Below, piece by piece: positions 1 to 64,000 of a stretch of 64,000 bases of DNA; positions within the stretch are counted from its first letter, which is position 1, and the number at the start of each line of letters is the position of its first letter. Position numbers and translations under genes: made by a program. Origin of the DNA: Basilea psittacipulmonis DSM 24701 (GTDB lineage Bacteria > Pseudomonadota > Gammaproteobacteria > Burkholderiales > Burkholderiaceae_B); the NCBI RefSeq assembly GCF_000743945.1, contig NZ_CP009238.1, positions 1,860,001 to 1,924,000 on the forward strand, given 5' to 3'. The notes under the pieces were generated by a model. It made no database searches, was not told where the DNA came from, and was given only the letters and a program-made list of their open reading frames with translations.

Positions 1-221
1 TCTTCGCTAACACCAGGAATCGTAGAGTACTCATGTACTACGCCTTCGATTTTTACTTCTGTCGGTGCATAACCTGTCATAGAAGAAAGCAAAATACGGC
101 GTAATGCGTTACCTAACGTATGACCGAAGCCACGTTCAAAAGGCTCCATCACGACACGAGCATGGTGTTTACCTTTTGGTTCTACCTCGATAGCACGAGG
201 TTTTAGAAAGTTTTGTGACAT
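1..221 (-). CDS. rpoA: RNA polymerase alpha subunit, N-terminal part (cut by window edge)
   Basis: RpoA dimerises to start assembly of RNA polymerase, and its C-terminal domain contacts activators and UP elements. Only the first 73 codons are here, running off the left edge. They read [15 protein letters not shown] at the start and contain the dimerisation signature [19 protein letters not shown]. It is the last gene visible in the alpha operon, 114 bp downstream of rpsD and separated from it by a perfect hairpin (287-314). The start is ATG at 219-221, after an AAAGGAATATTAATT stretch that can act as ribosome binding site. The C-terminal domain and any downstream rplQ lie outside the window. 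Confidence 0.96.
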
Positions 222-286
222 AATTAATATTCCTTTTCAATACCCTCGGCTCGTTACACCGATAAGGCTGATGGATAACAACGAAA

Positions 287-314
287 GCCTAGTATTTTAA
301 CAAAAATACTAGGC
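287..314 (-). repeat. Perfect 12-bp hairpin between rpsD and rpoA
   Basis: GCCTAGTATTTT at 287-298 is repeated inverted as AAAATACTAGGC at 303-314, with a 4-nt loop. No T-run follows on either strand, so it is not a standard intrinsic terminator. In the alpha-operon mRNA it would form a stable stem about 65 nt before the rpoA start. It could be a processing or mRNA-stability element, or a partial attenuator that tunes rpoA against the ribosomal genes. That role is inferred. Confidence 0.6.
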
Positions 315-335
315 CATGAGATAAAAACGCTATGA

Positions 336-959
336 TTAACGAGAATACAATTCCACAATCATAGATTCGTTAATACCGTGAGCAACATCAGAACGATCAG
401 GAACTTGTTTAAACGTACCTGTGAACTTAGCTGGATCCACTTCAACCCACTGAGGGATGCCGTTAGCAACCGCTAAATCCAATGAGTCTTTAATGCGAAC
501 CTGTTTCTGAGATTTCTCACGAATAGATACCACATCACCTGCTTTAACCAAAAGAGATGGGATATCTGCTTTTTGGCCATTCAAACGAATAGCTCCGTGG
601 CTAACCAACTGACGTGCTTCTGCACGAGTTGAACCAAAGCCCATACGATAAACAACGTTATCTAAACGAGACTCTAGCAACTGGATCAACGTTTCACCAG
701 TGTTACCACGACGACGTTCAGCTTCTGCAAAGTATTTACGGAACTGTTTCTCTAACACACCGTACATACGTTTCAGTTTCTGTTTTTCGCGTAATTGCAA
801 ACCATAATCAGATGTGCGCGCACCAGAAGTACGTCCATGCTGACCAGGTTTTGATTCCATTTTGCATTTTGAATCTAAAGAACGACGACCGCTCTTCAAT
901 CCTAAATCAATACCTTCGCGGCGTGAAAGCTTACACTTAGGGCCGGTATATCTTGCCAT
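336..959 (-). CDS. rpsD: 30S ribosomal protein S4
   Basis: S4 is a primary 16S rRNA binder that nucleates the 5' domain of the 30S subunit. In many bacteria it also represses the alpha operon. The 207-residue product has the family start [15 protein letters not shown] and the S4 RNA-binding domain from about residue 95 ([28 protein letters not shown]). Only two cysteines occur near the N-terminus, so it is the zinc-free form. It lies between rpsK (27 bp upstream) and rpoA. Confidence 0.98.
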
Positions 960-986
960 GATCTTATTTCCTTAAATGATTAACCG

Positions 987-1382
987 TTAAATACGACGAC
1001 GTTTTGGAGGACGGCAACCATTGTGCGGAACTGGCGTGATATCAGAGATACCGGTAATTTTAATACCCAACGCATTAAGAGCACGAATAGAAGACTCACG
1101 ACCAGGTCCTGGACCTTTTACGCGTACTTCTAGGTTTTTAATACCATACTCTAATGCTACACGTCCCGCTGACTCGGCTGCAATCTGTGCTGCAAAAGGC
1201 GTCGATTTGCGTGAGCCTTTGAAGCCCGCACCACCCGACGTCGCCCATGACAAGGCATTGCCTTGACGGTCAGTAATTGTGATAATAGTGTTATTGAAAG
1301 ATGCGTGAACGTGAGCGATACCGTCAGTCACTACCTTTCTTACTTTTTTACGTGCGCGTGAAGCGCCTGAAGCTTTCGCCAT
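987..1382 (-). CDS. rpsK: 30S ribosomal protein S11
   Basis: S11 sits on the platform of the 30S subunit beside 16S rRNA helices near the mRNA exit. The 131-residue product shows the family features: basic N-terminus ([10 protein letters not shown]), [18 protein letters not shown] in the core, and the basic C-terminus ending PPKRRRI. It lies 15 bp after rpsM and 27 bp before rpsD, the standard alpha-operon order rpsM-rpsK-rpsD-rpoA. Confidence 0.98.
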
Positions 1383-1397
1383 ATTAGCTATCCTCGA

Positions 1398-1763
1398 TTA
1401 TTTCTTGAGTGAAGCAGCTGCACGGCGCGGTCCTTTACGTGTACGAGCGTTAGTGCGCGTACGTTGACCGCGGACGGGCAAACCACGTCTGTGGCGCATG
1501 CCACGATATGTACCTAAGTCGATCAAACGTTTAATCGATAATTGTACTTCGCGTCGCAAATCACCCTCTACTGTAAATTCGCCAACTTGTTCGCGAATTT
1601 TTTCAAGTTCTGAATCTGTTAAATCTTTAATTTTCTTGTCAAAAGGTACGCCAGCGACTGTGCAAATTTTGCGAGCGCGTGAACGACCAATTCCAAAAAT
1701 CGCTGTTAAACCGATTTCAGCGTGTTTTTGCGGCGGAATGTTAATGCCTGCGATACGGGCCAT
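1398..1763 (-). CDS. rpsM: 30S ribosomal protein S13
   Basis: S13 binds the head of the 30S subunit and contributes to bridges with the 50S subunit and to P-site tRNA contact. The 121-residue protein begins [10 protein letters not shown], has the helix-two-turn-helix core ([14 protein letters not shown]) and ends with the Lys/Arg-rich tail that reaches the P site ([14 protein letters not shown]). It opens the alpha operon section, 31 bp after the rpmJ stop. Confidence 0.98.
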
Positions 1764-1794
1764 GACTTTTCCTCGTTATTCAATCTCAGGGGAA

Positions 1795-1908
1795 TTAACC
1801 CTGACGTTGCTTATGTCTTGGATCTGTACAAATTACTCGTACAACTCCGTGACGTTTAATGATCTTGCAGTTACGGCAGATCTTTTTCACTGATGCCATT
1901 ACCTTCAT
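1795..1908 (-). CDS. rpmJ: 50S ribosomal protein L36
   Basis: L36 is the smallest 50S protein and stabilises 23S rRNA near the A-site finger. The 37-codon gene reads [14 protein letters not shown] and ends DPRHKQRQG. The zinc ligands CxxC, then C and H, are all present, so this is the zinc-dependent (C+) form. The start at 1906-1908 gives the [10 protein letters not shown]-terminus typical of betaproteobacteria; the inner ATG at 1897-1899 would give 34 residues. It lies between infA and rpsM. Confidence 0.95.
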
Positions 1909-1932
1909 TGGTAAACTCCTAATTGGTTCGCT

Positions 1933-2151
1933 CTATTTAGAACGAAATACGATTCTTCCACGTGACAAATCGTAAGGCGTAAGCTCTACGGTAACTTTAT
2001 CGCCCGGAAGAATACGAATATAGTGCAAACGCATCTTACCAGAAATATGGCCAAGCACTACGTGACCATTCTCTAGTTTGACACGAAAAGTAGCGTTCGG
2101 TAGGTTCTCTACGACCTCACCCTGCATTTGTATAACGTCGTCTTTTGCCAT
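1933..2151 (-). CDS. infA: Translation initiation factor IF-1
   Basis: IF-1 occupies the A site of the 30S subunit during initiation and assists IF-2 and IF-3. The 72-residue product is the single OB-fold typical of the family, with the motifs [20 protein letters not shown] and [19 protein letters not shown]. Its place between secY and rpmJ is the usual one in betaproteobacteria. The start codon follows an AAGGAGTAATC ribosome binding site. Confidence 0.98.
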
Positions 2152-2160
2152 GATTACTCC

Positions 2161-3471
2161 TTAGCCACGAAAACTGGTTTTACGTAGCAGTGAATCATAC
2201 TGCTGCGACATCATATATGCCTGGGTTTGGGACATAAAGTCCATGGTAACAACCACGATAATTAGAAGCGATGTTCCGCCAAAATAGAACGGAATATTTG
2301 GCCATTCCATGCGTAAAATCTCGGGTAACAAACATACCAATGTAATGTAGATTGCACCTACAAGCGTTAAACGCATTAGAATCTTATCGATATACTGAGC
2401 TGTTTTTTGTCCAGGGCGAATGCCTTGGATGATAGCACCGCTTCGTTTTAGATTATCTGCCACTTCTTTACTATTATACTGCAAAGCGGTATAAAAGAAA
2501 CAGAAGAAAACCACAAAGCCGACAAACAGCGTAATATATAATGGTTGACCTGGTTGCAATGCTGCCGACAAATCACTTAACCAACGAATCTCTCCTGATT
2601 TAGAGAAAAGATTTGCAATCGTTGCGGGTAATAAAATAATGGATGAAGCAAAGATGGGAGGAATGACACCTGCCATATTCAACTTCAAAGGTAGGTGGGT
2701 TGTTTGGCCACCATAAATCTTATTACCAACTTGACGTTTGGTATAGTTCACCGTAATGCGACGCTGACCTCGTTCTACAAACACCACCAAAGCAGATACC
2801 AATACGACTAACGCTAGAATTACTAACGCAGAGAACGTACCAATCTGTTGTTGGCTGACCAATTCAAACATGGAAGCGATTGCCGTAGGAAGCCCTGCAA
2901 CGATACCCGCAAAAATCAAGATTGAGATACCATTACCTAAACCTCGTTCAGTAATCTGTTCTCCTAACCACATCACAAAGATACTGCCTGTTACCAAGCT
3001 AACAACCGTTGTAAAGGTGAAGAAGAATCCAGGATGAACGGCCAAACCAGGCTGTGCCTGAAGAGTGGTCGCAATACCGACTGCCTGAATTGCAGCAAGC
3101 ACCACCGCACCATAACGCGTATATTGCGTAATTTTACGTTGGCCTGCCTGACCTTCTTTTTTCAATGCTTCCAGCTGTGGAACAACGGCTGTAAGAATCT
3201 GCATAATAATCGATGCGGAGATATAAGGCATAATACCTAACGCAAAGATGGAGAAGCGTGATAACGCTCCCCCTGAGAACATATTCAAAAAGCCTAAAAT
3301 CCCACTAGACTGGCTGCTAAAAAGATCACGCATAGTTTGAGGGTTGATTCCAGGTACTGGAATATGCGTTCCAATACGGAAAACGACCAATGCCATGAGC
3401 AAAAATACAAGACGCTGACGTAAGTCACCGTAATTTTTAGTTGTCTTGTTTGCTGCCTGTGCTTTAGCCAC
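2161..3471 (-). CDS. secY: Preprotein translocase channel subunit SecY
   Basis: SecY forms the inner-membrane protein-conducting channel with SecE and SecG and works with SecA. The 436-residue product has about ten hydrophobic segments. It carries family signatures such as [14 protein letters not shown] in the first periplasmic loop and plug region, [13 protein letters not shown], and the cytoplasmic loop [15 protein letters not shown]. The order rplO-secY-infA is the normal spc arrangement and couples translocon output to ribosome synthesis. Confidence 0.98.
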
Positions 3472-3487
3472 ACTAAACCCCTTTTAC

Positions 3488-3928
3488 TTACTCAAACGTA
3501 CCACCAGCAGCTTGAATTGCTTCACGAGCACCTGCTGTTGCTGATAGACCTTTAATAACGACTTTGCGATTAATCTCGCCAGTCTTAATGATCTTAGCGA
3601 AACGTACGCATTGACGTACTAAATTAGCCTTTTTCAAAGCCTGAACATCTACTACATCGCCTTCAACTTTTGCCAAATCAGCAAGTGTTACTTGGGCATA
3701 TAGATGTTGACCTAATGGTGTAAAGCCACGTTTTGGTAAACGACGTTGTAAAGGCATTTGACCGCCTTCAAAACCGACTTTATGGAAACCGCCAGAACGA
3801 GATTTCTGACCTTTGTGACCACGACCAGCCGTTTTACCTAAACCTGAACCAATACCACGTCCAACACGACGCTTAGCATGTTTACTGCCAGCGGCTGGAC
3901 TTAATGTATGTAATTGCATTTCTGACAT
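3488..3928 (-). CDS. rplO: 50S ribosomal protein L15
   Basis: L15 is a late-assembly 50S protein that threads a long basic extension through 23S rRNA. The 146-residue product has the Gly/Arg/Lys-rich N-terminal half ([20 protein letters not shown], then KSRSGG) and a globular C-terminal half ending AAGGTFE. It lies 11 bp after rpmD and 16 bp before secY. Confidence 0.98.
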
Positions 3929-3939
3929 TATCGTACCTC

Positions 3940-4125
3940 TTACACTTGAGTTACAGAGACAAGATAGTCTACTTTGCGGATCATACCACGAACTTCTGGT
4001 GTATCTTTTAATACTCGGCTGCTGTTAAGCTTGCCAAGACCTAAACCGCGAACGGTGTCACGGTGATCTTTACGAGTACCGATCACAGAACGTACCAGTG
4101 TAACTTTGATTTGTTTATCTGCCAT
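3940..4125 (-). CDS. rpmD: 50S ribosomal protein L30
   Basis: L30 is a small 50S protein bound near 5S rRNA. At 61 residues it has the short bacterial length and the conserved centre [19 protein letters not shown]. The gap from rpsE is only 3 bp, so the two genes are very probably translationally linked. Confidence 0.97.
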
Positions 4126-4128
4126 GAC

Positions 4129-4650
4129 TTACCCCAAAATCTCTTCGACGGTTTTGCCACGTTTGGCAGCCACATCAGATGGTGTTTGGCATGAACGCAA
4201 ACCATTCAATGTAGCACGAACCATGTTGTAAGGATTACTAGAACCAAAGCTCTTAGCAACAACGTTACGAATACCCATTACTTCAAAAATCGCACGCATT
4301 GGGCCACCAGCGATAACGCCAGTACCTTCTGCAGCTGGAGAAATAAGTACCGTAGACGCACCATGTTTACCTACAACAGTGTGGTGCAAAGTACCATTAT
4401 TTAAAGGAATCTTGTCCATACCACGACGAGCTTGTTCCATTGCTTTTTGAACTGCCACTGGCACTTCGCGAGCCTTGCCCTTGCCCATACCAATACGGCC
4501 ATCGCCATCACCTACTACTGTAAGCGCAGCAAAAGACATGGTACGACCACCTTTTACAACTTTACTAACACGGTTTACCGCAATCATTTTTTCGCGGTAA
4601 ACATCATCTCTTTCTTCAGCGGCATTTTTGCCTTGTGCTTTAGTAGACAT
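4129..4650 (-). CDS. rpsE: 30S ribosomal protein S5
   Basis: S5 lies at the back of the 30S subunit near the mRNA entry and affects decoding accuracy. The 173-residue product has the double-stranded RNA-binding-like N-terminal domain ([20 protein letters not shown]) and the C-terminal S5 fold ([20 protein letters not shown], then [13 protein letters not shown]). The region around VVKGGR is the loop in which spectinomycin-resistance mutations fall in other species; nothing here suggests such a change. Confidence 0.98.
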
Positions 4651-4665
4651 ATGACAATTCCTCGC

Positions 4666-5031
4666 TTAAAATTTCAAGCCAGCTTCGCGTGCAGCTTCTG
4701 CCAACGCTTTCACACGGCCATGATAACGGAAACCAGAACGATCAAAAGCAACAGATTCTACACCAGCTGCTTTTGCTTTTTCTGCAACGCGCTTGCCTAC
4801 GATAGTCGCAGCCGCTACGTTTGAACCAGATTTCTTCTCAGCAGCCAAAGCACTACGAACTTCAGGTTCTAGTGTTGATGCAGAGAAAAGTACTTTGTCG
4901 CCTTCTGGCGAAATAACGTTCGCATAAATATGCTGGTTAGTACGATGTACGCACAAACGATGTGTACGTAGTTCCGCAATTTTGCGGCGACTAGCCTGTG
5001 CACGGCGCAAACGGGATAATTTTTTGTCCAT
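4666..5031 (-). CDS. rplR: 50S ribosomal protein L18
   Basis: L18 binds 5S rRNA and attaches it to the 50S subunit with L5. The 121-residue product begins [20 protein letters not shown] and contains [21 protein letters not shown] and a [21 protein letters not shown]-terminus, all typical of bacterial L18. It sits between rplF and rpsE in the usual order. Confidence 0.98.
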
Positions 5032-5050
5032 AATGTTGCCCTATATGCGA

Positions 5051-5584
5051 TTATTTTTTCTTAACTTCTTTGATAACAACGTGTTCATCAGCGTAACGAA
5101 CACCCTTACCTTTATATGGCTCAGGTGGACGATAACCACGAATCTTCGCAGCTACTTGACCAACCGCTTGTTTATCAAAACCTTTAATAACGATCTCAGT
5201 CTGGCTTGGGCATTCAGCCTTAATGCCAGCTGGTAGCGGATGAACGACATCATGCGAGAAACCTAACTCAAGTTTCAAGTTAGTACCTTGAACCTGTGCA
5301 CGATAACCCACACCCACCAATGTAAGACGACGCTCAAAGCCTTTGCTTACACCGATGACCATGTTATTCACCAAGGCACGAATCGTACCTGACATCGCTT
5401 GTGCATGACGTGTGTCATTTGTTTTAGCAAATGTCAACTTACCGTCTTCATGCTTAATCGCAACATCGCCTGAAAGTGGCTGGTTTAGTTCACCTAAAGG
5501 ACCTTTTACACGAATGTTGTCAGAAGTGATAGTCACTTCAACACCACTCGGTACGACTACTGGATATTTAGCAATACGTGACAT
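5051..5584 (-). CDS. rplF: 50S ribosomal protein L6
   Basis: L6 binds near the sarcin-ricin loop at the factor-binding site. The 177-residue product has two tandem copies of the L6 fold and the C-terminal signature [18 protein letters not shown]. It follows rpsH with a 12-bp gap. Confidence 0.98.
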
Positions 5585-5596
5585 ACTCTATTCTCC

Positions 5597-5992
5597 TTAC
5601 GCCACGTAGCACAAAACTTCGCCGCCCACACCTTCTTTGCGAGCTTTACGGTCAGTCATGACGCCACGTGAAGTTGATACGATAGCCACTCCCAAACCAT
5701 TCATCACTTGAGGAATGCTGTTGGTACCTTTATAGATACGCAAACCAGGACGTGACACACGTTCAATACGCTCGATAACAGGACGACCAGCGTAGTATTT
5801 CAAAGCGATTTCAAGCTCAGGCTTGTGTTTTTCGCCTTTGATTTCAAAGTTTTCAATATAGCCTTCATCTTTCAGCACAGTAGCAATAGCTACTTTTAGC
5901 TTGGAGGAGGGCATTCTTACCGAAAGTTTCTCGACTTGTTGTGCGTTACGAATACGCGTCAACATATCGGCAATAGGATCGCTCATGCTCAT
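5597..5992 (-). CDS. rpsH: 30S ribosomal protein S8
   Basis: S8 binds 16S rRNA helix 21 and, in enterobacteria, represses the spc operon through a site near rplE. The 131-residue product begins [18 protein letters not shown] and ends with the signature [20 protein letters not shown]. The first or third codon could be the start; the downstream ATG would give the more usual MSDPIADML. Confidence 0.98.
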
Positions 5993-6003
5993 TTATAAAT
6001 CTC

Positions 6004-6309
6004 CTACCAACTAGCCTTAGTCATACCTGGTACTTCACCACGCATTGCCATTTCACGCAATTTGTGACGAGTAAGACCAAACTTGCTGAACACACCACGA
6101 GGGCGACCAGTAATCACACAACGATTGCGATAACGCGTTGGGTTAGCGTTACGAGGCAACTGTTGCAACTTTAGACGAGCTTCATAACGTTCTTCGTCTG
6201 TTTTAGATGTATCGTTAATAATCGCAACTAAAGCAGCACGCTTGTTAGCAAACTTAGCGATTAGCTTAGCGCGTTTTACATCACGGTTAATGAGTGATAA
6301 TTTAGCCAC
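6004..6309 (-). CDS. rpsN: 30S ribosomal protein S14 (zinc-free form)
   Basis: S14 is part of the 30S head. This is the long 101-residue zinc-independent type. It has no CxxC pair, and the C-terminus is the conserved [20 protein letters not shown] followed by [13 protein letters not shown]. Gap to rpsH is 11 bp. Confidence 0.98.
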
Positions 6310-6320
6310 GTCATTTCCCC

Positions 6321-6860
6321 TTAATTACGGAATGGGAAACGGAAAGCTGCTAATAGCGCTTTTGCTTCCTCATCTGTTTTAGCACTTGTTGTGATGCTAA
6401 TGTTCAAACCACGAAGTGCATCGATTTTATCATACTCAATTTCAGGGAAAATGATCTGTTCTTTTACCCCGATATTGTAGTTACCACGGCCATCGAATGC
6501 ACGACCAGAAACACCGCGGAAGTCACGTACACGTGGCAACGCAATGTTTACCAAACGATCCAAAAATTCATACATACGTTGACCACGAAGTGTCACCATA
6601 CAACCGATTGGATAGTTTTCGCGAATCTTAAAGCCAGCAATCGCTTTACGAGTCTTCGTAACAACAGGTTTCTGACCAGCGATCTTTGTCAAATCGCTTA
6701 CCGCATTTTCGATAACTTTACGGTCAGCCACTGCTTCAGACACACCCATATTTAGAGTGATTTTCGTAATGCGAGGCACTTCCATTACACTTTTGTAACC
6801 AAACTGTTTTGTTAGTTCAGCTACGACTTTATCTCTGTATATATCTTGTAAACGTGTCAT
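6321..6860 (-). CDS. rplE: 50S ribosomal protein L5
   Basis: L5 binds 5S rRNA and contacts the P-site tRNA. The 179-residue product contains the family motifs [35 protein letters not shown] and the C-terminal [20 protein letters not shown]. In enterobacteria the S8 repressor binds at the rplX-rplE junction; I do not see an obvious copy of that hairpin in the 10-bp gap here. Confidence 0.98.
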
Positions 6861-6870
6861 GACTTACCTC

Positions 6871-7191
6871 TTAACCCTTAACACCTACTACTTCACCAGT
6901 AGAACGATATACACGAGTTTTGTGACCATTTTCAACCTTAATCGCAACTTTATCTTTCTTACCCGTTGCAGGGTTAAAAATCGCTACATTTGACACATGA
7001 ATTGGCATCGCTTTATCCACAATACCACCTTGTGTGTTCGTGTATGGATTAGGTTTCTGGTGTTTCTTAGCAAGATTTACACCTTCTACCAAAACGTAGT
7101 CAGCATCAACACGAGCAAGCACAGCACCACGACGGCCTTTGTCCTTACCAGTCAACACGATTACTTCATCACCTTTACGAATTTTCTGCAT
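6871..7191 (-). CDS. rplX: 50S ribosomal protein L24
   Basis: L24 is an assembly initiator for the 50S subunit, located near the exit tunnel. The 106-residue product starts [20 protein letters not shown], the KOW motif, and has the conserved [15 protein letters not shown] stretch. It is the second gene of this transcription unit, 10 bp after rplN. Confidence 0.98.
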
Positions 7192-7201
7192 CTTATGCCC
7201 C

Positions 7202-7570
7202 TTAAATCACTTCTGGAGCCAATGATACGATCTTCATAAAACGCTCAGTACGCAATTCACGCGTTACTGGTCCAAAGATACGTGTACCAATTGGTTCTAG
7301 TTTGGCATTGAGCAATACGGCTGCATTACCACCAAAGCGGATTAATGAGCCATCCTTACGGCGTACACCTTTAGCTGTACGCACAACAACAGCGTTATAA
7401 ATTTCGCCTTTTTTAACGCGACCACGTGGAGCAGCTTCCTTAACGCTAACCTTGATGATGTCACCAACAGAAGCGTAACGGCGCTTAGAACCACCTAACA
7501 CTTTGATGCACATGACACGACGTGCACCCGTGTTATCAGCCACGTCAAGCGTGCTTTGCATTTGGATCAT
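7202..7570 (-). CDS. rplN: 50S ribosomal protein L14
   Basis: L14 sits on the 50S interface and forms bridges to the 30S subunit. The 122-residue product begins [20 protein letters not shown] and contains the signature [20 protein letters not shown]. It is the first gene of this block. No rpsQ, rpmC or rplP precedes it within the window, so the spc operon starts here from its own promoter in the 476-bp gap upstream. Confidence 0.98.
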
Positions 7571-8046
7571 GATTATTCCTGTTCCAACTTAGTTACATTC
7601 GTGTCAAAGGACTTACCCTGACACACCCTTGCAAATTCAGTAAATTAGCGAGCACTAACTTACATGCATATAACCAGTTTTGGCCCCGTATATTGTTGTA
7701 TTTCTACACAAGCACTAACAAAATATGCTTAACAATCTATGGGAAATCTGTTTAATTTAGCATTTCAATAACCCCTCACTAGCCAAAACCAAAAAACACT
7801 CAGAACCCTTAACTCACTGAAAATACTTCACTTTTAGAGTTAAGTCGCTAAGCTTTCTGGCTAGAAAGATTACTGAACTAAGCATTGTAACCTTTTTTTC
7901 TTACTTTGACAATAGCTTACTCACTTTACTTCAACATTTACGGGAAGTCCTTACTTTTTTATCAAGGTTCTTGTCTCAAAATGATTGACACCCACCCATC
8001 TTATGGCACACAATCATACACATATTGACTACTAATACTGTTTTTA
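7571..8046. other. Divergent intergenic region, rplN / aminotransferase
   Basis: This is 476 bp of AT-rich sequence with no supported gene. It must hold the promoter of the whole spc-alpha block on the minus strand and the promoter of the aminotransferase on the plus strand. A TTGACA hexamer lies at 7985-7990 on the plus strand but I find no good -10 at the right distance. An inverted repeat CTTTCT/AGAAAG lies near 7852-7867. I could not pick a confident promoter for rplN. Confidence 0.5.
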
Positions 8047-9237
8047 ATGATGTATAAACAACTCCCCCCTATCGTTCAAGATCCCATTTTCAAAATTGCG
8101 GATGCTTGCCAGAAAGACACTCGAGAAGAAAAAGTCAACTTAGCCATTGGTGTTTATTTAGATAATGATGGCAAAGTACCTTTACCCCTTTCTGTACAAA
8201 AAGCAGAAGCATGGCTTGCCGAACAACATATTCCTCGTGCTTATATTGGCATGGAGGGGTTGCCTGCTTTTAACCAGCATGTGCAAAAACTTTATTTTGG
8301 CGAACAGTCTCCAGCTTATATTGATGGTCGCATTGCCACCGTACAAACTTTAGGCGGCACAGGTGCGATCAGTCTTGGGGCAGGTTTATTGCACAAAGCA
8401 TTCCCAGAAGCTCAAGCATGGATTGGCAAACCGGGCTGGGATAATCATTTTGCACTTTTTGAAGCAATGGGTATCAAAACGCACGCCTACGATTATTACT
8501 CCCATGAAAAAGGGCTTTTGTTTGATGAGATGGTATCCCTTTTCAAAACCTTAAACAAAGGCAGCATCGTTCTTTTACAACCTTGTTGTCACAACCCTAC
8601 TGGCTGCGATTTAAATACGGATCAATGGTCTATCGTTCTTGACATCATCAAAGATCGTCAGCTTATTCCCTTTTTAGATATTGCTTATTTAGGCTTCGGC
8701 GAGGGATTGACACAAGATCGTCAAGTTGTACAACAGTTTTTAAATGCCAATATTCCTTTCTTATTAGCCAGTTCGTTTTCCAAAAATGTAGGGCTTTATG
8801 CGGAACGGATTGGTGCCTTATCGGTGGTTTGCCCTCAAGCCTGCGAGATAGATCAAGTGCGCAGTTATTTGCGTGTGTTAGTACGTAGTCACTACTCCAC
8901 ACCGCCTGCACATGGTGCTTTTATCGTCAACACCATTTTCTCTGATACGGATTTAACCACCCTTTGGCAAAATGAAGTCGATCAGATGAGAATGCGTATT
9001 CAAGCCATGCGAACACGCACCCACGAGATTCTAAAAGAACGCGTCCCCAACTTTAATGCCGATCTACTCATTACCCAAAAAGGCATGTTTAGCTACCTAC
9101 CTTTAAATAGCGAGCAAATCAATGTATTACGCGAGAAATATGCGATATACATGCTAGAAAATGGACGTATTAATGTACCAGGGTTAAACACTCACAATGT
9201 AGATTATTTTGCCAACGCCCTAGCCAAGGTATTGTAA
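8047..9237 (+). CDS. Class I aminotransferase (aromatic/aspartate type)
   Basis: This PLP enzyme probably transfers amino groups between aspartate, tyrosine or phenylalanine and 2-oxoglutarate. The 396-residue length fits the AspC/TyrB family. Visible motifs are the cofactor and substrate segment PCCHNPTGCD (about residues 179-188), the region FLDIAYLGFGEG, and the PLP-lysine motif SFSKNVGLYAERIG (about residues 243-256). An invariant arginine is expected near the C-terminus. Two ATG codons are adjacent (8047 and 8050) with no clear ribosome binding site. It stands alone. Because hisC is absent from the his operon, it could also serve other aminotransferase steps, but its sequence is AspC/TyrB-like rather than HisC-like. 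Confidence 0.9.
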   Translation: MMYKQLPPIVQDPIFKIADACQKDTREEKVNLAIGVYLDNDGKVPLPLSVQKAEAWLAEQHIPRAYIGMEGLPAFNQHVQKLYFGEQSPAYIDGRIATVQTLGGTGAISLGAGLLHKAFPEAQAWIGKPGWDNHFALFEAMGIKTHAYDYYSHEKGLLFDEMVSLFKTLNKGSIVLLQPCCHNPTGCDLNTDQWSIVLDIIKDRQLIPFLDIAYLGFGEGLTQDRQVVQQFLNANIPFLLASSFSKNVGLYAERIGALSVVCPQACEIDQVRSYLRVLVRSHYSTPPAHGAFIVNTIFSDTDLTTLWQNEVDQMRMRIQAMRTRTHEILKERVPNFNADLLITQKGMFSYLPLNSEQINVLREKYAIYMLENGRINVPGLNTHNVDYFANALAKVL

Positions 9238-9538
9238 TCATCGCATTTAAAGACGCTCGGAAAAAGACATGGCAACGGCTGTAAAGTCGTTGCCACTTCT
9301 CTCAAAGACGCTTCTACATTCGCTAAGTTAAACATGTAGCGAGTGTTCTAAAATTTATCCCCCCCTCTCCACGAATCAGAGTGGCGAACTTAGTTGCTCA
9401 CAAATAGGAACTGATGTCTCATCGTGATGCGTTGAGGGGTGACAACCTCATCATCTTTCAACTTCTTTTCATATCAGAACATTTATTAATGTTTGTCTCA
9501 AAAAGGGAGACTCGTATTTATCTCAAAAGTTTTTTCAT
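9238..9538. other. Hairpin-rich convergent intergenic region
   Basis: There is no supported ORF in this gap between two converging genes. It contains a series of inverted repeats: GGCAACG/CGTTGCC (9271-9294), ACATTCGCTA/TAGCGAGTGT (9316-9346, one mismatch pair), CCAC/GTGG (9369-9384), TGAGG/CCTCA (9433-9450), AACATT/AATGTT with a TATT loop (9478-9493), and GTCTC/GAGAC (9495-9511). None has a following T-run on the plus strand. It may be a structured 3' UTR of the aminotransferase or a separate RNA. Confidence 0.5.
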
Positions 9539-9572
9539 AAAAAAACGCTCCATTCATCACGAACAGAGCGTT
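9539..9572 (-). terminator. Intrinsic terminator of sstT
   Basis: Inverted repeat AACGCTC (9544-9550) / GAGCGTT (9566-9572) with a run of seven A on the plus strand at 9539-9545. On the minus strand this is a stem followed by a U-tract, 24 bp after the sstT stop. Confidence 0.85.
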
Positions 9573-9595
9573 CCTTGCTGACATTCAACTCAGCT

Positions 9596-10846
9596 TTAAA
9601 CCTTTTGATTTAGTGAGGCATCATCCGCTGCTGCTGTAAACAATACATCGGTTGAAGAGTTCAATGCGGTTTCCGCACTGTCTTGAATCACACCAATAAT
9701 ATAGCCCACGCCAATAACGGATGCAGCAATATCACCATCAATCCCCAACATACTGCAAGCCATTGGGATTAAAAGCAATGAACCACCTGGCACACCCGAT
9801 GCACCGCAAGCACCTAAAGTCGCAATCACGCATAAAACAATAGCTGTAATAGGGTGTACCTCAACGCCCACTGTATAAGCAGCTGCGAGTGCCATCACGG
9901 TAATCGTAATCGCCGCACCTGCCATGTTAATGGTCGCCCCTAAAGGAATCGAAATCGAGTAAGTCTCTTCTTTTAAATTCAATTCGCGGCAAAGTTGCAT
10001 ATTCACAGGGATATTCGCCGCCGAACTACGCATAAAGAATGCCGAGATACCGCTTCTTAGCAAGCACTTAAATACCAACGGGAATGGATTACGTTTCGTG
10101 ACTGCAAAGACAATTATCGGATTCACTACCAATGCCACAATCAGCATCGCAATCAACAACACCGCTACTAGCTCGGCATAACCTGACAATAAATCCCAGC
10201 CTGTCAATGTTTTACCTGCCACCACAACCGATCCTGTGTTGACATCATGAATCGCTTGAGCCACCAAACCGAACACACCGATAGGTGCTAAACGAACCAC
10301 CCAACCCACAATCACACTGATCACCTCAGCACCATTATCCATCAGCACTTTGGTAGGACCCTCATGACGACGTAACACTAAACCTGCTAGAATCGCCCAT
10401 GTCAAAATACCAATATAATTACCTTCAGCCAAAGCGGTCACAGGATTGACGGCCATATTCATCAGCAAGTTCATCAATACTACGGTTACATCTTGAGGTG
10501 GGTTAGAACCCTGACCTGCCACCGCAATATTCAAATGCACTGGGTGAATATAACTAACTACTGCTGCCACAATTGCCGCTAATAACGTACCAAATATGTA
10601 CAGCACAATAATCTTACGAAGATTCGTCTGCTGCCCCTCTTTATGCTGAGCAATCGCATGTGTAATTAAAATAAATACTAAGATTGGCGCAATCGCTTTC
10701 AAGGCTTTTACAAAAAATGTGCCCAAGAATCCTACATGACTAGCGTATTCTGGTAATGCGGTCGCCCAAATTACCCCCAGTACGATGCCCAACAGAATCT
10801 GGATCACCAGATTACCGTTTGTAATTTTTCGAAGAAGTTCAGACAT
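9596..10846 (-). CDS. sstT: Na+/serine-threonine symporter
   Basis: SstT imports serine and threonine with sodium across the inner membrane and belongs to the dicarboxylate/amino acid:cation symporter family. The 416-residue protein is strongly hydrophobic. It carries the family's HP1 serine-rich motif as RSSAANIPVN (about 274-283) and the TM7 sodium-site motif SIPLGATINMAGAAITI, plus GVPGGSLLLIP and a VIQDSAETALNSSTDV C-terminal segment, all typical of SstT rather than GltP or DctA. It is monocistronic, with its own promoter (10879-10906) and terminator (9539-9572). The start ATG follows an AGAGAGGATATT ribosome binding site. Confidence 0.95.
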   Translation of the reverse strand: MSELLRKITNGNLVIQILLGIVLGVIWATALPEYASHVGFLGTFFVKALKAIAPILVFILITHAIAQHKEGQQTNLRKIIVLYIFGTLLAAIVAAVVSYIHPVHLNIAVAGQGSNPPQDVTVVLMNLLMNMAVNPVTALAEGNYIGILTWAILAGLVLRRHEGPTKVLMDNGAEVISVIVGWVVRLAPIGVFGLVAQAIHDVNTGSVVVAGKTLTGWDLLSGYAELVAVLLIAMLIVALVVNPIIVFAVTKRNPFPLVFKCLLRSGISAFFMRSSAANIPVNMQLCRELNLKEETYSISIPLGATINMAGAAITITVMALAAAYTVGVEVHPITAIVLCVIATLGACGASGVPGGSLLLIPMACSMLGIDGDIAASVIGVGYIIGVIQDSAETALNSSTDVLFTAAADDASLNQKV

Positions 10847-10878
10847 AATATCCTCTCTGTAATTAGTTACCTTAACCT

Positions 10879-10906
10879 ATTATATATAGAATAAGCATAA
10901 AGTAAA
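10879..10906 (-). promoter_or_regulatory. Predicted sigma-70 promoter of sstT
   Basis: On the minus strand, TTTACT (10901-10906) and TATAAT (10879-10884) are spaced 16 bp apart, upstream of the sstT ribosome binding site. The -10 is a perfect match; the -35 is weak. Confidence 0.6.
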
Positions 10907-10955
10907 CCGTTTAAATCACGATTTCTTTGATGAATGTTGTTTTATCTTGACCCAT

Positions 10956-11603
10956 TTACTCAATCCCTGCCAACTTATGTGTTTGGATAGATAATTGCCA
11001 ATGAGGATAATCTGACCCTCTAGCATTAAGCAAACCAATCTGTCGAATCGTTTCATAAATATTCATCTGACCATTAACCTCACACGGCGAAAGGTAATAA
11101 TGTTCTGCTTTGATTCTATGTTCAACCCATTTACAAAATGGCAATATATCTACTTGATCCACCACGATGCGAACTTCATCAGCCTGTGTAATACAAGACT
11201 TTTGGTAACGTTTTGCGTAGAGTGCTTTTGGACTGACCGCAATATAATCAATCTCTTTGGGAACAGGTTTAAGTCCATTGGTCTCAATATGCAAACGATA
11301 GCCTCGTGCTTTCAGGATCTGCAATAAATCGCTTATATATGGTTGTATCGTTGGTTCACCGCCTGTGATAATAATCGTACGACTTTGATAAATACTTATT
11401 CTTTGTAAAATGTCCTCGGTACAATAGATTTGAAAAGCTTCATAATTCGTATCACACCATGAACACCTTAAATTACACTTCCCAAAACGCAGGAAAATAC
11501 ATGATGTCCCTGTAAAATACCCTTCACCTTGTAGGCTCTCAAAAATTTCAACAATGCGGTACTGATGAGAAACAGCAGACTCAGCATGAACATTTATCAC
11601 CAT
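10956..11603 (-). CDS. queE: 7-carboxy-7-deazaguanine synthase (radical SAM)
   Basis: QueE converts 6-carboxytetrahydropterin to 7-carboxy-7-deazaguanine, the ring contraction on the way to preQ0 and queuosine in tRNA. The 215-residue product has the N-terminal signature VEIFESLQGEGYFTG, the CxxxCxxC radical-SAM cluster motif as CNLRCSWCDT (about residues 43-52), and the SAM-binding ITGGEPT. Its start (ATG at 11601-11603) shares one base with the queD stop, so translation is coupled. It is the last gene of queC-queD-queE. Confidence 0.95.
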   Translation of the reverse strand: MVINVHAESAVSHQYRIVEIFESLQGEGYFTGTSCIFLRFGKCNLRCSWCDTNYEAFQIYCTEDILQRISIYQSRTIIITGGEPTIQPYISDLLQILKARGYRLHIETNGLKPVPKEIDYIAVSPKALYAKRYQKSCITQADEVRIVVDQVDILPFCKWVEHRIKAEHYYLSPCEVNGQMNIYETIRQIGLLNARGSDYPHWQLSIQTHKLAGIE

Positions 11604-12022
11604 TATTCACCATACTCACAAAAACTATTCGGCGTTTCGTATAAACGAACGTTTGACACGTCCAGTCCCGCATCACGCAAACAACGATAAACATAGATGG
11701 TCAGATTTTCTGCGGTAGTTCGTTGTTTAAAAGCAAATGTTTTCTTACCTTGACGTTCCAAAACTTCTGCCAACTCACGCTCTTGGGCATTGGTTTGATC
11801 GTACAAATAAGCATGATCCAATCGATCAATAATTTCACTTTTTACCTTAGCCTTGAGATCTGAAAAATCAATGACCATGCCTTTCTTAGGGCCATCAGTA
11901 ATTAGATCACCGCTGACTGTCACTATCAAAGTATAAGTATGTCCATGCAAATTTTTGCATTTACCATCATGCGTATCCAACATATGAGCCGCATCAAAAC
12001 TAAATGTTTTGCTCACTTTCAT
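11603..12022 (-). CDS. queD: 6-carboxy-5,6,7,8-tetrahydropterin synthase
   Basis: QueD makes 6-carboxytetrahydropterin from 7,8-dihydroneopterin triphosphate, the first committed queuosine step. The 139-residue protein has the zinc histidines FDAAHM (about residue 13) and LHGHTY (25-30) and the cysteine C23 in GKCKNLHGH. A DHAYLYD motif lies in the middle and the YETPNSFCEYGE end is typical. It sits between queC (29-bp gap) and queE (1-bp overlap). Confidence 0.95.
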   Translation of the reverse strand: MKVSKTFSFDAAHMLDTHDGKCKNLHGHTYTLIVTVSGDLITDGPKKGMVIDFSDLKAKVKSEIIDRLDHAYLYDQTNAQERELAEVLERQGKKTFAFKQRTTAENLTIYVYRCLRDAGLDVSNVRLYETPNSFCEYGE

Positions 12023-12051
12023 CTTTACACTCCTATGTTTTTTGATGAGGT

Positions 12052-12741
12052 CTAATGCGTCACGTTATCGGTTCGTTCTGTCATTAAACACAACGATGAT
12101 CGTTTATTATTCAGATACTCTTGAAGCCCACGATCACGCAAAACACAGCTTGGACACTTACCACAACCGCCTTCCACGCCCTCATAGCAAGTATGCGTAT
12201 GTTTTTGAACATACTCCAAATAACCCAACTCGTCTGCCAACGCCCACGTTTGGGCTTTAGTCAGCCACATCAAAGGCGTATCAATCACAAATGAATAATC
12301 CATCGCCAAATTTAACGTCACATTCATCGATTTAATAAAGACATCACGACAATCAGGATAACCTGAAAAATCAGTTTCGCACACGCCCGCAATGATATGT
12401 TGGATACCTTGTGACTTCGCATAAATCGCTGCATATAAAAGAAATAAGGCATTACGACCATCTACAAAAGTATTGGGCAAACTGTCTTTAGGTGCTTCAA
12501 TACGGGTGTTTTCGTCCATCAAGGCATTATGCGTAATACCTTTGATCAAAGACAAATCCATCTCAACCTGCTTAACACCTAAGTCTTGTGCAATCCAACG
12601 TGCTTTTTCCAATTCAATAGCATGACGTTGACCATAATAAAAAGTAATGGCTTGCACATTTTCTTTGCCATATTGTGATAATGCCTGAATCAGACAAGTC
12701 GTGGAATCTTGTCCACCTGAAAAGATAACAATCGCTTTCAT
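12052..12741 (-). CDS. queC: 7-cyano-7-deazaguanine synthase
   Basis: QueC converts 7-carboxy-7-deazaguanine to preQ0 using ATP and ammonia. The 229-residue product has the PP-loop FSGGQDSTT at residues 8-16 and the C-terminal zinc-binding cysteines in [20 protein letters not shown]. It is the first gene of the queuosine operon. The AAGGA ribosome binding site lies inside the tail of the preQ1 riboswitch just upstream, so preQ1 should repress translation of queC and reduce the coupled queD and queE. Confidence 0.96.
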
Positions 12742-12745
12742 AAAA

Positions 12746-12787
12746 ATTCCTTAGTTTTGATAACGCGGGAGGATTTCGAACCGCGTA
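12746..12787 (-). promoter_or_regulatory. Class I preQ1 riboswitch of queCDE
   Basis: Reading the minus strand, the P1 stem ACGCGG (12786-12781) pairs with CCGCGT (12768-12763). The loop opens with TTCGAAATCCTC, and the A-rich tail TATCAAAACTAAGGAA (12762-12747) follows. The order short hairpin, GGTTC-type loop start, then AAAACTAAGGA matches the known preQ1-I layout, as in the Bacillus queC leader. The AAGGA of the tail is also the queC ribosome binding site, 5 nt before the ATG, so control should be at translation. A TATAAT hexamer (12817-12822) lies upstream as a likely -10. Confidence 0.85.
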
Positions 12788-12878
12788 AAAGCGTGATAGA
12801 AGAAATAACGCCACTTATTATAAAGCGAAAAGCCATATACTTCGTCAATTCAAGTGGTGATAGTCGCCTCAACAAATA

Positions 12879-14315
12879 TTAAGGCTCAAGCGACACAAAC
12901 TTAGTCTGCAAATAAGGTTTTAAACTATCAACACCACCTTCAACACCCACACCACTGTCTTTAATGCCCACCACTGGCGTTTCTGGCAAAGAGGAGCCAA
13001 TACGATTTATTCGTATCATACCTGCCTCCAATGCTTGTATTAAGCGGTGCTGACGTTTGGCATCATGAGTAAATACATAAGTCGTTAGACCATAATTTAG
13101 ACGATTGGCTGCCATGACCACTTGATGTTCATCACGAAAAGGACTAATCGTCAAAATAGGACCAAAAGGTTCTTCATTCATGATACGCATATCATCATTG
13201 ACATCCGTCAAAATCGTCGGTTCAAAAAAATAACCCGAACCTTTTATTGCACGTCCACCTATCAACAATTTTGCTCCTTTTGACAAAGCATCGTCCACCA
13301 TTTCTTGCATCACGTTTAATCGTCTTTCATTGGCTAATGGTCCCATCGTCGTTTCTTTGTCTAACCCGCTACCTACCACCACCTTCTTAAAAGTGGCCAC
13401 TAAAGCGGTTGTCAGGGCTTCGTACTTTGATTCATGTACATAACAACGAGTTGGGGCATTACAAGACTGTCCCGCATTTCTTAATTTATGACGTACCAAA
13501 GCAGGTAATAACTCGTGAATATCTGCATCTTCAAAAATCAATACTGGCGAATGACCACCCAATTCCATGACCGTTGACATCATGGATTCAGTTGCCTTAG
13601 CTGCCAAGCTTTTACCCACCGAGACCGAACCTGTAAACGCTAGCACTCGAGTGATGGGTGAGCGAATCAAATAATCCGACACCACCTCTGGTACACCCCA
13701 TACCACATTTAAAACACCTGCAGGCAAGCCTACCTCGTGAAATACTTTGGCAATATTCATCACTGCACTTGGTGCCTCTTCTGAACCTTTGATAATCACC
13801 GTACACCCCGCTGCCAAGGCGGCTGAGATTTTGCGTATTGCCTGATTAAATGGGAAGTTCCATGGTGTAATGGCCACACAAACACCGATAGGTTCACGCA
13901 ATTCTAACTGCATTAAATCCATATCACGACTTTGAATCACGCGTCCTTCAATACGCATCGCCTGTTCAGCATTCCAATTACAATGTGCGACACAAGAAGT
14001 GACTTCAGACAAAGCCTCATCATAAATTTTTCCTTCGTCTAAAGTAATGTGATACGCAATTTCTGAAGCCTTTTGTCGCAATCGATCGGCTACTTGATGT
14101 AATATCTCTGCTCGTTCTGAAGCGGACTTTTGACACCACAATACAAAAGCATCATGTGCACTTTTTAATGCCAAATCAAGATCGGCCTGGTTGGCATGAG
14201 GCAGCTGACCCAACACTTGCAAAGTCGCTGGATTCATGACCGACTGTTCATCTCGTCCTTGACCAGAAAGAAACTCACCATTAATGTACAGTGCCAACTC
14301 AGGATATTGATACAT
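12879..14315 (-). CDS. NAD(P)-dependent aldehyde dehydrogenase (succinate-semialdehyde dehydrogenase type)
   Basis: This enzyme oxidises an aldehyde to the acid. The sequence most resembles the GabD/succinate-semialdehyde branch, but the substrate cannot be fixed from sequence. The 478-residue length is normal. Visible motifs are the oxyanion asparagine in TPWNFPFNQ (about 152-160), the cofactor-site FTGSVSVGK, the catalytic glutamate in ELGGHSPV (about 253-260), and the catalytic cysteine in AGQSCNAPTR (about 283-292). An EEPFGPILTI segment follows near residue 386. It is divergent from argG, and its start follows an AGGAATCAAT ribosome binding site. No neighbour suggests a pathway. Confidence 0.88.
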   Translation of the reverse strand: MYQYPELALYINGEFLSGQGRDEQSVMNPATLQVLGQLPHANQADLDLALKSAHDAFVLWCQKSASERAEILHQVADRLRQKASEIAYHITLDEGKIYDEALSEVTSCVAHCNWNAEQAMRIEGRVIQSRDMDLMQLELREPIGVCVAITPWNFPFNQAIRKISAALAAGCTVIIKGSEEAPSAVMNIAKVFHEVGLPAGVLNVVWGVPEVVSDYLIRSPITRVLAFTGSVSVGKSLAAKATESMMSTVMELGGHSPVLIFEDADIHELLPALVRHKLRNAGQSCNAPTRCYVHESKYEALTTALVATFKKVVVGSGLDKETTMGPLANERRLNVMQEMVDDALSKGAKLLIGGRAIKGSGYFFEPTILTDVNDDMRIMNEEPFGPILTISPFRDEHQVVMAANRLNYGLTTYVFTHDAKRQHRLIQALEAGMIRINRIGSSLPETPVVGIKDSGVGVEGGVDSLKPYLQTKFVSLEP

Positions 14316-14327
14316 ATTGATTCCTAA

Positions 14328-15761
<1,434 letters not shown>

Positions 15762-15783
15762 TGTTTTGAAATCACTATAAAAC

Positions 15784-15817
15784 ACTGCCCACGTTTTCTT
15801 ATGTGGGCAGTTTTTTT
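15784..15817 (+). terminator. Intrinsic terminator of argG
   Basis: Stem ACTGCCCAC (15784-15792) / GTGGGCAG (15803-15810) followed by seven T (15811-15817). Four A lie before the stem on the plus strand, so it may also weakly stop the converging tatC transcript. Confidence 0.92.
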
Positions 15818-15832
15818 ATGAAGCAATAGAGT

Positions 15833-16570
15833 TTAGGCGGTTTCGCGTTTCTCCACCAAACGTCCAAATATCAATCCAATCTCATAAAGCACCACTAGCG
15901 GAATCGCCAACATCAGCTGACTCATCACATCTGGTGGGGTCACAATCGCCGCCACGACAAATGCACCCACGATTAGATAAGGTCTTGCTTCTTTCATTTT
16001 TTGGGTACTCGCCACTCCCGTCATCGCCAATACAACGACCGCCACAGGCACTTCAAACGTTAACCCAAATGCGAACAACATCGTCAACACAAAACTCAGG
16101 TATGATGCGATGTCTGGGGCAAACTGGATAGAATCAGGGGCCACAGAAGCAATAAAGTGAAATACATTACCAAAAACCACATAGTAACAAAATGCCATAC
16201 CGAGATAAAACAAAGCACTACTGGCGATCACTAAAGGGGCGGCCATTTTTTTCTCGTGACTATATAAACCTGGTGCCACAAAAGCCCATATTTGGTACAT
16301 CACCCAAGGTAAGGCAATCAAAAACGCTATCAAAAGCGTCACTTTCAACGGCACCAAAAATGGCGTAATCACGCCTGTGGCAATCATTTTATGCCCCTCT
16401 GGCAACGTCTCCATCATCGGCATCGCCACCCAGTTATAAATCTTTCCTGCCCCTGGATAGATCATCAAGACAATCAAAACAAGCAAAATACCTGCGATGG
16501 ATTTTAATAAGCGACTACGTAACTCAATGAGGTGAGAGACCACACTACCCTCTTTTAATTCCTCACTCAT
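15833..16570 (-). CDS. tatC: Twin-arginine translocase subunit TatC
   Basis: TatC is the receptor for twin-arginine signal peptides in the inner membrane. The 245-residue protein has six hydrophobic segments. The N-terminal signature is HLIELRSRLLKSI, with the conserved glutamate in ELR, and a YQIWAFVAPGLYSHEKK loop follows the second segment. The downstream FGLTFEVPVAVV and ATPPDVMSQ-type motif (VTPPDVMSQLMLAIPL) are present. Its ATG overlaps the tatB stop by 4 bp. Confidence 0.97.
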   Translation of the reverse strand: MSEELKEGSVVSHLIELRSRLLKSIAGILLVLIVLMIYPGAGKIYNWVAMPMMETLPEGHKMIATGVITPFLVPLKVTLLIAFLIALPWVMYQIWAFVAPGLYSHEKKMAAPLVIASSALFYLGMAFCYYVVFGNVFHFIASVAPDSIQFAPDIASYLSFVLTMLFAFGLTFEVPVAVVVLAMTGVASTQKMKEARPYLIVGAFVVAAIVTPPDVMSQLMLAIPLVVLYEIGLIFGRLVEKRETA

Positions 16571-17064
16571 CCCACTTTCTCCTGTGTTTCCGTCTTGCTT
16601 TCGGATGCGTCAGACGATGTTTTTTTCATCTCCTGGCTAGCCACCAAAGAGGTCTCTTTAGGCAACGGCTTATCCGTCTGTTCTACTTTCGCCACGGATG
16701 AATCGGAATCTGTGTGCGTTGGGTTTTCTTGTTGGGGCTGATGAGTCATTTGTTCTACTTCATTTTTCAGCTCCCCCAATCCAGAGGTCAGATCCTGCTT
16801 TAGCTTATCCGCACTCGATCTGAGGTCATTGACGGCTGATTCAAATGGATTCGCCACACCTTGTTCTATCGTTTTCTTTAAATCTTTTACTTCGTCGATA
16901 TTGATTTCGGACTGCAAATCAGATTTTAAATCATTCATGTATCGTTGAAATCGTCCAAATAGCAGTCCTGCTGACCGTGCAACCTTAGGCAATCGTTCTG
17001 GCCCCAACACCACGAGTGCCACGAGAGCAATAATAAATAACTCTCCAAAACTAAATCCAAACAT
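16567..17064 (-). CDS. tatB: Sec-independent translocase subunit TatB
   Basis: TatB works with TatC in substrate recognition. The 165-residue product begins MFGFSFGELFIIALVALVVLG, the single membrane helix with its conserved glutamate, followed by PERLPKVARSAG, the hinge and amphipathic helix. A long charged and coiled tail follows (residues 45-110), then a low-complexity S/T/E/K-rich end, as is usual for TatB. It is 3 bp after tatA. Confidence 0.96.
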   Translation of the reverse strand: MFGFSFGELFIIALVALVVLGPERLPKVARSAGLLFGRFQRYMNDLKSDLQSEINIDEVKDLKKTIEQGVANPFESAVNDLRSSADKLKQDLTSGLGELKNEVEQMTHQPQQENPTHTDSDSSVAKVEQTDKPLPKETSLVASQEMKKTSSDASESKTETQEKVG

Positions 17065-17067
17065 GAT

Positions 17068-17283
17068 TTATGCGTCTTTTTTCTCTTTGGCCTGAACGTC
17101 AACCGTCTGATTTTCTGCGGGATTAGGCAAAGATTTTTCTTCTTGAGATTCTTGCATGCCTTTCTTAAACCCTTTTACCGCACCACCAAGGTCTTCCCCG
17201 ATGTTACGTAATTTTTTCGTACCAAATACTAATGCAACGATCACTAACACAATTAGCCAGTGCCAAATACTCATACTACCCAT
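17068..17283 (-). CDS. tatA: Sec-independent translocase subunit TatA
   Basis: TatA oligomerises to form the protein-conducting element of the Tat pathway. The 71-residue product reads [20 protein letters not shown] and then [20 protein letters not shown], giving the short N-terminal segment, membrane helix, FGTKKLRN hinge and amphipathic helix. I use the ATG at 17283 because a GGAG lies 6 nt before it. An ATG at 17295 would add four residues, and the inner MSIWHW start is also possible. It heads tatABC, after the his genes and with its own likely promoter. Confidence 0.95.
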
Positions 17284-17319
17284 CTTATACTCCATTCATT
17301 AAGTTTGTAGTGATAACAA

Positions 17320-17328
17320 ATTGTAGCA
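17320..17328 (-). promoter_or_regulatory. Predicted extended -10 promoter of tatABC
   Basis: On the minus strand the sequence TGC-TACAAT is an extended -10 element, about 30-40 bp before the tatA start. No good -35 is seen. It lies in the 209-bp gap after hisE, so tatABC can be transcribed separately from the his genes. Confidence 0.5.
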
Positions 17329-17492
17329 TAATCGCTATTTTTCTTAGTTTGATTCACGCATCACCATCTAGGCATCATCTTTTTTTACACTGGGAACAAA
17401 ATCTTCTTAAACCCATTCAATCATGCTCACACAGCCGACACATTCTTTCATACTAAGGAGAGAATCTGATCGTCAAAAGCGTTTCTGTCACT

Positions 17493-17816
17493 TTATTCAG
17501 AACGACTCGCTTTTTCTTTCAACCCTGATAGTCCCTCTCTTCGAGCCAATTCACCTAACACCTGATCAATAGAAATATCGTAATAATTTAAAGCGACCAA
17601 TAAGTGAAAGACCAAGTCTGCAGACTCATACACCATATGTTCACGATCTTGATCCTTGCAAGCCATCACAAACTCGACCGCTTCCTCGCCCACTTTCTTT
17701 AAAAAAGCATCTGGCCCTTTTGCGTACAACTTTGCCACATAAGACGTATCGGGATGCCCATTTAGTTTTCGGTCTTTAAGTATTTCGCTTAATTTGTTTA
17801 ATATGGATTCATTCAT
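17493..17816 (-). CDS. hisE: Phosphoribosyl-ATP pyrophosphatase
   Basis: HisE hydrolyses phosphoribosyl-ATP to phosphoribosyl-AMP, step two of histidine synthesis. The 107-residue all-helical protein has the MazG-like metal motif [13 protein letters not shown] (about 40-52) and [14 protein letters not shown] (about 63-76). It is a separate gene, not fused to hisI, overlaps the hisI end by 8 bp and closes the his cluster. Confidence 0.96.
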
Positions 17817-18201
17817 GATGATAAATATCTTTTGGATCTTTCATGACGGGATCGACAGCCTCCCAAGTCTGGGTCTCCCAATCTAAACGTTTGTAAAAAC
17901 AAGAAGTACGTCCCGTATGACAGGCAATTTGCTGTTCTTGAGTCACCGTTAACAAAATAACATCGCCATCACAATCGGTACGAATTTCATGGACATGCTG
18001 TACATGCCCCGATTCTTCACCTTTGTGCCATAACTTACAACGAGAACGAGAAAAATAAACGGCTTGCTTCGTTTGAATCGTTTTTGTCAATGCTTCATGA
18101 TTCATCCAAGCCACCATTAAAATACGACCTGTCTCTTTGTCCTGTGCAATTGCAGGAATAAGGCCTCTTTCGTCAAAAGAAAGAATATCTTTGAATCCCA
18201 T
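17809..18201 (-). CDS. hisI: Phosphoribosyl-AMP cyclohydrolase
   Basis: HisI opens the adenine ring of phosphoribosyl-AMP, step three. The 130-residue product has [35 protein letters not shown] and the metal-binding DCDGDVILL with the following [10 protein letters not shown]; these supply the zinc cysteines and magnesium aspartates expected of the family. Genes hisF (9-bp gap) and hisE flank it. Confidence 0.97.
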
Positions 18202-18210
18202 TACCCTACC

Positions 18211-18981
18211 TTAACGTCTAACAGATATACCCGCTTTAGCCATATATTCCTTAGCTTGAGCAATGGTATAGTCTCCATAATGAAAAATACTGGCAGCCAA
18301 CACAGCACTGGCCCCACCTTTTTGTATGCCATCACACAGGTGTTGAAGATTTCCCACACCGCCTGAAGCAATCACTGGCACAGGTACTGCCTCACTAATG
18401 GCTTGAGTTAAAGATAAATCAAAACCATCTTTTGTGCCGTCTTTATCCATGCTGGTCACTAATAGTTCACCCGAACCATAATCAGCCATCTTTTTTGCCC
18501 ATTCAATCGCATCGATTCCCGTACCTTTGCGACCACCATGCGTATAGATTTCATAACCACTAGGCAAATGCTCACTTTTACGTGCATCAATCGCCACCAC
18601 AATACACTGTGAGCCATAGTAAGTAGCTGCTTCACGTACCAAGTCTGGACGCAAGACGGCTGCACTATTGATAGAAATTTTATCAGCACCCGCATTTAGA
18701 AGTTTATCAATATCCGCCAGTGTTCTTACGCCACCTCCGACAGTAAGCGGAATAAACACTTGTTCTGCGACAGCTGTTATCACTGATAAGAGTGCTTCTC
18801 GATCATCACTTGTAGCGGTAATATCCAAAAAAGTTAATTCATCCGCCCCTTGATCGTTATAGCGTTTAGCAACTTCTACTGGATCACCAGCATCCCTTAA
18901 TCCAACAAAGTTAATGCCTTTAACCACTCGACCGTCTTTAACATCTAAACAAGGAATAATGCGATGGCACAAAGCACTCAT
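18211..18981 (-). CDS. hisF: Imidazole glycerol phosphate synthase, cyclase subunit
   Basis: HisF forms the imidazole ring with ammonia delivered by HisH. The 256-residue TIM barrel begins [19 protein letters not shown] with the first catalytic aspartate. The second lies in VVAIDARKS at about residue 130. The phosphate-binding VGGGVRTL and IASGGVG loops are visible. It is 3 bp after hisA, and hisH is upstream. Confidence 0.97.
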
Positions 18982-18984
18982 GTA

Positions 18985-19749
18985 TTAGTCTTCCTCATCA
19001 TAAAGATCACGATCACTTAATGAATCCGCCAAATCTTGTGCTTGCACAAAATCAATCTTGCCCTCATATAGACTGCGTCCCATAATCACGCCCTCTATAC
19101 CCTCGCTTTCAAATTCACATAACTGACGAATATCTTCGATACTGCTTAACCCGCCCGAAGCGTAAATCGGAATATCGACTTGTCTGGCTAAATCCACTGT
19201 CGCTTGGATATTGATACCTGACAACATTCCATCACGGCCGATGTCGGTGTAAATAATGCTGTCCACCCCATAGTCTTCAAAACGTTTAGCGAGATCGACT
19301 ACATTGTACTTAGAAATTTTCGTCCAACCATCTGTGGCAACCTGTCCATCTTTAGCGTCCAAGCCAACGATGATATGCCCAGCAAAGGCACTGCAAGCCT
19401 CTTCCACAAAACTAGGTTTTTTCACCGCCGCTGAACCGATAATGACGTATTCAATACCCATATCCAAGTAAAACTCAATCGTTTCCAAATCACGGATACC
19501 GCCACCGATCTGCACAGGCAAATCTTCATCAATCGTTTCTAAAATTTGGTCAATCACCTCATGGTTCTTGGGTTTTCCTGCAACCGCCCCGTTTAAGTCC
19601 ACCAAATGAAGTCTTCTGGCACCTAAATCGCTCCATTTCTGAGCAATGTTGACAGGGTCTTCTGAAAAAATCGTTGCATCACTTAAATCACCTTGACGCA
19701 AACGCACACATTTACCATCTTTTAGATCAATAGCTGGAACTAGCAACAT
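18985..19749 (-). CDS. hisA: ProFAR isomerase
   Basis: HisA isomerises ProFAR to PRFAR, step four, with a TIM barrel homologous to HisF. The 254-residue product begins [20 protein letters not shown] with the catalytic aspartate. It has IGGGIRDLE, the second catalytic aspartate in YTDIGRDGM and the YASGGLSS phosphate loop. The C-terminal tail is acidic and slightly longer than usual ([10 protein letters not shown]). Confidence 0.97.
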
Positions 19750-19796
19750 GATTACAATATATTTCTAAGTTAAAGTTAATAAACACAAGTATATAG

Positions 19797-20438
19797 CTAG
19801 ATTTGCCAATTCACAAAATTTTTTAACAAAACTAGACCATTATTTGCACTTTTTTCGGGATGAAACTGAACCGCAAAAATATTATCCTTGGCGATGACGC
19901 TATCAAACAACAAACCATATTCCGTTTGACCAAAAACTACATCAGGACTACGCGATGTATCGGTATGAACAAAGTAGCTATGAACAAAGTAGAAAAATGC
20001 ACCATCATCAATACCCGCCCACAAAGGATGCGGTTTTTGTGTCACCTTATTCCATCCCATATGCGGCACTTTCAATCGGTTTTTTCCCTCGAATGCAGGA
20101 CCAGAAAACTTTTTTACATTCCCTGCAAACCATCCTAAACAAGGCGTATTCCCCTCTTCACTATGTTCTAGCATCATTTGCTGGCCCACACAAATCCCCA
20201 ACAAAGGTTTAGATAAGGCAACTTTCTGGACAGCCTCCATCAACCCTGAATTTTCAAGGTTTTTCATGCAATCGCCCATCGCTCCTTGACCTGGAAACAC
20301 AACCTTATCCGCACGTTCGAGATCTTGAGCTTGTCGTGCAAAGTACACCTCATCTTTTGCGTCACATACATGTTCTAACGCTCTTTTGACGGAATGTAGA
20401 TTCCCCATTCCATAATCGACCACGGCGATTTTACTCAT
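19797..20438 (-). CDS. hisH: Imidazole glycerol phosphate synthase, glutaminase subunit
   Basis: HisH hydrolyses glutamine and feeds ammonia to HisF. The 213-residue class I glutamine amidotransferase has VDYGMGNLHSV at the start, the PGQGA oxyanion strand, and the nucleophile cysteine in GICVGQQMM (about residues 83-91). The His/Glu pair lies in VQFHPEKS (about 191-198). It overlaps the hisB stop by one base (TAATG arrangement). Confidence 0.97.
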   Translation of the reverse strand: MSKIAVVDYGMGNLHSVKRALEHVCDAKDEVYFARQAQDLERADKVVFPGQGAMGDCMKNLENSGLMEAVQKVALSKPLLGICVGQQMMLEHSEEGNTPCLGWFAGNVKKFSGPAFEGKNRLKVPHMGWNKVTQKPHPLWAGIDDGAFFYFVHSYFVHTDTSRSPDVVFGQTEYGLLFDSVIAKDNIFAVQFHPEKSANNGLVLLKNFVNWQI

Positions 20439-21028
20439 TACAACACGCCTTTTGTAGAAGGAATAACATTGATTGCACGTTCATCAAGCGTTAAAGCCAT
20501 TCTCAATGCACGTCCAAACGCCTTAAACACCGTTTCCGCCTGATGATGCGTATTTAAGCCACGAATATTATCGATATGCAAAGTGATTTTGGCATGGTTC
20601 ACAAACCCTTGAAAGAACTCTCTAAACAAGTCCACATCAAAGGTACCGACTCGTTCACGCGTAAAGTCCACGTGATATTCCAAACCTGGACGACCTGAAA
20701 AATCCACTACCACGCGTGATAAGGCTTCATCTAAAGGCACATACGAATGACCGTAACGAATAATGCCTTTTCGATCACCGACCGCTTGAGCAATCGCCTG
20801 TCCCAATGTAATGCCAATATCTTCCACAGAGTGGTGATCATCGATATGCGTATCGCCTTGGCAAGTGACCTCTAGATCGATCAAACCATGACGTGCGATT
20901 TGATCCAACATATGATCTAAAAAAGGAATGCCACTATTTAGTTTCGCACTGCCTGTACCATCTAAATTTACGGCGACCGAAATCTTTGTTTCGGCTGTAT
21001 CACGATTAATCTTTGCAACACGCATCAT
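20438..21028 (-). CDS. hisB: Imidazoleglycerol-phosphate dehydratase (monofunctional)
   Basis: HisB dehydrates imidazole glycerol phosphate, step six. The 196-residue monofunctional form has the His-rich metal motifs [11 protein letters not shown] (about 67-77) and [12 protein letters not shown] (about 162-173), plus [13 protein letters not shown]. It directly abuts hisD with a 1-bp overlap. In most Burkholderiales hisC sits between hisD and hisB; here it is absent. Confidence 0.97.
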
Positions 21029-22338
21029 TACACCTTTTTAAAACGATATTCTGCACTATGTGCATGGGCTTGTAACCCCTCTCCATAAGCCAATCTTGCT
21101 GTTAAAGGACCGAGTGTTTTAGCACCTTGTTCAGAGATTTGAATAATACTCGAACGTTTCTGAAAATCATACACCCCTAGAGGTGAAGAAAAACGGGCTG
21201 TCCTCGCTGTAGGCAAGGTATGGTTAGGGCCTGCACAATAATCACCAAATGATTCTGAACTATAGGCACCTAAAAATAAAGCGCCCGCATGATGAATTTT
21301 TTCAGCTAATGCGGATGCGTTAGTCGTAGAGATTTCCAAATGTTCAGGAGCGATTCGATTCGCAACATCACATGCTTCATCTAAATCTTTTACTTTGATC
21401 AAAATACCTCGATTAGAGAGACTGGTTCTGAGAATCGCTTCTCTTGGCATATTCGCGATCTGACGTTGCATAGACGCTTGAACCGCATCTAAAAACGCTT
21501 CATCTGGACTTAATAAAATCGCTTGTGCCAATTCATCATGTTCAGCTTGTGAAAACAAATCCATCGCGATCCAATCTGCAGACGTACTACCATCACAGAT
21601 AATCAAAATCTCACTGGGACCAGCCACCATATCGATACCCACGGTACCAAACACACGTTTTTTCGCCGATGCGACATAAGCATTTCCTGGACCCGTGATT
21701 TTATCGACCTGTGGAATACATTCAGTACCATAAGCCAAGGCAGCAATCGCTTGAGCACCCCCAATACGAATGACTCTATCTACCCCCGATATCGCCGCAC
21801 AGGCCAATACCAAATCATTTTGTTGATCATTAGGCGTTGGGCTCACCATAATGATTTCACCCACTCCTGCTACTTTGGCGGGGATGGCATTCATCATCAC
21901 CGAAGATGGGTAAGCCGCTTTGCCACCTGGTACATACAAGCCCACTTTATCTAACGGCGTGACTTTCTGTCCCAGCACCGTACCATCTTCTTCTGTATAT
22001 TGCCATGACGTTAATTTTTGTTTTTCATGATAACGACGAATACGGTCGGCCGCTTGTTCTAAATCTTCGCGTTGCGTTTTATCCAAACTATCTAACGCCC
22101 GTTTCATCTGTGCAGGCGTGACTTCCAAGTCTTGCATACAAGTTGCTTGACTGCGGTCGAACTTTTGGGTGAACTCAAGCACGGCCTCATCACCTCTTTG
22201 TTTTACCGCTTCCAAAATATGCGTAACCGCCTCTTCAATCGCCTTATCTTCGCTCGCATCAAACGCCAGCAAGGTTTGTAAAGATGGCAAGAAATCGTGA
22301 TCTTGAGTATTTAATCGATTAATAAATGGCTGCTTCAT
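21028..22338 (-). CDS. hisD: Histidinol dehydrogenase
   Basis: HisD oxidises L-histidinol to histidine with two NAD+, the last step. The 436-residue product has [19 protein letters not shown] (about 131-149), the NAD-site [12 protein letters not shown], the [10 protein letters not shown] segment, the [10 protein letters not shown] zinc and base region and [11 protein letters not shown]. It overlaps hisG by 4 bp upstream and hisB by 1 bp downstream. Confidence 0.97.
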
Positions 22339-22997
22339 TTTTGATTAACTGTCTCTTCAAATGTTCTAATAATGGGCATTAAAAGTGAGGTTTTTGTTTT
22401 CAGTGACGCTTTATTCACAATCAAACGAGAAGAAATCGGCATCACATATTCGGCCACTTTTAAATGATTGGCTTTCAACGTATTACCCGTGGAGACCACA
22501 TCTACAATCGCATCAGCCAACCCCATCAGTGGGGCTAGTTCCATCGAGCCATACAATTTAACCAAATCCACTTGTACGCCCTGTGATGCAAAATAACGTC
22601 GAGTAATTTCCACGTATTTAGTTGCTACTCTTAATCTAGCACCACGAAATACCGCCGCATGATAGTCAAAGTCCTCTCTGACAGCGACGGCCAGATGACA
22701 TTGTGCTATTTTTAAGTCAACGGGTTCATATAGCTGGCTTTGATGGCTCAATGTATATTCTTGTAGCACATCTTTGCCTACAATGCCAAAATCTGCCGCC
22801 CCATACTCCACATAGGTGGGCACATCTGACGCACGCACAATCAACAATCGTAAATTTGGGTCAGATGAAGGCAATACGAGTTTTCGAGACTGTTCTGGGT
22901 GTTCAGATACGTGAATCCCTGCTGCTTCCAACAAAGGAAGTGTTTCATCAAAAATACGCCCTTTTGATAAGGCTAATGTTAATGGTTGTTCTCTCAT
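22335..22997 (-). CDS. hisG: ATP phosphoribosyltransferase, short form
   Basis: HisG catalyses the first committed histidine step, joining ATP and PRPP. At 220 residues it is the short form without the C-terminal regulatory domain, so it is expected to need the HisRS-like partner HisZ, which is not in this window. Visible motifs are [18 protein letters not shown] at the start, [14 protein letters not shown], and the PRPP-site [16 protein letters not shown]. It overlaps murA by 4 bp upstream and hisD by 4 bp downstream. Confidence 0.96.
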
Positions 22998-24256
22998 GAT
23001 GTCGATATTCTTTCAATAACAGCACCTACCGATCTGAGTTTTTCAGCCATTTGATCATAACCGCGATCTAAATGATAAATGCGATCAATAATGGTCTCCC
23101 CCTCAGCAGCCAATGCAGCAATGACTAAGCTTGCAGAGGCTCTTAAATCCGTTGCCATAACTTTTGCACCGTATAATTGAGGCACTCCCTCAACCACTGC
23201 GGTATGACCGTCTAGGGTGATTTTTGCCCCCATTCTCATCAATTCTGGCACGTGCATAAAACGATTTTCAAAAATGTTTTCCACCATCACAGAACTACCT
23301 TCAGCCACGACATTCATCGCCATAAGCTGTGCCTGCATATCGGTCGGAAATCCGGGATATTCACTTGTTTTAAAGCCTACTGCACGAGGACGTTTATCCA
23401 TCTTCGCATGAATCCAATCCGCCCCTGTTTCAATCTGCATACCTGCTTCAATCAGTTTGTCCAAAACTGCCCCTAATGTATCAGGAGCCGCTTTTCTAAG
23501 CCACAATTCACCCCCTGTGACACCTAAAGCACATAAAAATGTGCCTGTTTCAATGCGATCGGCCACTACACGGTAAGTAGCACCATGCAAGGATGGAACT
23601 CCCTGAATAACAATACGGTCCGTACCATGCCCTGAGATTTTCGCCCCCATCGCATTCAGCAAATTCGCCAGATCCACGACTTCAGGTTCTTTGGCCGCAT
23701 TTTCTAAAATCGTTGTGCCTTTTGCCAATACCGCTGTTAACAGAAACTGTTCCGTACCGCCCACGGTCACCATATCCGTACGAATGCTATTACCCGTTAA
23801 TTCATCGCACTGAGCATAGACAAAACCATGTTCCACCGTGATAGTCGCACCTAATCGCTCCAGCCCCTTAATATGCTGATCAACAGGTCTTAATCCTATC
23901 GCACACCCTCCTGGTAAACTGACTTTTGAGGATTTAAGGCGTGCTAATAAAGGCCCCAACGCTAGTATTGACGCACGCATAGTCTTTACGAGTTCATAAG
24001 GTGCTTCATTCGATATCAGTTGACTAGCTTGTAAGACAATCTTATTTTCAGCCTTATTCCACTGAACGTTTACCCCTAACTGAGTCAGTAATTTAACCGT
24101 GGTATCAATATCATTTAATGTCGGGACATTGTGTAATTCCAACGGTTCATCGGTTAATAAACAAGCAAATAATATCGGTAACGCCGCGTTCTTTGCTCCC
24201 GAAATCGTGATCTCACCATGAAGAGGGTTACCCCCCACAATCCTCAATTTGTCCAT
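22994..24256 (-). CDS. murA: UDP-N-acetylglucosamine 1-carboxyvinyltransferase
   Basis: MurA transfers enolpyruvate to UDP-GlcNAc, the first committed peptidoglycan step in the cytoplasm, and is the fosfomycin target. The 420-residue protein begins [20 protein letters not shown] with [10 protein letters not shown] after it. The fosfomycin-reactive cysteine is present in [15 protein letters not shown] (about residue 117). [11 protein letters not shown] and the late [11 protein letters not shown] and [12 protein letters not shown] motifs are intact. It is embedded between ibaG (1-bp overlap) and hisG. Confidence 0.98.
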
Positions 24257-24510
24257 TATTTTCCTTGGTTGGCGTATTCTGCAGGCGTTAATGTTTTCAT
24301 GGATAAAGCATGAATTTCTTCACGCATTCGATCACCTAAAGCCGCATATACCAGCTGATGACGGGCGATCAGACGTTTGCCCTCAAACGCTTCACTTACG
24401 ATCAATGCTTCAAAGTGTGCACCATCGCCCACTACCGTCACTTTCTCACAAGCTAAGCCTTTCTCAATATGTTCACGAATCGAATCAGGTGTAGGTAACA
24501 ACATAACCAT
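24256..24510 (-). CDS. ibaG: BolA/IbaG family iron-sulfur assembly factor
   Basis: IbaG-type BolA proteins partner with monothiol glutaredoxins in iron-sulfur trafficking, and in E. coli ibaG also lies beside murA and mla. The 84-residue product has [18 protein letters not shown] and [20 protein letters not shown], the BolA helix with its conserved histidines, and the [10 protein letters not shown] end. The third codon (ATG) could be the true start. It overlaps murA by one base. Confidence 0.92.
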
Positions 24511-24521
24511 CCTATAAAAAA

Positions 24522-25304
24522 TTAATAACGCAACTTATAACCTGTTGCCAACATTCTGAGTGCAATGGCAGAAGTGATCAACAATGTTAATAATACAACA
24601 GCAAAACTATGCCATGGGGAAACATCTGCGATTCCGAAAAAACCATAGCGAAATCCATCTATCGTGTAAAACAAGGGATTCCAATGAGACACGGTTTGCC
24701 AAAAAGGGGGCAAGCTATGTACGGAATAAAAAACCCCTGACAAAAAGGTAGCAGGCATAATTAGGAAATTTTGAAAGGCGGCTAAATGATCAAATTTTTC
24801 AGACCACACACCTGCCACCAATCCTAAACTCGACATAATGGCACAGGCCATGATAGAAAAGATAATCAGCCAAATAGGCGACACTGGTATCACCACCGCA
24901 AATATACAAGAGGCGACCCAAAGTGCCAAACCTACGCATAAACCTCTGGCACACGCCGCAACAATATAAGCGGAGAAAATTTCCCAATAAGAAAACGGTG
25001 GTAATAAAATAAACACCAAATTACCTGTAATACGACTTTGGATCAAAGACGAAGAGGTATTGGCAAATGAGTTTTGCAACATACTCATCATCATTAAACC
25101 GGGAATGAGAAAATGCAAATACGGCACCGATCCATACACCTCTGCCTTACCTTTCATCGCCTGTGAAAACACCAGCAAATAAAGCAATGCGGTCACTACA
25201 GGTGCAGCGATGGTTTGGGTAGATACTTTAAGATAACGCATCATCTCTTTGTACAAGAGTGTAGGAAATCCCGATGAAAAACGTTGTGACACACGACTGC
25301 TCAT
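24522..25304 (-). CDS. ABC-2 type transporter permease
   Basis: This is a 260-residue inner-membrane protein with about six hydrophobic segments and the ABC-2 permease layout (TLLYKEMMRYLKVSTQT at the N-terminus and SPIWLIIFSIMACAIMSSLG in the middle). The GLVAGVWSEKFDHLAAFQNF and PATFLSGVFYSV segments are typical of the YadH-like exporters usually found between mla and ibaG-murA in betaproteobacteria. The substrate is unknown. Its first codons overlap the ATPase gene end by 4 bp, so the two form one exporter. Confidence 0.88.
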   Translation of the reverse strand: MSSRVSQRFSSGFPTLLYKEMMRYLKVSTQTIAAPVVTALLYLLVFSQAMKGKAEVYGSVPYLHFLIPGLMMMSMLQNSFANTSSSLIQSRITGNLVFILLPPFSYWEIFSAYIVAACARGLCVGLALWVASCIFAVVIPVSPIWLIIFSIMACAIMSSLGLVAGVWSEKFDHLAAFQNFLIMPATFLSGVFYSVHSLPPFWQTVSHWNPLFYTIDGFRYGFFGIADVSPWHSFAVVLLTLLITSAIALRMLATGYKLRY

Positions 25305-26080
25305 GTTGATTCCTTATTCATCACTTTTAAGAAAGTATCGTCTAAATGTTCGCTTTGGTAAGCGGTTAACAAATCCTGTGGTGTCCCTTGTTCCACAATC
25401 TTACCGCGTTTTAAGAAAGCCAATCGATGACACATCTCTTGGGCTTCTTCCAAATAATGTGTCGTTAAAATAATCGTATGCCCTTCTTTGTTAAGACGGG
25501 TAATAAACTTCCATAAGCCATGTCTAAGATCGACATCCACACCCGCCGTGGGTTCATCTAACACAATAACAGGCGGTTTATGAACTAAGGCTTGTGCGAC
25601 TAACACACGTCTTTTCATGCCTCCAGACAAACTTCTCATATTGGATTCAGCTTTATCTAAGAGGCCCAAATTATCTAAAATCTCATCGATCCAATCATCA
25701 TTATGACGTAACCCATAATAGCCCGATTGCAACCGTAACGTTTCTCTGACTGTAAAAAACGGATCATAGACTAATTCTTGAGGCACGATACCCAAGGAAC
25801 GACGAGCCATCCGATAATCTTTTACCACATCGTAACCGCAGACTTTGGTCGTACCCGATGTTGCATAAACCAATCCTGCAAGAATAGAAATGAGGGTGGT
25901 TTTTCCAGCACCATTGGGTCCCAACAGGCCAAAAAACTCGCCCTCATGAATATGCAAAGTCGTTTCAAATAATGCTTGGAATCCTTTGGATATGGGGCGA
26001 CCTAAGAGACGTGACCAAAACGAGGGTTGTTCATCATAGATCTTAGATACGCGGTCAAACGAAACAATAACCTTACTCAT
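25301..26080 (-). CDS. ABC-2 exporter ATPase
   Basis: ATPase of the exporter above. The 259-residue protein has Walker A GPNGAGKTTLI (about residues 54-64), the Q-loop VPQELVYDPFFT, the signature LSGGMKRRVLVAQAL, Walker B VIVLDEPTAGVD and the switch histidine in ILTTHYLEEA. It resembles YadG-like subunits. The 4-bp overlaps on both sides place it in one transcription unit with mlaC upstream and the permease downstream. In related genomes the STAS protein MlaB is often encoded before this gene; it is missing here. Confidence 0.9.
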   Translation of the reverse strand: MSKVIVSFDRVSKIYDEQPSFWSRLLGRPISKGFQALFETTLHIHEGEFFGLLGPNGAGKTTLISILAGLVYATSGTTKVCGYDVVKDYRMARRSLGIVPQELVYDPFFTVRETLRLQSGYYGLRHNDDWIDEILDNLGLLDKAESNMRSLSGGMKRRVLVAQALVHKPPVIVLDEPTAGVDVDLRHGLWKFITRLNKEGHTIILTTHYLEEAQEMCHRLAFLKRGKIVEQGTPQDLLTAYQSEHLDDTFLKVMNKEST

Positions 26081-26670
26081 TGTTTTTTCTTGCTCAAGGC
26101 TTCTACCAAACCATCGATACCATGGCGACTGATTTCACCTGCAAATTGGTTACGATAATTTTGAATTAACCAAATACCCTCTACGGCCAAATCGTAAACC
26201 AACCAACTATCGTTAGTTTGAATCATTCGATAATCCACACGAATACGGTTAGTTAGATTCTCTAAGACACTAGAAACCACCACGTCTTTGGCTTTAGGAT
26301 CGCCTCTAAACGGCAACATCGTAATCTTCGTATCCTTATCTACCGCCTTAAACGCACCACTATAGGTTTGCATCAATGTCATTGAAAAGCCATCCACTAA
26401 TGCTTTTTTCTGTGCATCAGTCGCTTGTCGCCATGGTGCACCAACAGCCAATCTCGTGGCACGGTTCATATCCACATAAGGCATCACGTATTGATTAACG
26501 ACCTCTTGAATACCTTCAATATTCCCAGCATGAGCAGAGTCATTTTCTAATATCGCTTTTAGCGTTTGGTTTGCTATCTTTTCGATAAAATCATTGGGAT
26601 TGGGCAGTGACCATGCTTGTGACGCGATACACAAACAGCACATCGTCAAAAATGTTTTTAGTAGTTTCAT
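26077..26670 (-). CDS. mlaC: Periplasmic phospholipid-binding protein MlaC
   Basis: MlaC shuttles phospholipids across the periplasm between outer-membrane MlaA and inner-membrane MlaFED. The 197-residue product starts MKLLKTFLTMCCLCIASQAW, a signal peptide ending at AWS, followed by the toluene-tolerance (Ttg2D) fold with VNQYVMPYVDMNRATRLAVG. I use the ATG at 26670, preceded by AAAAGG. The open frame extends upstream to a TTG at 26688 that would place that ribosome binding site inside the gene. Confidence 0.92.
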   Translation of the reverse strand: MKLLKTFLTMCCLCIASQAWSLPNPNDFIEKIANQTLKAILENDSAHAGNIEGIQEVVNQYVMPYVDMNRATRLAVGAPWRQATDAQKKALVDGFSMTLMQTYSGAFKAVDKDTKITMLPFRGDPKAKDVVVSSVLENLTNRIRVDYRMIQTNDSWLVYDLAVEGIWLIQNYRNQFAGEISRHGIDGLVEALSKKKQ

Positions 26671-26691
26671 ATCTATACCTTTTTTCAATCA

Positions 26692-27504
26692 TTAGGGGGA
26701 ATCGGGATCATCATACTGAGGAACGTTTAAAGCATCCTCTGGATCATCGTATTGCGGTACATTAGGAGCGGCTTTTGAATTATCATCCTGATCAGGATCC
26801 TCATAACTTGGCACGCCACTACCACCTGTAACACCATTTATTCTGGCTTTTCTTAACTGTAAATAGGAGTCGCGAATAAAACTATATTTATCCAAAGCGA
26901 TATTGTCCACCAAACTTTCTGCTTGTAAATACGACGCTCGGACATCCACCCATTTTAAAGCATATACTGGATTTCTAACGCGAACTGGATAAATATCTAA
27001 TAAGGACGCATTCAGTGCGGATGGCACCCATGCATCCACCGCCATGCCCGCAGCATCTCTAAACGTACTAGGACCAAAAAACGGCAAAACCAGATAAGGA
27101 CCACGTCCCACACCCCATTTTGCCAACGTCACACCAAAGTCATTAGAAATAGCAGGCAAGCCTCTTTCAGCGGCCAAGTCTTTACAACCGCCACCACCCA
27201 TTGTGGTGTTAAACAACACACGACCAATGGTATTAAAAAAATCGATAAAACTACCTTGAGCAAGGCTATTTGCACCTGACCACACTTCACCCACATTAGA
27301 ATAAACGCCATGAATACATTCACGTGCAACCGCTGGAACATATCGGTTATAGGCTTTGGCTACGGGCTTTAACACAATACTATCCACGGTATCGTTAAAC
27401 GCATAAACCGCACGGTTATAAGGCTCTAAGGGGTCATCAGGATTAGTCGTGCTACACGCCGATAATATGCCTGCACAAGCTAAGATCAATAGATATTTTT
27501 TCAT
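26692..27504 (-). CDS. mlaA: Outer-membrane lipoprotein MlaA (VacJ)
   Basis: MlaA extracts misplaced phospholipids from the outer leaflet. The 270-residue product has a lipoprotein signal (LILACAGILSAC, lipobox LSAC near residue 17). The MlaA core follows: DPLEPYNRAVYAFNDTVDSI, FNTIGRVLFNTTMGGGGCKD, then DFGVTLAKWGVGRGPYLVLP. The C-terminal tail after residue 220 carries three spaced VPxYxDP repeats (VPSYEDP, VPQYDDP, VPQYDDP), acidic and proline-rich, absent from E. coli MlaA. It shares one base with the mlaD stop. Confidence 0.94.
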   Translation of the reverse strand: MKKYLLILACAGILSACSTTNPDDPLEPYNRAVYAFNDTVDSIVLKPVAKAYNRYVPAVARECIHGVYSNVGEVWSGANSLAQGSFIDFFNTIGRVLFNTTMGGGGCKDLAAERGLPAISNDFGVTLAKWGVGRGPYLVLPFFGPSTFRDAAGMAVDAWVPSALNASLLDIYPVRVRNPVYALKWVDVRASYLQAESLVDNIALDKYSFIRDSYLQLRKARINGVTGGSGVPSYEDPDQDDNSKAAPNVPQYDDPEDALNVPQYDDPDSP

Positions 27505-27974
27505 TATTTTGAACCTTGTTTTTCGGCACTAGAGAATAAGAACTTACTAATCAAATCCTCTAACACAATGGCACCTTGGGTAAACTGAACATAAGCACCA
27601 TCGGTCCAATTCTGTTCATCTGCTCCTGGGGTAATGCTCACGTATTGGTCACCTAACAATCCCGCTGTGTTGATAGACAAAGAGCTGTCTTGCGGAAAGA
27701 CGTAAGGTTCATCAATACTAATATCCACAATGGCTTTAAAATCCTGATTATCAAAGTGAATCGCTTTGACGCGACCGACCACAACACCATTAGATTTCAC
27801 TGCCGCATTCGTTTTCAACGTCCCCACATTATCAAATTTTGCCGCGATATGATAGGTCTTTTGAAACAAACTAAATGAAGTCATATTGCCTGCACGCAAG
27901 GCCAAAAAGATCAGTGCGATAATGCCTAACAATACGAACACACCCACATAAAATTCCGTTTTTCTTTCTGTCAT
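27504..27974 (-). CDS. mlaD: MCE-domain phospholipid transport protein MlaD
   Basis: MlaD forms a periplasmic hexameric ring anchored to the MlaFE complex. The 156-residue product reads MTERKTEFYVGVFVLLGIIA with one membrane helix, then an MCE domain with VGTLKTNAAVKSNGVVVGRV and GLLGDQYVSITPG, and ends with helices (IVLEDLISKFLF). I use the ATG at 27974; the open frame runs upstream to 28127 over the mlaE end but that part has no MCE-family features. Confidence 0.93.
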   Translation of the reverse strand: MTERKTEFYVGVFVLLGIIALIFLALRAGNMTSFSLFQKTYHIAAKFDNVGTLKTNAAVKSNGVVVGRVKAIHFDNQDFKAIVDISIDEPYVFPQDSSLSINTAGLLGDQYVSITPGADEQNWTDGAYVQFTQGAIVLEDLISKFLFSSAEKQGSK

Positions 27975-27985
27975 TTTGTAACCTT

Positions 27986-28762
27986 TTAAAACATAAGTGC
28001 CGTCATCACAAAATCGAGTGCAAAAATCAATAAAGCACTGATTACCACGGTATGAGTAGTCGCTCTGGAGACCCCCGATGGCGTGGCTTTTGCATACCAT
28101 CCTTGATACAAGGCCACTAAAATACACGCCACACCAAAGACCACACTTTTTACAAAACCGCTACCTACGTCACTAAACAAATTCACACCACTTTCCATTA
28201 ATGACCAGTAAGCACCATTATCCACGCCTAACAGCATCACGCCCACTAGCCATCCGCCCAGAATACCGACGGCAGAAAAAAGTGATGCCAATACCGGCAT
28301 CGCTATCACCCCACCCAAAAAACGTGGTGCAATGATTCTTGCCAAAGGGTTAATCCCCATCACTTCAATGGCTGTTAACTGTTCACCTGCTTTCATTAAA
28401 CCGATCTCGGCCGTTACAGAAGTGCCTACGCGACCAGCAAAAAGCAAAGCGGTAATAACAGGCCCTAATTCACGCAATAAAGACAAGGCAACGACTAGCC
28501 CTAATTGTTGGGCTGAGCCAAATGTCGCCAAGGTGTTATAGCCTTGTAGCCCCAACACAAACCCCACAAACAAACCAGATACCAAAACGATCAGTAAGGA
28601 ATAATTACCAATAAAATGAATCTGGTCCACCGTAAGATAAAATCGTTTAAAAGCCATTCCAGAGGCACGAAGAATCCTAGCTAAGAACAAAAAGAATCTT
28701 CCCAAAATGGCGATGATATTTAGGACAAAAGAACCCAAGTTTATTATTACATTACGCATCAT
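27986..28762 (-). CDS. mlaE: Phospholipid ABC transporter permease MlaE
   Basis: MlaE is the membrane permease of the MlaFEDB complex. The 258-residue protein has about five to six hydrophobic segments. The family signature is RELGPVITALLFAGRVGTSV, followed by AEIGLMKAGEQLTAIEVMG and NPLARIIAPR. Two ATG codons start it, and its start overlaps the mlaF stop (ATGA). mlaD follows after 11 bp. Confidence 0.95.
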   Translation of the reverse strand: MMRNVIINLGSFVLNIIAILGRFFLFLARILRASGMAFKRFYLTVDQIHFIGNYSLLIVLVSGLFVGFVLGLQGYNTLATFGSAQQLGLVVALSLLRELGPVITALLFAGRVGTSVTAEIGLMKAGEQLTAIEVMGINPLARIIAPRFLGGVIAMPVLASLFSAVGILGGWLVGVMLLGVDNGAYWSLMESGVNLFSDVGSGFVKSVVFGVACILVALYQGWYAKATPSGVSRATTHTVVISALLIFALDFVMTALMF

Positions 28763-29562
28763 GTCAGTCCTTTTGTTTTTAACCAGTCTAAATAAGCGGG
28801 CGTTTCTGGGTAATTAAAAGCAACTGGCCCCTCTGTTGAGGCCGATAAAAACTGACGCACATAAGGGTCAGTGGAACGACGCAAATCATCAGGTGTTCCC
28901 GATGCCAACATCCGTCCTTGTCCGACCATATAAACCTGATCCACGATAGCAAACGATTCCTCAATATCATGCGTGATCAAAATAGACGCACAATTTAAAT
29001 GAGTGGTTAAATCTCGAATTAACTTAGCGGTAATTCCTAAAGAAATCGGATCCAGTCCAGCAAAAGGCTCGTCAAAAAAGATAATCTCAGGATCTAAAAT
29101 AATCGCCCTAGCCAAAGCAACTCTTCGTGCCATGCCCCCCGATATTTCAGAGGTACTTAAATGAGCAGCCGCTTTCAGCCCCACTTTTTCTAAACAAGAA
29201 AGCACCTTTTGATTAATCTCTTCTTCAGTACATTGGCGCAATTCTCTCAAAGGAAAGGCGACATTTTCAAAGACATTTAAATCGGTAAATAAGGCACCTT
29301 GTTGAAATAGCACGCCCATTCTTTGACGAACTTGACTTAAATCTCCCCATGAACGAATATCCTGACCAAATAAGGAAATCTGACCTTTTTGGGCAAAAAT
29401 CTGGCCTGTCGCTGCACGCAATAAAGTGGTCTTACCTGACCCGGAACCACCCATCAAAGCAACAACTTGTCCTGTCGATACATGAAGATTCAGTCCTTGA
29501 AGAATGGTGACCTGACCATACCCCAAGGACACATCTTGAAAGGTTAATACTGTTTTATCCAA
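28759..29562 (-). CDS. mlaF: Phospholipid ABC transporter ATPase MlaF
   Basis: MlaF drives phospholipid movement through MlaE. The 267-residue ATPase has Walker A GGSGSGKTTLL (about 38-48), the Q-loop LFQQGALFTDLNVFENVAFP, signature ISGGMARRVALARAI, Walker B IIFFDEPFAGLD and switch ITHDIEE. The start codon is TTG at 29562; no ATG lies close enough to preserve the N-terminal strand. It follows gltD by 46 bp, including an AT-only inverted repeat (29573-29598). Confidence 0.94.
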   Translation of the reverse strand: MDKTVLTFQDVSLGYGQVTILQGLNLHVSTGQVVALMGGSGSGKTTLLRAATGQIFAQKGQISLFGQDIRSWGDLSQVRQRMGVLFQQGALFTDLNVFENVAFPLRELRQCTEEEINQKVLSCLEKVGLKAAAHLSTSEISGGMARRVALARAIILDPEIIFFDEPFAGLDPISLGITAKLIRDLTTHLNCASILITHDIEESFAIVDQVYMVGQGRMLASGTPDDLRRSTDPYVRQFLSASTEGPVAFNYPETPAYLDWLKTKGLT

Positions 29563-29572
29563 GCTCTTGTCT

Positions 29573-29598
29573 TATAAAATAAAAACTTTTATTTTATA
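29573..29598. repeat. Perfect AT-only inverted repeat before mlaF
   Basis: TATAAAATAAAA (29573-29584) and TTTTATTTTATA (29587-29598) form a perfect 12-bp inverted repeat with a 2-bp centre, between gltD and mlaF. As RNA it would be a weak A-U stem. As DNA it provides TATAAAAT-type -10 sequences on both strands and may mark a secondary promoter for the mla operon. Confidence 0.5.
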
Positions 29599-29608
29599 CC
29601 AACTTTCT

Positions 29609-31078
29609 TTATCTTGGCAAAACTGATTGACCCATCAAATATTCATCTACCGCCTTAGCAGCTTGACGACCCTCGCGAATCGCCCAGACCACTAAAGACT
29701 GACCACGACGCATATCTCCTGCCGCAAAAATTCCTTTTTGGTTCGTCGCGTATTGTTCGGTATTGGCTTTAGCATTACCTCTGGCATCTTTTTCAATGCC
29801 AAAAGAATCTAAGACCTGCGGTACGGGGGAAACAAAGCCCATGGCCAGAAAGATTAAATCCGCTTTGATTGAAAATTCAGAATTCGGGATTTCTTTCATG
29901 CTCATCTGTCCCGTTTTAGGGTGTTTATCCCATTTAACGCGGACCACATTTAACTGTTTCACCACACCATGTTCACCCTCGATCGACTTCGTTGCAATCG
30001 CCCAATCACGCTCACAACCCTCTTCTTGCGATGAAGAAGTGCGTAATTTCATCGGCCAATAGGGCCATGTCAATGACTTATCTTCTTGCTCGGGAGGACA
30101 GGGCATTAACTCAATTTGCGTGACGCTTTTGGCCCCCTGACGAATACTCGTTCCCACACAATCAGAACCCGTATCGCCACCACCGATCACCACCACGTGT
30201 TTGTCTTTGGCGGTAATTTGATTTCTGATGCGATCCCCTGCATTCACCTTATTTTGCTCACGTAAGAAATCCATTGCAAAATAAACACCTTTTAATTCTC
30301 TGCCAGGAACCATCAAATCACGAGGCACTTCAGCACCACCACATAATAAAACGGCATCAAACTCTTTGCTTAATTCTTGTGGTGTGACGCACATCATATC
30401 TGAACTGGGCAAATCCTCTAAATTACCGACATAAGTAGAGGGTTTAAACTCCACGCCCTCTTCCTCCAATTGGCTTAAACGTCGGTCGATCAAACTTTTA
30501 TCTAATTTAAAGTCTGGGATCCCGTATCTTAACAAGCCCCCGATACGATTATTTTTCTCAAAAACAATAACTTTATGACCTGCTCGGGCCAATTGTTGAG
30601 CCGCCGCCAAGCCTGATGGACCTGATCCGACAATCGCCACTTTCTTTCCTGAACGACGACGTGCTGGTTTGGCTTTGACCCAACCTTCAGACCACCCCTT
30701 GTCAATAATCGCATGTTCAATGGATTTAATTCCCACGGGGGTATTGTTGTAATTCAAGGTACAGCCAGCTTCACAAGGAGCTGGACAAATTCTTCCCGTG
30801 AATTCAGGAAAGTTATTGGTGGATAGCAACGTATCCAAAGCCAATTTCCAATCTGCACGGTACACCATATCATTCCAATCTGGAATATTATTATTCACAG
30901 GACAGGCATTATTACAAAAAGGAATGCCACAATCCATACAACGTGCTGCCTGCGTCTGAGCCTGCGAGTCTGTCAATGTCGCCACAAACTCATGGTAATG
31001 TTTAATACGTTCTTTAGGTGGCTGGCAACTTTCTTCAACACGTTCAAACTCTAAAAAACCTGTAATTTTTCCCATCAT
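29609..31078 (-). CDS. gltD: Glutamate synthase, small (beta) subunit
   Basis: GltD oxidises NADPH and passes electrons through FAD and iron-sulfur clusters to GltB. The 489-residue protein has the N-terminal cluster cysteines ([15 protein letters not shown] and CPAPCEAGC). The FAD Rossmann motif is [20 protein letters not shown] (about 149-168), the NADPH motif [15 protein letters not shown] lies near 294, and the late FAD contact is [17 protein letters not shown]. Two ATG codons start it, 7 bp after gltB. Confidence 0.97.
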
Positions 31079-31085
31079 GAACTCC

Positions 31086-34000
31086 TTAAACTGCTTTTTT
31101 TGCGGATAATTGAGCTAAGGCTCGTTGATATTCCATCGGCATGACTTTGACAAACTGACCGCGAGACACTTCCCAGTTATCTAACAATTCTTTGGCACGT
31201 AAACTACCAGTGAGTTCATAATGTTCACGTAACAAATCAAGTAAAATCGGTTCATCCGCTTGTGCCTGTGCTTCTCTATATGGTTGGTGCCAAGTGTTTT
31301 TATCCTGTTCATCGGCTGGCAACACTTGTTGTAATGTCACCATACTGGTATTACACAAGTCTTTAAATGAACGTTCAGGATCCCACACATAAGCCACTCC
31401 ACCGGACATTCCCGCCGCAAAATTTCGGCCTGTTTGTCCGAGTACAACAACGGTTCCGCCTGTCATATATTCGCAACCATGGTCACCTACGCCCTCTACT
31501 ACAGTTGCTGCACCTGAGTTACGAACGGCAAATCGTTCACCTGCCACGCCTGAGAAGAACGCTTTTCCACCCAATGCACCATATAAAACGGTATTGCCTG
31601 CGATGATATTTTCTGACGTTTTACCTCTGAAATCATTTGGGGCACGAACGATTACTTGACCGCCAGACAAGCCTTTGCCAACATAATCATTCCCCTCTCC
31701 CACTAATTCAAACGTAATACCATGGGCTAAAAAGGCTGCAAAACTCTGTCCAGCCGTACCATGGAATTGGACGTGAATCGTATCATCGGGTAGGCCCTCA
31801 TGACCATATTTTGAGGCAATCTTACCTGATAACATCGCTCCCACCGTACGATTTCGATTACGGATTGGCAAGGATAAATTCACTTTTTTGCCTTTTTCAA
31901 TCGCAGGCTGACATTTTTCAATCAACTGATTATCTAAGGCTTTATCTAACTCATGATCCTGTGTTTCTGTGTGGTACAAGGCATGTCTTGGAGCTTCTTG
32001 TTTGTAGAAAATGCGTGAAAAGTCTAATCCTTTTGCTTTCCAATGCTCAATGCCTGCACGCATATCCAACAACTCGGTACGTCCAATTAAATCATCAAAC
32101 TTTCTAATTCCTAGCTGCGCCATGATTTCACGCACTTCTTCAGCCACAAAGAAGAAATAGTTCACCACGTGTTCAGGCTTACCTTGGAACTTTTGACGTA
32201 ATACGGGATCTTGTGTAGCCACCCCTACTGGACAGGTGTTTAAATGACATTTTCTCATCATCACACAGCCCTCAACGACCAAAGGAGCAGTCGCAAATCC
32301 AAACTCATCGGCACCTAACAACGCACCAATCACCACGTCTCTACCCGTTTTCATTTGGCCATCTGCTTGAATGCGTACACGACTACGTAAATTATTCAAA
32401 ACCAGTGTTTGCTGTGTTTCAGATAAGCCCAATTCCCACGGTGTTCCCGCATGCTTAACGGAAGACAAAGGTGATGCACCTGTACCACCATCATGGCCTG
32501 CAATCACGATATGATCGGCTTTTGCTTTCGTAACCCCTGCTGCAACGGTACCCACGCCCACTTCAGATACCAATTTCACGGAAATATCAGCTGCCGTATT
32601 CACATTTTTCAGATCATGAATTAACTGAGCTAAATCCTCAATCGAATAAATATCGTGGTGTGGAGGAGGTGAAATCAAGCCCACGCCTGGCACTGAATAA
32701 CGCAACTTAGCGATATAGTCCGTCACTTTATGACCGGGTAATTGACCGCCCTCACCTGGCTTGGCACCTTGAGCCATCTTAATTTGGATTTGATCGGCAC
32801 TTGATAGGTATTCTGCACTAACCCCAAAACGTCCTGATGCGACTTGCTTAATCTTAGAACGCAAGGAATCGCCTTTTTTCAAAGGAATCACCGCTTCCAC
32901 TCTATCTTTTCCTAGCACTGAAGCTAAGGTATCGCCCTCTTTAATACCGCTTTTACCTGACTTCAATTCCTTACGATAACGCAACTCATCTTCGCCGCCC
33001 TCACCTGTATTTGATTTACCGCCTATTCGGTTCATGGCTACCGCTAACGTCGCATGGGCCTCTGTCGAAATAGATCCCATCGACATCGCTCCCGTTGCAA
33101 AACGTTTCACAATCTCTTTAGCAGGCTCTACTTCTTCCAAAGCAATCGCTTTATTCGGATCCACCACAAACTCAAACAAGCCTCTTAACGTCATCATATG
33201 GCGAGTTTGATCATTGATTAATTGGGCGTATTCACGATAAGTACTATACTCATTAGAACGCGTTGCATGTTGTAGTTTTGCGATGGAATCGGGTGTCCAC
33301 ATATGGCGATCACCTCGCACACGGAATGCATATTCACCGCCAACATCTAGCTGATTTTCCAATACAGGATCCTCTCCAAATGCTTTTTGATGCAAACGAA
33401 TTGCCTCTTCTGCGACCGCGAAAATATCTAGCCCCTCAATCGTCGTAGGCGTACCCGTAAAATACTTATCTACCAATGCCTTTTGAAGCCCCATTGCCTC
33501 GAAAATTTGTGCACCTGTATAGGACATATAGGTCGAGATACCCATTTTGGACATAATCTTATGAAGCCCTTTCCCAATCGCCTTGATATAATTCTTGACG
33601 GCATCAGGCCCCATGCCAGCAACGGCTTTAAGTGCCAAATAAGGATGGATCGCTTCGGCACCGTAACCTGCTAATAAAGCAAAATGATGCACCTCTTTTG
33701 CCGATCCCGTCTCAACCACCAACCCTGTTTTCGTACGCAATCCTGTACGTATCAAGTGCTGATGAATCGCTGACAAAGCCAATAATGCAGGAATCGCCAC
33801 TCGTGTTTCATCTACTTTGCGATCACTGACAATCAAAATGTTATAACCATCTCTTACTGCATCAGCCGCACTGGCACAGATAGAGGCCAATGATGCTTCA
33901 ATCCCCTGCGTCCCCCATTCTACGGGATAGGTAATATCGAGTTCAAAACTACGGAACTTGTTTCCAGTGTAATGCTCGATATGACGCAATCGTTTCATAT

Positions 34001-35750
34001 CATTAGCCTGCAAAATCGGCTGTGACACTTCAATACGCATCGGAGGATTGACGTTATTGATATCCAATAAATTAGGTTTGGGGCCAATAAACGACACCAA
34101 AGACATCACCATTTGCTCACGAATCGGATCGATTGGTGGGTTCGTAACTTGTGCAAAGTGTTGTCTAAAGTAGTTATAAAAAGGTTTTGCATGGTCTGAT
34201 AATACGGTCAAAGGACTATCATTTCCCATCGAACCCACGTATTCTTGACCTGTTTCGGCCATGGGTTTCAAAATAAACTTAAAGTCTTCCTGCGTCCATG
34301 CAAAAGCTTGTTGTAGGTCTAACTCTTTTGCTTTCAGCGGCTCTTCCACTACCGCTTCAGGATTATCCGCCGTTTTTAAATCCTGTAAATGCACACGCAA
34401 GCATTCTACCCACTGTGCATAAGGACGACTATTCGCCAACTGTGACTTTATCTCTTCATCTTCAATGATGCGTCCCTGTTCCATATCGATTAACAACATG
34501 CGTCCCGGTTGTAAACGCCATTTTTTGACAATTCGATTCTCAGGAACGCCCAAAGTACCTGCTTCTGAGGCCAAAATCACCATATCATCATCGGTCACCA
34601 GATAACGAGCAGGTCTTAATCCATTCCTATCCAACGTTGCACCAATTTGACGACCGTCTGTAAAACAAATCGCAGCAGGACCATCCCATGGCTCCATCAT
34701 CGCCGCATTATATTCATAGAATGCACGGCGTTGTGATTCCATTTTCTCGTTTTGTTCCCACGCTTCAGGAATCATAATCATCATCGCATGAGCCAACGAA
34801 TAACCGCTCATCACTAACAGTTCTAAACAGTTATCAAATGTGGCGGTATCTGATTGACCCTCGTAAACAATGGGATATAGCTTATTCAGATCCTCGCCTA
34901 AAACCGCTGAATCCATCACCCCTTCTCTGGCTCTTAACCAATTAAAGTTACCTTTCACGGTGTTAATTTCACCATTATGGGCAATCAAGCGGAAAGGGTG
35001 AGCCAAAGGCCATGCTGGGAAAGTGTTCGTAGAGAATCGCTGATGAACCAGTGCCACAGCAGACACGGTTCTAGTGTCCATCAAATCATGATAATACGCC
35101 CCAACCTCATTGGCCAACAACAGCCCTTTATACACCACTGTACGTGTAGAAGCCGATGCCACAAAATATTCCTTACTGTGGGCTAAATCCATTTGTTTAA
35201 CCGCGTGGTTAGCCGTTTTACGAATCACATAAAGTTTACGCTCCAAGGCATCAGGTACCCTTTGATCAGGGCCACGTCCCACAAACAACTGCTTAATCAC
35301 GGGTTCACAGGCAATCACGGCTTGAGAACGCAAAACATCATGATTGACTGGTACATCTCGCCAGCCCAACAACACCTGCCCTTCATTCTCTACTGCTCGC
35401 TCTAATGCTTTTTGACAGGCTAAACGCGATGCGGTTTCTTGAGGCAAAAACACCATCAATACCCCATACTCACCTGTCGCAGGTAGTGTCACCCCTTGTT
35501 TTGCCATCTCTTCACGGTATAAGGCATCAGGGATTTGAATCAAAATACCTACCCCGTCCCCCATATATTTGTCTGCCCCTACGGCACCACGGTGATCAAG
35601 GTTTTCCAATATCTTTAAACCCTGCTGAACGATCGTGTGGCTTTTCTTTCCTTTAATATTTGCCACAAACCCTAAACCACAGGCATCATGTTCATAGTGT
35701 GATGAATACAATCCTTTTTCTTCTGCCATTCTTATTTGCGTCACAGCCAT
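31086..35750 (-). CDS. gltB: Glutamate synthase, large (alpha) subunit
   Basis: GltB makes two glutamates from glutamine and 2-oxoglutarate. Domains in order: class II glutaminase with the nucleophile cysteine in HDACGLGF, which must be exposed by cleavage of a short propeptide; the central domain; the FMN-binding synthase domain ([10 protein letters not shown], then [10 protein letters not shown]); the 3Fe-4S cysteines in [15 protein letters not shown]; and the C-terminal beta-helix with GGxxxV repeats. I use the ATG at 35750. A GTG at 35744 fits the AGGAG better (7-nt spacing) and codons at 35768-35771 extend upstream, so the exact start is open. About 1554 residues, normal for bacterial GltB. 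Confidence 0.96.
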
Positions 35751-35787
35751 TCTCCTAAGATTCCGCATCAATCATATTGTTGTGTTT

Positions 35788-35816
35788 AAGATACCGAAAA
35801 AACCCTCGATTCACAA
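35788..35816 (-). promoter_or_regulatory. Possible promoter of gltBD
   Basis: On the minus strand TTGTGA (35811-35816) and TATCTT (35788-35793) are 17 bp apart, about 40 bp before gltB. Match to consensus is moderate. Confidence 0.4.
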
Positions 35817-36089
35817 GTTTTATTTCCTATGGTGCGTCACTATTTAATAAATATTGATTTAAAACAAATTATAAATAGGGACACACCGTCATCAAAAATC
35901 ATCCAGTCATAAAAAATCCATTATAAATCAGTCTATTATAAAAATATCTAATAAAAACAAGCTATTATCACAAATACTACATTTGCTTAGCTTCCATGAC
36001 TGAGCGATGATGTTTTCAATTTACTTTTGTATCCACACCATTATTTTTTCGCTTTTTTCCCAAGAAACAGGATTTCACACCACCTGTCG

Positions 36090-36185
36090 ATCTCACGCCA
36101 ATGCTTTATCGTTTCTATTAACGATGTTCGGGATCGAATAACAAAGACCCTATCAATCTCACGCTAATGCTTTATCGTTCCTATT
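36090..36185. repeat. 30-bp direct repeat pair upstream of rpoH
   Basis: Two copies (36090-36119 and 36156-36185), 66 bp apart, agree at 28 of 30 positions. The shared core is AATGCTTTATCGTT preceded by ATCTCACGC. They lie in the 500-bp gltB-rpoH gap, which holds no supported gene and is otherwise very AT-rich. A shorter repeat CTATTCATC (36181, 36191) follows. They may be binding sites for a regulator of rpoH, or an old duplication. Confidence 0.6.
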
Positions 36186-36276
36186 CATCACTATTCATCC
36201 TTAGCTAGGATAGATTTAACTCATTCTCTTCATTGGAAAAGTGGTAAAATATAGGGTTTCTTTATATACTTTGCAT

Positions 36277-37206
36277 ATGAGCGAAAAGTATTCTCTAACG
36301 ACACCACCTAATATCGGCAATCTAGGCGATATTGATGCGTACATCACTGCGGTTAATGCCATTCCCATGCTTTCTCCTGAACGAGAGTATGAGTTAGCCA
36401 CCGCTTTGCATGATCATGAAGATTTAGATGCGGCACGACAACTGGTTTTGTCACATCTACGTCTAGTCGTGTCTATTTCTCGACAATACTTTGGTTATGG
36501 CTTACCTCAAGCCGATCTCATCCAAGAAGGAAATATCGGCCTGATGAAAGCCGTTAAACGATTTGATCCTAACCGTGGCGTACGTTTAGTATCGTTTGCC
36601 GTACATTGGATCAAAGCTGAAATTAATGAATACGTTGTGCGTAACTGGCGACTCATTAAAATCGCCACCACGAAAGCCCAAAGAAAATTATTTTTTAACT
36701 TACGCAGTATGCGTCCTGATACCTATCAGAGCCTCACTGACGAAAACATTCAAGAGATCGCCGACACGCTAAACGTGCGTCCCGAAGATGTTATTGAGAT
36801 GGAAAAACGTCTGAATAACAACGAGGTATCACTCGAAAGCCAAACGGATGACGATAGTACGGATAACTACGCACCTATCCATTATTTACCCGATGAGGAT
36901 GTCAGCGATCCCGTTGAAGCCATTGAACAGGAACATCGTCACGATCTCCAAACCAACGGGCTTCAATATGCATTAAATCAACTTGACGAACGGTCTCGCG
37001 ATATTGTTTCTTCTCGATGGCTGTCCGCAGACGGTCAGGTACCGACCTTACATGATTTGGCCGCAAAATATCACGTATCCGCCGAACGCATTCGTCAGAT
37101 TGAATCCGCCGCTCTAAAGAAAATGCGCCAATTTCTCAGCACCTATGAGGAACAGCAATATCGCCCTAAATTATTAGGCTACCAACCCAGCGAAAAAGCA
37201 TCTTAA
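36277..37206 (+). CDS. rpoH: RNA polymerase sigma-32 (heat-shock) factor
   Basis: RpoH directs transcription of heat-shock genes. The 309-residue product has region 2 (LRLVVSISRQYFGYGLPQAD, LIQEGNIGLMKAVKRFDP), the RpoH-box-like sequence AQRKLFFNLRSM that distinguishes sigma-32 from other sigmas, and region 4 with an HTH ending SAERIRQIESAALKKMRQF. I use the ATG at 36277. A GTG at 36241 also opens the frame but overlaps a likely -10 (TAAAAT, 36245-36250). No clear ribosome binding site precedes the ATG, so the leader would be short and perhaps controlled by structure or temperature, as in E. coli rpoH. Confidence 0.95.
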   Translation: MSEKYSLTTPPNIGNLGDIDAYITAVNAIPMLSPEREYELATALHDHEDLDAARQLVLSHLRLVVSISRQYFGYGLPQADLIQEGNIGLMKAVKRFDPNRGVRLVSFAVHWIKAEINEYVVRNWRLIKIATTKAQRKLFFNLRSMRPDTYQSLTDENIQEIADTLNVRPEDVIEMEKRLNNNEVSLESQTDDDSTDNYAPIHYLPDEDVSDPVEAIEQEHRHDLQTNGLQYALNQLDERSRDIVSSRWLSADGQVPTLHDLAAKYHVSAERIRQIESAALKKMRQFLSTYEEQQYRPKLLGYQPSEKAS

Positions 37207-37208
37207 TC

Positions 37209-37886
37209 TTAATCTGAATGCGTGTTAACGCCGCGTCCCCTTTTTCTCGGACGCATTCTGCGACTAACTGTTGGTTCAATACGCAGCAAGAAATCAGCAT
37301 CACCCAACACCCATTGCCCCGTCAATGCTTCTCGCAACTGCTTAGACTGTTCAGGTGAAACCCCTTCTTTAAAATACGCATAATATTTTTGTTGTCGTTC
37401 AAAAGGCGTATTGCCAATCACCCAATAATCCGCGTGATGCACCAAACAATGATGCACATTAGATAGTCCTGTATGATGTCCTGCTGAAGACCATTTCCAG
37501 TATTCTGGCACCACATTACCTCCTTGCGAAGCCAAATACGACTCGATCCACAACATAGCAGGCAAGGCCCATTTCTTATCTTGAATCAAAGACGAACGAT
37601 AACGTCTTTTGAACACCTTTCCCTGCCTTAATTTTGACGATAAATGTCTGCCTAGCTGTTGTACCAGCTGTGCCATGCTATTAGCGTGTTTGGGCGTGGC
37701 CAGCAAATAAATCTCATGATTCAAAAACAACCACGAATGCAAATCCACTTCAAACTCTTTAACCGACTGAGACAAGACGGAATACATGAATTGGGCCAAC
37801 TGCTCATCTTCCAGCAAGGCAGGCACTAACTCCACCTGCACCAGCTGGACCACTCCCTCTGCATATAATCTAGGTAATCTAGCCAC
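37209..37886 (-). CDS. Transposase-derived protein (degenerate Y1/REP-associated family)
   Basis: The 225-residue product begins MARLPRLYAEGVVQLVQVEL, the start typical of REP-associated tyrosine (Y1) transposases (MARLPRxxxPGxxxHV). Farther on it has LNHEIYLLATP where active enzymes have NHVHLLLTP, WIESYLASQGGNVVPEYW where they have the YIELNPVRAG tyrosine motif, and KWSSAGHH for the WSS motif. The HUH histidines and the catalytic tyrosine appear replaced. The C-terminus is basic (RRMRPRKRGRG). It is intact and convergent with rpoH (2-bp gap), which suggests a domesticated DNA- or RNA-binding protein. Its function is unknown. Confidence 0.7.
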   Translation of the reverse strand: MARLPRLYAEGVVQLVQVELVPALLEDEQLAQFMYSVLSQSVKEFEVDLHSWLFLNHEIYLLATPKHANSMAQLVQQLGRHLSSKLRQGKVFKRRYRSSLIQDKKWALPAMLWIESYLASQGGNVVPEYWKWSSAGHHTGLSNVHHCLVHHADYWVIGNTPFERQQKYYAYFKEGVSPEQSKQLREALTGQWVLGDADFLLRIEPTVSRRMRPRKRGRGVNTHSD

Positions 37887-37914
37887 TTATCACCTCTTTT
37901 TCTTCTTAAACGCC

Positions 37915-40431
37915 TTATTCAATTTCTTCGTGTTTCTTGTATTTTTCCCAAACTTGCAACGCATACAAACGTTCTTCTAACACCTCATCCACTTTTTCTT
38001 TAATCGTTGGATACTTTTTCATCAGCTGTCTTAACTCACGACGCGTCAATGTTAACAATCGTGTATAGCTAAGCGAACGCACATTCACATAGACATCTTG
38101 ACGACGTAATAAAATCATCTCGCCAAACATCTGCCCCGTCCCCAATTCTGCTTTTGTATCATCAGCCAAGGTCATCGAAACCGCACCTGATGCGATAAAA
38201 TAAAGCGATCCCATGTATTTTGAACGTGTAAAGATCATTTGGTTAGGCATGGCAAAAACAGGTTTGAGCATCTTTCTCACCTCTTTCATTCCCTGTTCAT
38301 CCAACCCCTCAAAGAAAGGCACATTCACCATCAATTCTTTCGTACTCAAAGAAACGTCTAATGGAGGAATATCAACCAAATCTTCCCATCTTTTGTCCGC
38401 GTCCGAAATCAGTTCCGTATAAATTTCTGGTGTCACAATCGATTGATCCACCATCTCTTTATAACTTTGTTTTTCCATCGAACGTGCCACACGACCTAGA
38501 AAATGCACACGCATATTTCTCACATATTCTGGATAAGTCAGTTCCAATGCCATCACAGCATCATCAACCGCTTGAAGTCTAGCTTGTTGAATGCGACTGA
38601 CGGCCATTGCAATTTCTTCACCTAACAATACTTTAAGATCTTTTTCGCAGTATTGGATTAACGCCATGATCACACCGTGTTTGCCCAACAACCGCACCAA
38701 TCTCAAGGCCAAAATCAACGATAAAAAATACTTAATTCTAAAGTGCGTTTGCAACCACCATGCCACACGATAAGCAAAGGTATATCGCAAATCATTTCTT
38801 AACGCTTTAACATAGCCTCGACGACCGCCAGAGACGATGGCATCAGATAGACGTTCAGCATCATTGACAAGTATTTGAGCCACTTTTGGCTGAATCACTT
38901 GTCCGCTAAACATCTCCATAAAGTGATTCTCTTCACGTTTGGACAAAATACCCAAACCAATCGCGATCTGGTCTTCTTTGTCCAATGATGAAAAGTCCGT
39001 TTGTTCCCGCATTTTCTGGATACTATCTTTAAATTTTTGTGCGACCACTGCTTGTGTTTGGTCGTCCAATTCCAGCGTTTTGGCAATCTCTTTTGTTCTT
39101 GAACCACTATCATCCAAAGCAACGATCAAAGCTTGATCGCGTAACTGCACCTCCAACGGGCTAAGCTCACTTAATCTAAAATATTTAATCAAAGGACGCA
39201 AGGTCAAGCCATTAATAAATAACGTTGACAAGACAAACAAGGTCGTCGCACCTGTTAGAAAATGCTTCACTTCTGAGGGGATGCCAAAATGTTCTGTAAC
39301 CGACAAGGCCAAAGCAAGGGATAAAGCCCCTCTCAGACCACCCCACGAGATCACGGTTTTATAAGTAGATGAGATTTTATTAGCCAACCCTAATTTGTGC
39401 ATCAAAGGTAACACGCCAAAAACGGTAATGGCACGTGCCAACATCACCGCAATATACAAAATAATGGTGTAGCCCACATCCGCCCACGTCATGCCTAGCA
39501 CTAATTGGGGAATCATCATAGCGGCCAATAAGAAAATAAATGAGTTGGCAAAAAAGCCGTATTGCCCCCATGTCTCTTTGAGCTGATTATAGGTTTGTGG
39601 ACTAATGCTTGTACGCCCCTGGTTACCGACCACTAACCCACACAATACCGTAGCGACTACGCCTGATACACCAAAATAATCTTCCCCCACAATATACGTC
39701 ACATAAGCCGCACATAAGGTTAAGGTAATTTCTGCAGCAGGAAACCCTCGAATTACTTTAAACGCCCAGCAAGTCGCTAAGCCCATCACACTGCCGAATA
39801 ACGCTCCCATCAAGAAGCTATACAAGAAATGTTTGGAGATAGAGAATAAACTTAAATGATCCACCCCCATCCCCAAGGTGGCAATCAACACGGAGAACAT
39901 CGCTAAGGCGGCCGCGTCATTTAACAAAGACTCCCCCTCTAACAAGGTAATCAGCCGTCTAGGAGCCCCGACTTCTTTAAAAATACCCAGTACCGCAACA
40001 GGGTCGGTCGTTGCCACGATTGAGCCTAATAGTAAACAAACGATAAGACCATAAGTAGAGAATAACGATAAAATCGCCCCTACAAACGCTGTCGTGAGAA
40101 AGACTGCCAAAATCGCCATAACCATAATGGGGCCAAAGTCATTCATCACTTTGCGCAAATTCATCGCCATACTACTTTCAAACAGTAAAATAGGCAGAAA
40201 AACGGTCAGCAACATTTCTGATGAAATATGCATCGTATATAAGGCTGATAGAATTTCACCAACCACCGGCACATGATTAAACCAGCCACTACGAGCCACT
40301 AAGCCAATCAGGCACCCTACCGAAGACAATACCACGGTATAAGGCAATCTCAGTTTTCCAGACAAAGAAGGAATAAAACACGCTAGCGCTAATACCAGTG
40401 CAAACGCAAAAAACAAAAGAGAAGTATCCAT
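37915..40431 (-). CDS. Na+/H+ antiporter (CPA1/NhaP type) with C-terminal cyclic-nucleotide-binding fold
   Basis: This inner-membrane antiporter probably exchanges Na+ or K+ for protons. Residues 1 to about 415 are the exchanger domain with some twelve membrane segments, including the ion-site motif GESLLNDAAALAMF (about 165-178) and SWGGLRGALSLALAL. A helical region follows, and residues about 690-815 resemble a cNMP-binding domain (VPFFEGL, then GQMFGEMILLRRQD). The phosphate-binding cassette lacks the usual Arg-Thr-Ala pattern (it reads DVYVNVRS), so nucleotide binding is doubtful. The 838-residue layout is like plant SOS1-type exchangers. It appears to be monocistronic. Confidence 0.88.
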   Translation of the reverse strand: MDTSLLFFAFALVLALACFIPSLSGKLRLPYTVVLSSVGCLIGLVARSGWFNHVPVVGEILSALYTMHISSEMLLTVFLPILLFESSMAMNLRKVMNDFGPIMVMAILAVFLTTAFVGAILSLFSTYGLIVCLLLGSIVATTDPVAVLGIFKEVGAPRRLITLLEGESLLNDAAALAMFSVLIATLGMGVDHLSLFSISKHFLYSFLMGALFGSVMGLATCWAFKVIRGFPAAEITLTLCAAYVTYIVGEDYFGVSGVVATVLCGLVVGNQGRTSISPQTYNQLKETWGQYGFFANSFIFLLAAMMIPQLVLGMTWADVGYTIILYIAVMLARAITVFGVLPLMHKLGLANKISSTYKTVISWGGLRGALSLALALSVTEHFGIPSEVKHFLTGATTLFVLSTLFINGLTLRPLIKYFRLSELSPLEVQLRDQALIVALDDSGSRTKEIAKTLELDDQTQAVVAQKFKDSIQKMREQTDFSSLDKEDQIAIGLGILSKREENHFMEMFSGQVIQPKVAQILVNDAERLSDAIVSGGRRGYVKALRNDLRYTFAYRVAWWLQTHFRIKYFLSLILALRLVRLLGKHGVIMALIQYCEKDLKVLLGEEIAMAVSRIQQARLQAVDDAVMALELTYPEYVRNMRVHFLGRVARSMEKQSYKEMVDQSIVTPEIYTELISDADKRWEDLVDIPPLDVSLSTKELMVNVPFFEGLDEQGMKEVRKMLKPVFAMPNQMIFTRSKYMGSLYFIASGAVSMTLADDTKAELGTGQMFGEMILLRRQDVYVNVRSLSYTRLLTLTRRELRQLMKKYPTIKEKVDEVLEERLYALQVWEKYKKHEEIE

Positions 40432-40472
40432 TTTTATTTTATTTCACTCATCAATTAATGGTGACGCACCAA

Positions 40473-40496
40473 ATGACTCCATTATACAAGAGTCAT
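40473..40496 (-). promoter_or_regulatory. Antiporter promoter -10 inside a 7-bp inverted repeat
   Basis: On the minus strand a perfect TATAAT (40481-40486) lies about 50 bp before the antiporter start. It is centred in the inverted repeat ATGACTC (40473-40479) / GAGTCAT (40490-40496). A palindrome spanning the -10 is the usual geometry of a repressor operator. No good -35 is seen. Confidence 0.5.
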
Positions 40497-40679
40497 CTCC
40501 CCTTTATCCGAAAATAAGGCGATGTCCCCCATTCCCACCTCATCCACGAAAACAACACTTAATCCCATCACGCATCAGCTCACCTCTTTTTATCAAAAAT
40601 CACCAAAAAATCAATCAAATACGCACCCGCAAAACAAAACCCAGATAAACATAACATTCTTTTTCGCTTCATTAAGATA

Positions 40680-40708
40680 TTGACAAAGCCATTTTTTTTC
40701 ATTCTAAT
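40680..40708 (+). promoter_or_regulatory. Predicted sigma-70 promoter of metNIQ (first copy)
   Basis: TTGACA (40680-40685) and TCTAAT (40703-40708) are 17 bp apart: a perfect -35 and a 5/6 -10. The expected start of transcription is just at the 5' edge of the aptamer-like sequence at 40711. Confidence 0.75.
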
Positions 40709-40710
40709 AA

Positions 40711-40757
40711 GCTTTGCCGATTTGACACAGCTTGCGGGCAAAACAGCTAAAGCGGAT
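40711..40757 (+). promoter_or_regulatory. SAM-II-like riboswitch aptamer in the metNIQ leader
   Basis: The leader reads stem TTTGCC (40713-40718), GATTTGA (40719-40725), CACAGCTTGCG, stem GGCAAA (40737-40742), then ACAGCTAAAGCGG. The order P1 - GAUUURA - CUUGC - P1' - AGCUAAA is the SAM-II (metA-motif) pattern. The linker after P1' is shorter than in the classical examples, so this could be a variant. A downstream CCCCTCCC (about 40778-40785) could pair with the GGAG ribosome binding site of metN. The role in methionine uptake control fits the gene but is inferred. Confidence 0.55.
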
Positions 40758-40826
40758 AATAATTCTTTTTCTGTTTCCCCTCCCTATGTTGAATCGCACC
40801 TACTGAATCTTATGGAGTAAGAGTGC

Positions 40827-41564
40827 ATGATTCGTATCGAACACGTGACTAAATCTTATACACAAAATGGACAACATTATCCCGCTGTCAACGATGTTTC
40901 CCTCTCCATCCAAAAAGGCGAAATTTTTGGTTTGATGGGGTATTCTGGGGCTGGAAAATCGACGCTTTTACGCCTGATTAATCTATTAGAACGTCCTGAT
41001 TCGGGCCAAGTCTTTATGGACAACCAAGAACTCACCGCGTTATCCGAGAAAGATTTGCGTCTAGCTCGTCAAAAAATTGGCATGATTTTTCAACATTTCA
41101 ATCTCATGCATAACTGGACCATTTACGACAATATCGCCTATCCATTGAGCATTGCTAATGTTCCCAAGGCCCAACGTCACGATAGAATTATGACGTGTCT
41201 GGATATCGTGAACTTGGCAGACAAAGCACAACATTACCCTGCCCAATTATCGGGTGGCCAAAAACAACGTATTGGCATTGCTCGTGCTTTAGCAGGCAAT
41301 CCTCAAGTGATTTTAGCGGATGAACCCACCAGTGCTTTAGATCCCTTAACCACGAAAAACATCGTAGATTGTTTGCGTGATGTCAATCAAAAGTTAAACA
41401 TTACGATTATTATCGTTACCCACGATCTCCCTGTTATTCGTTCACTTTGCTCACGTGCTGCCTTATTGTCTTCGGGCCGTTTGATCGAGATTGCAACGGT
41501 TAAAGATAAAGAAATTTTGGCCACTAGTGAAGAAGGAAAATTACTCGTTAAGGATATTCTATGA
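40827..41564 (+). CDS. metN: Methionine ABC transporter ATPase lacking the NIL domain
   Basis: MetN energises D/L-methionine uptake. This 245-residue copy has Walker A GYSGAGKSTLL (about 38-48), QHFNLMHNWTIYDNI, signature LSGGQKQRIGIARAL, Walker B VILADEPTSALD and switch IVTHDLPVI. It ends about 20 residues after the ATPase core. The C-terminal NIL (ACT-like) domain that lets methionine inhibit MetN is absent, in contrast to the second copy (60875-61891). It overlaps metI by 4 bp. The start follows GGAG with a 10-nt spacing. Confidence 0.92.
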   Translation: MIRIEHVTKSYTQNGQHYPAVNDVSLSIQKGEIFGLMGYSGAGKSTLLRLINLLERPDSGQVFMDNQELTALSEKDLRLARQKIGMIFQHFNLMHNWTIYDNIAYPLSIANVPKAQRHDRIMTCLDIVNLADKAQHYPAQLSGGQKQRIGIARALAGNPQVILADEPTSALDPLTTKNIVDCLRDVNQKLNITIIIVTHDLPVIRSLCSRAALLSSGRLIEIATVKDKEILATSEEGKLLVKDIL

Positions 41565-42256
41565 ACGACTTGTTAACTAGCTTTTATCAAGCATTTGACG
41601 TGATTGCCGAACTCAAAGAAGATATTCTTTTGGCTTTTGGTGAAACCTGTCTCATGGTATCCATCGCTACCCTTATTTCTGTCGTTTTCGGCACATTGAT
41701 GGGCATGGCCTTGTTTTCTTGGAGCCACCCACGTTTAGCGTATCAACCGTCTGCTTACCGTGTTTTAAACTATATTGTCAATGTCATGAGAGCATTGCCT
41801 TTTCTTGTTTTAACAGTAATTGTAGGCGTTCCTTTGTCCATGTTGATACTTGGTACGTCCATCGGGCCATTACCTGCCTCCATCCCCTTAGGTTTATCTG
41901 GTGCGTTTTTCTTTGCACGCCTTGTGGACAACAGCCTAAGAAGCGTCTCGCCAGGTATTATCGAAGCAGCCGTTGCCATGGGGGCCAAAAACAGCAGTAT
42001 TTTATTTAAGGTTTTGCTTAATGAAGCTCGTGCCAGAATCGCACGCGACATCACGTTACTGGTTATCAGCATTTTATCGTTCAGTGCCACTGTCGGTATT
42101 ATCGGCGGAGGTGGACTCGGCGATTTTGTGTTACGTTACGGTTACTATCGTTACCTCACTGAAGTGCTGGTTTTCATTATTATCATTCTCATCATTATCG
42201 TCACCATTATCCAAGCCGTCGGTGATTTTGTCGCCAAACGTTTGGATAAGCACTAA
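41561..42256 (+). CDS. metI: Methionine ABC transporter permease
   Basis: MetI forms the membrane channel for methionine with about five membrane segments. The 231-residue product has the coupling EAA loop as EAAVAMGAKNSSILFKVLL and family segments such as VVFGTLMGMALF, ARLVDNSLRSVSPGIIEAA and GIIGGGGLGDFVLRYGYYRY. It is in one operon with metN (4-bp overlap) and metQ (22-bp gap). Confidence 0.94.
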   Translation: MNDLLTSFYQAFDVIAELKEDILLAFGETCLMVSIATLISVVFGTLMGMALFSWSHPRLAYQPSAYRVLNYIVNVMRALPFLVLTVIVGVPLSMLILGTSIGPLPASIPLGLSGAFFFARLVDNSLRSVSPGIIEAAVAMGAKNSSILFKVLLNEARARIARDITLLVISILSFSATVGIIGGGGLGDFVLRYGYYRYLTEVLVFIIIILIIIVTIIQAVGDFVAKRLDKH

Positions 42257-42278
42257 TTTTTGACAACAAGGAGTCATC

Positions 42279-43088
42279 ATGAAACTTTTAAAAAAATTCT
42301 TCTTAGCCACGGCTTTGGCCACGCTTATCGTGCCTGTTTCTCAAGCCAAAGACCCAAATAAAGACCTGATTATATTTGGTGCCACCGTAGGCGATCACGT
42401 AGATTTGTTCAAAAAAGCGGTAAAACCCGTACTTGAAAAAGAGGGTTATCAAGTTAAAGTCGTTGAATTCACCGATTATGTGCGTCCTAATAAAGCACTG
42501 GCATCTGGCGACATCGATATTAACGCTTTTCAACACAAGCCTTATTTGAATGCGTTCAAAGCGGCCAATCAACTTGATATTATCGATGTATTCAGCACCC
42601 CTAATGCACCTTTAGGCTTGTATGCGGGCAAATTCCATCAGTTAGATGAGGTAAAAGACGGTGCCTCCGTTGCCATCCCTAACGATCCTAGCAATGGGGC
42701 TCGTGCTTTGATTCTTTTACAAGATTTAGGCTGGATTACTTTAAAACCTGAAATCGATCCATTAAGAGCCTCTGTTAAAGATATTGACGCTAACCCTAAA
42801 CATTTAAAAATCATTGAACTTGAAGCGGCTCAAATCCCTCGTGCAAGAAATTCTGTTGATTTTGCTGTGATTACAGGGAACTATGCCACCAGCTCAGGAC
42901 TTAAAATTACAGAGGCCTTATTTACTGAACAAAGCGATGCCTTTACCAATATTGCCGCTGTTCGTTCAGAAGATGCGAATAAAGAATGGGTCAAAGACGT
43001 TGAAAATGCTTATAACGCGCAATCCGTCAAAGAATGGGCTTACAAGCACTTCCCAGGGTATAGATACCCTGCCGCATGGAGCAAATAA
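42279..43088 (+). CDS. metQ: Methionine-binding protein
   Basis: MetQ captures methionine in the periplasm and delivers it to MetI. The 269-residue product has a cleavable signal peptide (LATALATLIVPVSQAKD, AQA-type site) and no lipobox cysteine, so it should be soluble, unlike many lipid-anchored MetQ proteins. Family motifs: FGATVGDHVDLFKKAVKPVL, INAFQHKPYLNAF, APLGLYAGK and IPNDPSNGARALILLQDLGW. The ribosome binding site is AAGGAG. It closes the operon before a bidirectional terminator. Confidence 0.94.
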   Translation: MKLLKKFFLATALATLIVPVSQAKDPNKDLIIFGATVGDHVDLFKKAVKPVLEKEGYQVKVVEFTDYVRPNKALASGDIDINAFQHKPYLNAFKAANQLDIIDVFSTPNAPLGLYAGKFHQLDEVKDGASVAIPNDPSNGARALILLQDLGWITLKPEIDPLRASVKDIDANPKHLKIIELEAAQIPRARNSVDFAVITGNYATSSGLKITEALFTEQSDAFTNIAAVRSEDANKEWVKDVENAYNAQSVKEWAYKHFPGYRYPAAWSK

Positions 43089-43102
43089 GCCCCCTCAACA
43101 TA

Positions 43103-43138
43103 AAATTAGCCATGTCACACGAGCATGGCTAATTTTTT
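43103..43138. terminator. Bidirectional terminator, metQ / GST
   Basis: AAATTAGCCATG (43103-43114) and CATGGCTAATTT (43124-43135) form a perfect 12-bp stem, followed by TTT on the plus strand (six T in all, 43133-43138) and by AAAA before it, which serves the converging minus gene. Confidence 0.9.
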
Positions 43139-43158
43139 ATCTCGATCAGATCGCTGAA

Positions 43159-43773
43159 TTAAATCAACTTCTCTGCTTTCATCGCCTTGTTCAAGCCCTC
43201 ATCTTCCTGCATTCTTGCCATAAAAGCAGTCAAGGCTGGGAAACGCTCTAAACTCAAACCGACGACGGCCACCCATCTTAGAATCACGAACAAATAGACA
43301 TCCGCCGCTGTTTTTTCTTTTGCCAAATAAGGGTATTGTTTTAAACGATCTTCGGCAATCGCCAACAATTTCATGATGATGGTTTTGGCTTTTTTAGCTA
43401 GTAATTGCTGAGCTTCTGGACCATCAATACATTTTGCTGCACCAAAAATACTTCCAAAATGACGATGCAAATCATTATTACAAAATGCAAACCAACGACG
43501 TGCATCCGCTCGTACCCATTTATCACCACTTCCCCATACTTTTGCTTGAGGGAACGTTTCATGAATAAATTCAGCAATCGCCATATTTTGGGTCAATGCA
43601 AAATCGCCTACTTCCAAGCATGGCACGGATCCCAACGGATTTAATTTTAGATACGCTGGCTGTTTTAAAGCGTCGCGACTAATATGAATCGCTTCATAAC
43701 CGGCTTTTGACCACTCTAACAAAGTATGTTGCACTAAAGAGCAAGCACCTGGCAAATAATATAGTTTCATCAT
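43159..43773 (-). CDS. Glutathione S-transferase (bacterial beta-like class)
   Basis: The protein probably conjugates glutathione to electrophiles or acts as a peroxidase. The 204-residue product starts with the beta-class signature MKLYYLPGACSLVQHTLLEW, with the conserved tyrosine and cysteine. It has LNPLGSVPCLEVGDFALTQN, where the cis-proline and glutathione contact lie, and a C-terminal helical domain with the N-capping TAADVYLFVILRW. The first two codons are both ATG. It is a single gene converging on metQ. The substrate is unknown. Confidence 0.9.
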   Translation of the reverse strand: MMKLYYLPGACSLVQHTLLEWSKAGYEAIHISRDALKQPAYLKLNPLGSVPCLEVGDFALTQNMAIAEFIHETFPQAKVWGSGDKWVRADARRWFAFCNNDLHRHFGSIFGAAKCIDGPEAQQLLAKKAKTIIMKLLAIAEDRLKQYPYLAKEKTAADVYLFVILRWVAVVGLSLERFPALTAFMARMQEDEGLNKAMKAEKLI

Positions 43774-43973
43774 CTATTCTCACTAAAAATATTTATCAAA
43801 GGGGTAGTCATCCTGACATCAATTGCATTAATGCCATCTATTATTTTAGTCCATCCTTAACGTTTTCGTTTATCCAGTGGACTCATTCCCTAGCTATCGA
43901 TTATTTTTTGTTTACCCTCTTTTTTAAATCATCGCCTCACCCACCACGTGTTTTTTTTGGGCAAAAAAAGGAT

Positions 43974-44047
43974 AAAAAAAAGCACCATGAATGTTCATGG
44001 TGCCAAAAAATCCGTTTCTTTATTAGGGGAGGGAAAAGAGAGAAACC
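43974..44047 (-). ncRNA. Candidate small RNA with a C/U-rich loop
   Basis: On the minus strand an extended -10 promoter (44055-44063) is followed by about 74 nt with no ORF, then an intrinsic terminator. The RNA would start near G44047 with GGTTTC, carry a loop containing TCTCTTTTCCCTCCCCTAAT, and close with GAAAC. A U-stretch follows, then the perfect stem GCACCATGAA (44003-43994) / TTCATGGTGC (43991-43982) and eight U. The CCCUCCCC sequence can pair with ribosome binding sites, as in known anti-Shine-Dalgarno sRNAs with C-rich loops. No upstream gene on this strand needs the terminator. Confidence 0.65.
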
Positions 44048-44054
44048 AAAACGG

Positions 44055-44063
44055 ATTATACCA
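44055..44063 (-). promoter_or_regulatory. Extended -10 promoter of the candidate sRNA
   Basis: The minus strand reads TGG-TATAAT, a perfect extended -10 element, with transcription expected to start about 7-8 nt downstream at 44047-44048. No convincing -35 is present, as is normal for extended -10 promoters. Confidence 0.65.
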
Positions 44064-44318
44064 AGTCTTACATTGCATTCTTACTTGATACACTTACTAA
44101 GTCTCCTATTTTTGAATAAAGTTTCATCAAAAGCCCATAAAAATTGTAACAAATTGTAAACCTCCGTCGTTTACATTGCGTTTGCACACTTTTGCAACCC
44201 TCTTTTCAACCGCCATTACCTTGATTTTAAAAATATTTATAAATGCACTGCAAACACAACGCTGATGGAACTTCTAGTGCTAAAATACAAACTTAACCTT
44301 TATAGCAGGGGGCAGTAT

Positions 44319-45104
44319 ATGCTATTACAAGACTTGTTTACGAAAATCTATTTTGAATTTCAATCACTACCTACCAGTAACAGCAAGACGTTACTATTTC
44401 AAGGAAGACCTATTGGAAACATTACTGAACAAGCAAGTCAGGCACTCTGCCAAGCGAACCTAGCTCGAGACCAATCTACCCAACTCCATCTTGATTATAA
44501 AAACCCGCATATCTGGGATGAAGTAGCGTTATGCCTAAAAGAAGCACATCTTTTACGTGGGTGGCGAAACGAAAAAGTCGATATTTGGGACAAAGAACAA
44601 TCTATCGGAGCAATAGAACGCACTGCAACAAGACCTTTAGGCTTACGAACGCAAGCCGTTCATTTGCACGCGATCACAAGAAGTGGTTATATCTGGTTAG
44701 GGCAAAGGGCGTTGACCAAATCCACCGATCCTGGAAAATGGGACACCACTGCAGGTGGATTAGTCAGTTATGGCGAGTCTGTCAAACAAGCCTTATATCG
44801 TGAAAGCTGGGAAGAGGCAGGATTACCTCAAAATCGAATTCGACAAATCGGTCCTGTATATAATATATGTCGTGTTCATCGTCGCTTACCCGAGGGCTTT
44901 CAAGTTGAAGATATGTTAGTCATGAAATGTTTTCTGGCTGATGGCGTGGTACCCACCAATCAAGATGGCGAAGTTAGCTGTTTTAAGGCATATACCCAGA
45001 ATGAGGTGGTTCAGTTAATCGAGGCGGGTCAAGTCTCTAATGAGGCGGCGTTGATTCTATTACATGACTTTTTAAATGAAAAACATGACCGTTTCTTGCG
45101 GTAA
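44319..45104 (+). CDS. NUDIX hydrolase with N-terminal DUF4743-like domain
   Basis: The 261-residue product has an N-terminal domain of about 110 residues like that of thiamine-pyrophosphokinase-associated NUDIX proteins, and a C-terminal NUDIX fold. The NUDIX box is complete: GGLVSYGESVKQALYRESWE followed by EAGL (G-x5-E-x7-REuxEExGu). It hydrolyses a nucleoside-diphosphate-linked compound; the substrate is not predictable. I use the ATG at 44319 because it follows a GCAGGGGGCAG ribosome binding site. The frame extends to 44265 without one. glmU follows after 40 bp. Confidence 0.85.
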   Translation: MLLQDLFTKIYFEFQSLPTSNSKTLLFQGRPIGNITEQASQALCQANLARDQSTQLHLDYKNPHIWDEVALCLKEAHLLRGWRNEKVDIWDKEQSIGAIERTATRPLGLRTQAVHLHAITRSGYIWLGQRALTKSTDPGKWDTTAGGLVSYGESVKQALYRESWEEAGLPQNRIRQIGPVYNICRVHRRLPEGFQVEDMLVMKCFLADGVVPTNQDGEVSCFKAYTQNEVVQLIEAGQVSNEAALILLHDFLNEKHDRFLR

Positions 45105-45144
45105 TTGTATAAAATGAAGCCGTACCTATTTTTGTAGAGATAAT

Positions 45145-46536
45145 ATGAAACTAAATATTGTGATATTGGCCGCGGGCATGGGCAAACGCATGAATTCATC
45201 CAAGCCAAAAGTGCTACACACTATCGCTGGCAAACCCATGATTCAACACGTCATTGATACGGCAAGAAGATTGTCACCTGAACGCATCATCATTGTCGTG
45301 GGACATCAAGCAGATGCTATCCAAGAAGCCTTGGCTGGACAAAACGACTTGTTTTTTGCTTCCCAATCTCCCCAACTAGGTACAGGACATGCGGTTCTTC
45401 AGGCCGTTCCTTATTTGGAAGAAAGTAGTGATGATATTGCTCGCTTATCTGATGTCACGCTTATTTTGTATGGCGATGTGCCTTTGGTACAGCCTGACAC
45501 ATTACACGCATTACTGAACATTCGACAAGACGATCTTGCTTTATTAACCGAAAACCTTTCCGATCCGACTGGCTATGGACGTATTATTAGAAATGGTTCA
45601 GGTCACATCCAACGTATTGTCGAGCAAAAAGATGCCAGCCCTGCTGAACGCGAGATTAATGAAGTCAATACTGGCATGATGGCGGTCAACACGCGTTTAC
45701 TAAAAAAATGGTTAGGTCAGCTCACTAATGATAATGCTCAAGGTGAATACTATCTAACCGATATTATCGCCATGGCGGTGGAAGAAAAACACCTCATCCA
45801 CAGCACCCAACCTCAACATGGCTGGGAAACATTAGGGGTCAATAATCGCTTGCAACAAGCCCAGTTGGAACATACTTGGCAGCGTGAACAGGCCCGTCGC
45901 GTCTTAAATCAAGGGGTAGCCTTAGCCGATCCCTATCATTTCAATTTAAGAGGCGAGTTAATTTGTGGCAAAGATGTTTTTATCGATGTCGGCTGTTTAT
46001 TTGAGGGCAAAGTTGAATTAGGTGATGATGTTCATATCGGTCCCTATTGTGTCATCCGTTCATCAAAAATCGCTTCTGGAACAGTGATTGACGCATTTAG
46101 TCATATAGACGAGGCTGAAATCGGTGAACACGCTAAAATCGGGCCTTACGCAAGACTAAGACCTAGTACAAAAATCGCTCATCACGCTCACGTTGGCAAT
46201 TTTACCGAACTCAAGAAAACCCATTTAGGCCCTTATTCCAAAGCCAACCATCTATCTTACTTAGGAGATGCCGAGATTGGCGAACACGTAAACATCGGTG
46301 CGGGCACCATTACTTGTAATTACGATGGGGTCAACAAATTTAAAACCATTATCGAAGATCAAGCGTTTATCGGTTCAGACACCCAATTAGTCGCCCCTGT
46401 CACCGTTAAAGCAGGCTCAACCATTGCTGCAGGCACCACGGTTTGGAAAGATACGGTAGCTGACGCATTAACGCTCAATCGCAAAACACAAGAAACCAAT
46501 GCCTCTTGGCAACGTCCAAAAAAACAAAAGAAATAA
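45145..46536 (+). CDS. glmU: Bifunctional UDP-GlcNAc pyrophosphorylase / GlcN-1-P acetyltransferase
   Basis: GlmU acetylates glucosamine-1-phosphate and then adds UMP, giving UDP-GlcNAc for murein and LPS. The 463-residue protein has the uridylyltransferase motif [18 protein letters not shown] (about 8-25) and GYGRIIR. From about residue 255 the left-handed beta-helix carries hexapeptide repeats and the acetyltransferase motif [11 protein letters not shown], with [20 protein letters not shown] and NYDG after it. It lies 61 bp before glmS, the enzyme upstream in the same pathway. Confidence 0.97.
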
Positions 46537-46597
46537 CGTTCGTTGAGATGAATTCGTTTAAAATATTCAACACCTATTAATTTTGCAAAGGGCGGTT

Positions 46598-48430
46598 ATG
46601 TGCGGTATTGTTGGTGCCATTTCTCATAAAAACATTGTCAATATTTTAGTTGATGGTCTAAAACGCTTAGAGTACAGGGGATATGACTCCTGTGGTGTGG
46701 CTGTGCTGAACCAAAAACAGCTCACTCGTACTCGAAGTGTTAAACGAGTCTCCGATCTGGAAGCTCAGGTTAATCAGTTACACCTAAGTGCTGAAATAGG
46801 CATTGCCCATACACGTTGGGCCACCCATGGCATCCCCGAAACCTATAATGCTCACCCTCATTTTTCCGATCCCGATGAAACCAAAGCACGTATTGCATTG
46901 GTCCACAACGGCATTATCGAAAACTATGAAAGCATTCGCACTTCTTTGCAAGAGAAAGGACGCCAATTCGTCAGTGATACCGATTCAGAAGTCATCGCCC
47001 ATCTTATTGATGATATGTATGAGGGCGATATTTTTGAGGCCGTTACCCAAGCGGTTAAACGCCTAAAAGGTGCTTATTCTATCGCCGTTATTTGCAAAGA
47101 CGAGCCAGAAAAATTAATTGGAGCACGCTTTGGTTCCCCTTTAGTGGTGGGACTGGGCACGCATGAAAACTTTTTAGCCTCTGATGCTTTGGCTTTGGCA
47201 CAGGTCACTAACCAAATTATCTATATTCAGGATGGCGATATTGTCTGTTTAGATACCGAACACGTCATCATTCACGATGCAGATAATCATCTTGTCCAAA
47301 GAGACGTTAACACCGTTACTGGCCATGATAATGCCGTGTCGTTAGGCCCTTATCAGCATTACATGCAAAAAGAGATTTTCGAGCAACCGCGTGCATTAGG
47401 AGATACTTTACAAGATATTTTGGAGATCGATCCTATTATCTTTGGCGATGCGGCCCCCGCTATTTTTAAAGATACACGACGCATTATTTTCTTGGCTTGT
47501 GGTACAAGTTACTACGCGGCACTGACGGCAAAATACTGGATTGAATCGATTGCCAAGATACATTGTGATGTTGAAATTGCCAGTGAATTTCGTTATCGCG
47601 ATCCCATTGCAGATCCAGACGCTCTGGTCATCACCATCTCTCAATCAGGTGAAACCGCCGATACCTTAACGGCTTTGGCGTATGCGAAACATTTAGGCAT
47701 GCTTAAAACACTAACAATTTGCAATGTCAAAACCAGTGCGATGGTTCGTGAATGCACCTTACATTTCATCACAAAAGCAGGTGTGGAAATCGGGGTTGCC
47801 TCTACTAAAGCCTTTACCACCCAGTTGTTATCTTTGTTTTTGCTCGCCTTATCTTTAGCAAAAAGCCAACATCGTTTAAGCATCGAACAAGAAAATCACT
47901 ATCTAAAACAGATTCGCCATTTACCTAGTGCCGTCAGTTCGGTGTTGAATATCGAACCCCAAATAAAATTATGGGCTAATCAGTTTGCCAATAAAGAAAA
48001 CGCCTTGTTCTTAGGGCGTGGCATCCATTACCCTATCGCTTTGGAGGGGGCCTTAAAGCTAAAAGAAATTTCCTATATCCATGCAGAAGCTTATCCTGCA
48101 GGCGAGCTAAAACATGGACCATTGGCCTTGATCACCGAACAAATGCCTGTGGTGACCGTGGCACCCAATGATGAGTTACTGGAAAAACTAAAATCTAATA
48201 TGCAAGAGGTCCGTGCAAGAGGCGGTAAACTCTATATCTTTGCAGATGCCGATAGTCATATCATTGAGCAAGACGGCACTCACGTCATCAAAATGCCTGA
48301 ACACTATGGCAAACTTTCTCCGATTTTACACACCGTTGCACTACAATTACTGGCCTATCATACAGCGGTTGCACGTGGCACAGATGTCGATAAACCTAGA
48401 AACCTAGCCAAAAGCGTGACGGTAGAATAA
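46598..48430 (+). CDS. glmS: Glutamine-fructose-6-phosphate aminotransferase
   Basis: GlmS makes glucosamine-6-phosphate from fructose-6-phosphate and glutamine, the entry to amino-sugar synthesis. The 610-residue product starts [11 protein letters not shown], so the nucleophile cysteine is residue 2 as required. RWATHGIPE and [11 protein letters not shown] belong to the glutaminase. The two SIS domains carry [10 protein letters not shown] and [11 protein letters not shown], and the C-terminus ends [15 protein letters not shown]. The ATG at 46598 is set by Cys2 and by an AAAGGGCGG ribosome binding site. Its stop overlaps the pabBC start by one base. Confidence 0.97.
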
Positions 48431-50187
48431 TGGCTACGTTTGCCTTACTCGATGATATTCGTAACGGTCAAGCACGCCTTTTTACCCAGTGGCAATATCG
48501 AGATCGTCTGCTTGCCAGTCAGGTTGACCTTATCGATGAACGTCTAAAAAAAGGCTTTGATCAGTCTTTGTTTTGTACACTGAGAATCCCTTATGAGTTC
48601 GGCACAGACTTACACGGCATCACACAAACGCAGACACCTTTGTATATTGATTGGTACAAAAAACAACGTCTTTTAAATGAAGCCGATATTCAAGATTTTT
48701 TTTCCTCACAGGCTAAGCCCCAACCCAGTGCCTTACTTCATGCAAGATTAAAAAATAGCCAAGCACATTTTATCGAGCAGATTCATCGCATTCACGAGCA
48801 TATTCGGGCAGGCGATGTTTATCAAATTAATTACACAGACGAACTAAGTGCGTCTTTCTTTGGTGATCCGATTTACTTTTATCAAAAGCTCAGAGACGCT
48901 CAGCCCGCCCCGTTTGCAAGCCTTATGTATCATCCCGATGACGGCTATACCTTATGCTTATCACCAGAATGTTTTTTACGCATCGAGGGCGATCTCATCA
49001 GCACTGAACCCATGAAAGGCACTGCCCCAACGCCCTCTCATCCTGACGAGCTACCTCAAGCTATTAAGGCCCTACAGCAAGATAGCAAGAATCGTGCTGA
49101 AAACACCATGATTGTGGATTTACTCAGAAATGATTTATCCCAATTATCGATACCATTTGGGGTACGTTGTGACGATCTCTTCAAAGTGGAGGCACATGGA
49201 TCGGTATTGCAGATGACGAGCAAAGTACAAGCCGTTTTACCTCCTCACACCTCCTTTGCTCATATTCTCAAATCTTGTTTTCCTTGTGGTTCCATTACCG
49301 GGGCTCCTAAACGTATGGCCATGAAGATTATTCGCTCCTTAGAAAATCGAGAGCGAGGCCTATACACAGGAAGCATCGGCTTTTTGGAACCTAGCACCTC
49401 TGATCAAATCGCTCAAGGTACGTTAAATGTTGTCATTCGGACGATCTGTATTCAAGGACATAAAGCGACACTTGGGCTGGGTGCAGGTATTACCATAGGT
49501 AGCGATGCTCACGATGAATATCAAGAATGCTTACTAAAAGGTAAATTTATCAAAGATGCCCAAAATATCGGACTGATCGAGACCATGCCAATTAAAAATG
49601 GCAGGATTGTTGATTGGGCGTTACACATGGCACGATTACAACATAGTGCCACAGCATTAGGTATCGCCTTTGAAAAACCGAATCATCCCCTCATCACAAA
49701 CGCCACAGCCAATGCCTATCGCCTTCATTTACGCTCAGATGGGACGATTCAAGGAGAGGAAAAATATATCCCGCCACTAAGTGGTGAACAGTTTTACAGC
49801 ATCTGGGAAACGCCTTTTGAGCCTACCAATGCCCTACGTCGGCACAAAATCGACCAGCGTCATCACTATGATCAAATAACACAATGGGCCATTGAGCAAC
49901 AGTCTTTTGATGCTTTGATTTTTAATGAGTCAGGTTATTTGTTAGAGGGATCTCGCACAAACGTTATCCTACAACTTGAAGAGGGAGAATGGGTCACGCC
50001 TAGCCTGTCTCTAGACATTCTTCCTGGCATTGCGAGACAAAAAATTTTAGCCAATCCCTCTTTATACCTGCCAACAACGCAGATCATTGAACACGATCAA
50101 ATCACCCGTTCAATGCTTAAAAACGCTAAAAAAGTAATCTTATGCAATCATCTCAGAGGCCTCATTCCTGTCTCATTAAGGAACTAG
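48430..50187 (+). CDS. PabB-PabC fusion: aminodeoxychorismate synthase component I / lyase
   Basis: The protein makes p-aminobenzoate for folate. Residues 1 to about 375 are the chorismate-binding synthase domain (IRAGDVYQINYTD, STEPMKGTAPTP, ENTMIVDLLRNDLS, then KSCFPCGSITGAPK). Residues from about 385 are a PLP-dependent lyase domain like PabC (MPIKNGRIVDWALHMARLQ at its start, a lysine in RRHKIDQRHHYD as likely PLP site, and NESGYLLEGSRTNVILQ). The lysine in PIKNG belongs to the synthase-lyase junction. The gene starts at the last base of the glmS stop. The glutaminase component PabA is not here. Confidence 0.92.
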   Translation: MATFALLDDIRNGQARLFTQWQYRDRLLASQVDLIDERLKKGFDQSLFCTLRIPYEFGTDLHGITQTQTPLYIDWYKKQRLLNEADIQDFFSSQAKPQPSALLHARLKNSQAHFIEQIHRIHEHIRAGDVYQINYTDELSASFFGDPIYFYQKLRDAQPAPFASLMYHPDDGYTLCLSPECFLRIEGDLISTEPMKGTAPTPSHPDELPQAIKALQQDSKNRAENTMIVDLLRNDLSQLSIPFGVRCDDLFKVEAHGSVLQMTSKVQAVLPPHTSFAHILKSCFPCGSITGAPKRMAMKIIRSLENRERGLYTGSIGFLEPSTSDQIAQGTLNVVIRTICIQGHKATLGLGAGITIGSDAHDEYQECLLKGKFIKDAQNIGLIETMPIKNGRIVDWALHMARLQHSATALGIAFEKPNHPLITNATANAYRLHLRSDGTIQGEEKYIPPLSGEQFYSIWETPFEPTNALRRHKIDQRHHYDQITQWAIEQQSFDALIFNESGYLLEGSRTNVILQLEEGEWVTPSLSLDILPGIARQKILANPSLYLPTTQIIEHDQITRSMLKNAKKVILCNHLRGLIPVSLRN

Positions 50188-50268
50188 CGACTATCGCACC
50201 CCTCACACGGTTTTTTGCATTAAGGTATCCCGCCTTCCAATCAGATCCTGCGATGAAAAATTAACGCC

Positions 50269-51453
50269 TCATGCAGCTTTTCGCATCAAGGTATTGGCCA
50301 CTACCATCCCCATGCCTTGTATCATCAGCAACGCCACAACGGTATAAGGCCACTTCCCGACTTCATAAGCCAAGCCACATATAAACGCTCCTGCCGCACC
50401 ACCAGCGTAAAAGCAAAGATAATAAATGCCAGAAGCCAGCGATCGCCCCTGTGTCACGTTCATCGCAATGTAATTAATCGTGGCACTGTTCGCAATAAAC
50501 ACGCCTGAGGAAATCAAAATCAACGATAGAATCACCACCCAAACAGGGCTCATCAAACTGAGCAAGACACCTGATACGGAAATGAGTACCGACAAGGTGG
50601 CGGTCATCGACCCACCAAAACGACTAATCATTTTTGCTGAAATCGGCGTAACCAGCATCCCCACTAAGTAAACAGCAAATACATTGGCCAAATCAGAGGC
50701 TGAGAAATAATAAGGGGCTTCAGCAAAGTGCAAATTAATATAAGTAAAACTACCCACCAACGAATACATCACACAAAAACCCAACAAACATGCCGCAATA
50801 ATATGAGGGTTGTGGATATGTGCCAACAACTGGATAAACGCTTGTTTTACGTTAGGTTTGGCCACAAAATTTTCTGATTTTGGAAGATATTTAATCACGA
50901 CCAAAGCACTTAAAAACGAGATAGCCGCCATCACGACATAAGCTTTTTGCCACCCTATCCAACTCGTCATATTCCCGACCAAAAACCGTCCCAAAAAGCC
51001 ACCCAATACCGTTCCAGAAACATAAAAACTCATCAGTTTCAAACGTAAGGTGCCACTAAACTCCTCGCCCACAAAAGCAATCAACACCACGGTAATACTG
51101 GGAATACACAAGCCTTGGAAGAATCGACACAGCCATATCTGCTGTTCCGTTTCTGCGTAGCTAATCATAAAAGTAGGCACACTTAATAAAAATATGGCAC
51201 CAATAATAAATACGCGTCTGCCCAAGGCATCTGAAATCATCCCCATAAAAGGCGAAATCAAAGAAATCGCCAAAACCGTTGCACCTACTAACGATCCTGC
51301 CGTCACGGCATTAATTGACAAATCTTCTTGCAAAATCGGTAAGATAGATTGAATGGAGTACACCTGCATAAAAGCAATCATACCCACACAGGCAACCGTC
51401 AACAACAATGCAATTTCTTGAGATTTTGAGTTTAAGTATTTACTTTGATCCAT
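50269..51453 (-). CDS. Major facilitator superfamily transporter
   Basis: A 394-residue inner-membrane protein with about twelve hydrophobic segments. The motif A-like loop is GMISDALGRRVFIIGA (about 71-86), and VSGTVLGGFLGRFLVG lies near the fifth segment, both typical of drug or sugar exporters of the YnfM-like group. The second half contains GMLVTPISAKMISRFGG as a repeat of the loop. The substrate is unknown. The gene is divergent from rmuC, sharing a gap of only about 50 bp. Confidence 0.85.
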   Translation of the reverse strand: MDQSKYLNSKSQEIALLLTVACVGMIAFMQVYSIQSILPILQEDLSINAVTAGSLVGATVLAISLISPFMGMISDALGRRVFIIGAIFLLSVPTFMISYAETEQQIWLCRFFQGLCIPSITVVLIAFVGEEFSGTLRLKLMSFYVSGTVLGGFLGRFLVGNMTSWIGWQKAYVVMAAISFLSALVVIKYLPKSENFVAKPNVKQAFIQLLAHIHNPHIIAACLLGFCVMYSLVGSFTYINLHFAEAPYYFSASDLANVFAVYLVGMLVTPISAKMISRFGGSMTATLSVLISVSGVLLSLMSPVWVVILSLILISSGVFIANSATINYIAMNVTQGRSLASGIYYLCFYAGGAAGAFICGLAYEVGKWPYTVVALLMIQGMGMVVANTLMRKAA

Positions 51454-51503
51454 GTCTTGACTACACTATTAAGTTATTTGAAACAAATGAATATATAAAA
51501 AAC

Positions 51504-52838
51504 ATGACACTACTAAATATCTTATTAATGGTTTTTATTCTGCTGTTAATCATCTGCATCATTGGGTTAAAGTTGCGTCACAAAACCATCATAGACCAAC
51601 AAACCCAAGCCATTCAAGACGGACAAACCCTAAATCAAGAATTACAACAACACATCGACACACAAAATGAAACCATTCGTCATTTAGAACAAAGCAAGAA
51701 CCAATTAGATATTCAGCTTACTGCTGCCCAAACCCGCTTGCAAGAACGTGATGAGCGTTATCAAGCCTTGCAAGAACAGCTTAATGAAAGCAAAGCTATA
51801 TTAGGAAAAGAGTTTGAAAACCTTGCCAATCGTATCTTTGAGAACAAATCCAAAGAAATGAATCACCACAATGATCTCCAAATCACTCAGCTTTTACGCC
51901 CATTTCGAGAGCAGGTCGATCAGTTTCAAAAACGCATGAACGATATTCATGATGCCTCGTTAAAAGGCAATGCCGCACTTAACCAAGAGATTCAACATTT
52001 AGTCAAATTCGGCACAAAAATGAATGAAGAGGCCCAAAACCTCACTCAGGCACTTAAAGGCAAGTCTCAAGTACGTGGTTTATGGGGCGAGATGCAACTT
52101 AGCAAAGCATTGGAAGAATCAGGCTTACAAAAAGGCGTGACCTATTCTGAACAAGATAGTTTTCAGCATAATGGTCACACGCTAAGAACGGATTTTCTAA
52201 TTCGTTTGCCTCAACGGAAATGTTTAATCATCGACAGCAAAGTGCAGTTAATTTCTTATCTTCGTTATTTTGAAGCAGCTGAACACGAGAAAGAGGCGTG
52301 TTTGAGCGAGTTTATTAAAGCCATTAAAACGCATATTGATGATTTAAGTCGTAAGGATTACCAAAGCATTCCCGACCTCGATACCCCCAGTTATGTACTC
52401 ATGTACCTCCCCATAGAATCCGCTTATATCGAAGCATTAAGTCAAGATGCCTCTATCTTCCAATATGGTCTCGATCGCAATGTTGTGATCGTTTCACGCA
52501 GCACCTTACTGCCTATTTTACGAACCGTCTCCAGCGTCTGGACTTTGGCTCAAAACAAAGATCTCATTGCCGACCTCTCCAAAACCGCCAATGATATGTT
52601 TGATACCGTTTATCGTTTAAGCGAACGCCTAAATAAATTAGGCTCTTCTATCAAAACCCTAACAAAAGGCTATAACGACACGATTACAGCGGTTGTTGGA
52701 AAACAAGGCCTACAAACCAAAATACAACAATTCCAACGTCTGTCTTCTCGTGTTCAAAAGGATTTTATTGAGCTTAACGAGATCGAAGATAATCTTGACA
52801 CCGCTAAATTAGAAACATTTATTGACGAGCTGCCCTAA
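51504..52838 (+). CDS. rmuC: RmuC family DNA recombination protein
   Basis: RmuC proteins limit inversions between repeats and have a predicted nuclease fold. The 444-residue product has one N-terminal membrane helix (MTLLNILLMVFILLLIICII), a coiled coil rich in Gln/Glu to about residue 140, and the conserved core KGKSQVRGLWGEMQLSKALE, then RTDFLIRLPQRKCLIIDSKV, MYLPIESAYIEAL and RSTLLPILRTV. I use the ATG at 51504. The open frame reaches 51408 but would overlap the divergent MFS gene. No ribosome binding site is evident. Confidence 0.92.
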   Translation: MTLLNILLMVFILLLIICIIGLKLRHKTIIDQQTQAIQDGQTLNQELQQHIDTQNETIRHLEQSKNQLDIQLTAAQTRLQERDERYQALQEQLNESKAILGKEFENLANRIFENKSKEMNHHNDLQITQLLRPFREQVDQFQKRMNDIHDASLKGNAALNQEIQHLVKFGTKMNEEAQNLTQALKGKSQVRGLWGEMQLSKALEESGLQKGVTYSEQDSFQHNGHTLRTDFLIRLPQRKCLIIDSKVQLISYLRYFEAAEHEKEACLSEFIKAIKTHIDDLSRKDYQSIPDLDTPSYVLMYLPIESAYIEALSQDASIFQYGLDRNVVIVSRSTLLPILRTVSSVWTLAQNKDLIADLSKTANDMFDTVYRLSERLNKLGSSIKTLTKGYNDTITAVVGKQGLQTKIQQFQRLSSRVQKDFIELNEIEDNLDTAKLETFIDELP

Positions 52839-53771
52839 ATGAATGTCTTTGTACATGCGATTTTGCCTATTTTTATCGCTTTGGCCTTAGGATTTGTCGC
52901 AGGACGAATCCTTTCTCATCGTTCACAACAGTTTTTGAGCAAGGCCCAAACCCTACTTATCTATATTTTGCTCCTGTGCATTGGCTTTGAGCTTAGTCAT
53001 AATTTTCCGCATTTTTCAGCCATCAGCACTTATATAGGCTGGGGTGTCCTGTATGGTATCGTCACCAGTTTAGGCAGTTTCTTTGTCGTTTATTTGATTT
53101 ATCGAACTCGTGCAAAAAAAACCACTCATGCGACTGAGACGACCACCCCTCCAACCGCCACCTTGCTTGATGCGTGCTTACCTTGTGCGATTCCTATTCT
53201 TTTTTTCTTGGTGGGTGTTGCTTGTGCTAAATCGATGCAAGTATTAGATTTAAATACCGACCTTATCCCTAGTTCCGAACATATTCTTTGGTATCTTTTA
53301 TTTTTAATTGGTAGCGATTTAAGTCGACAATTAAATCTATTGAAATTCCCCTCCAAACCTTTCCTATGGGTTCCTTTATTCAGCATATTGGGGGCTTACC
53401 TCGCCGCGATACTGTTATCATTCATCTCCGATTTAACTGTGTTACAAGCTGTTTTAGTCAGCAGTGGCATGGGCTGGTATTCACTATCTGGGTCACTTAT
53501 CAGCAGCCAATATCAAGCATCACTAGGCACCATCGCTTTATGCAGTGATCTGACACGCGAAATCCTATCCATCATTCTGATCTATGTATGGGGCCAAAAG
53601 CAAACACTAAGCTGTATTGCCTGTGCAGGGGCCACGGCAATGGACGTGACCTTGCCCATTATCAAAAAAAATACCGATCATTCATCCCTCGTATTAGCCT
53701 TGTATTCTGGCATTGTCATTAGCTTTGTTGTGCCATTATTACTGATGGCCACACTTTCCTTATTGCTGTAA
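52839..53771 (+). CDS. lysO: L-lysine exporter (LysO family)
   Basis: LysO (YbjE) exports lysine and toxic analogues through the inner membrane. The 310-residue protein has about eight hydrophobic segments, a cytoplasmic loop near residues 88-110 rich in Thr/Lys, and the family motifs LLLCIGFELSHN, LVSSGMGWYSLSGSLIS and ALCSDLTREILSIILIY, with GATAMDVTLPIIKK after them. It begins immediately after the rmuC stop, so the two are likely co-transcribed. Confidence 0.9.
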   Translation: MNVFVHAILPIFIALALGFVAGRILSHRSQQFLSKAQTLLIYILLLCIGFELSHNFPHFSAISTYIGWGVLYGIVTSLGSFFVVYLIYRTRAKKTTHATETTTPPTATLLDACLPCAIPILFFLVGVACAKSMQVLDLNTDLIPSSEHILWYLLFLIGSDLSRQLNLLKFPSKPFLWVPLFSILGAYLAAILLSFISDLTVLQAVLVSSGMGWYSLSGSLISSQYQASLGTIALCSDLTREILSIILIYVWGQKQTLSCIACAGATAMDVTLPIIKKNTDHSSLVLALYSGIVISFVVPLLLMATLSLLL

Positions 53772-53784
53772 AAAATAAGCTTAA

Positions 53785-53802
53785 AGGGCGGTCAAACGCC
53801 CT
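53785..53802 (+). terminator. Weak hairpin after lysO
   Basis: AGGGCG (53785-53790) / CGCCCT (53797-53802) with a 6-nt loop, 14 bp after the lysO stop. No U-tract follows, so it may be a Rho-dependent or stabilising element. Confidence 0.4.
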
Positions 53803-53851
53803 ACGCCTCATTCGTACCTGTCGTTTACGCGTTCGTGCCATTCGGACACAA

Positions 53852-54387
53852 GCAACTCCTCACTCTTATTAACTACGTTACAACATCACCGAATCTCATC
53901 GAGCCACCATTCTCACACCATCACTTCTACATCACACACCTATCCACGCATCTTTCTAACAACCATTCCTCACACCTGCGGTCACGTTACAACACTACTA
54001 ACCCTACTCCGCCCACCATTCCCACACCATCGCTTCTACAACGCACACCTATCTACTTCATCATTCTACGAGCCAATTCCTCACACCCACGATTGCATTA
54101 CAACATCACCGAACCTCATCGAGTCACCATTCTCACAACATCACTTTCTACATCACACGCCTATCTACGCATCATTCTACGAGTCAATTCCTCACTCTCA
54201 CTAACTACGTTACAACACTACTAAACCTACTCTGCTCACCGTTCCCACACCGTCACTTCTACAACACACGCCTATCTACGCATCATCCTACGAGCCAATT
54301 CCTCACACCTACCATCACTTTCTACAACATCACCAAACCTCATCGAGCCACCATTCTCACACCGTCACTTTTACAACACACGCCTGC
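53852..54387. repeat. Five-copy 111-bp tandem repeat array, G-poor on the plus strand
   Basis: Units start at 53852, 53963, 54073, 54184 and 54295; the lengths are 111, 110, 111 and 111 bp, and the fifth is cut near 54387. All share CCAATTCCTCACAC-like starts, TTACAACA, a CACCATTCTCACACC-type centre, CACTTCTACA and an end CTATCTACGCATCATTCTACGA. Units 1, 3 and 5 have ACATCACCGAACCTCATCGAG; units 2 and 4 have ACACTACTAAACCTACTC instead, so the array alternates A-B-A-B-A. The plus strand is almost free of G. The frame from 53835 stays open for 129 codons through three units but has no ribosome binding site and an unlikely composition, so I treat the array as non-coding. Confidence 0.85.
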
Positions 54388-54552
54388 CCCTTTGCTGATT
54401 ACTTTTTACAACGCACACAAACTCTCAACAAAAAATAAAAACATCCTCTAATATCAATTGCTTACCGCCACTAAATCACACTTAATATGCTGTTGCTTAG
54501 CAAAGCTATTTTTATTTTTTTAACATTCACTTGTTTTTTTTGTAAAAATAAG

Positions 54553-54567
54553 TGATAATGATTCTTA
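54553..54567 (+). promoter_or_regulatory. Fur-like box over the bfd start
   Basis: TGATAATGATTCTTA matches the 7-1-7 Fur consensus TGATAATNATTATCA at 12 of 14 informative positions. A promoter TTAACA (54520-54525) - 17 bp - TAAAAA (54543-54548) lies just upstream, so the box would cover the transcription start and block it when iron is plentiful. An alternative promoter TTGTTT (54531-54536) - 17 bp - GATAAT (54554-54559) overlaps the box and would make the mRNA leaderless. Confidence 0.65.
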
Positions 54568-54773
54568 TGTATATTTGTATTTGTAATGCCGTCACAGATA
54601 AACAGGTTAACGACGCTATTGAGAATGGTGCAACGAGCCTGGACGATCTGAAGACTCAGTTAGGAGTCGCCACCTGTTGCGGTTCATGTGCGAAAACGGT
54701 CGATGAAATGATCCAGACCCATCACATGAATCAGGAGAACAGGAAGCTAGTGGCTTGTCTTGAGTATCTCTAA
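54567..54773 (+). CDS. bfd: Bacterioferritin-associated ferredoxin
   Basis: Bfd binds a 2Fe-2S cluster and reduces the heme of bacterioferritin so that stored iron is released. The 68-residue product reads MYICICNAVTDKQVNDAIEN, with CxC at residues 4 and 6 and the second cysteine pair in TCCGSC (about 38-42). I use the ATG at 54567, which gives the conserved MYxCxCN start. The open frame extends to a GTG at 54552 within the Fur-like box. There is no ribosome binding site. bfr follows after 148 bp under its own promoter. Confidence 0.93.
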   Translation: MYICICNAVTDKQVNDAIENGATSLDDLKTQLGVATCCGSCAKTVDEMIQTHHMNQENRKLVACLEYL

Positions 54774-54857
54774 ATGAGACTCTTTCTAATTTACTTCTTT
54801 ATTTAGCTAATTTTGTTACGTTTTTTTCGTTCTTTACTGAAAAAATGAAACGCTTTT

Positions 54858-54886
54858 TTGGCTTATTGAGATGCCTGCGTTATAAT
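54858..54886 (+). promoter_or_regulatory. Predicted sigma-70 promoter of bfr
   Basis: TTGGCT (54858-54863) and a perfect TATAAT (54881-54886) are 17 bp apart, about 35 bp before the bfr start. No Fur-like box overlaps it, unlike bfd. Confidence 0.7.
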
Positions 54887-54921
54887 AATTTCAGATTAAA
54901 CCTTTATTAATAGTATTGAAT

Positions 54922-55395
54922 ATGAAAAGCGCAACAAACGTAATTAAATTTTTAAACCAACAGTTAACCCATCATTTAACCTCTATTAACATGTATTTTC
55001 TTCATGCACGCATGTTGAAAAACTGGGGCTTGGAAGAGTTAAATGATCACGCCTATAAATTCTCTATTCATGAGATGAAAGTCGCTGACAAACTCATTCA
55101 GCGTATCTTTATGTTAGAGGGCTTACCTAACCTACAAGATATCAAAAAATTAAAAATTGGTGAGAATGTCAAAGAAATTCTTGAGTGTATGCATTCACAT
55201 GAGAAAGCAACTCATGAAGCTGCTGTTGAAGCCATCCACCACTGCGAATCGGTAAAAGATTTTGTATCTCGTGATTTATTAGAAGATATTTTAGAAGCCT
55301 CTGACGACCGCGTTGATTGGATCGAAACAGAGCTTGAACTCATCGAGAAAATGGGCTTAGAAAACTATATTCAAAGCCAAGTGGAAGAAGATTAA
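54922..55395 (+). CDS. bfr: Bacterioferritin, heme-binding but with altered ferroxidase site
   Basis: Bacterioferritin forms a 24-subunit shell that stores iron, with heme between subunits. The 157-residue product aligns without gaps to E. coli Bfr by length and motifs (NMYFLHARMLKNWGLEELND, LEGLPNLQDIKKLKIGE). Met52, the heme ligand, is present in HEMKVAD. Of the six ferroxidase ligands, Glu51 and Glu94 are kept. Glu18 is His, His54 is Val, Glu127 is Ser and His130 is Arg. It is therefore probably the heme-carrying partner of a second, ferroxidase-active subunit encoded elsewhere. The ATG at 54922 fixes this numbering; a TTG two codons upstream is also open. It pairs with bfd upstream. Confidence 0.9.
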   Translation: MKSATNVIKFLNQQLTHHLTSINMYFLHARMLKNWGLEELNDHAYKFSIHEMKVADKLIQRIFMLEGLPNLQDIKKLKIGENVKEILECMHSHEKATHEAAVEAIHHCESVKDFVSRDLLEDILEASDDRVDWIETELELIEKMGLENYIQSQVEED

Positions 55396-55422
55396 TTATC
55401 ATAACAACCTCCTTTTACCTTT

Positions 55423-55455
55423 GCTGACATCCTATACGGGGTGTCAGCTTTTTTT
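55423..55455 (+). terminator. Intrinsic terminator of bfr
   Basis: GCTGACA (55423-55429) / TGTCAGC (55442-55448) followed by seven T (55449-55455), 28 bp after the bfr stop. Confidence 0.9.
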
Positions 55456-55570
55456 ATGCACCACCCATATCCTAGCGTTTCATCCAGACCCCCGTTAGCT
55501 ATGCCACCTCCTAAAACATGGCAAACTAACCTTTTTTTGGATCCTATAGGGGTGACAGTTATGCACCACC
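55429..55570 (+). repeat. Imperfect direct repeat flanking a 75-bp hairpin segment
   Basis: ATCCTATACGGGGTGTCAG...TTATGCACCACC (55429-55465) recurs as ATCCTATAGGGGTGACAG then TTATGCACCACC (55541-55570). The second copy lacks the U-tract, so it has lost the terminator. This looks like a duplication of the bfr terminator region enclosing the hairpin at 55494-55538. Confidence 0.6.
55494..55538 (+). terminator. Second hairpin with U-tract and CCUCC loop after bfr
   Basis: GTTAG (55494-55498) pairs with CTAAC (55526-55530), and GCCA (55503-55506) with TGGC (55519-55522). The 12-nt loop is CCTCCTAAAACA, and a C and seven T follow (55532-55538). It works as a second terminator for bfr read-through. 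It could also be the 3' end of a small RNA, since CCUCC can pair with ribosome binding sites; no dedicated promoter is seen. Confidence 0.55.
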
Positions 55571-55585
55571 TTTTGCAGTAATTTA

Positions 55586-55594
55586 TGCTATAGT
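55586..55594 (+). promoter_or_regulatory. Extended -10 promoter of the lipoprotein gene
   Basis: TGC-TATAGT is an extended -10 with 5 of 6 matches, about 32 bp before the start codon at 55626. No good -35 is visible. Confidence 0.5.
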
Positions 55595-55625
55595 TAGATA
55601 ACCGTCTAAATGAAAAGGGAAGAAA

Positions 55626-56036
55626 ATGAAAAAAACAGCATTACTATTGGCCACTGCATTATTGGCTGGTTGTGGTACCGTAGGTAACTCAGTTATTACC
55701 GACCAAGTACTTCAAAACAAAGTTGCTTTTGCACTTAATACATCATCCGATCTTATTAAAATTTCAAACCGCGTGGGCGATATTAACGACATCCAATTCC
55801 AAGCGGTTGCGAATGGACAAACTTACCAGTGCTATGTGACAACTTTAGCAGGTCTGGTCACTTCAGATGCTGTTTGTTCAGGGCCTTTGAAAACAGCCAA
55901 AAAGGCGAGTGCTCGTTCCTCTAAATCGACTACCCCTCGCACAGACAACAGCAGCACTCCTACGACATCTCCTAGCAAACCAGCAAATAGCACCCCTGAG
56001 TGCAATGCATTGCTAAAAGCTGCTAATCGTTGTTAA
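55626..56036 (+). CDS. Small lipoprotein of unknown function
   Basis: I do not recognise this family. The 136-residue product has a lipoprotein signal peptide MKKTALLLATALLAGC with the lipobox LAGC, so it should be lipid-anchored at Cys16. A folded part (residues about 17-90) holds two cysteines (YQCYVTTL and DAVCSGP) that could form a disulfide. A Ser/Thr/Pro/Lys-rich linker (about 91-122) leads to a C-terminal segment with two more cysteines (PECNALLKAANRC). The ribosome binding site is AAGGGAAG. It stands alone between the bfr region and its own terminator. Confidence 0.85.
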   Translation: MKKTALLLATALLAGCGTVGNSVITDQVLQNKVAFALNTSSDLIKISNRVGDINDIQFQAVANGQTYQCYVTTLAGLVTSDAVCSGPLKTAKKASARSSKSTTPRTDNSSTPTTSPSKPANSTPECNALLKAANRC

Positions 56037-56045
56037 TCTAAAATC

Positions 56046-56077
56046 AAAAAGGACTGATCTCATATCAGTCCTTTTTT
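56046..56077. terminator. Bidirectional terminator, lipoprotein / dctM
   Basis: GGACTGAT (56051-56058) / ATCAGTCC (56064-56071) with five A before and six T after, between two converging genes. Confidence 0.92.
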
Positions 56078-56097
56078 CCACCTCAATCGTTCCCGTC

Positions 56098-57381
56098 TTA
56101 ATTCATTCCCATCCATCTTGGTAACGCCAACGATATATCAGGAATATACGTGATAGCGATCAAGAACATTAACATGATGAGCAACCAAGGCAAAGCCGAA
56201 CGTATCACCGACACAATGGGTAACTTGGTGACCGCTGAGGCCACAAACAAGTTCAATCCTACAGGTGGGGTAATCATACCAATTTCCATGTTTACCACCA
56301 TAATAACGCCCAAATGAATAGGATCAATACCTAACTGCACGGCAATCGGGAACAGGATTGGTGCCAAGATTAGGATGATGGCAGATGGCTCCATAAAAGC
56401 CCCAGCTATCAATAACACGATGTTCACGACGATTAAGAACGTCCATGGACTTAAATCCAACTCCACTACCAACTGCGTGATGTATTGAGGAATCTGTTCA
56501 GTCGTTAGAACATGAGCAAACAACATCGCATTGGCAATAATAAACATCAACATAACGCTGAGTTTTGCTGATTCTAAAATCACTTTTGGACAGTCTTTTA
56601 ATCGAATATCTTTATAGACAAACACCGCCACAAAGAACGCATAGACCGCCGCAATCGCAGCCGCTTCCGTGGGCGTAAAAATACCAGAATAAATACCGCC
56701 CAAAATAATGACCATCAGCAGCAAGCCCCATACTGCCTTACGTCCAGCCCTTACCCACTCTATAAAACTAGCTCTTGGCTGTGCAGGCAAATTCTTAATA
56801 CGGGCAATAATATAAATAGCGATCATCAATCCCACGCCCAACAATAAACCAGGGATGACACCTGCCATAAACAAAGCACCCACCGAGGTTTCTGTCGCCG
56901 CCGCATAAACCACCATGACCACAGACGGCGGAATCAAAATCCCCAACGTGCCTGCATTACAAATAATACCCGTTCCAAACTCGATGGGATAACCTGAACG
57001 CACCATCCCCGCAATCGCAATGGATCCCACTGCGGCCACGGTAGCAGGACTGGATCCTGATAATGCCGCAAAAAGCATACAAGATAGAACGGACGCAATG
57101 GCCAATCCCCCTCTAATATGCCCTACTGTCGCATTGGCAAAATCTATCAATCGTCTTGCCATGCCACCCGTCGTCATAAAGGCCCCTGCCAACAAGAAAA
57201 ACGGAATGGCTAATAAGGTATAGTGCTCCGATGTTTCAAATAACTTGATAGCCAAAGAACTCAAAGAATCTTGGCTAAACAACATAATAACGACGGCCCC
57301 AGACAAGCCCAGTGCAATGGCAATCGGCACGCCAATCAACATTAAACAAAACAGCAATACAAAAAGAATCAACACAGACAT
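56098..57381 (-). CDS. dctM: TRAP transporter, large permease subunit
   Basis: DctM is the main membrane subunit of a sodium-coupled tripartite ATP-independent transporter for organic acids. The 427-residue protein has about twelve hydrophobic segments and the family segments AIPFFLLAGAFMTTGGMARR, SGSSPATVAAVGSI, NAGTLGILIPPSV and PVGLNLFVASAV. Its start shares one base with the dctQ stop. Confidence 0.93.
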   Translation of the reverse strand: MSVLILFVLLFCLMLIGVPIAIALGLSGAVVIMLFSQDSLSSLAIKLFETSEHYTLLAIPFFLLAGAFMTTGGMARRLIDFANATVGHIRGGLAIASVLSCMLFAALSGSSPATVAAVGSIAIAGMVRSGYPIEFGTGIICNAGTLGILIPPSVVMVVYAAATETSVGALFMAGVIPGLLLGVGLMIAIYIIARIKNLPAQPRASFIEWVRAGRKAVWGLLLMVIILGGIYSGIFTPTEAAAIAAVYAFFVAVFVYKDIRLKDCPKVILESAKLSVMLMFIIANAMLFAHVLTTEQIPQYITQLVVELDLSPWTFLIVVNIVLLIAGAFMEPSAIILILAPILFPIAVQLGIDPIHLGVIMVVNMEIGMITPPVGLNLFVASAVTKLPIVSVIRSALPWLLIMLMFLIAITYIPDISLALPRWMGMN

Positions 57382-58007
57382 TATGATTCTCCTTGAGCTA
57401 ATTTAACCGCATCTTTACTTTCATCTGCCAAACCCAAGCCAGTTTGACGACCTTGTAATATACGAATAAAAATTTCAAAAAAACGTATTGCAATCAATCC
57501 ATACCCAATCGGCATAATCAAGCCCACTTGCCATAACTGAATATGAAAATGATGCAAGTCATCCGCCCCAATCCCTGCCACAAACATCGCACTGATCCAG
57601 TCATAACTGGCTATCGCAATCAGCACGCTATACGCCATACAGGCACTAACAGACAGAATACTGACGACTCTTTGTGTTCGAGTTTTCATCATCTTCACTA
57701 ACACATCAACGCCAATATGCCCTGCTGTACGCACACCGTACGAGGCTCCAAAGAAAATTAGCCACCCAAAACAAAGTTTTGTAATTGCAATACTCCAGGT
57801 CATCTCCTGAGCAAGCCACATGATAAATTCACCAATCGGTTCAACGATAAAAGCGATACTGGGAATTTCATTTCCTAAGAAAAAAAACAACTCATAGACA
57901 TTGTTAAACACGACATAAAAGAAAGTGACCAATGTCATGATTGACAGCAAAAGAGTAATAAAAAACTCTTCAAAATGCCCCCATAAGCTGAGTATCCGTT
58001 TCATCAT
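57381..58007 (-). CDS. dctQ: TRAP transporter, small permease subunit
   Basis: DctQ is the four-helix partner of DctM. The 208-residue product, somewhat longer than most DctQ proteins, has hydrophobic segments near residues 15-36, 74-90, 115-135 and 160-180. The family segment WLIFFGASYGVRTAGHIGVD is present. It lies between dctP (52-bp gap) and dctM. Confidence 0.9.
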   Translation of the reverse strand: MMKRILSLWGHFEEFFITLLLSIMTLVTFFYVVFNNVYELFFFLGNEIPSIAFIVEPIGEFIMWLAQEMTWSIAITKLCFGWLIFFGASYGVRTAGHIGVDVLVKMMKTRTQRVVSILSVSACMAYSVLIAIASYDWISAMFVAGIGADDLHHFHIQLWQVGLIMPIGYGLIAIRFFEIFIRILQGRQTGLGLADESKDAVKLAQGES

Positions 58008-58059
58008 ATCTCTCTTTATATCAAAACAAGTGGGTGGCTAAACCCACTTTCCAGCTGTA

Positions 58060-59082
<1,023 letters not shown>

Positions 59083-59260
59083 TCAATAAAAGCTGTGAAT
59101 CTATTTTTATTACTCAGCTATATATCTTTATATTCTTATACTTTTGATCATTCATCAATCTATTTTTTAATTTTTAGTAGAAACCCTAATGCAAAAAATA
59201 CACCAACAATATGACGTTTATCTGTTTGTTTTTATCGAGTGATAAGAGACAACATACCAA

Positions 59261-59301
59261 TAAAATACCCCGTCCTATCCTTTCAAAAATAGAACGGGGT
59301 A
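59261..59301 (-). terminator. Likely terminator of the second metNIQ
   Basis: ACCCCGT (59267-59273) / ACGGGGT (59294-59300) form a stem with a 20-nt loop, and on the minus strand TATTTTATT follows. The U-tract is interrupted, so termination may be partial. Confidence 0.6.
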
Positions 59302-59323
59302 AGATAAGAAGAACTAGACGATA

Positions 59324-60115
59324 TTATTGCGCTTTATACACAGGCACGACCGCACCTTGGTATGTTTCTTCAATAAATTTAGCTGTATCGGCACTTTGTA
59401 ATGCTTTCATCAACTTCTGAATACGAGGATCGTCTTTTTTGCTAGGAACAGTGGCCACAATATTCACATAAGGTGACTCAGAACCCTCAATAAGCAAAGA
59501 GTCTGTCACAGGATTCAAGCCTGCTTGCATTGCAAAGTTAGAGTTAATCACCGCCAAATCTACATCTGGCAACAAACGTGCCACAATCGGTGCATCCGCT
59601 GTGGTGAACGATAGTTTCTTGGGATTATCGATAATATCACGAGGAGTGGCTAACAAATCTGTCGCGATTTTTAGCTTAATTAAACCATGTGCTTGTAATA
59701 ACAATAAAGCACGTCCACCGTTTGTCGGATCACTAGGGACCACAATCTTCGCACCCTCTTTTAGATCTTCCAAACGTTTCACTTTTGAAGAATACAATGC
59801 CATCGGCTCAACATGTACGCCACCGACCGAAATGATGTCTGTACCGTTATTCGCATTATACGTTTTCAAATACGGATCGTGTTGGAAGTAGTTGGCATCA
59901 ATATCGCCCTCTTCTACCGCACGGTTAGGCAAAATATAATCGTTATACACTCTAATATCCAAATCCACGCCTTCTGCTGCCAAAGCAGGTTTCACATGCT
60001 CAAGAATTTTTGCATGAGGCACAGGACTGGCACCCACTACCAATGTTTCACCCGCTTGGGCTGTTGCCACTAATGCGACCAAACCCAATGCCGCCAAGAA
60101 TTTATTTAATATCAT
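59324..60115 (-). CDS. metQ: Methionine-binding protein (second copy)
   Basis: Second MetQ, 263 residues, about as long as the 42279 copy but clearly diverged from it. It has a signal peptide (LAALGLVALVATAQAGE, AQA site, no lipobox cysteine). Family motifs are VVGASPVPHAKILEHVKPAL, DANYFQHDPYLKTYN, EPMALYSSKVKRL and VPSDPTNGGRALLLLQAHGL. It is the last gene of metN-metI-metQ on this strand, 75 bp after metI. The two MetQ proteins differ across the binding region, so their ligand preferences (L- or D-methionine, or other amino acids) may differ. Confidence 0.93.
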   Translation of the reverse strand: MILNKFLAALGLVALVATAQAGETLVVGASPVPHAKILEHVKPALAAEGVDLDIRVYNDYILPNRAVEEGDIDANYFQHDPYLKTYNANNGTDIISVGGVHVEPMALYSSKVKRLEDLKEGAKIVVPSDPTNGGRALLLLQAHGLIKLKIATDLLATPRDIIDNPKKLSFTTADAPIVARLLPDVDLAVINSNFAMQAGLNPVTDSLLIEGSESPYVNIVATVPSKKDDPRIQKLMKALQSADTAKFIEETYQGAVVPVYKAQ

Positions 60116-60190
60116 CGTTCACTCCTTAAAGCACTTGCGAAAAAATATCAATAAAGATGATTATCATAAATTATTTTTTATCAAAATTGA

Positions 60191-60865
60191 TTACTGATGT
60201 GATAAAAATTTCACCATCCCATAACCAATAAGCTCAATTAGTTGCACAATTACAACCGTTAAAATGACCGATACCCATAAAATCGCTTTGTCATAACGAT
60301 AATATCCAAAATTAATCGCTATATCACCTAGACCACCTGCCCCGATAATACCGCAGATAGCGACATAACCGATTAACACCACCTCGGTCACCACGATAGA
60401 TTGAATAATCCCAATTCTCGCTTCAGGCAACAAAGCCCAAAATATCGTTTGTCTAACGTTCGCCCCCATCGCACGACAAGCTTCTGTAATCCCCGGCTTT
60501 AAAGACAACAAATTATTTTCAACCAAACGAGCGAAAAAAGGAGCGGCCCCGACAATCAAAGGAATTAAGGCTCCTTTGATCCCCAATGCAGAACCAAATA
60601 CAAAGCGTGACGCATCCACCATCCATAACATCAAAATCACAAACGGGACGGATCGGAAAAAATTCACCCAAACACTCAAGATAAGATGGATCCATTTGTT
60701 GGCCAATAATCCCTCTTTCTTTGTTAAAAATAGCAAAATACCGATAGGCATCCCTATCAATACCGCTCCCACCAACGATAATACAGACATGATCAACGTG
60801 GCAACAATACCCTCATTAATCATGCCCCAATCTACATTTGCAAAACTTTGAAAAAAACTCATCAT
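60191..60865 (-). CDS. metI: Methionine ABC transporter permease (second copy)
   Basis: A 224-residue MetI with about five membrane segments and the coupling loop ITEACRAMGANVRQTIFWAL. It has ARLVENNLLSLKPG and CGIIGAGGLGDIAINFGYYR as in other MetI proteins. It lies 9 bp after metN. The family-specific GxGGLGDxxxxxGYYRY ending is present as in the first copy. Confidence 0.94.
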   Translation of the reverse strand: MMSFFQSFANVDWGMINEGIVATLIMSVLSLVGAVLIGMPIGILLFLTKKEGLLANKWIHLILSVWVNFFRSVPFVILMLWMVDASRFVFGSALGIKGALIPLIVGAAPFFARLVENNLLSLKPGITEACRAMGANVRQTIFWALLPEARIGIIQSIVVTEVVLIGYVAICGIIGAGGLGDIAINFGYYRYDKAILWVSVILTVVIVQLIELIGYGMVKFLSHQ

Positions 60866-60874
60866 ACGATCCTT

Positions 60875-61891
60875 TTACTGTCTTACATTTTGCAAAATTT
60901 CAAAACTAACCTGATGCTCAAAAAACAAGGCTTTTAACTTGGGAATATCCGTTTCATTTGCATTGATCGACACCACGACCTGTCCATAAGGAATGCCTTT
61001 AATTTGTCCAATCGTCCCCTGCAAGATACTGACAGCAATCCCCAGTCTTTTAGTAATCAGGCTAATGACGGGTTGCGTCGTTTCTTCGCCACGATAAGTC
61101 AAACGAACGACTAAACCTGTTGTCACCAGTCTTTGCCAATCTTCGCCTAGTAAATTACTTTCACCTAACAAAGCCTTTGTCGTCGCGTGTTTCGGTGCCA
61201 AAAACACATCCATTACACTTCCCTGCTCCACAATCAAGCCACCGTCAATCACCGCCACTTCATCACAAATTGCTCGAATCACATTCATACTATGTGTAAT
61301 CAATACAATCGTAATATTCAGCTTTTTGTTAATATCTGCCAAAAGATCTAAGATAGACTGCGTGGTTTCAGGATCTAATGCACTGGTTGCCTCATCGCAC
61401 AATAATAATTTCGGACGACTGGCCAAAGCACGAGCAATCCCTACACGTTGTTGTTGCCCTCCCGATAACTCGCCTGGATATTTGTGTTCTAACCCTGTCA
61501 AACCCACCAAATCTAATAATTCTTTCGCACGGGTTAGCTGCTCCTCTTTACTTACACCCATCAATCTTAGAGGAAAACAAACATTTTCTAATACCGTACG
61601 CGAACTCAATAAATTAAAGTGTTGAAACACCATACCAATATGATGGCGTTCTTGACGTAATTCGGCATCATTTAGCCCACATAGGTCCTTGTCATCAATT
61701 AATACCGCCGCCCCCTCGTCAGGACGCTCAAGCATATTAATCATTCGGATCAAAGTACTTTTCCCAGCTCCCGAACGACCAATAATCCCAAAAACACACC
61801 CTTTTTTGATCGATAAATCTATCCCCTTTAGGGCCTTTACCGTCATATTTTTGGCGTGATAAGTTTTATGAATATTCTTTAATATAATCAT
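60875..61891 (-). CDS. metN: Methionine ABC transporter ATPase with NIL domain (second copy)
   Basis: Full-length MetN, 338 residues from the ATG at 61891. Motifs: Walker A GRSGAGKSTLIRMINMLERP, VFQHFNLLSSRTVLENV, signature LSGGQQQRVGIARAL, Walker B LLCDEATSALD and switch ITHSMNVI. Residues from about 245 form the C-terminal NIL domain (LVVRLTYRGEETTQPVISLI, then GQIKGIPYGQVVVSINAN), the site of methionine inhibition in E. coli MetN. The open frame extends to a GTG at 61915; neither start has a clear ribosome binding site. It faces topB across a 149-bp divergent gap. Confidence 0.94.
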   Translation of the reverse strand: MIILKNIHKTYHAKNMTVKALKGIDLSIKKGCVFGIIGRSGAGKSTLIRMINMLERPDEGAAVLIDDKDLCGLNDAELRQERHHIGMVFQHFNLLSSRTVLENVCFPLRLMGVSKEEQLTRAKELLDLVGLTGLEHKYPGELSGGQQQRVGIARALASRPKLLLCDEATSALDPETTQSILDLLADINKKLNITIVLITHSMNVIRAICDEVAVIDGGLIVEQGSVMDVFLAPKHATTKALLGESNLLGEDWQRLVTTGLVVRLTYRGEETTQPVISLITKRLGIAVSILQGTIGQIKGIPYGQVVVSINANETDIPKLKALFFEHQVSFEILQNVRQ

Positions 61892-61947
61892 GGTGTAATA
61901 TCGATATTTTTCCACCCACTATTGTACAACTAGTTCATGAGTTATTG

Positions 61948-61958
61948 ACCTAATAGGT
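61948..61958. promoter_or_regulatory. Palindrome between metN and topB
   Basis: ACCTAATAGGT is a perfect 11-bp palindrome (central base A) in the middle of the divergent gap. It starts inside a TTGACC (61945-61950) that could be a topB -35, with TACAAT (61970-61975) 19 bp downstream. A regulator binding here could act on either gene. Confidence 0.4.
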
Positions 61959-62040
61959 AGATTCATGGTTACAATCTAGGGCAAATTAGTGTATCCTAAA
62001 TTAATAAAACATATTTTTATAACAAAAAGGTATTGGTCAT

Positions 62041-64000
62041 ATGTCAAAAACGCTTATTATTGCAGAAAAACCATCTGTAGCTCGTGATATTGCTCAGGCG
62101 CTTGGGGGCTTTAAACGAGAGGGAGATTTTTATGAAAGTGAGCATTATGTGCTTTCTTCTAGTGTCGGTCATTTATTGACACTAGCCAATCCTGATGATG
62201 TCAGCCGTGGAAAGTGGTCTTTTACTAACTTACCAGCGATTCCAAAAAAACATTTTGATATTGTACCTACCGACAAAAAGTCTCAAGCTCGTTTGAATAT
62301 GCTCACAAAATTAATCAAACGACGTGATGTAGATGCACTCATTAACGCCTGTGATGCGGGACGAGAGGGTGAACTTATCTTCCGTTACATTGTCCAATAC
62401 AGTGGTACGAAAAAACCTATCCAGCGTCTTTGGCTACAATCCATGACCCGTTCGGCCATTGTCGATGCTTTTTCTAAACTACGTCCTGATGCCGATATGA
62501 AACCTCTTGAAGATGCGGCCCGTTCTCGTGCTGAGGCAGACTGGCTCATCGGAATCAATGGCACTCGTGCGATGACCGCCTTTAATAGTAAAGATGGTGG
62601 TTTTTATAAAACACCTGTCGGCCGCGTTCAGACACCGACTTTAGCGATTGTATTTGCACGTGAAGAACAAATTCGGGCCCACAAAGAACGCACTTATTGG
62701 GAAGTTTACGCTAATTTTGCGTGTGCAAATGGTTTTTATGAGGGGCGTTGGTTTAATCCTAATCACAAGAAAAACAACGAAGATCCCGATGACCGAGATC
62801 ATCGTATTTGGCTAAAAGAAACGGCTGAACTCATTCAATCCAAATGCCATAGAAAAACTGGCGTGGTCACGGAGGAATCTAAACCCAGTAGCCAACAATC
62901 GCCTCTTTTATTTGATTTAACGAGCTTACAAAGAGAAGCTAACTCTCGTTTTGGTTTCACTGCGAAAACCACTTTGGCATTAGCTCAAGCACTTTATGAA
63001 AAACATAAGGTATTAACCTATCCTCGTACTGATTCACGTTATTTACCTGAAGATTATTTATCTCAGGTCAAGCAGACATTACAAACCATTACCGAATCTA
63101 CCACGAGTATTAATCGCCCTCATGTGCCTTTTGCTAGTAAGATATTACAGCATAATTGGGTCGTGCCTAATCGTCGCGTCTTTAATGACAAAAAGGTTTC
63201 TGATCACTTTGCAATCATTCCTACTTTGCAAATGCCAAAAGAACTCAGCGATGCGGAAGCAAAAATTTATGATCTCGTATTAAAGCGTTTCTTGGCAGTA
63301 TTTTTCCCAGCTGCCCAGTTTAATTTAACCACACGTATTACCAATATCGAAGGTCAATTATTTAAGACAGAAGGTAAGGTATTGGTTTCTCCTGGATGGT
63401 TAGAAGTATATGGTCGCCAACACACAGAAGAAGACGCTTTGGTGCCGATCGAACATAATGAAAAAGTGTCTGCAGAAGATATTTATATCAAAGAAGCCCA
63501 AACACGTCCTCCTGCACGTTATAACGAGGCGACCTTATTAAGTGCCATGGAAGCGGCAGGAAAATTAGTCGAAGACGATGAACTGCGTGAAGCGATGTCT
63601 GAACGTGGCTTAGGCACGCCTGCGACACGTGCCACCATTATCGAAGGGTTATTAAACGAACAGTATTTGCACCGTGAAGGTCGTGATTTAGTGCCGACCG
63701 CAAAAGCCAGACAGTTAATGACCCTACTGAATGGTTTAAAAGTCACCGAGTTAACCTCTCCTGAACTAACAGGTGAGTGGGAACATAAACTGAAACAAAT
63801 GGAACAAGGACAGCTAGAACGACAGTCTTTTATGCAGGATATTACGCGTGTCACCCAAGTACTGGTCAAACGTGCCAAAGAATATGAACTTGACACCATT
63901 CCAGGCGATTATGTCACGCTTTCTACGCCTTGTCCTATGTGCCATGGTGTTGTCAGAGAAAATTACAGACGTTATGCCTGCGATAATTGCGATTTTTCAA
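62041..64000 (+). CDS. topB: DNA topoisomerase III (cut by window edge)
   Basis: Topoisomerase III decatenates and unlinks DNA strands through a 5'-phosphotyrosine. The visible 653 codons start MSKTLIIAEKPSVARDIAQA, the toprim domain with its glutamate. INACDAGREGELIFRYI carries the acidic motif (about 101-117), TPVGRVQTPTLAIV lies near residue 191, and the catalytic tyrosine is residue 327 in VLTYPRTDSRYLP. The window ends inside a C-terminal zinc ribbon (CPMCHG, then CDNC). The start follows AAAAAGGTATTGGTCAT. The rest of the gene lies to the right. Confidence 0.96.
   Translation, partial: MSKTLIIAEKPSVARDIAQALGGFKREGDFYESEHYVLSSSVGHLLTLANPDDVSRGKWSFTNLPAIPKKHFDIVPTDKKSQARLNMLTKLIKRRDVDALINACDAGREGELIFRYIVQYSGTKKPIQRLWLQSMTRSAIVDAFSKLRPDADMKPLEDAARSRAEADWLIGINGTRAMTAFNSKDGGFYKTPVGRVQTPTLAIVFAREEQIRAHKERTYWEVYANFACANGFYEGRWFNPNHKKNNEDPDDRDHRIWLKETAELIQSKCHRKTGVVTEESKPSSQQSPLLFDLTSLQREANSRFGFTAKTTLALAQALYEKHKVLTYPRTDSRYLPEDYLSQVKQTLQTITESTTSINRPHVPFASKILQHNWVVPNRRVFNDKKVSDHFAIIPTLQMPKELSDAEAKIYDLVLKRFLAVFFPAAQFNLTTRITNIEGQLFKTEGKVLVSPGWLEVYGRQHTEEDALVPIEHNEKVSAEDIYIKEAQTRPPARYNEATLLSAMEAAGKLVEDDELREAMSERGLGTPATRATIIEGLLNEQYLHREGRDLVPTAKARQLMTLLNGLKVTELTSPELTGEWEHKLKQMEQGQLERQSFMQDITRVTQVLVKRAKEYELDTIPGDYVTLSTPCPMCHGVVRENYRRYACDNCDFS

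What the first reader, a model, noticed from the sequence alone, without database searches (positions are those of the whole stretch)
43974..44063. Candidate sRNA with extended -10 promoter, C/U-rich loop and strong terminator
A perfect TGn-TATAAT on the minus strand is followed within 80 nt by an intrinsic terminator with eight U, and no minus-strand gene lies upstream that could need that terminator. Between them is a stem GUUUC/GAAAC whose loop holds CUCUCUUUUCCCUCCCC, able to pair with ribosome binding sites. C-rich-loop sRNAs of this layout are known in alpha- and betaproteobacteria (for example the cuckoo/CcsR type); this one has no obvious relation by sequence.
Basis: partly seen in the sequence, partly recalled or inferred. 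Interest (0 to 1): 0.75.

Follow-up and report, generated by a model that had tools for sequence, protein, structure and literature searches.

The report
Family-wide small RNA, mis-placed promoter
The short stretch encodes a real regulatory RNA of about 119 bases found across the bacterial family Alcaligenaceae, apparently the same RNA as one already seen in the whooping-cough bacterium, and conserved DNA in front of it suggests that cell-envelope stress switches it on.

Summary
The sRNA is real, but its promoter and 5' end were misread. A covariance model finds it, usually once, in 177 of 268 genomes of the family (35 of 43 genera). The C/U-loop stem and the terminator show compensatory changes at all 16 modelled pairs. 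In 42 of 45 relative loci it lies 113-358 nt downstream of rpoH on the same strand; in the window the block is inverted relative to rpoH (36241-37206). Location, length and C/U seed match Bordetella pertussis CT_521, an Hfq-dependent hub sRNA (PMC12235514), so the kind is known. Exact TATAAT occurs in the window only (1 of 46) and forms the 3' arm of a conserved 5' hairpin. The conserved promoter is GGAACTT/GAAACTT-N15-GACTAA, sigma-E type, about 40 nt further upstream (window 12 of 13 positions). Similar sites precede rpoH in most relatives scanned. The RNA is therefore about 119 nt (44092-43974). Best reading: an envelope-stress sRNA whose C/U loop masks Shine-Dalgarno sequences. No target was identified here. 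How CT_521 is controlled was left open in print, so the sigma-E promoter is the new, testable point.

The parts
44145..44159 (-). Two TTACA boxes 10 bp apart (44159-44155, 44149-44145), upstream of the promoter; possible binding site of an OmpR-type response regulator
   Evidence: TACA in the 45 nt upstream of -35 in 36 of 43 loci (3 of 46 dropped), shuffled mean 8.6, max 19; two copies 10 bp apart in 7 of 43, the window among them. Assignment to OmpR type is recalled, not tested
44119..44125 (-). -35 element GAAACTT of a sigma-E-type promoter
   Evidence: Aligned with GGAACTT/GGAAACTT of relatives; motif with -10 scores 12 of 13; GAAACTTN{14,16}GACTWA occurs once in the genome, here
44098..44103 (-). 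-10 element GACTTA (relatives GACTAA/GCCTAA), spacer 15
43974..44092 (-). sRNA, about 119 nt; start near 44092 inferred from the promoter
   Evidence: Three-hairpin fold, -31.5 kcal/mol, z -3.43; covariance model hit 43974-44056
44057..44092 (-). 5' hairpin, UGUAUCAAGU (44092-44083) with ACUUGGUAUA (44066-44057)
   Evidence: In 42 leaders own arms pair better than arms of other genera: mean -10.5 vs -6.0, 0 of 10000 permutations; window -10.1 vs cross median -3.7
44055..44060 (-).
   Evidence: Exact TATAAT in the window only, 1 of 46; fold
44010..44056 (-). Seed hairpin: 9-bp stem 44056-44048/44018-44010 around a 29-nt loop
   Evidence: All 9 pairs show changes on both sides; 98.8% of cells paired
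44026..44045 (-). C/U-rich seed UUUCUCUCUUUUCCCUCCCC, unpaired in the fold
   Evidence: Typical in relatives: CUUCUCCUC, 1-3 nt, UCCCCUCCC, with variants; fold
43974..44004 (-). Intrinsic terminator, 10-bp hairpin and U8
   Evidence: 7 of 7 modelled pairs show changes on both sides
36241..37206 (+). rpoH, upstream neighbour of the sRNA in relatives; here about 7 kb away, opposite strand
   Evidence: TIGR02392 hit over cut-off at 36328-37140; ORF
37915..40431 (-). Na+/H+ antiporter, downstream same-strand neighbour of the sRNA in relatives and here
   Evidence: Pfam; downstream on the sRNA strand in 24 of 24 loci where found, 45 loci examined

Best explanation
It is the gene of a trans-acting, Hfq-type small RNA of about 119 nt, orthologous to CT_521 of Bordetella pertussis. 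RNA polymerase with the envelope-stress sigma factor RpoE starts near 44092 from GAAACTT-N15-GACTTA. The RNA folds into a 5' hairpin, a hairpin that displays a C/U-rich loop, and a terminator with a U tail for Hfq. The loop pairs with G/A-rich Shine-Dalgarno regions of several mRNAs and blocks ribosomes. Shown here: the conserved gene, the covarying structure, the conserved promoter motif, an hfq gene and an RpoE-type sigma gene in the genome. Inferred: sigma-E use, the start site, Hfq binding, and the targets.
For: Hits in 177 of 268 family genomes, 35 of 43 genera, among them 4 of 4 genomes whose names are known. Covariation: 98.2% of cells paired, all 16 pairs changed on both sides, score 0.512 vs 0.210 shuffled and at most 0.155 slid. 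rpoH 113-358 nt upstream on the same strand in 42 of 45 relative loci. Promoter motif score >=10 of 13 in 40 of 46 (39 of them with spacer 15); window 12; shuffles >=12: 1 of 920, >=10: 76 of 920; once in the genome. Upstream of rpoH in relatives, GGAACTT-N15-GTCNAA-type sites score >=11 of 13 in 34 of 46 regions scanned (one an artefact) vs 20 of 920 shuffles, and B. bronchiseptica SigE transcribes rpoH (fam) in vitro (PMC3490749, passages). hfq present, over cut-off. One RpoE-type gene, TIGR02939 233.8 bits, just under its cut-off of 236.15. CT_521: about 120 nt, beside rpoH, Hfq-dependent, C/T-rich seed, Shine-Dalgarno-like target motif (PMC12235514, section 20).
Against: No transcript data for this organism. 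The window -10 departs from CTAA (CTTA). No site of >=11 in the stretch held around rpoE, and window rpoH scores only 8 of 13. No extended target: 5 non-self sites with <=3 mismatches to the 17-nt complement, none at a gene start, no excess over the reversed pattern (6 matches with self vs 6). 91 of 268 family genomes gave no hit. For one of 42 leaders (L064) the own arms pair worse than the cross median, and in 17 of 42 only do they beat 95% or more of the crosses. The only rseA deletion test in the passages read was for another sRNA, CT_532, with no effect.
Confidence: 0.75

Rival explanations
1. One reading: a 70-75 nt sRNA from the extended -10 TGG-TATAAT, made by the housekeeping sigma factor.
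For: The hexamer and TG are perfect, and an extended -10 needs little from a -35 (recalled). Six other loci reach 5 of 6 letters nearby.
Against: Exact TATAAT in 1 of 46 loci; it lies in the arm of a conserved hairpin; a start there removes the 5' arm of the covarying stem.
Confidence: 0.08
2. Same sRNA, but the conserved GAACTT-N15-CTAA promoter is used by another ECF sigma factor or, in this organism, has been taken over by the TATAAT, giving two transcripts or dual control.
For: The window -10 has drifted (CTTA) and a perfect TATAAT has appeared only here; window rpoH lacks the motif.
Against: GAAACTT with the right spacing and -10 is kept and unique in the genome; TIGR02939 matches only one gene in this genome.
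Confidence: 0.15
3. The RNA acts by titrating a protein or as an attenuator instead of base pairing with mRNAs.
For: No target found at gene starts in this genome.
Against: The unpaired C/U loop is among the best-conserved parts; CT_521 was caught with mRNA partners whose motif is Shine-Dalgarno-like (PMC12235514); no ORF of 60 aa or more lies on the same strand between the start and the terminator.
Confidence: 0.07

Closest known systems
CT_521 sRNA of Bordetella pertussis (PMC12235514; abstract, section 20 and passages read)
   Same: About 120 nt; gene next to rpoH; C/T-rich seed just upstream of the terminator; 3' region conserved in bordetellae and related bacteria; Shine-Dalgarno-like complement
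   Different: Window copy is separated from rpoH by a rearrangement and has a changed first seed block (UUUCUCUCU for CUUCUCCUC); Hfq dependence and targets untested here; sequence of CT_521 not seen
CT_433 / S17 and RF02278 toxic sRNAs (PMC11722255; abstract, sections 11-12 and passages read)
   Same: C/U-rich seed against ribosome binding sites, Hfq-dependent
   Different: Different gene and location; RF02278 did not match the window or five relatives; S17 uses a sigma-A promoter and is processed by RNase E to 67 nt
Sigma-E sRNAs MicA and RybB (PMC1804206, passages) and VrrA (PMC2628432, abstract start in a listing)
   Same: Promoter type, likely envelope-stress role
   Different: No sequence relation seen; the seed here is a C/U loop in the middle of the RNA; porin targets not shown
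Cuckoo/CcsR sRNAs of alphaproteobacteria (recalled)
   Same: C-rich loop RNAs
   Different: Analogy only; one copy in this genome; whether Rfam holds a cuckoo model was not checked
ncS54 RF02871 (Burkholderia)
   Same: Sub-threshold match, 29.7 bits vs cut-off 43, largely the terminator
   Different: Below cut-off and not listed for five relatives

Membership tests
CT_521-type sRNA (the family modelled here) | Seed hairpin plus terminator as in model R1 | tested here: met
   66 bits, E 9.8e-12, but the window was one of 16 training rows; relatives were first found independently by blastn and pattern
CT_521-type sRNA | Next to rpoH, same strand | tested here: not met
   In the window rpoH is about 7 kb away on the other strand; the antiporter is still downstream and NUDIX close by, so an inversion would explain it
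CT_521-type sRNA | Identity with the deposited CT_521 sequence | not testable with these tools
CT_521-type sRNA | Hfq-dependent, pairs with Shine-Dalgarno-like sites | tested here: inconclusive
   hfq gene present, U8 tail; target search gave no gene start
Sigma-E regulon sRNA | GGAACTT -35 with sigma-E -10 at fixed spacing | tested here: met
   12 of 13 in window; >=10 of 13 in 40 of 46 loci; resembles rpoH promoters of relatives
Sigma-E regulon sRNA | Expression depends on RpoE | not testable with these tools
   needs an experiment
RF02278 toxic sRNA / S17 | Covariance model match | tested here: not met
   no match up to E 10 (window stretch) or 5 (five relatives)
Cuckoo/CcsR | Several tandem copies with a CCUCCUCCC loop (recalled) | tested here: not met
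   one copy in the genome; the loop reads CCCUCCCC, not CCUCCUCCC

The most novel reading that the evidence does not exclude
Alcaligenaceae carry a family-wide, sigma-E-driven and perhaps OmpR-type-controlled sRNA, set beside the sigma-E-driven rpoH gene, whose anti-Shine-Dalgarno loop shuts down many mRNAs at once: an independent betaproteobacterial counterpart of MicA/RybB that joins envelope stress to heat-shock control, and the missing control of the Bordetella hub sRNA CT_521.
Probability: 0.5. Interest if true: 0.65.

Novelty: new member of a known kind. Interest (0 to 1): 0.5.

Why it matters
CT_521 is one of two hub sRNAs of B. [quoted passage not shown] A sigma-E-type promoter with the same 15-nt spacer in 39 of 46 loci, next to rpoH genes with a similar promoter in most relatives, makes that question directly testable. 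It would give Betaproteobacteria an envelope-stress sRNA unrelated to MicA and RybB. No Rfam family reached its cut-off here, so model R1 could seed one.

Tried and rejected
Rfam at gathering cut-off: only Alpha_RBS elsewhere. Relaxed Rfam: ncS54 sub-threshold in the window only; MicA 18.6 bits at E 1.2 is taken as chance. Blastn in plasmids and phages: matches only to glmU and rpoH parts or none, so the Bordetella genus could not be named. Literature searches for an rpoH-cpdA sRNA and for Achromobacter gave 0 papers and 1 review. A small protein is rejected: single-base indels in the loop between relatives (L004, L091) break any frame through it, and by eye no start codon is conserved. Extended complementary targets in the own genome: none at a gene start. 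A site of the same type near rpoE: none of >=11 in L026. L101 (28 bits, no rpoH) is probably chance; it was kept in the 46-row counts.

Caveats. Shuffles do not correct for descent; the slid controls and the cross-genus arm test do so only in part. Alignment A3 was fitted to the structure and leans towards it. Promoter controls are single-base shuffles. The motif was read from these sequences before it was scored, so measures consistency; searches are more independent. One search used 42 of 46 leaders (L073, L094, L095, L101 dropped); one search used 43 of 46 for the boxes (L073, L094, L095 dropped). In one search the letters ATCC were appended to each upstream stretch for the near-TATAAT scan. 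In one search the L086 and L066 rows are artefacts (rpoH truncated or mis-placed), one of them among the 34. Distances to rpoH run from the end of the tblastn match. The named genomes are, by contig positions, already among the 268, so they add names, not numbers.

Full report
Observation.

Conservation. blastn against 60 relatives hit one (G014, another genus, 79% over 47 nt, E 5e-4). A pattern for the stem and the CCUCCCC block hit 17 of 268 family genomes including the own one; the reversed-pattern control hit 1. A covariance model from 16 sequences (R1, 81 positions, 16 pairs) then found 177 of 268 family genomes at E <= 0.01, 35 of 43 genera, usually once (G080 and G205 have two matches). 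In a sample of 349 genomes of the order, 10 matched at E <= 0.001 and all 10 belong to the same family. Both searches used stricter filters that lose weak matches. Thirty genomes searched with laxer filters at E <= 0.1 gave 9 matches: the 8 that had matched before and 1 weak one (G248) among 22 that had not. So 21 of the 22 re-tested negatives, of 91 in all, stayed negative. Four genomes with known names have the RNA: Alcaligenaceae bacterium CAII-56 and CAII-52, Candidimonas sp. and Yanghanlia caeni (taxonomy of the last two genera). By contig positions they are members of the 268, so the family is Alcaligenaceae.

Structure. On 46 aligned matches, 98.2% of cells pair, all 16 pairs have changes on both sides, and the covariation score is 0.512 against 0.210 for shuffles and at most 0.155 for slid versions. 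CCGUUUC/GAAACGG in some genera is CCGCUUC/GAAGCGG in others. The loop is strongly conserved (typically CUUCUCCUC, 1-3 nt, UCCCCUCCC), with single-base indels that exclude a reading frame through it.

Promoter and 5' end. Upstream sequences share GGAACTT or GGAAACTT, 15 nt, then GACTAA or GCCTAA. The best site scores >= 10 of 13 in 40 of 46 loci, 39 of them with spacer 15; the window scores 12 (GAAACTT 44125-44119, GACTTA 44103-44098). Shuffled sequences reach 12 in 1 of 920 and >= 10 in 76 of 920. The pattern GAAACTTN{14,16}GACTWA occurs once in the 1.96-Mb genome, at this place. Exact TATAAT near the stem occurs in the window only; six other loci reach 5 of 6 letters. The leader between the promoter and the seed stem forms a second hairpin. 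In 42 leaders the two arms of one species pair better (mean -10.5 kcal/mol) than arms of different genera (-6.0), and 0 of 10000 permutations do as well. In 17 of 42 the own pair beats at least 95% of the crosses, the window among them (-10.1 against a median of -3.7); in one, L064, it is worse than the median. TATAAT is part of that hairpin's 3' arm. The RNA predicted from the sigma-E start is about 119 nt and folds into three hairpins, z -3.43; a relative from genus g15 gives 121 nt, z -4.57.

Why sigma-E. The -35 matches GGAACTT given for E. coli and Salmonella sigma-E promoters (PMC1804206 and PMC2893595, passages). B. bronchiseptica SigE drives the E. coli sigma-E promoter rpoHP3 and the Bordetella rpoH (fam) promoter in vitro (PMC3490749, passages). 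Upstream of rpoH in these relatives I find GGAACTT-N15-GTCNAA-type sites: 34 of 46 regions score >= 11 (one an artefact), against 20 of 920 shuffles. In most relatives the sRNA and rpoH thus carry similar promoters side by side. Against: the window's own rpoH region scores only 8, and no site of >= 11 lies in the L026 stretch around rpoE. The genome holds one gene matching TIGR02939 (RpoE) at 233.8 bits, just under the cut-off of 236.15, with neighbours that I take for rseA and rseB from position and recall, and hfq over its cut-off.

Upstream boxes. TACA occurs in the 45 nt before the -35 in 36 of 43 loci (shuffled mean 8.6, maximum 19). Two copies 10 bp apart occur in 7 of 43, the window among them with TTACA-N5-TTACA. 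A tandem 10-bp repeat there would suit an OmpR-type response regulator; that is recalled knowledge and untested.

Gene order. In 42 of 45 relative loci rpoH ends 113-358 nt upstream on the same strand; exceptions are L075 (1456 nt), L066 (other strand) and L101 (no rpoH). The Na+/H+ antiporter is downstream on the same strand in all 24 loci where it was found. In the window rpoH (+, 36241-37206), antiporter (-), sRNA (-) and NUDIX (+) lie within 9 kb, which fits an inversion of the sRNA-antiporter block relative to rpoH (inference).

Known relative. Kumar et al. 2025 (PMC12235514; abstract, section 20 and passages read) describe CT_521 of B. [quoted passage not shown] It had 22 RIL-seq partners and a Shine-Dalgarno-like target motif. 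[quoted passage not shown] In the passages read, the rseA mutant was tested only with CT_532. I could not see the CT_521 sequence or name the g15 genomes, so identity is a strong inference. The searches, several of them showing only the top of longer lists, listed no paper that I recognised, from titles and abstract starts, as tying this RNA to sigma-E.

Function. Most likely Shine-Dalgarno masking by the loop, as for CT_521. In this genome, 5 non-self sites match the 17-nt complement with up to 3 mismatches, none at a gene start; with the RNA gene itself that is 6 matches, and the reversed pattern also gives 6. Targets here are therefore unknown and probably short Shine-Dalgarno-like sites.

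Noticed in passing
window 44267-44295 (+): GGAACTTCTAGTGCTAAAATACAAACTTA just upstream of the NUDIX gene scores 11 of 13 for the same sigma-E-type motif (spacer 16); five sites of >=11 in 64 kb, the sRNA's included, so it may be chance.
   Followed up: partly
L094, L095 (genus g66): The sRNA appears to have a longer leader: by eye, a sigma-E-like site about 100 nt upstream of the seed stem, and a changed seed (UUUUCUCCUCCCUCCC and more C).
   Followed up: no
window 1731-1807 (-): Alpha operon ribosome binding site RF00140, 40.9 bits, just over its cut-off of 38.
   Followed up: no
G080:C25:203505 and 207239: Two copies of the sRNA 3.7 kb apart with equal scores in one genome; G205 also shows two matches, the other genomes listed with a match show one.
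   Followed up: no
window 37209-37886 (-): The ORF between rpoH and the antiporter resembles, by eye at its start, an ORF (319-1032, -) upstream of rpoH in L004; perhaps a transposase-like protein.
   Followed up: no
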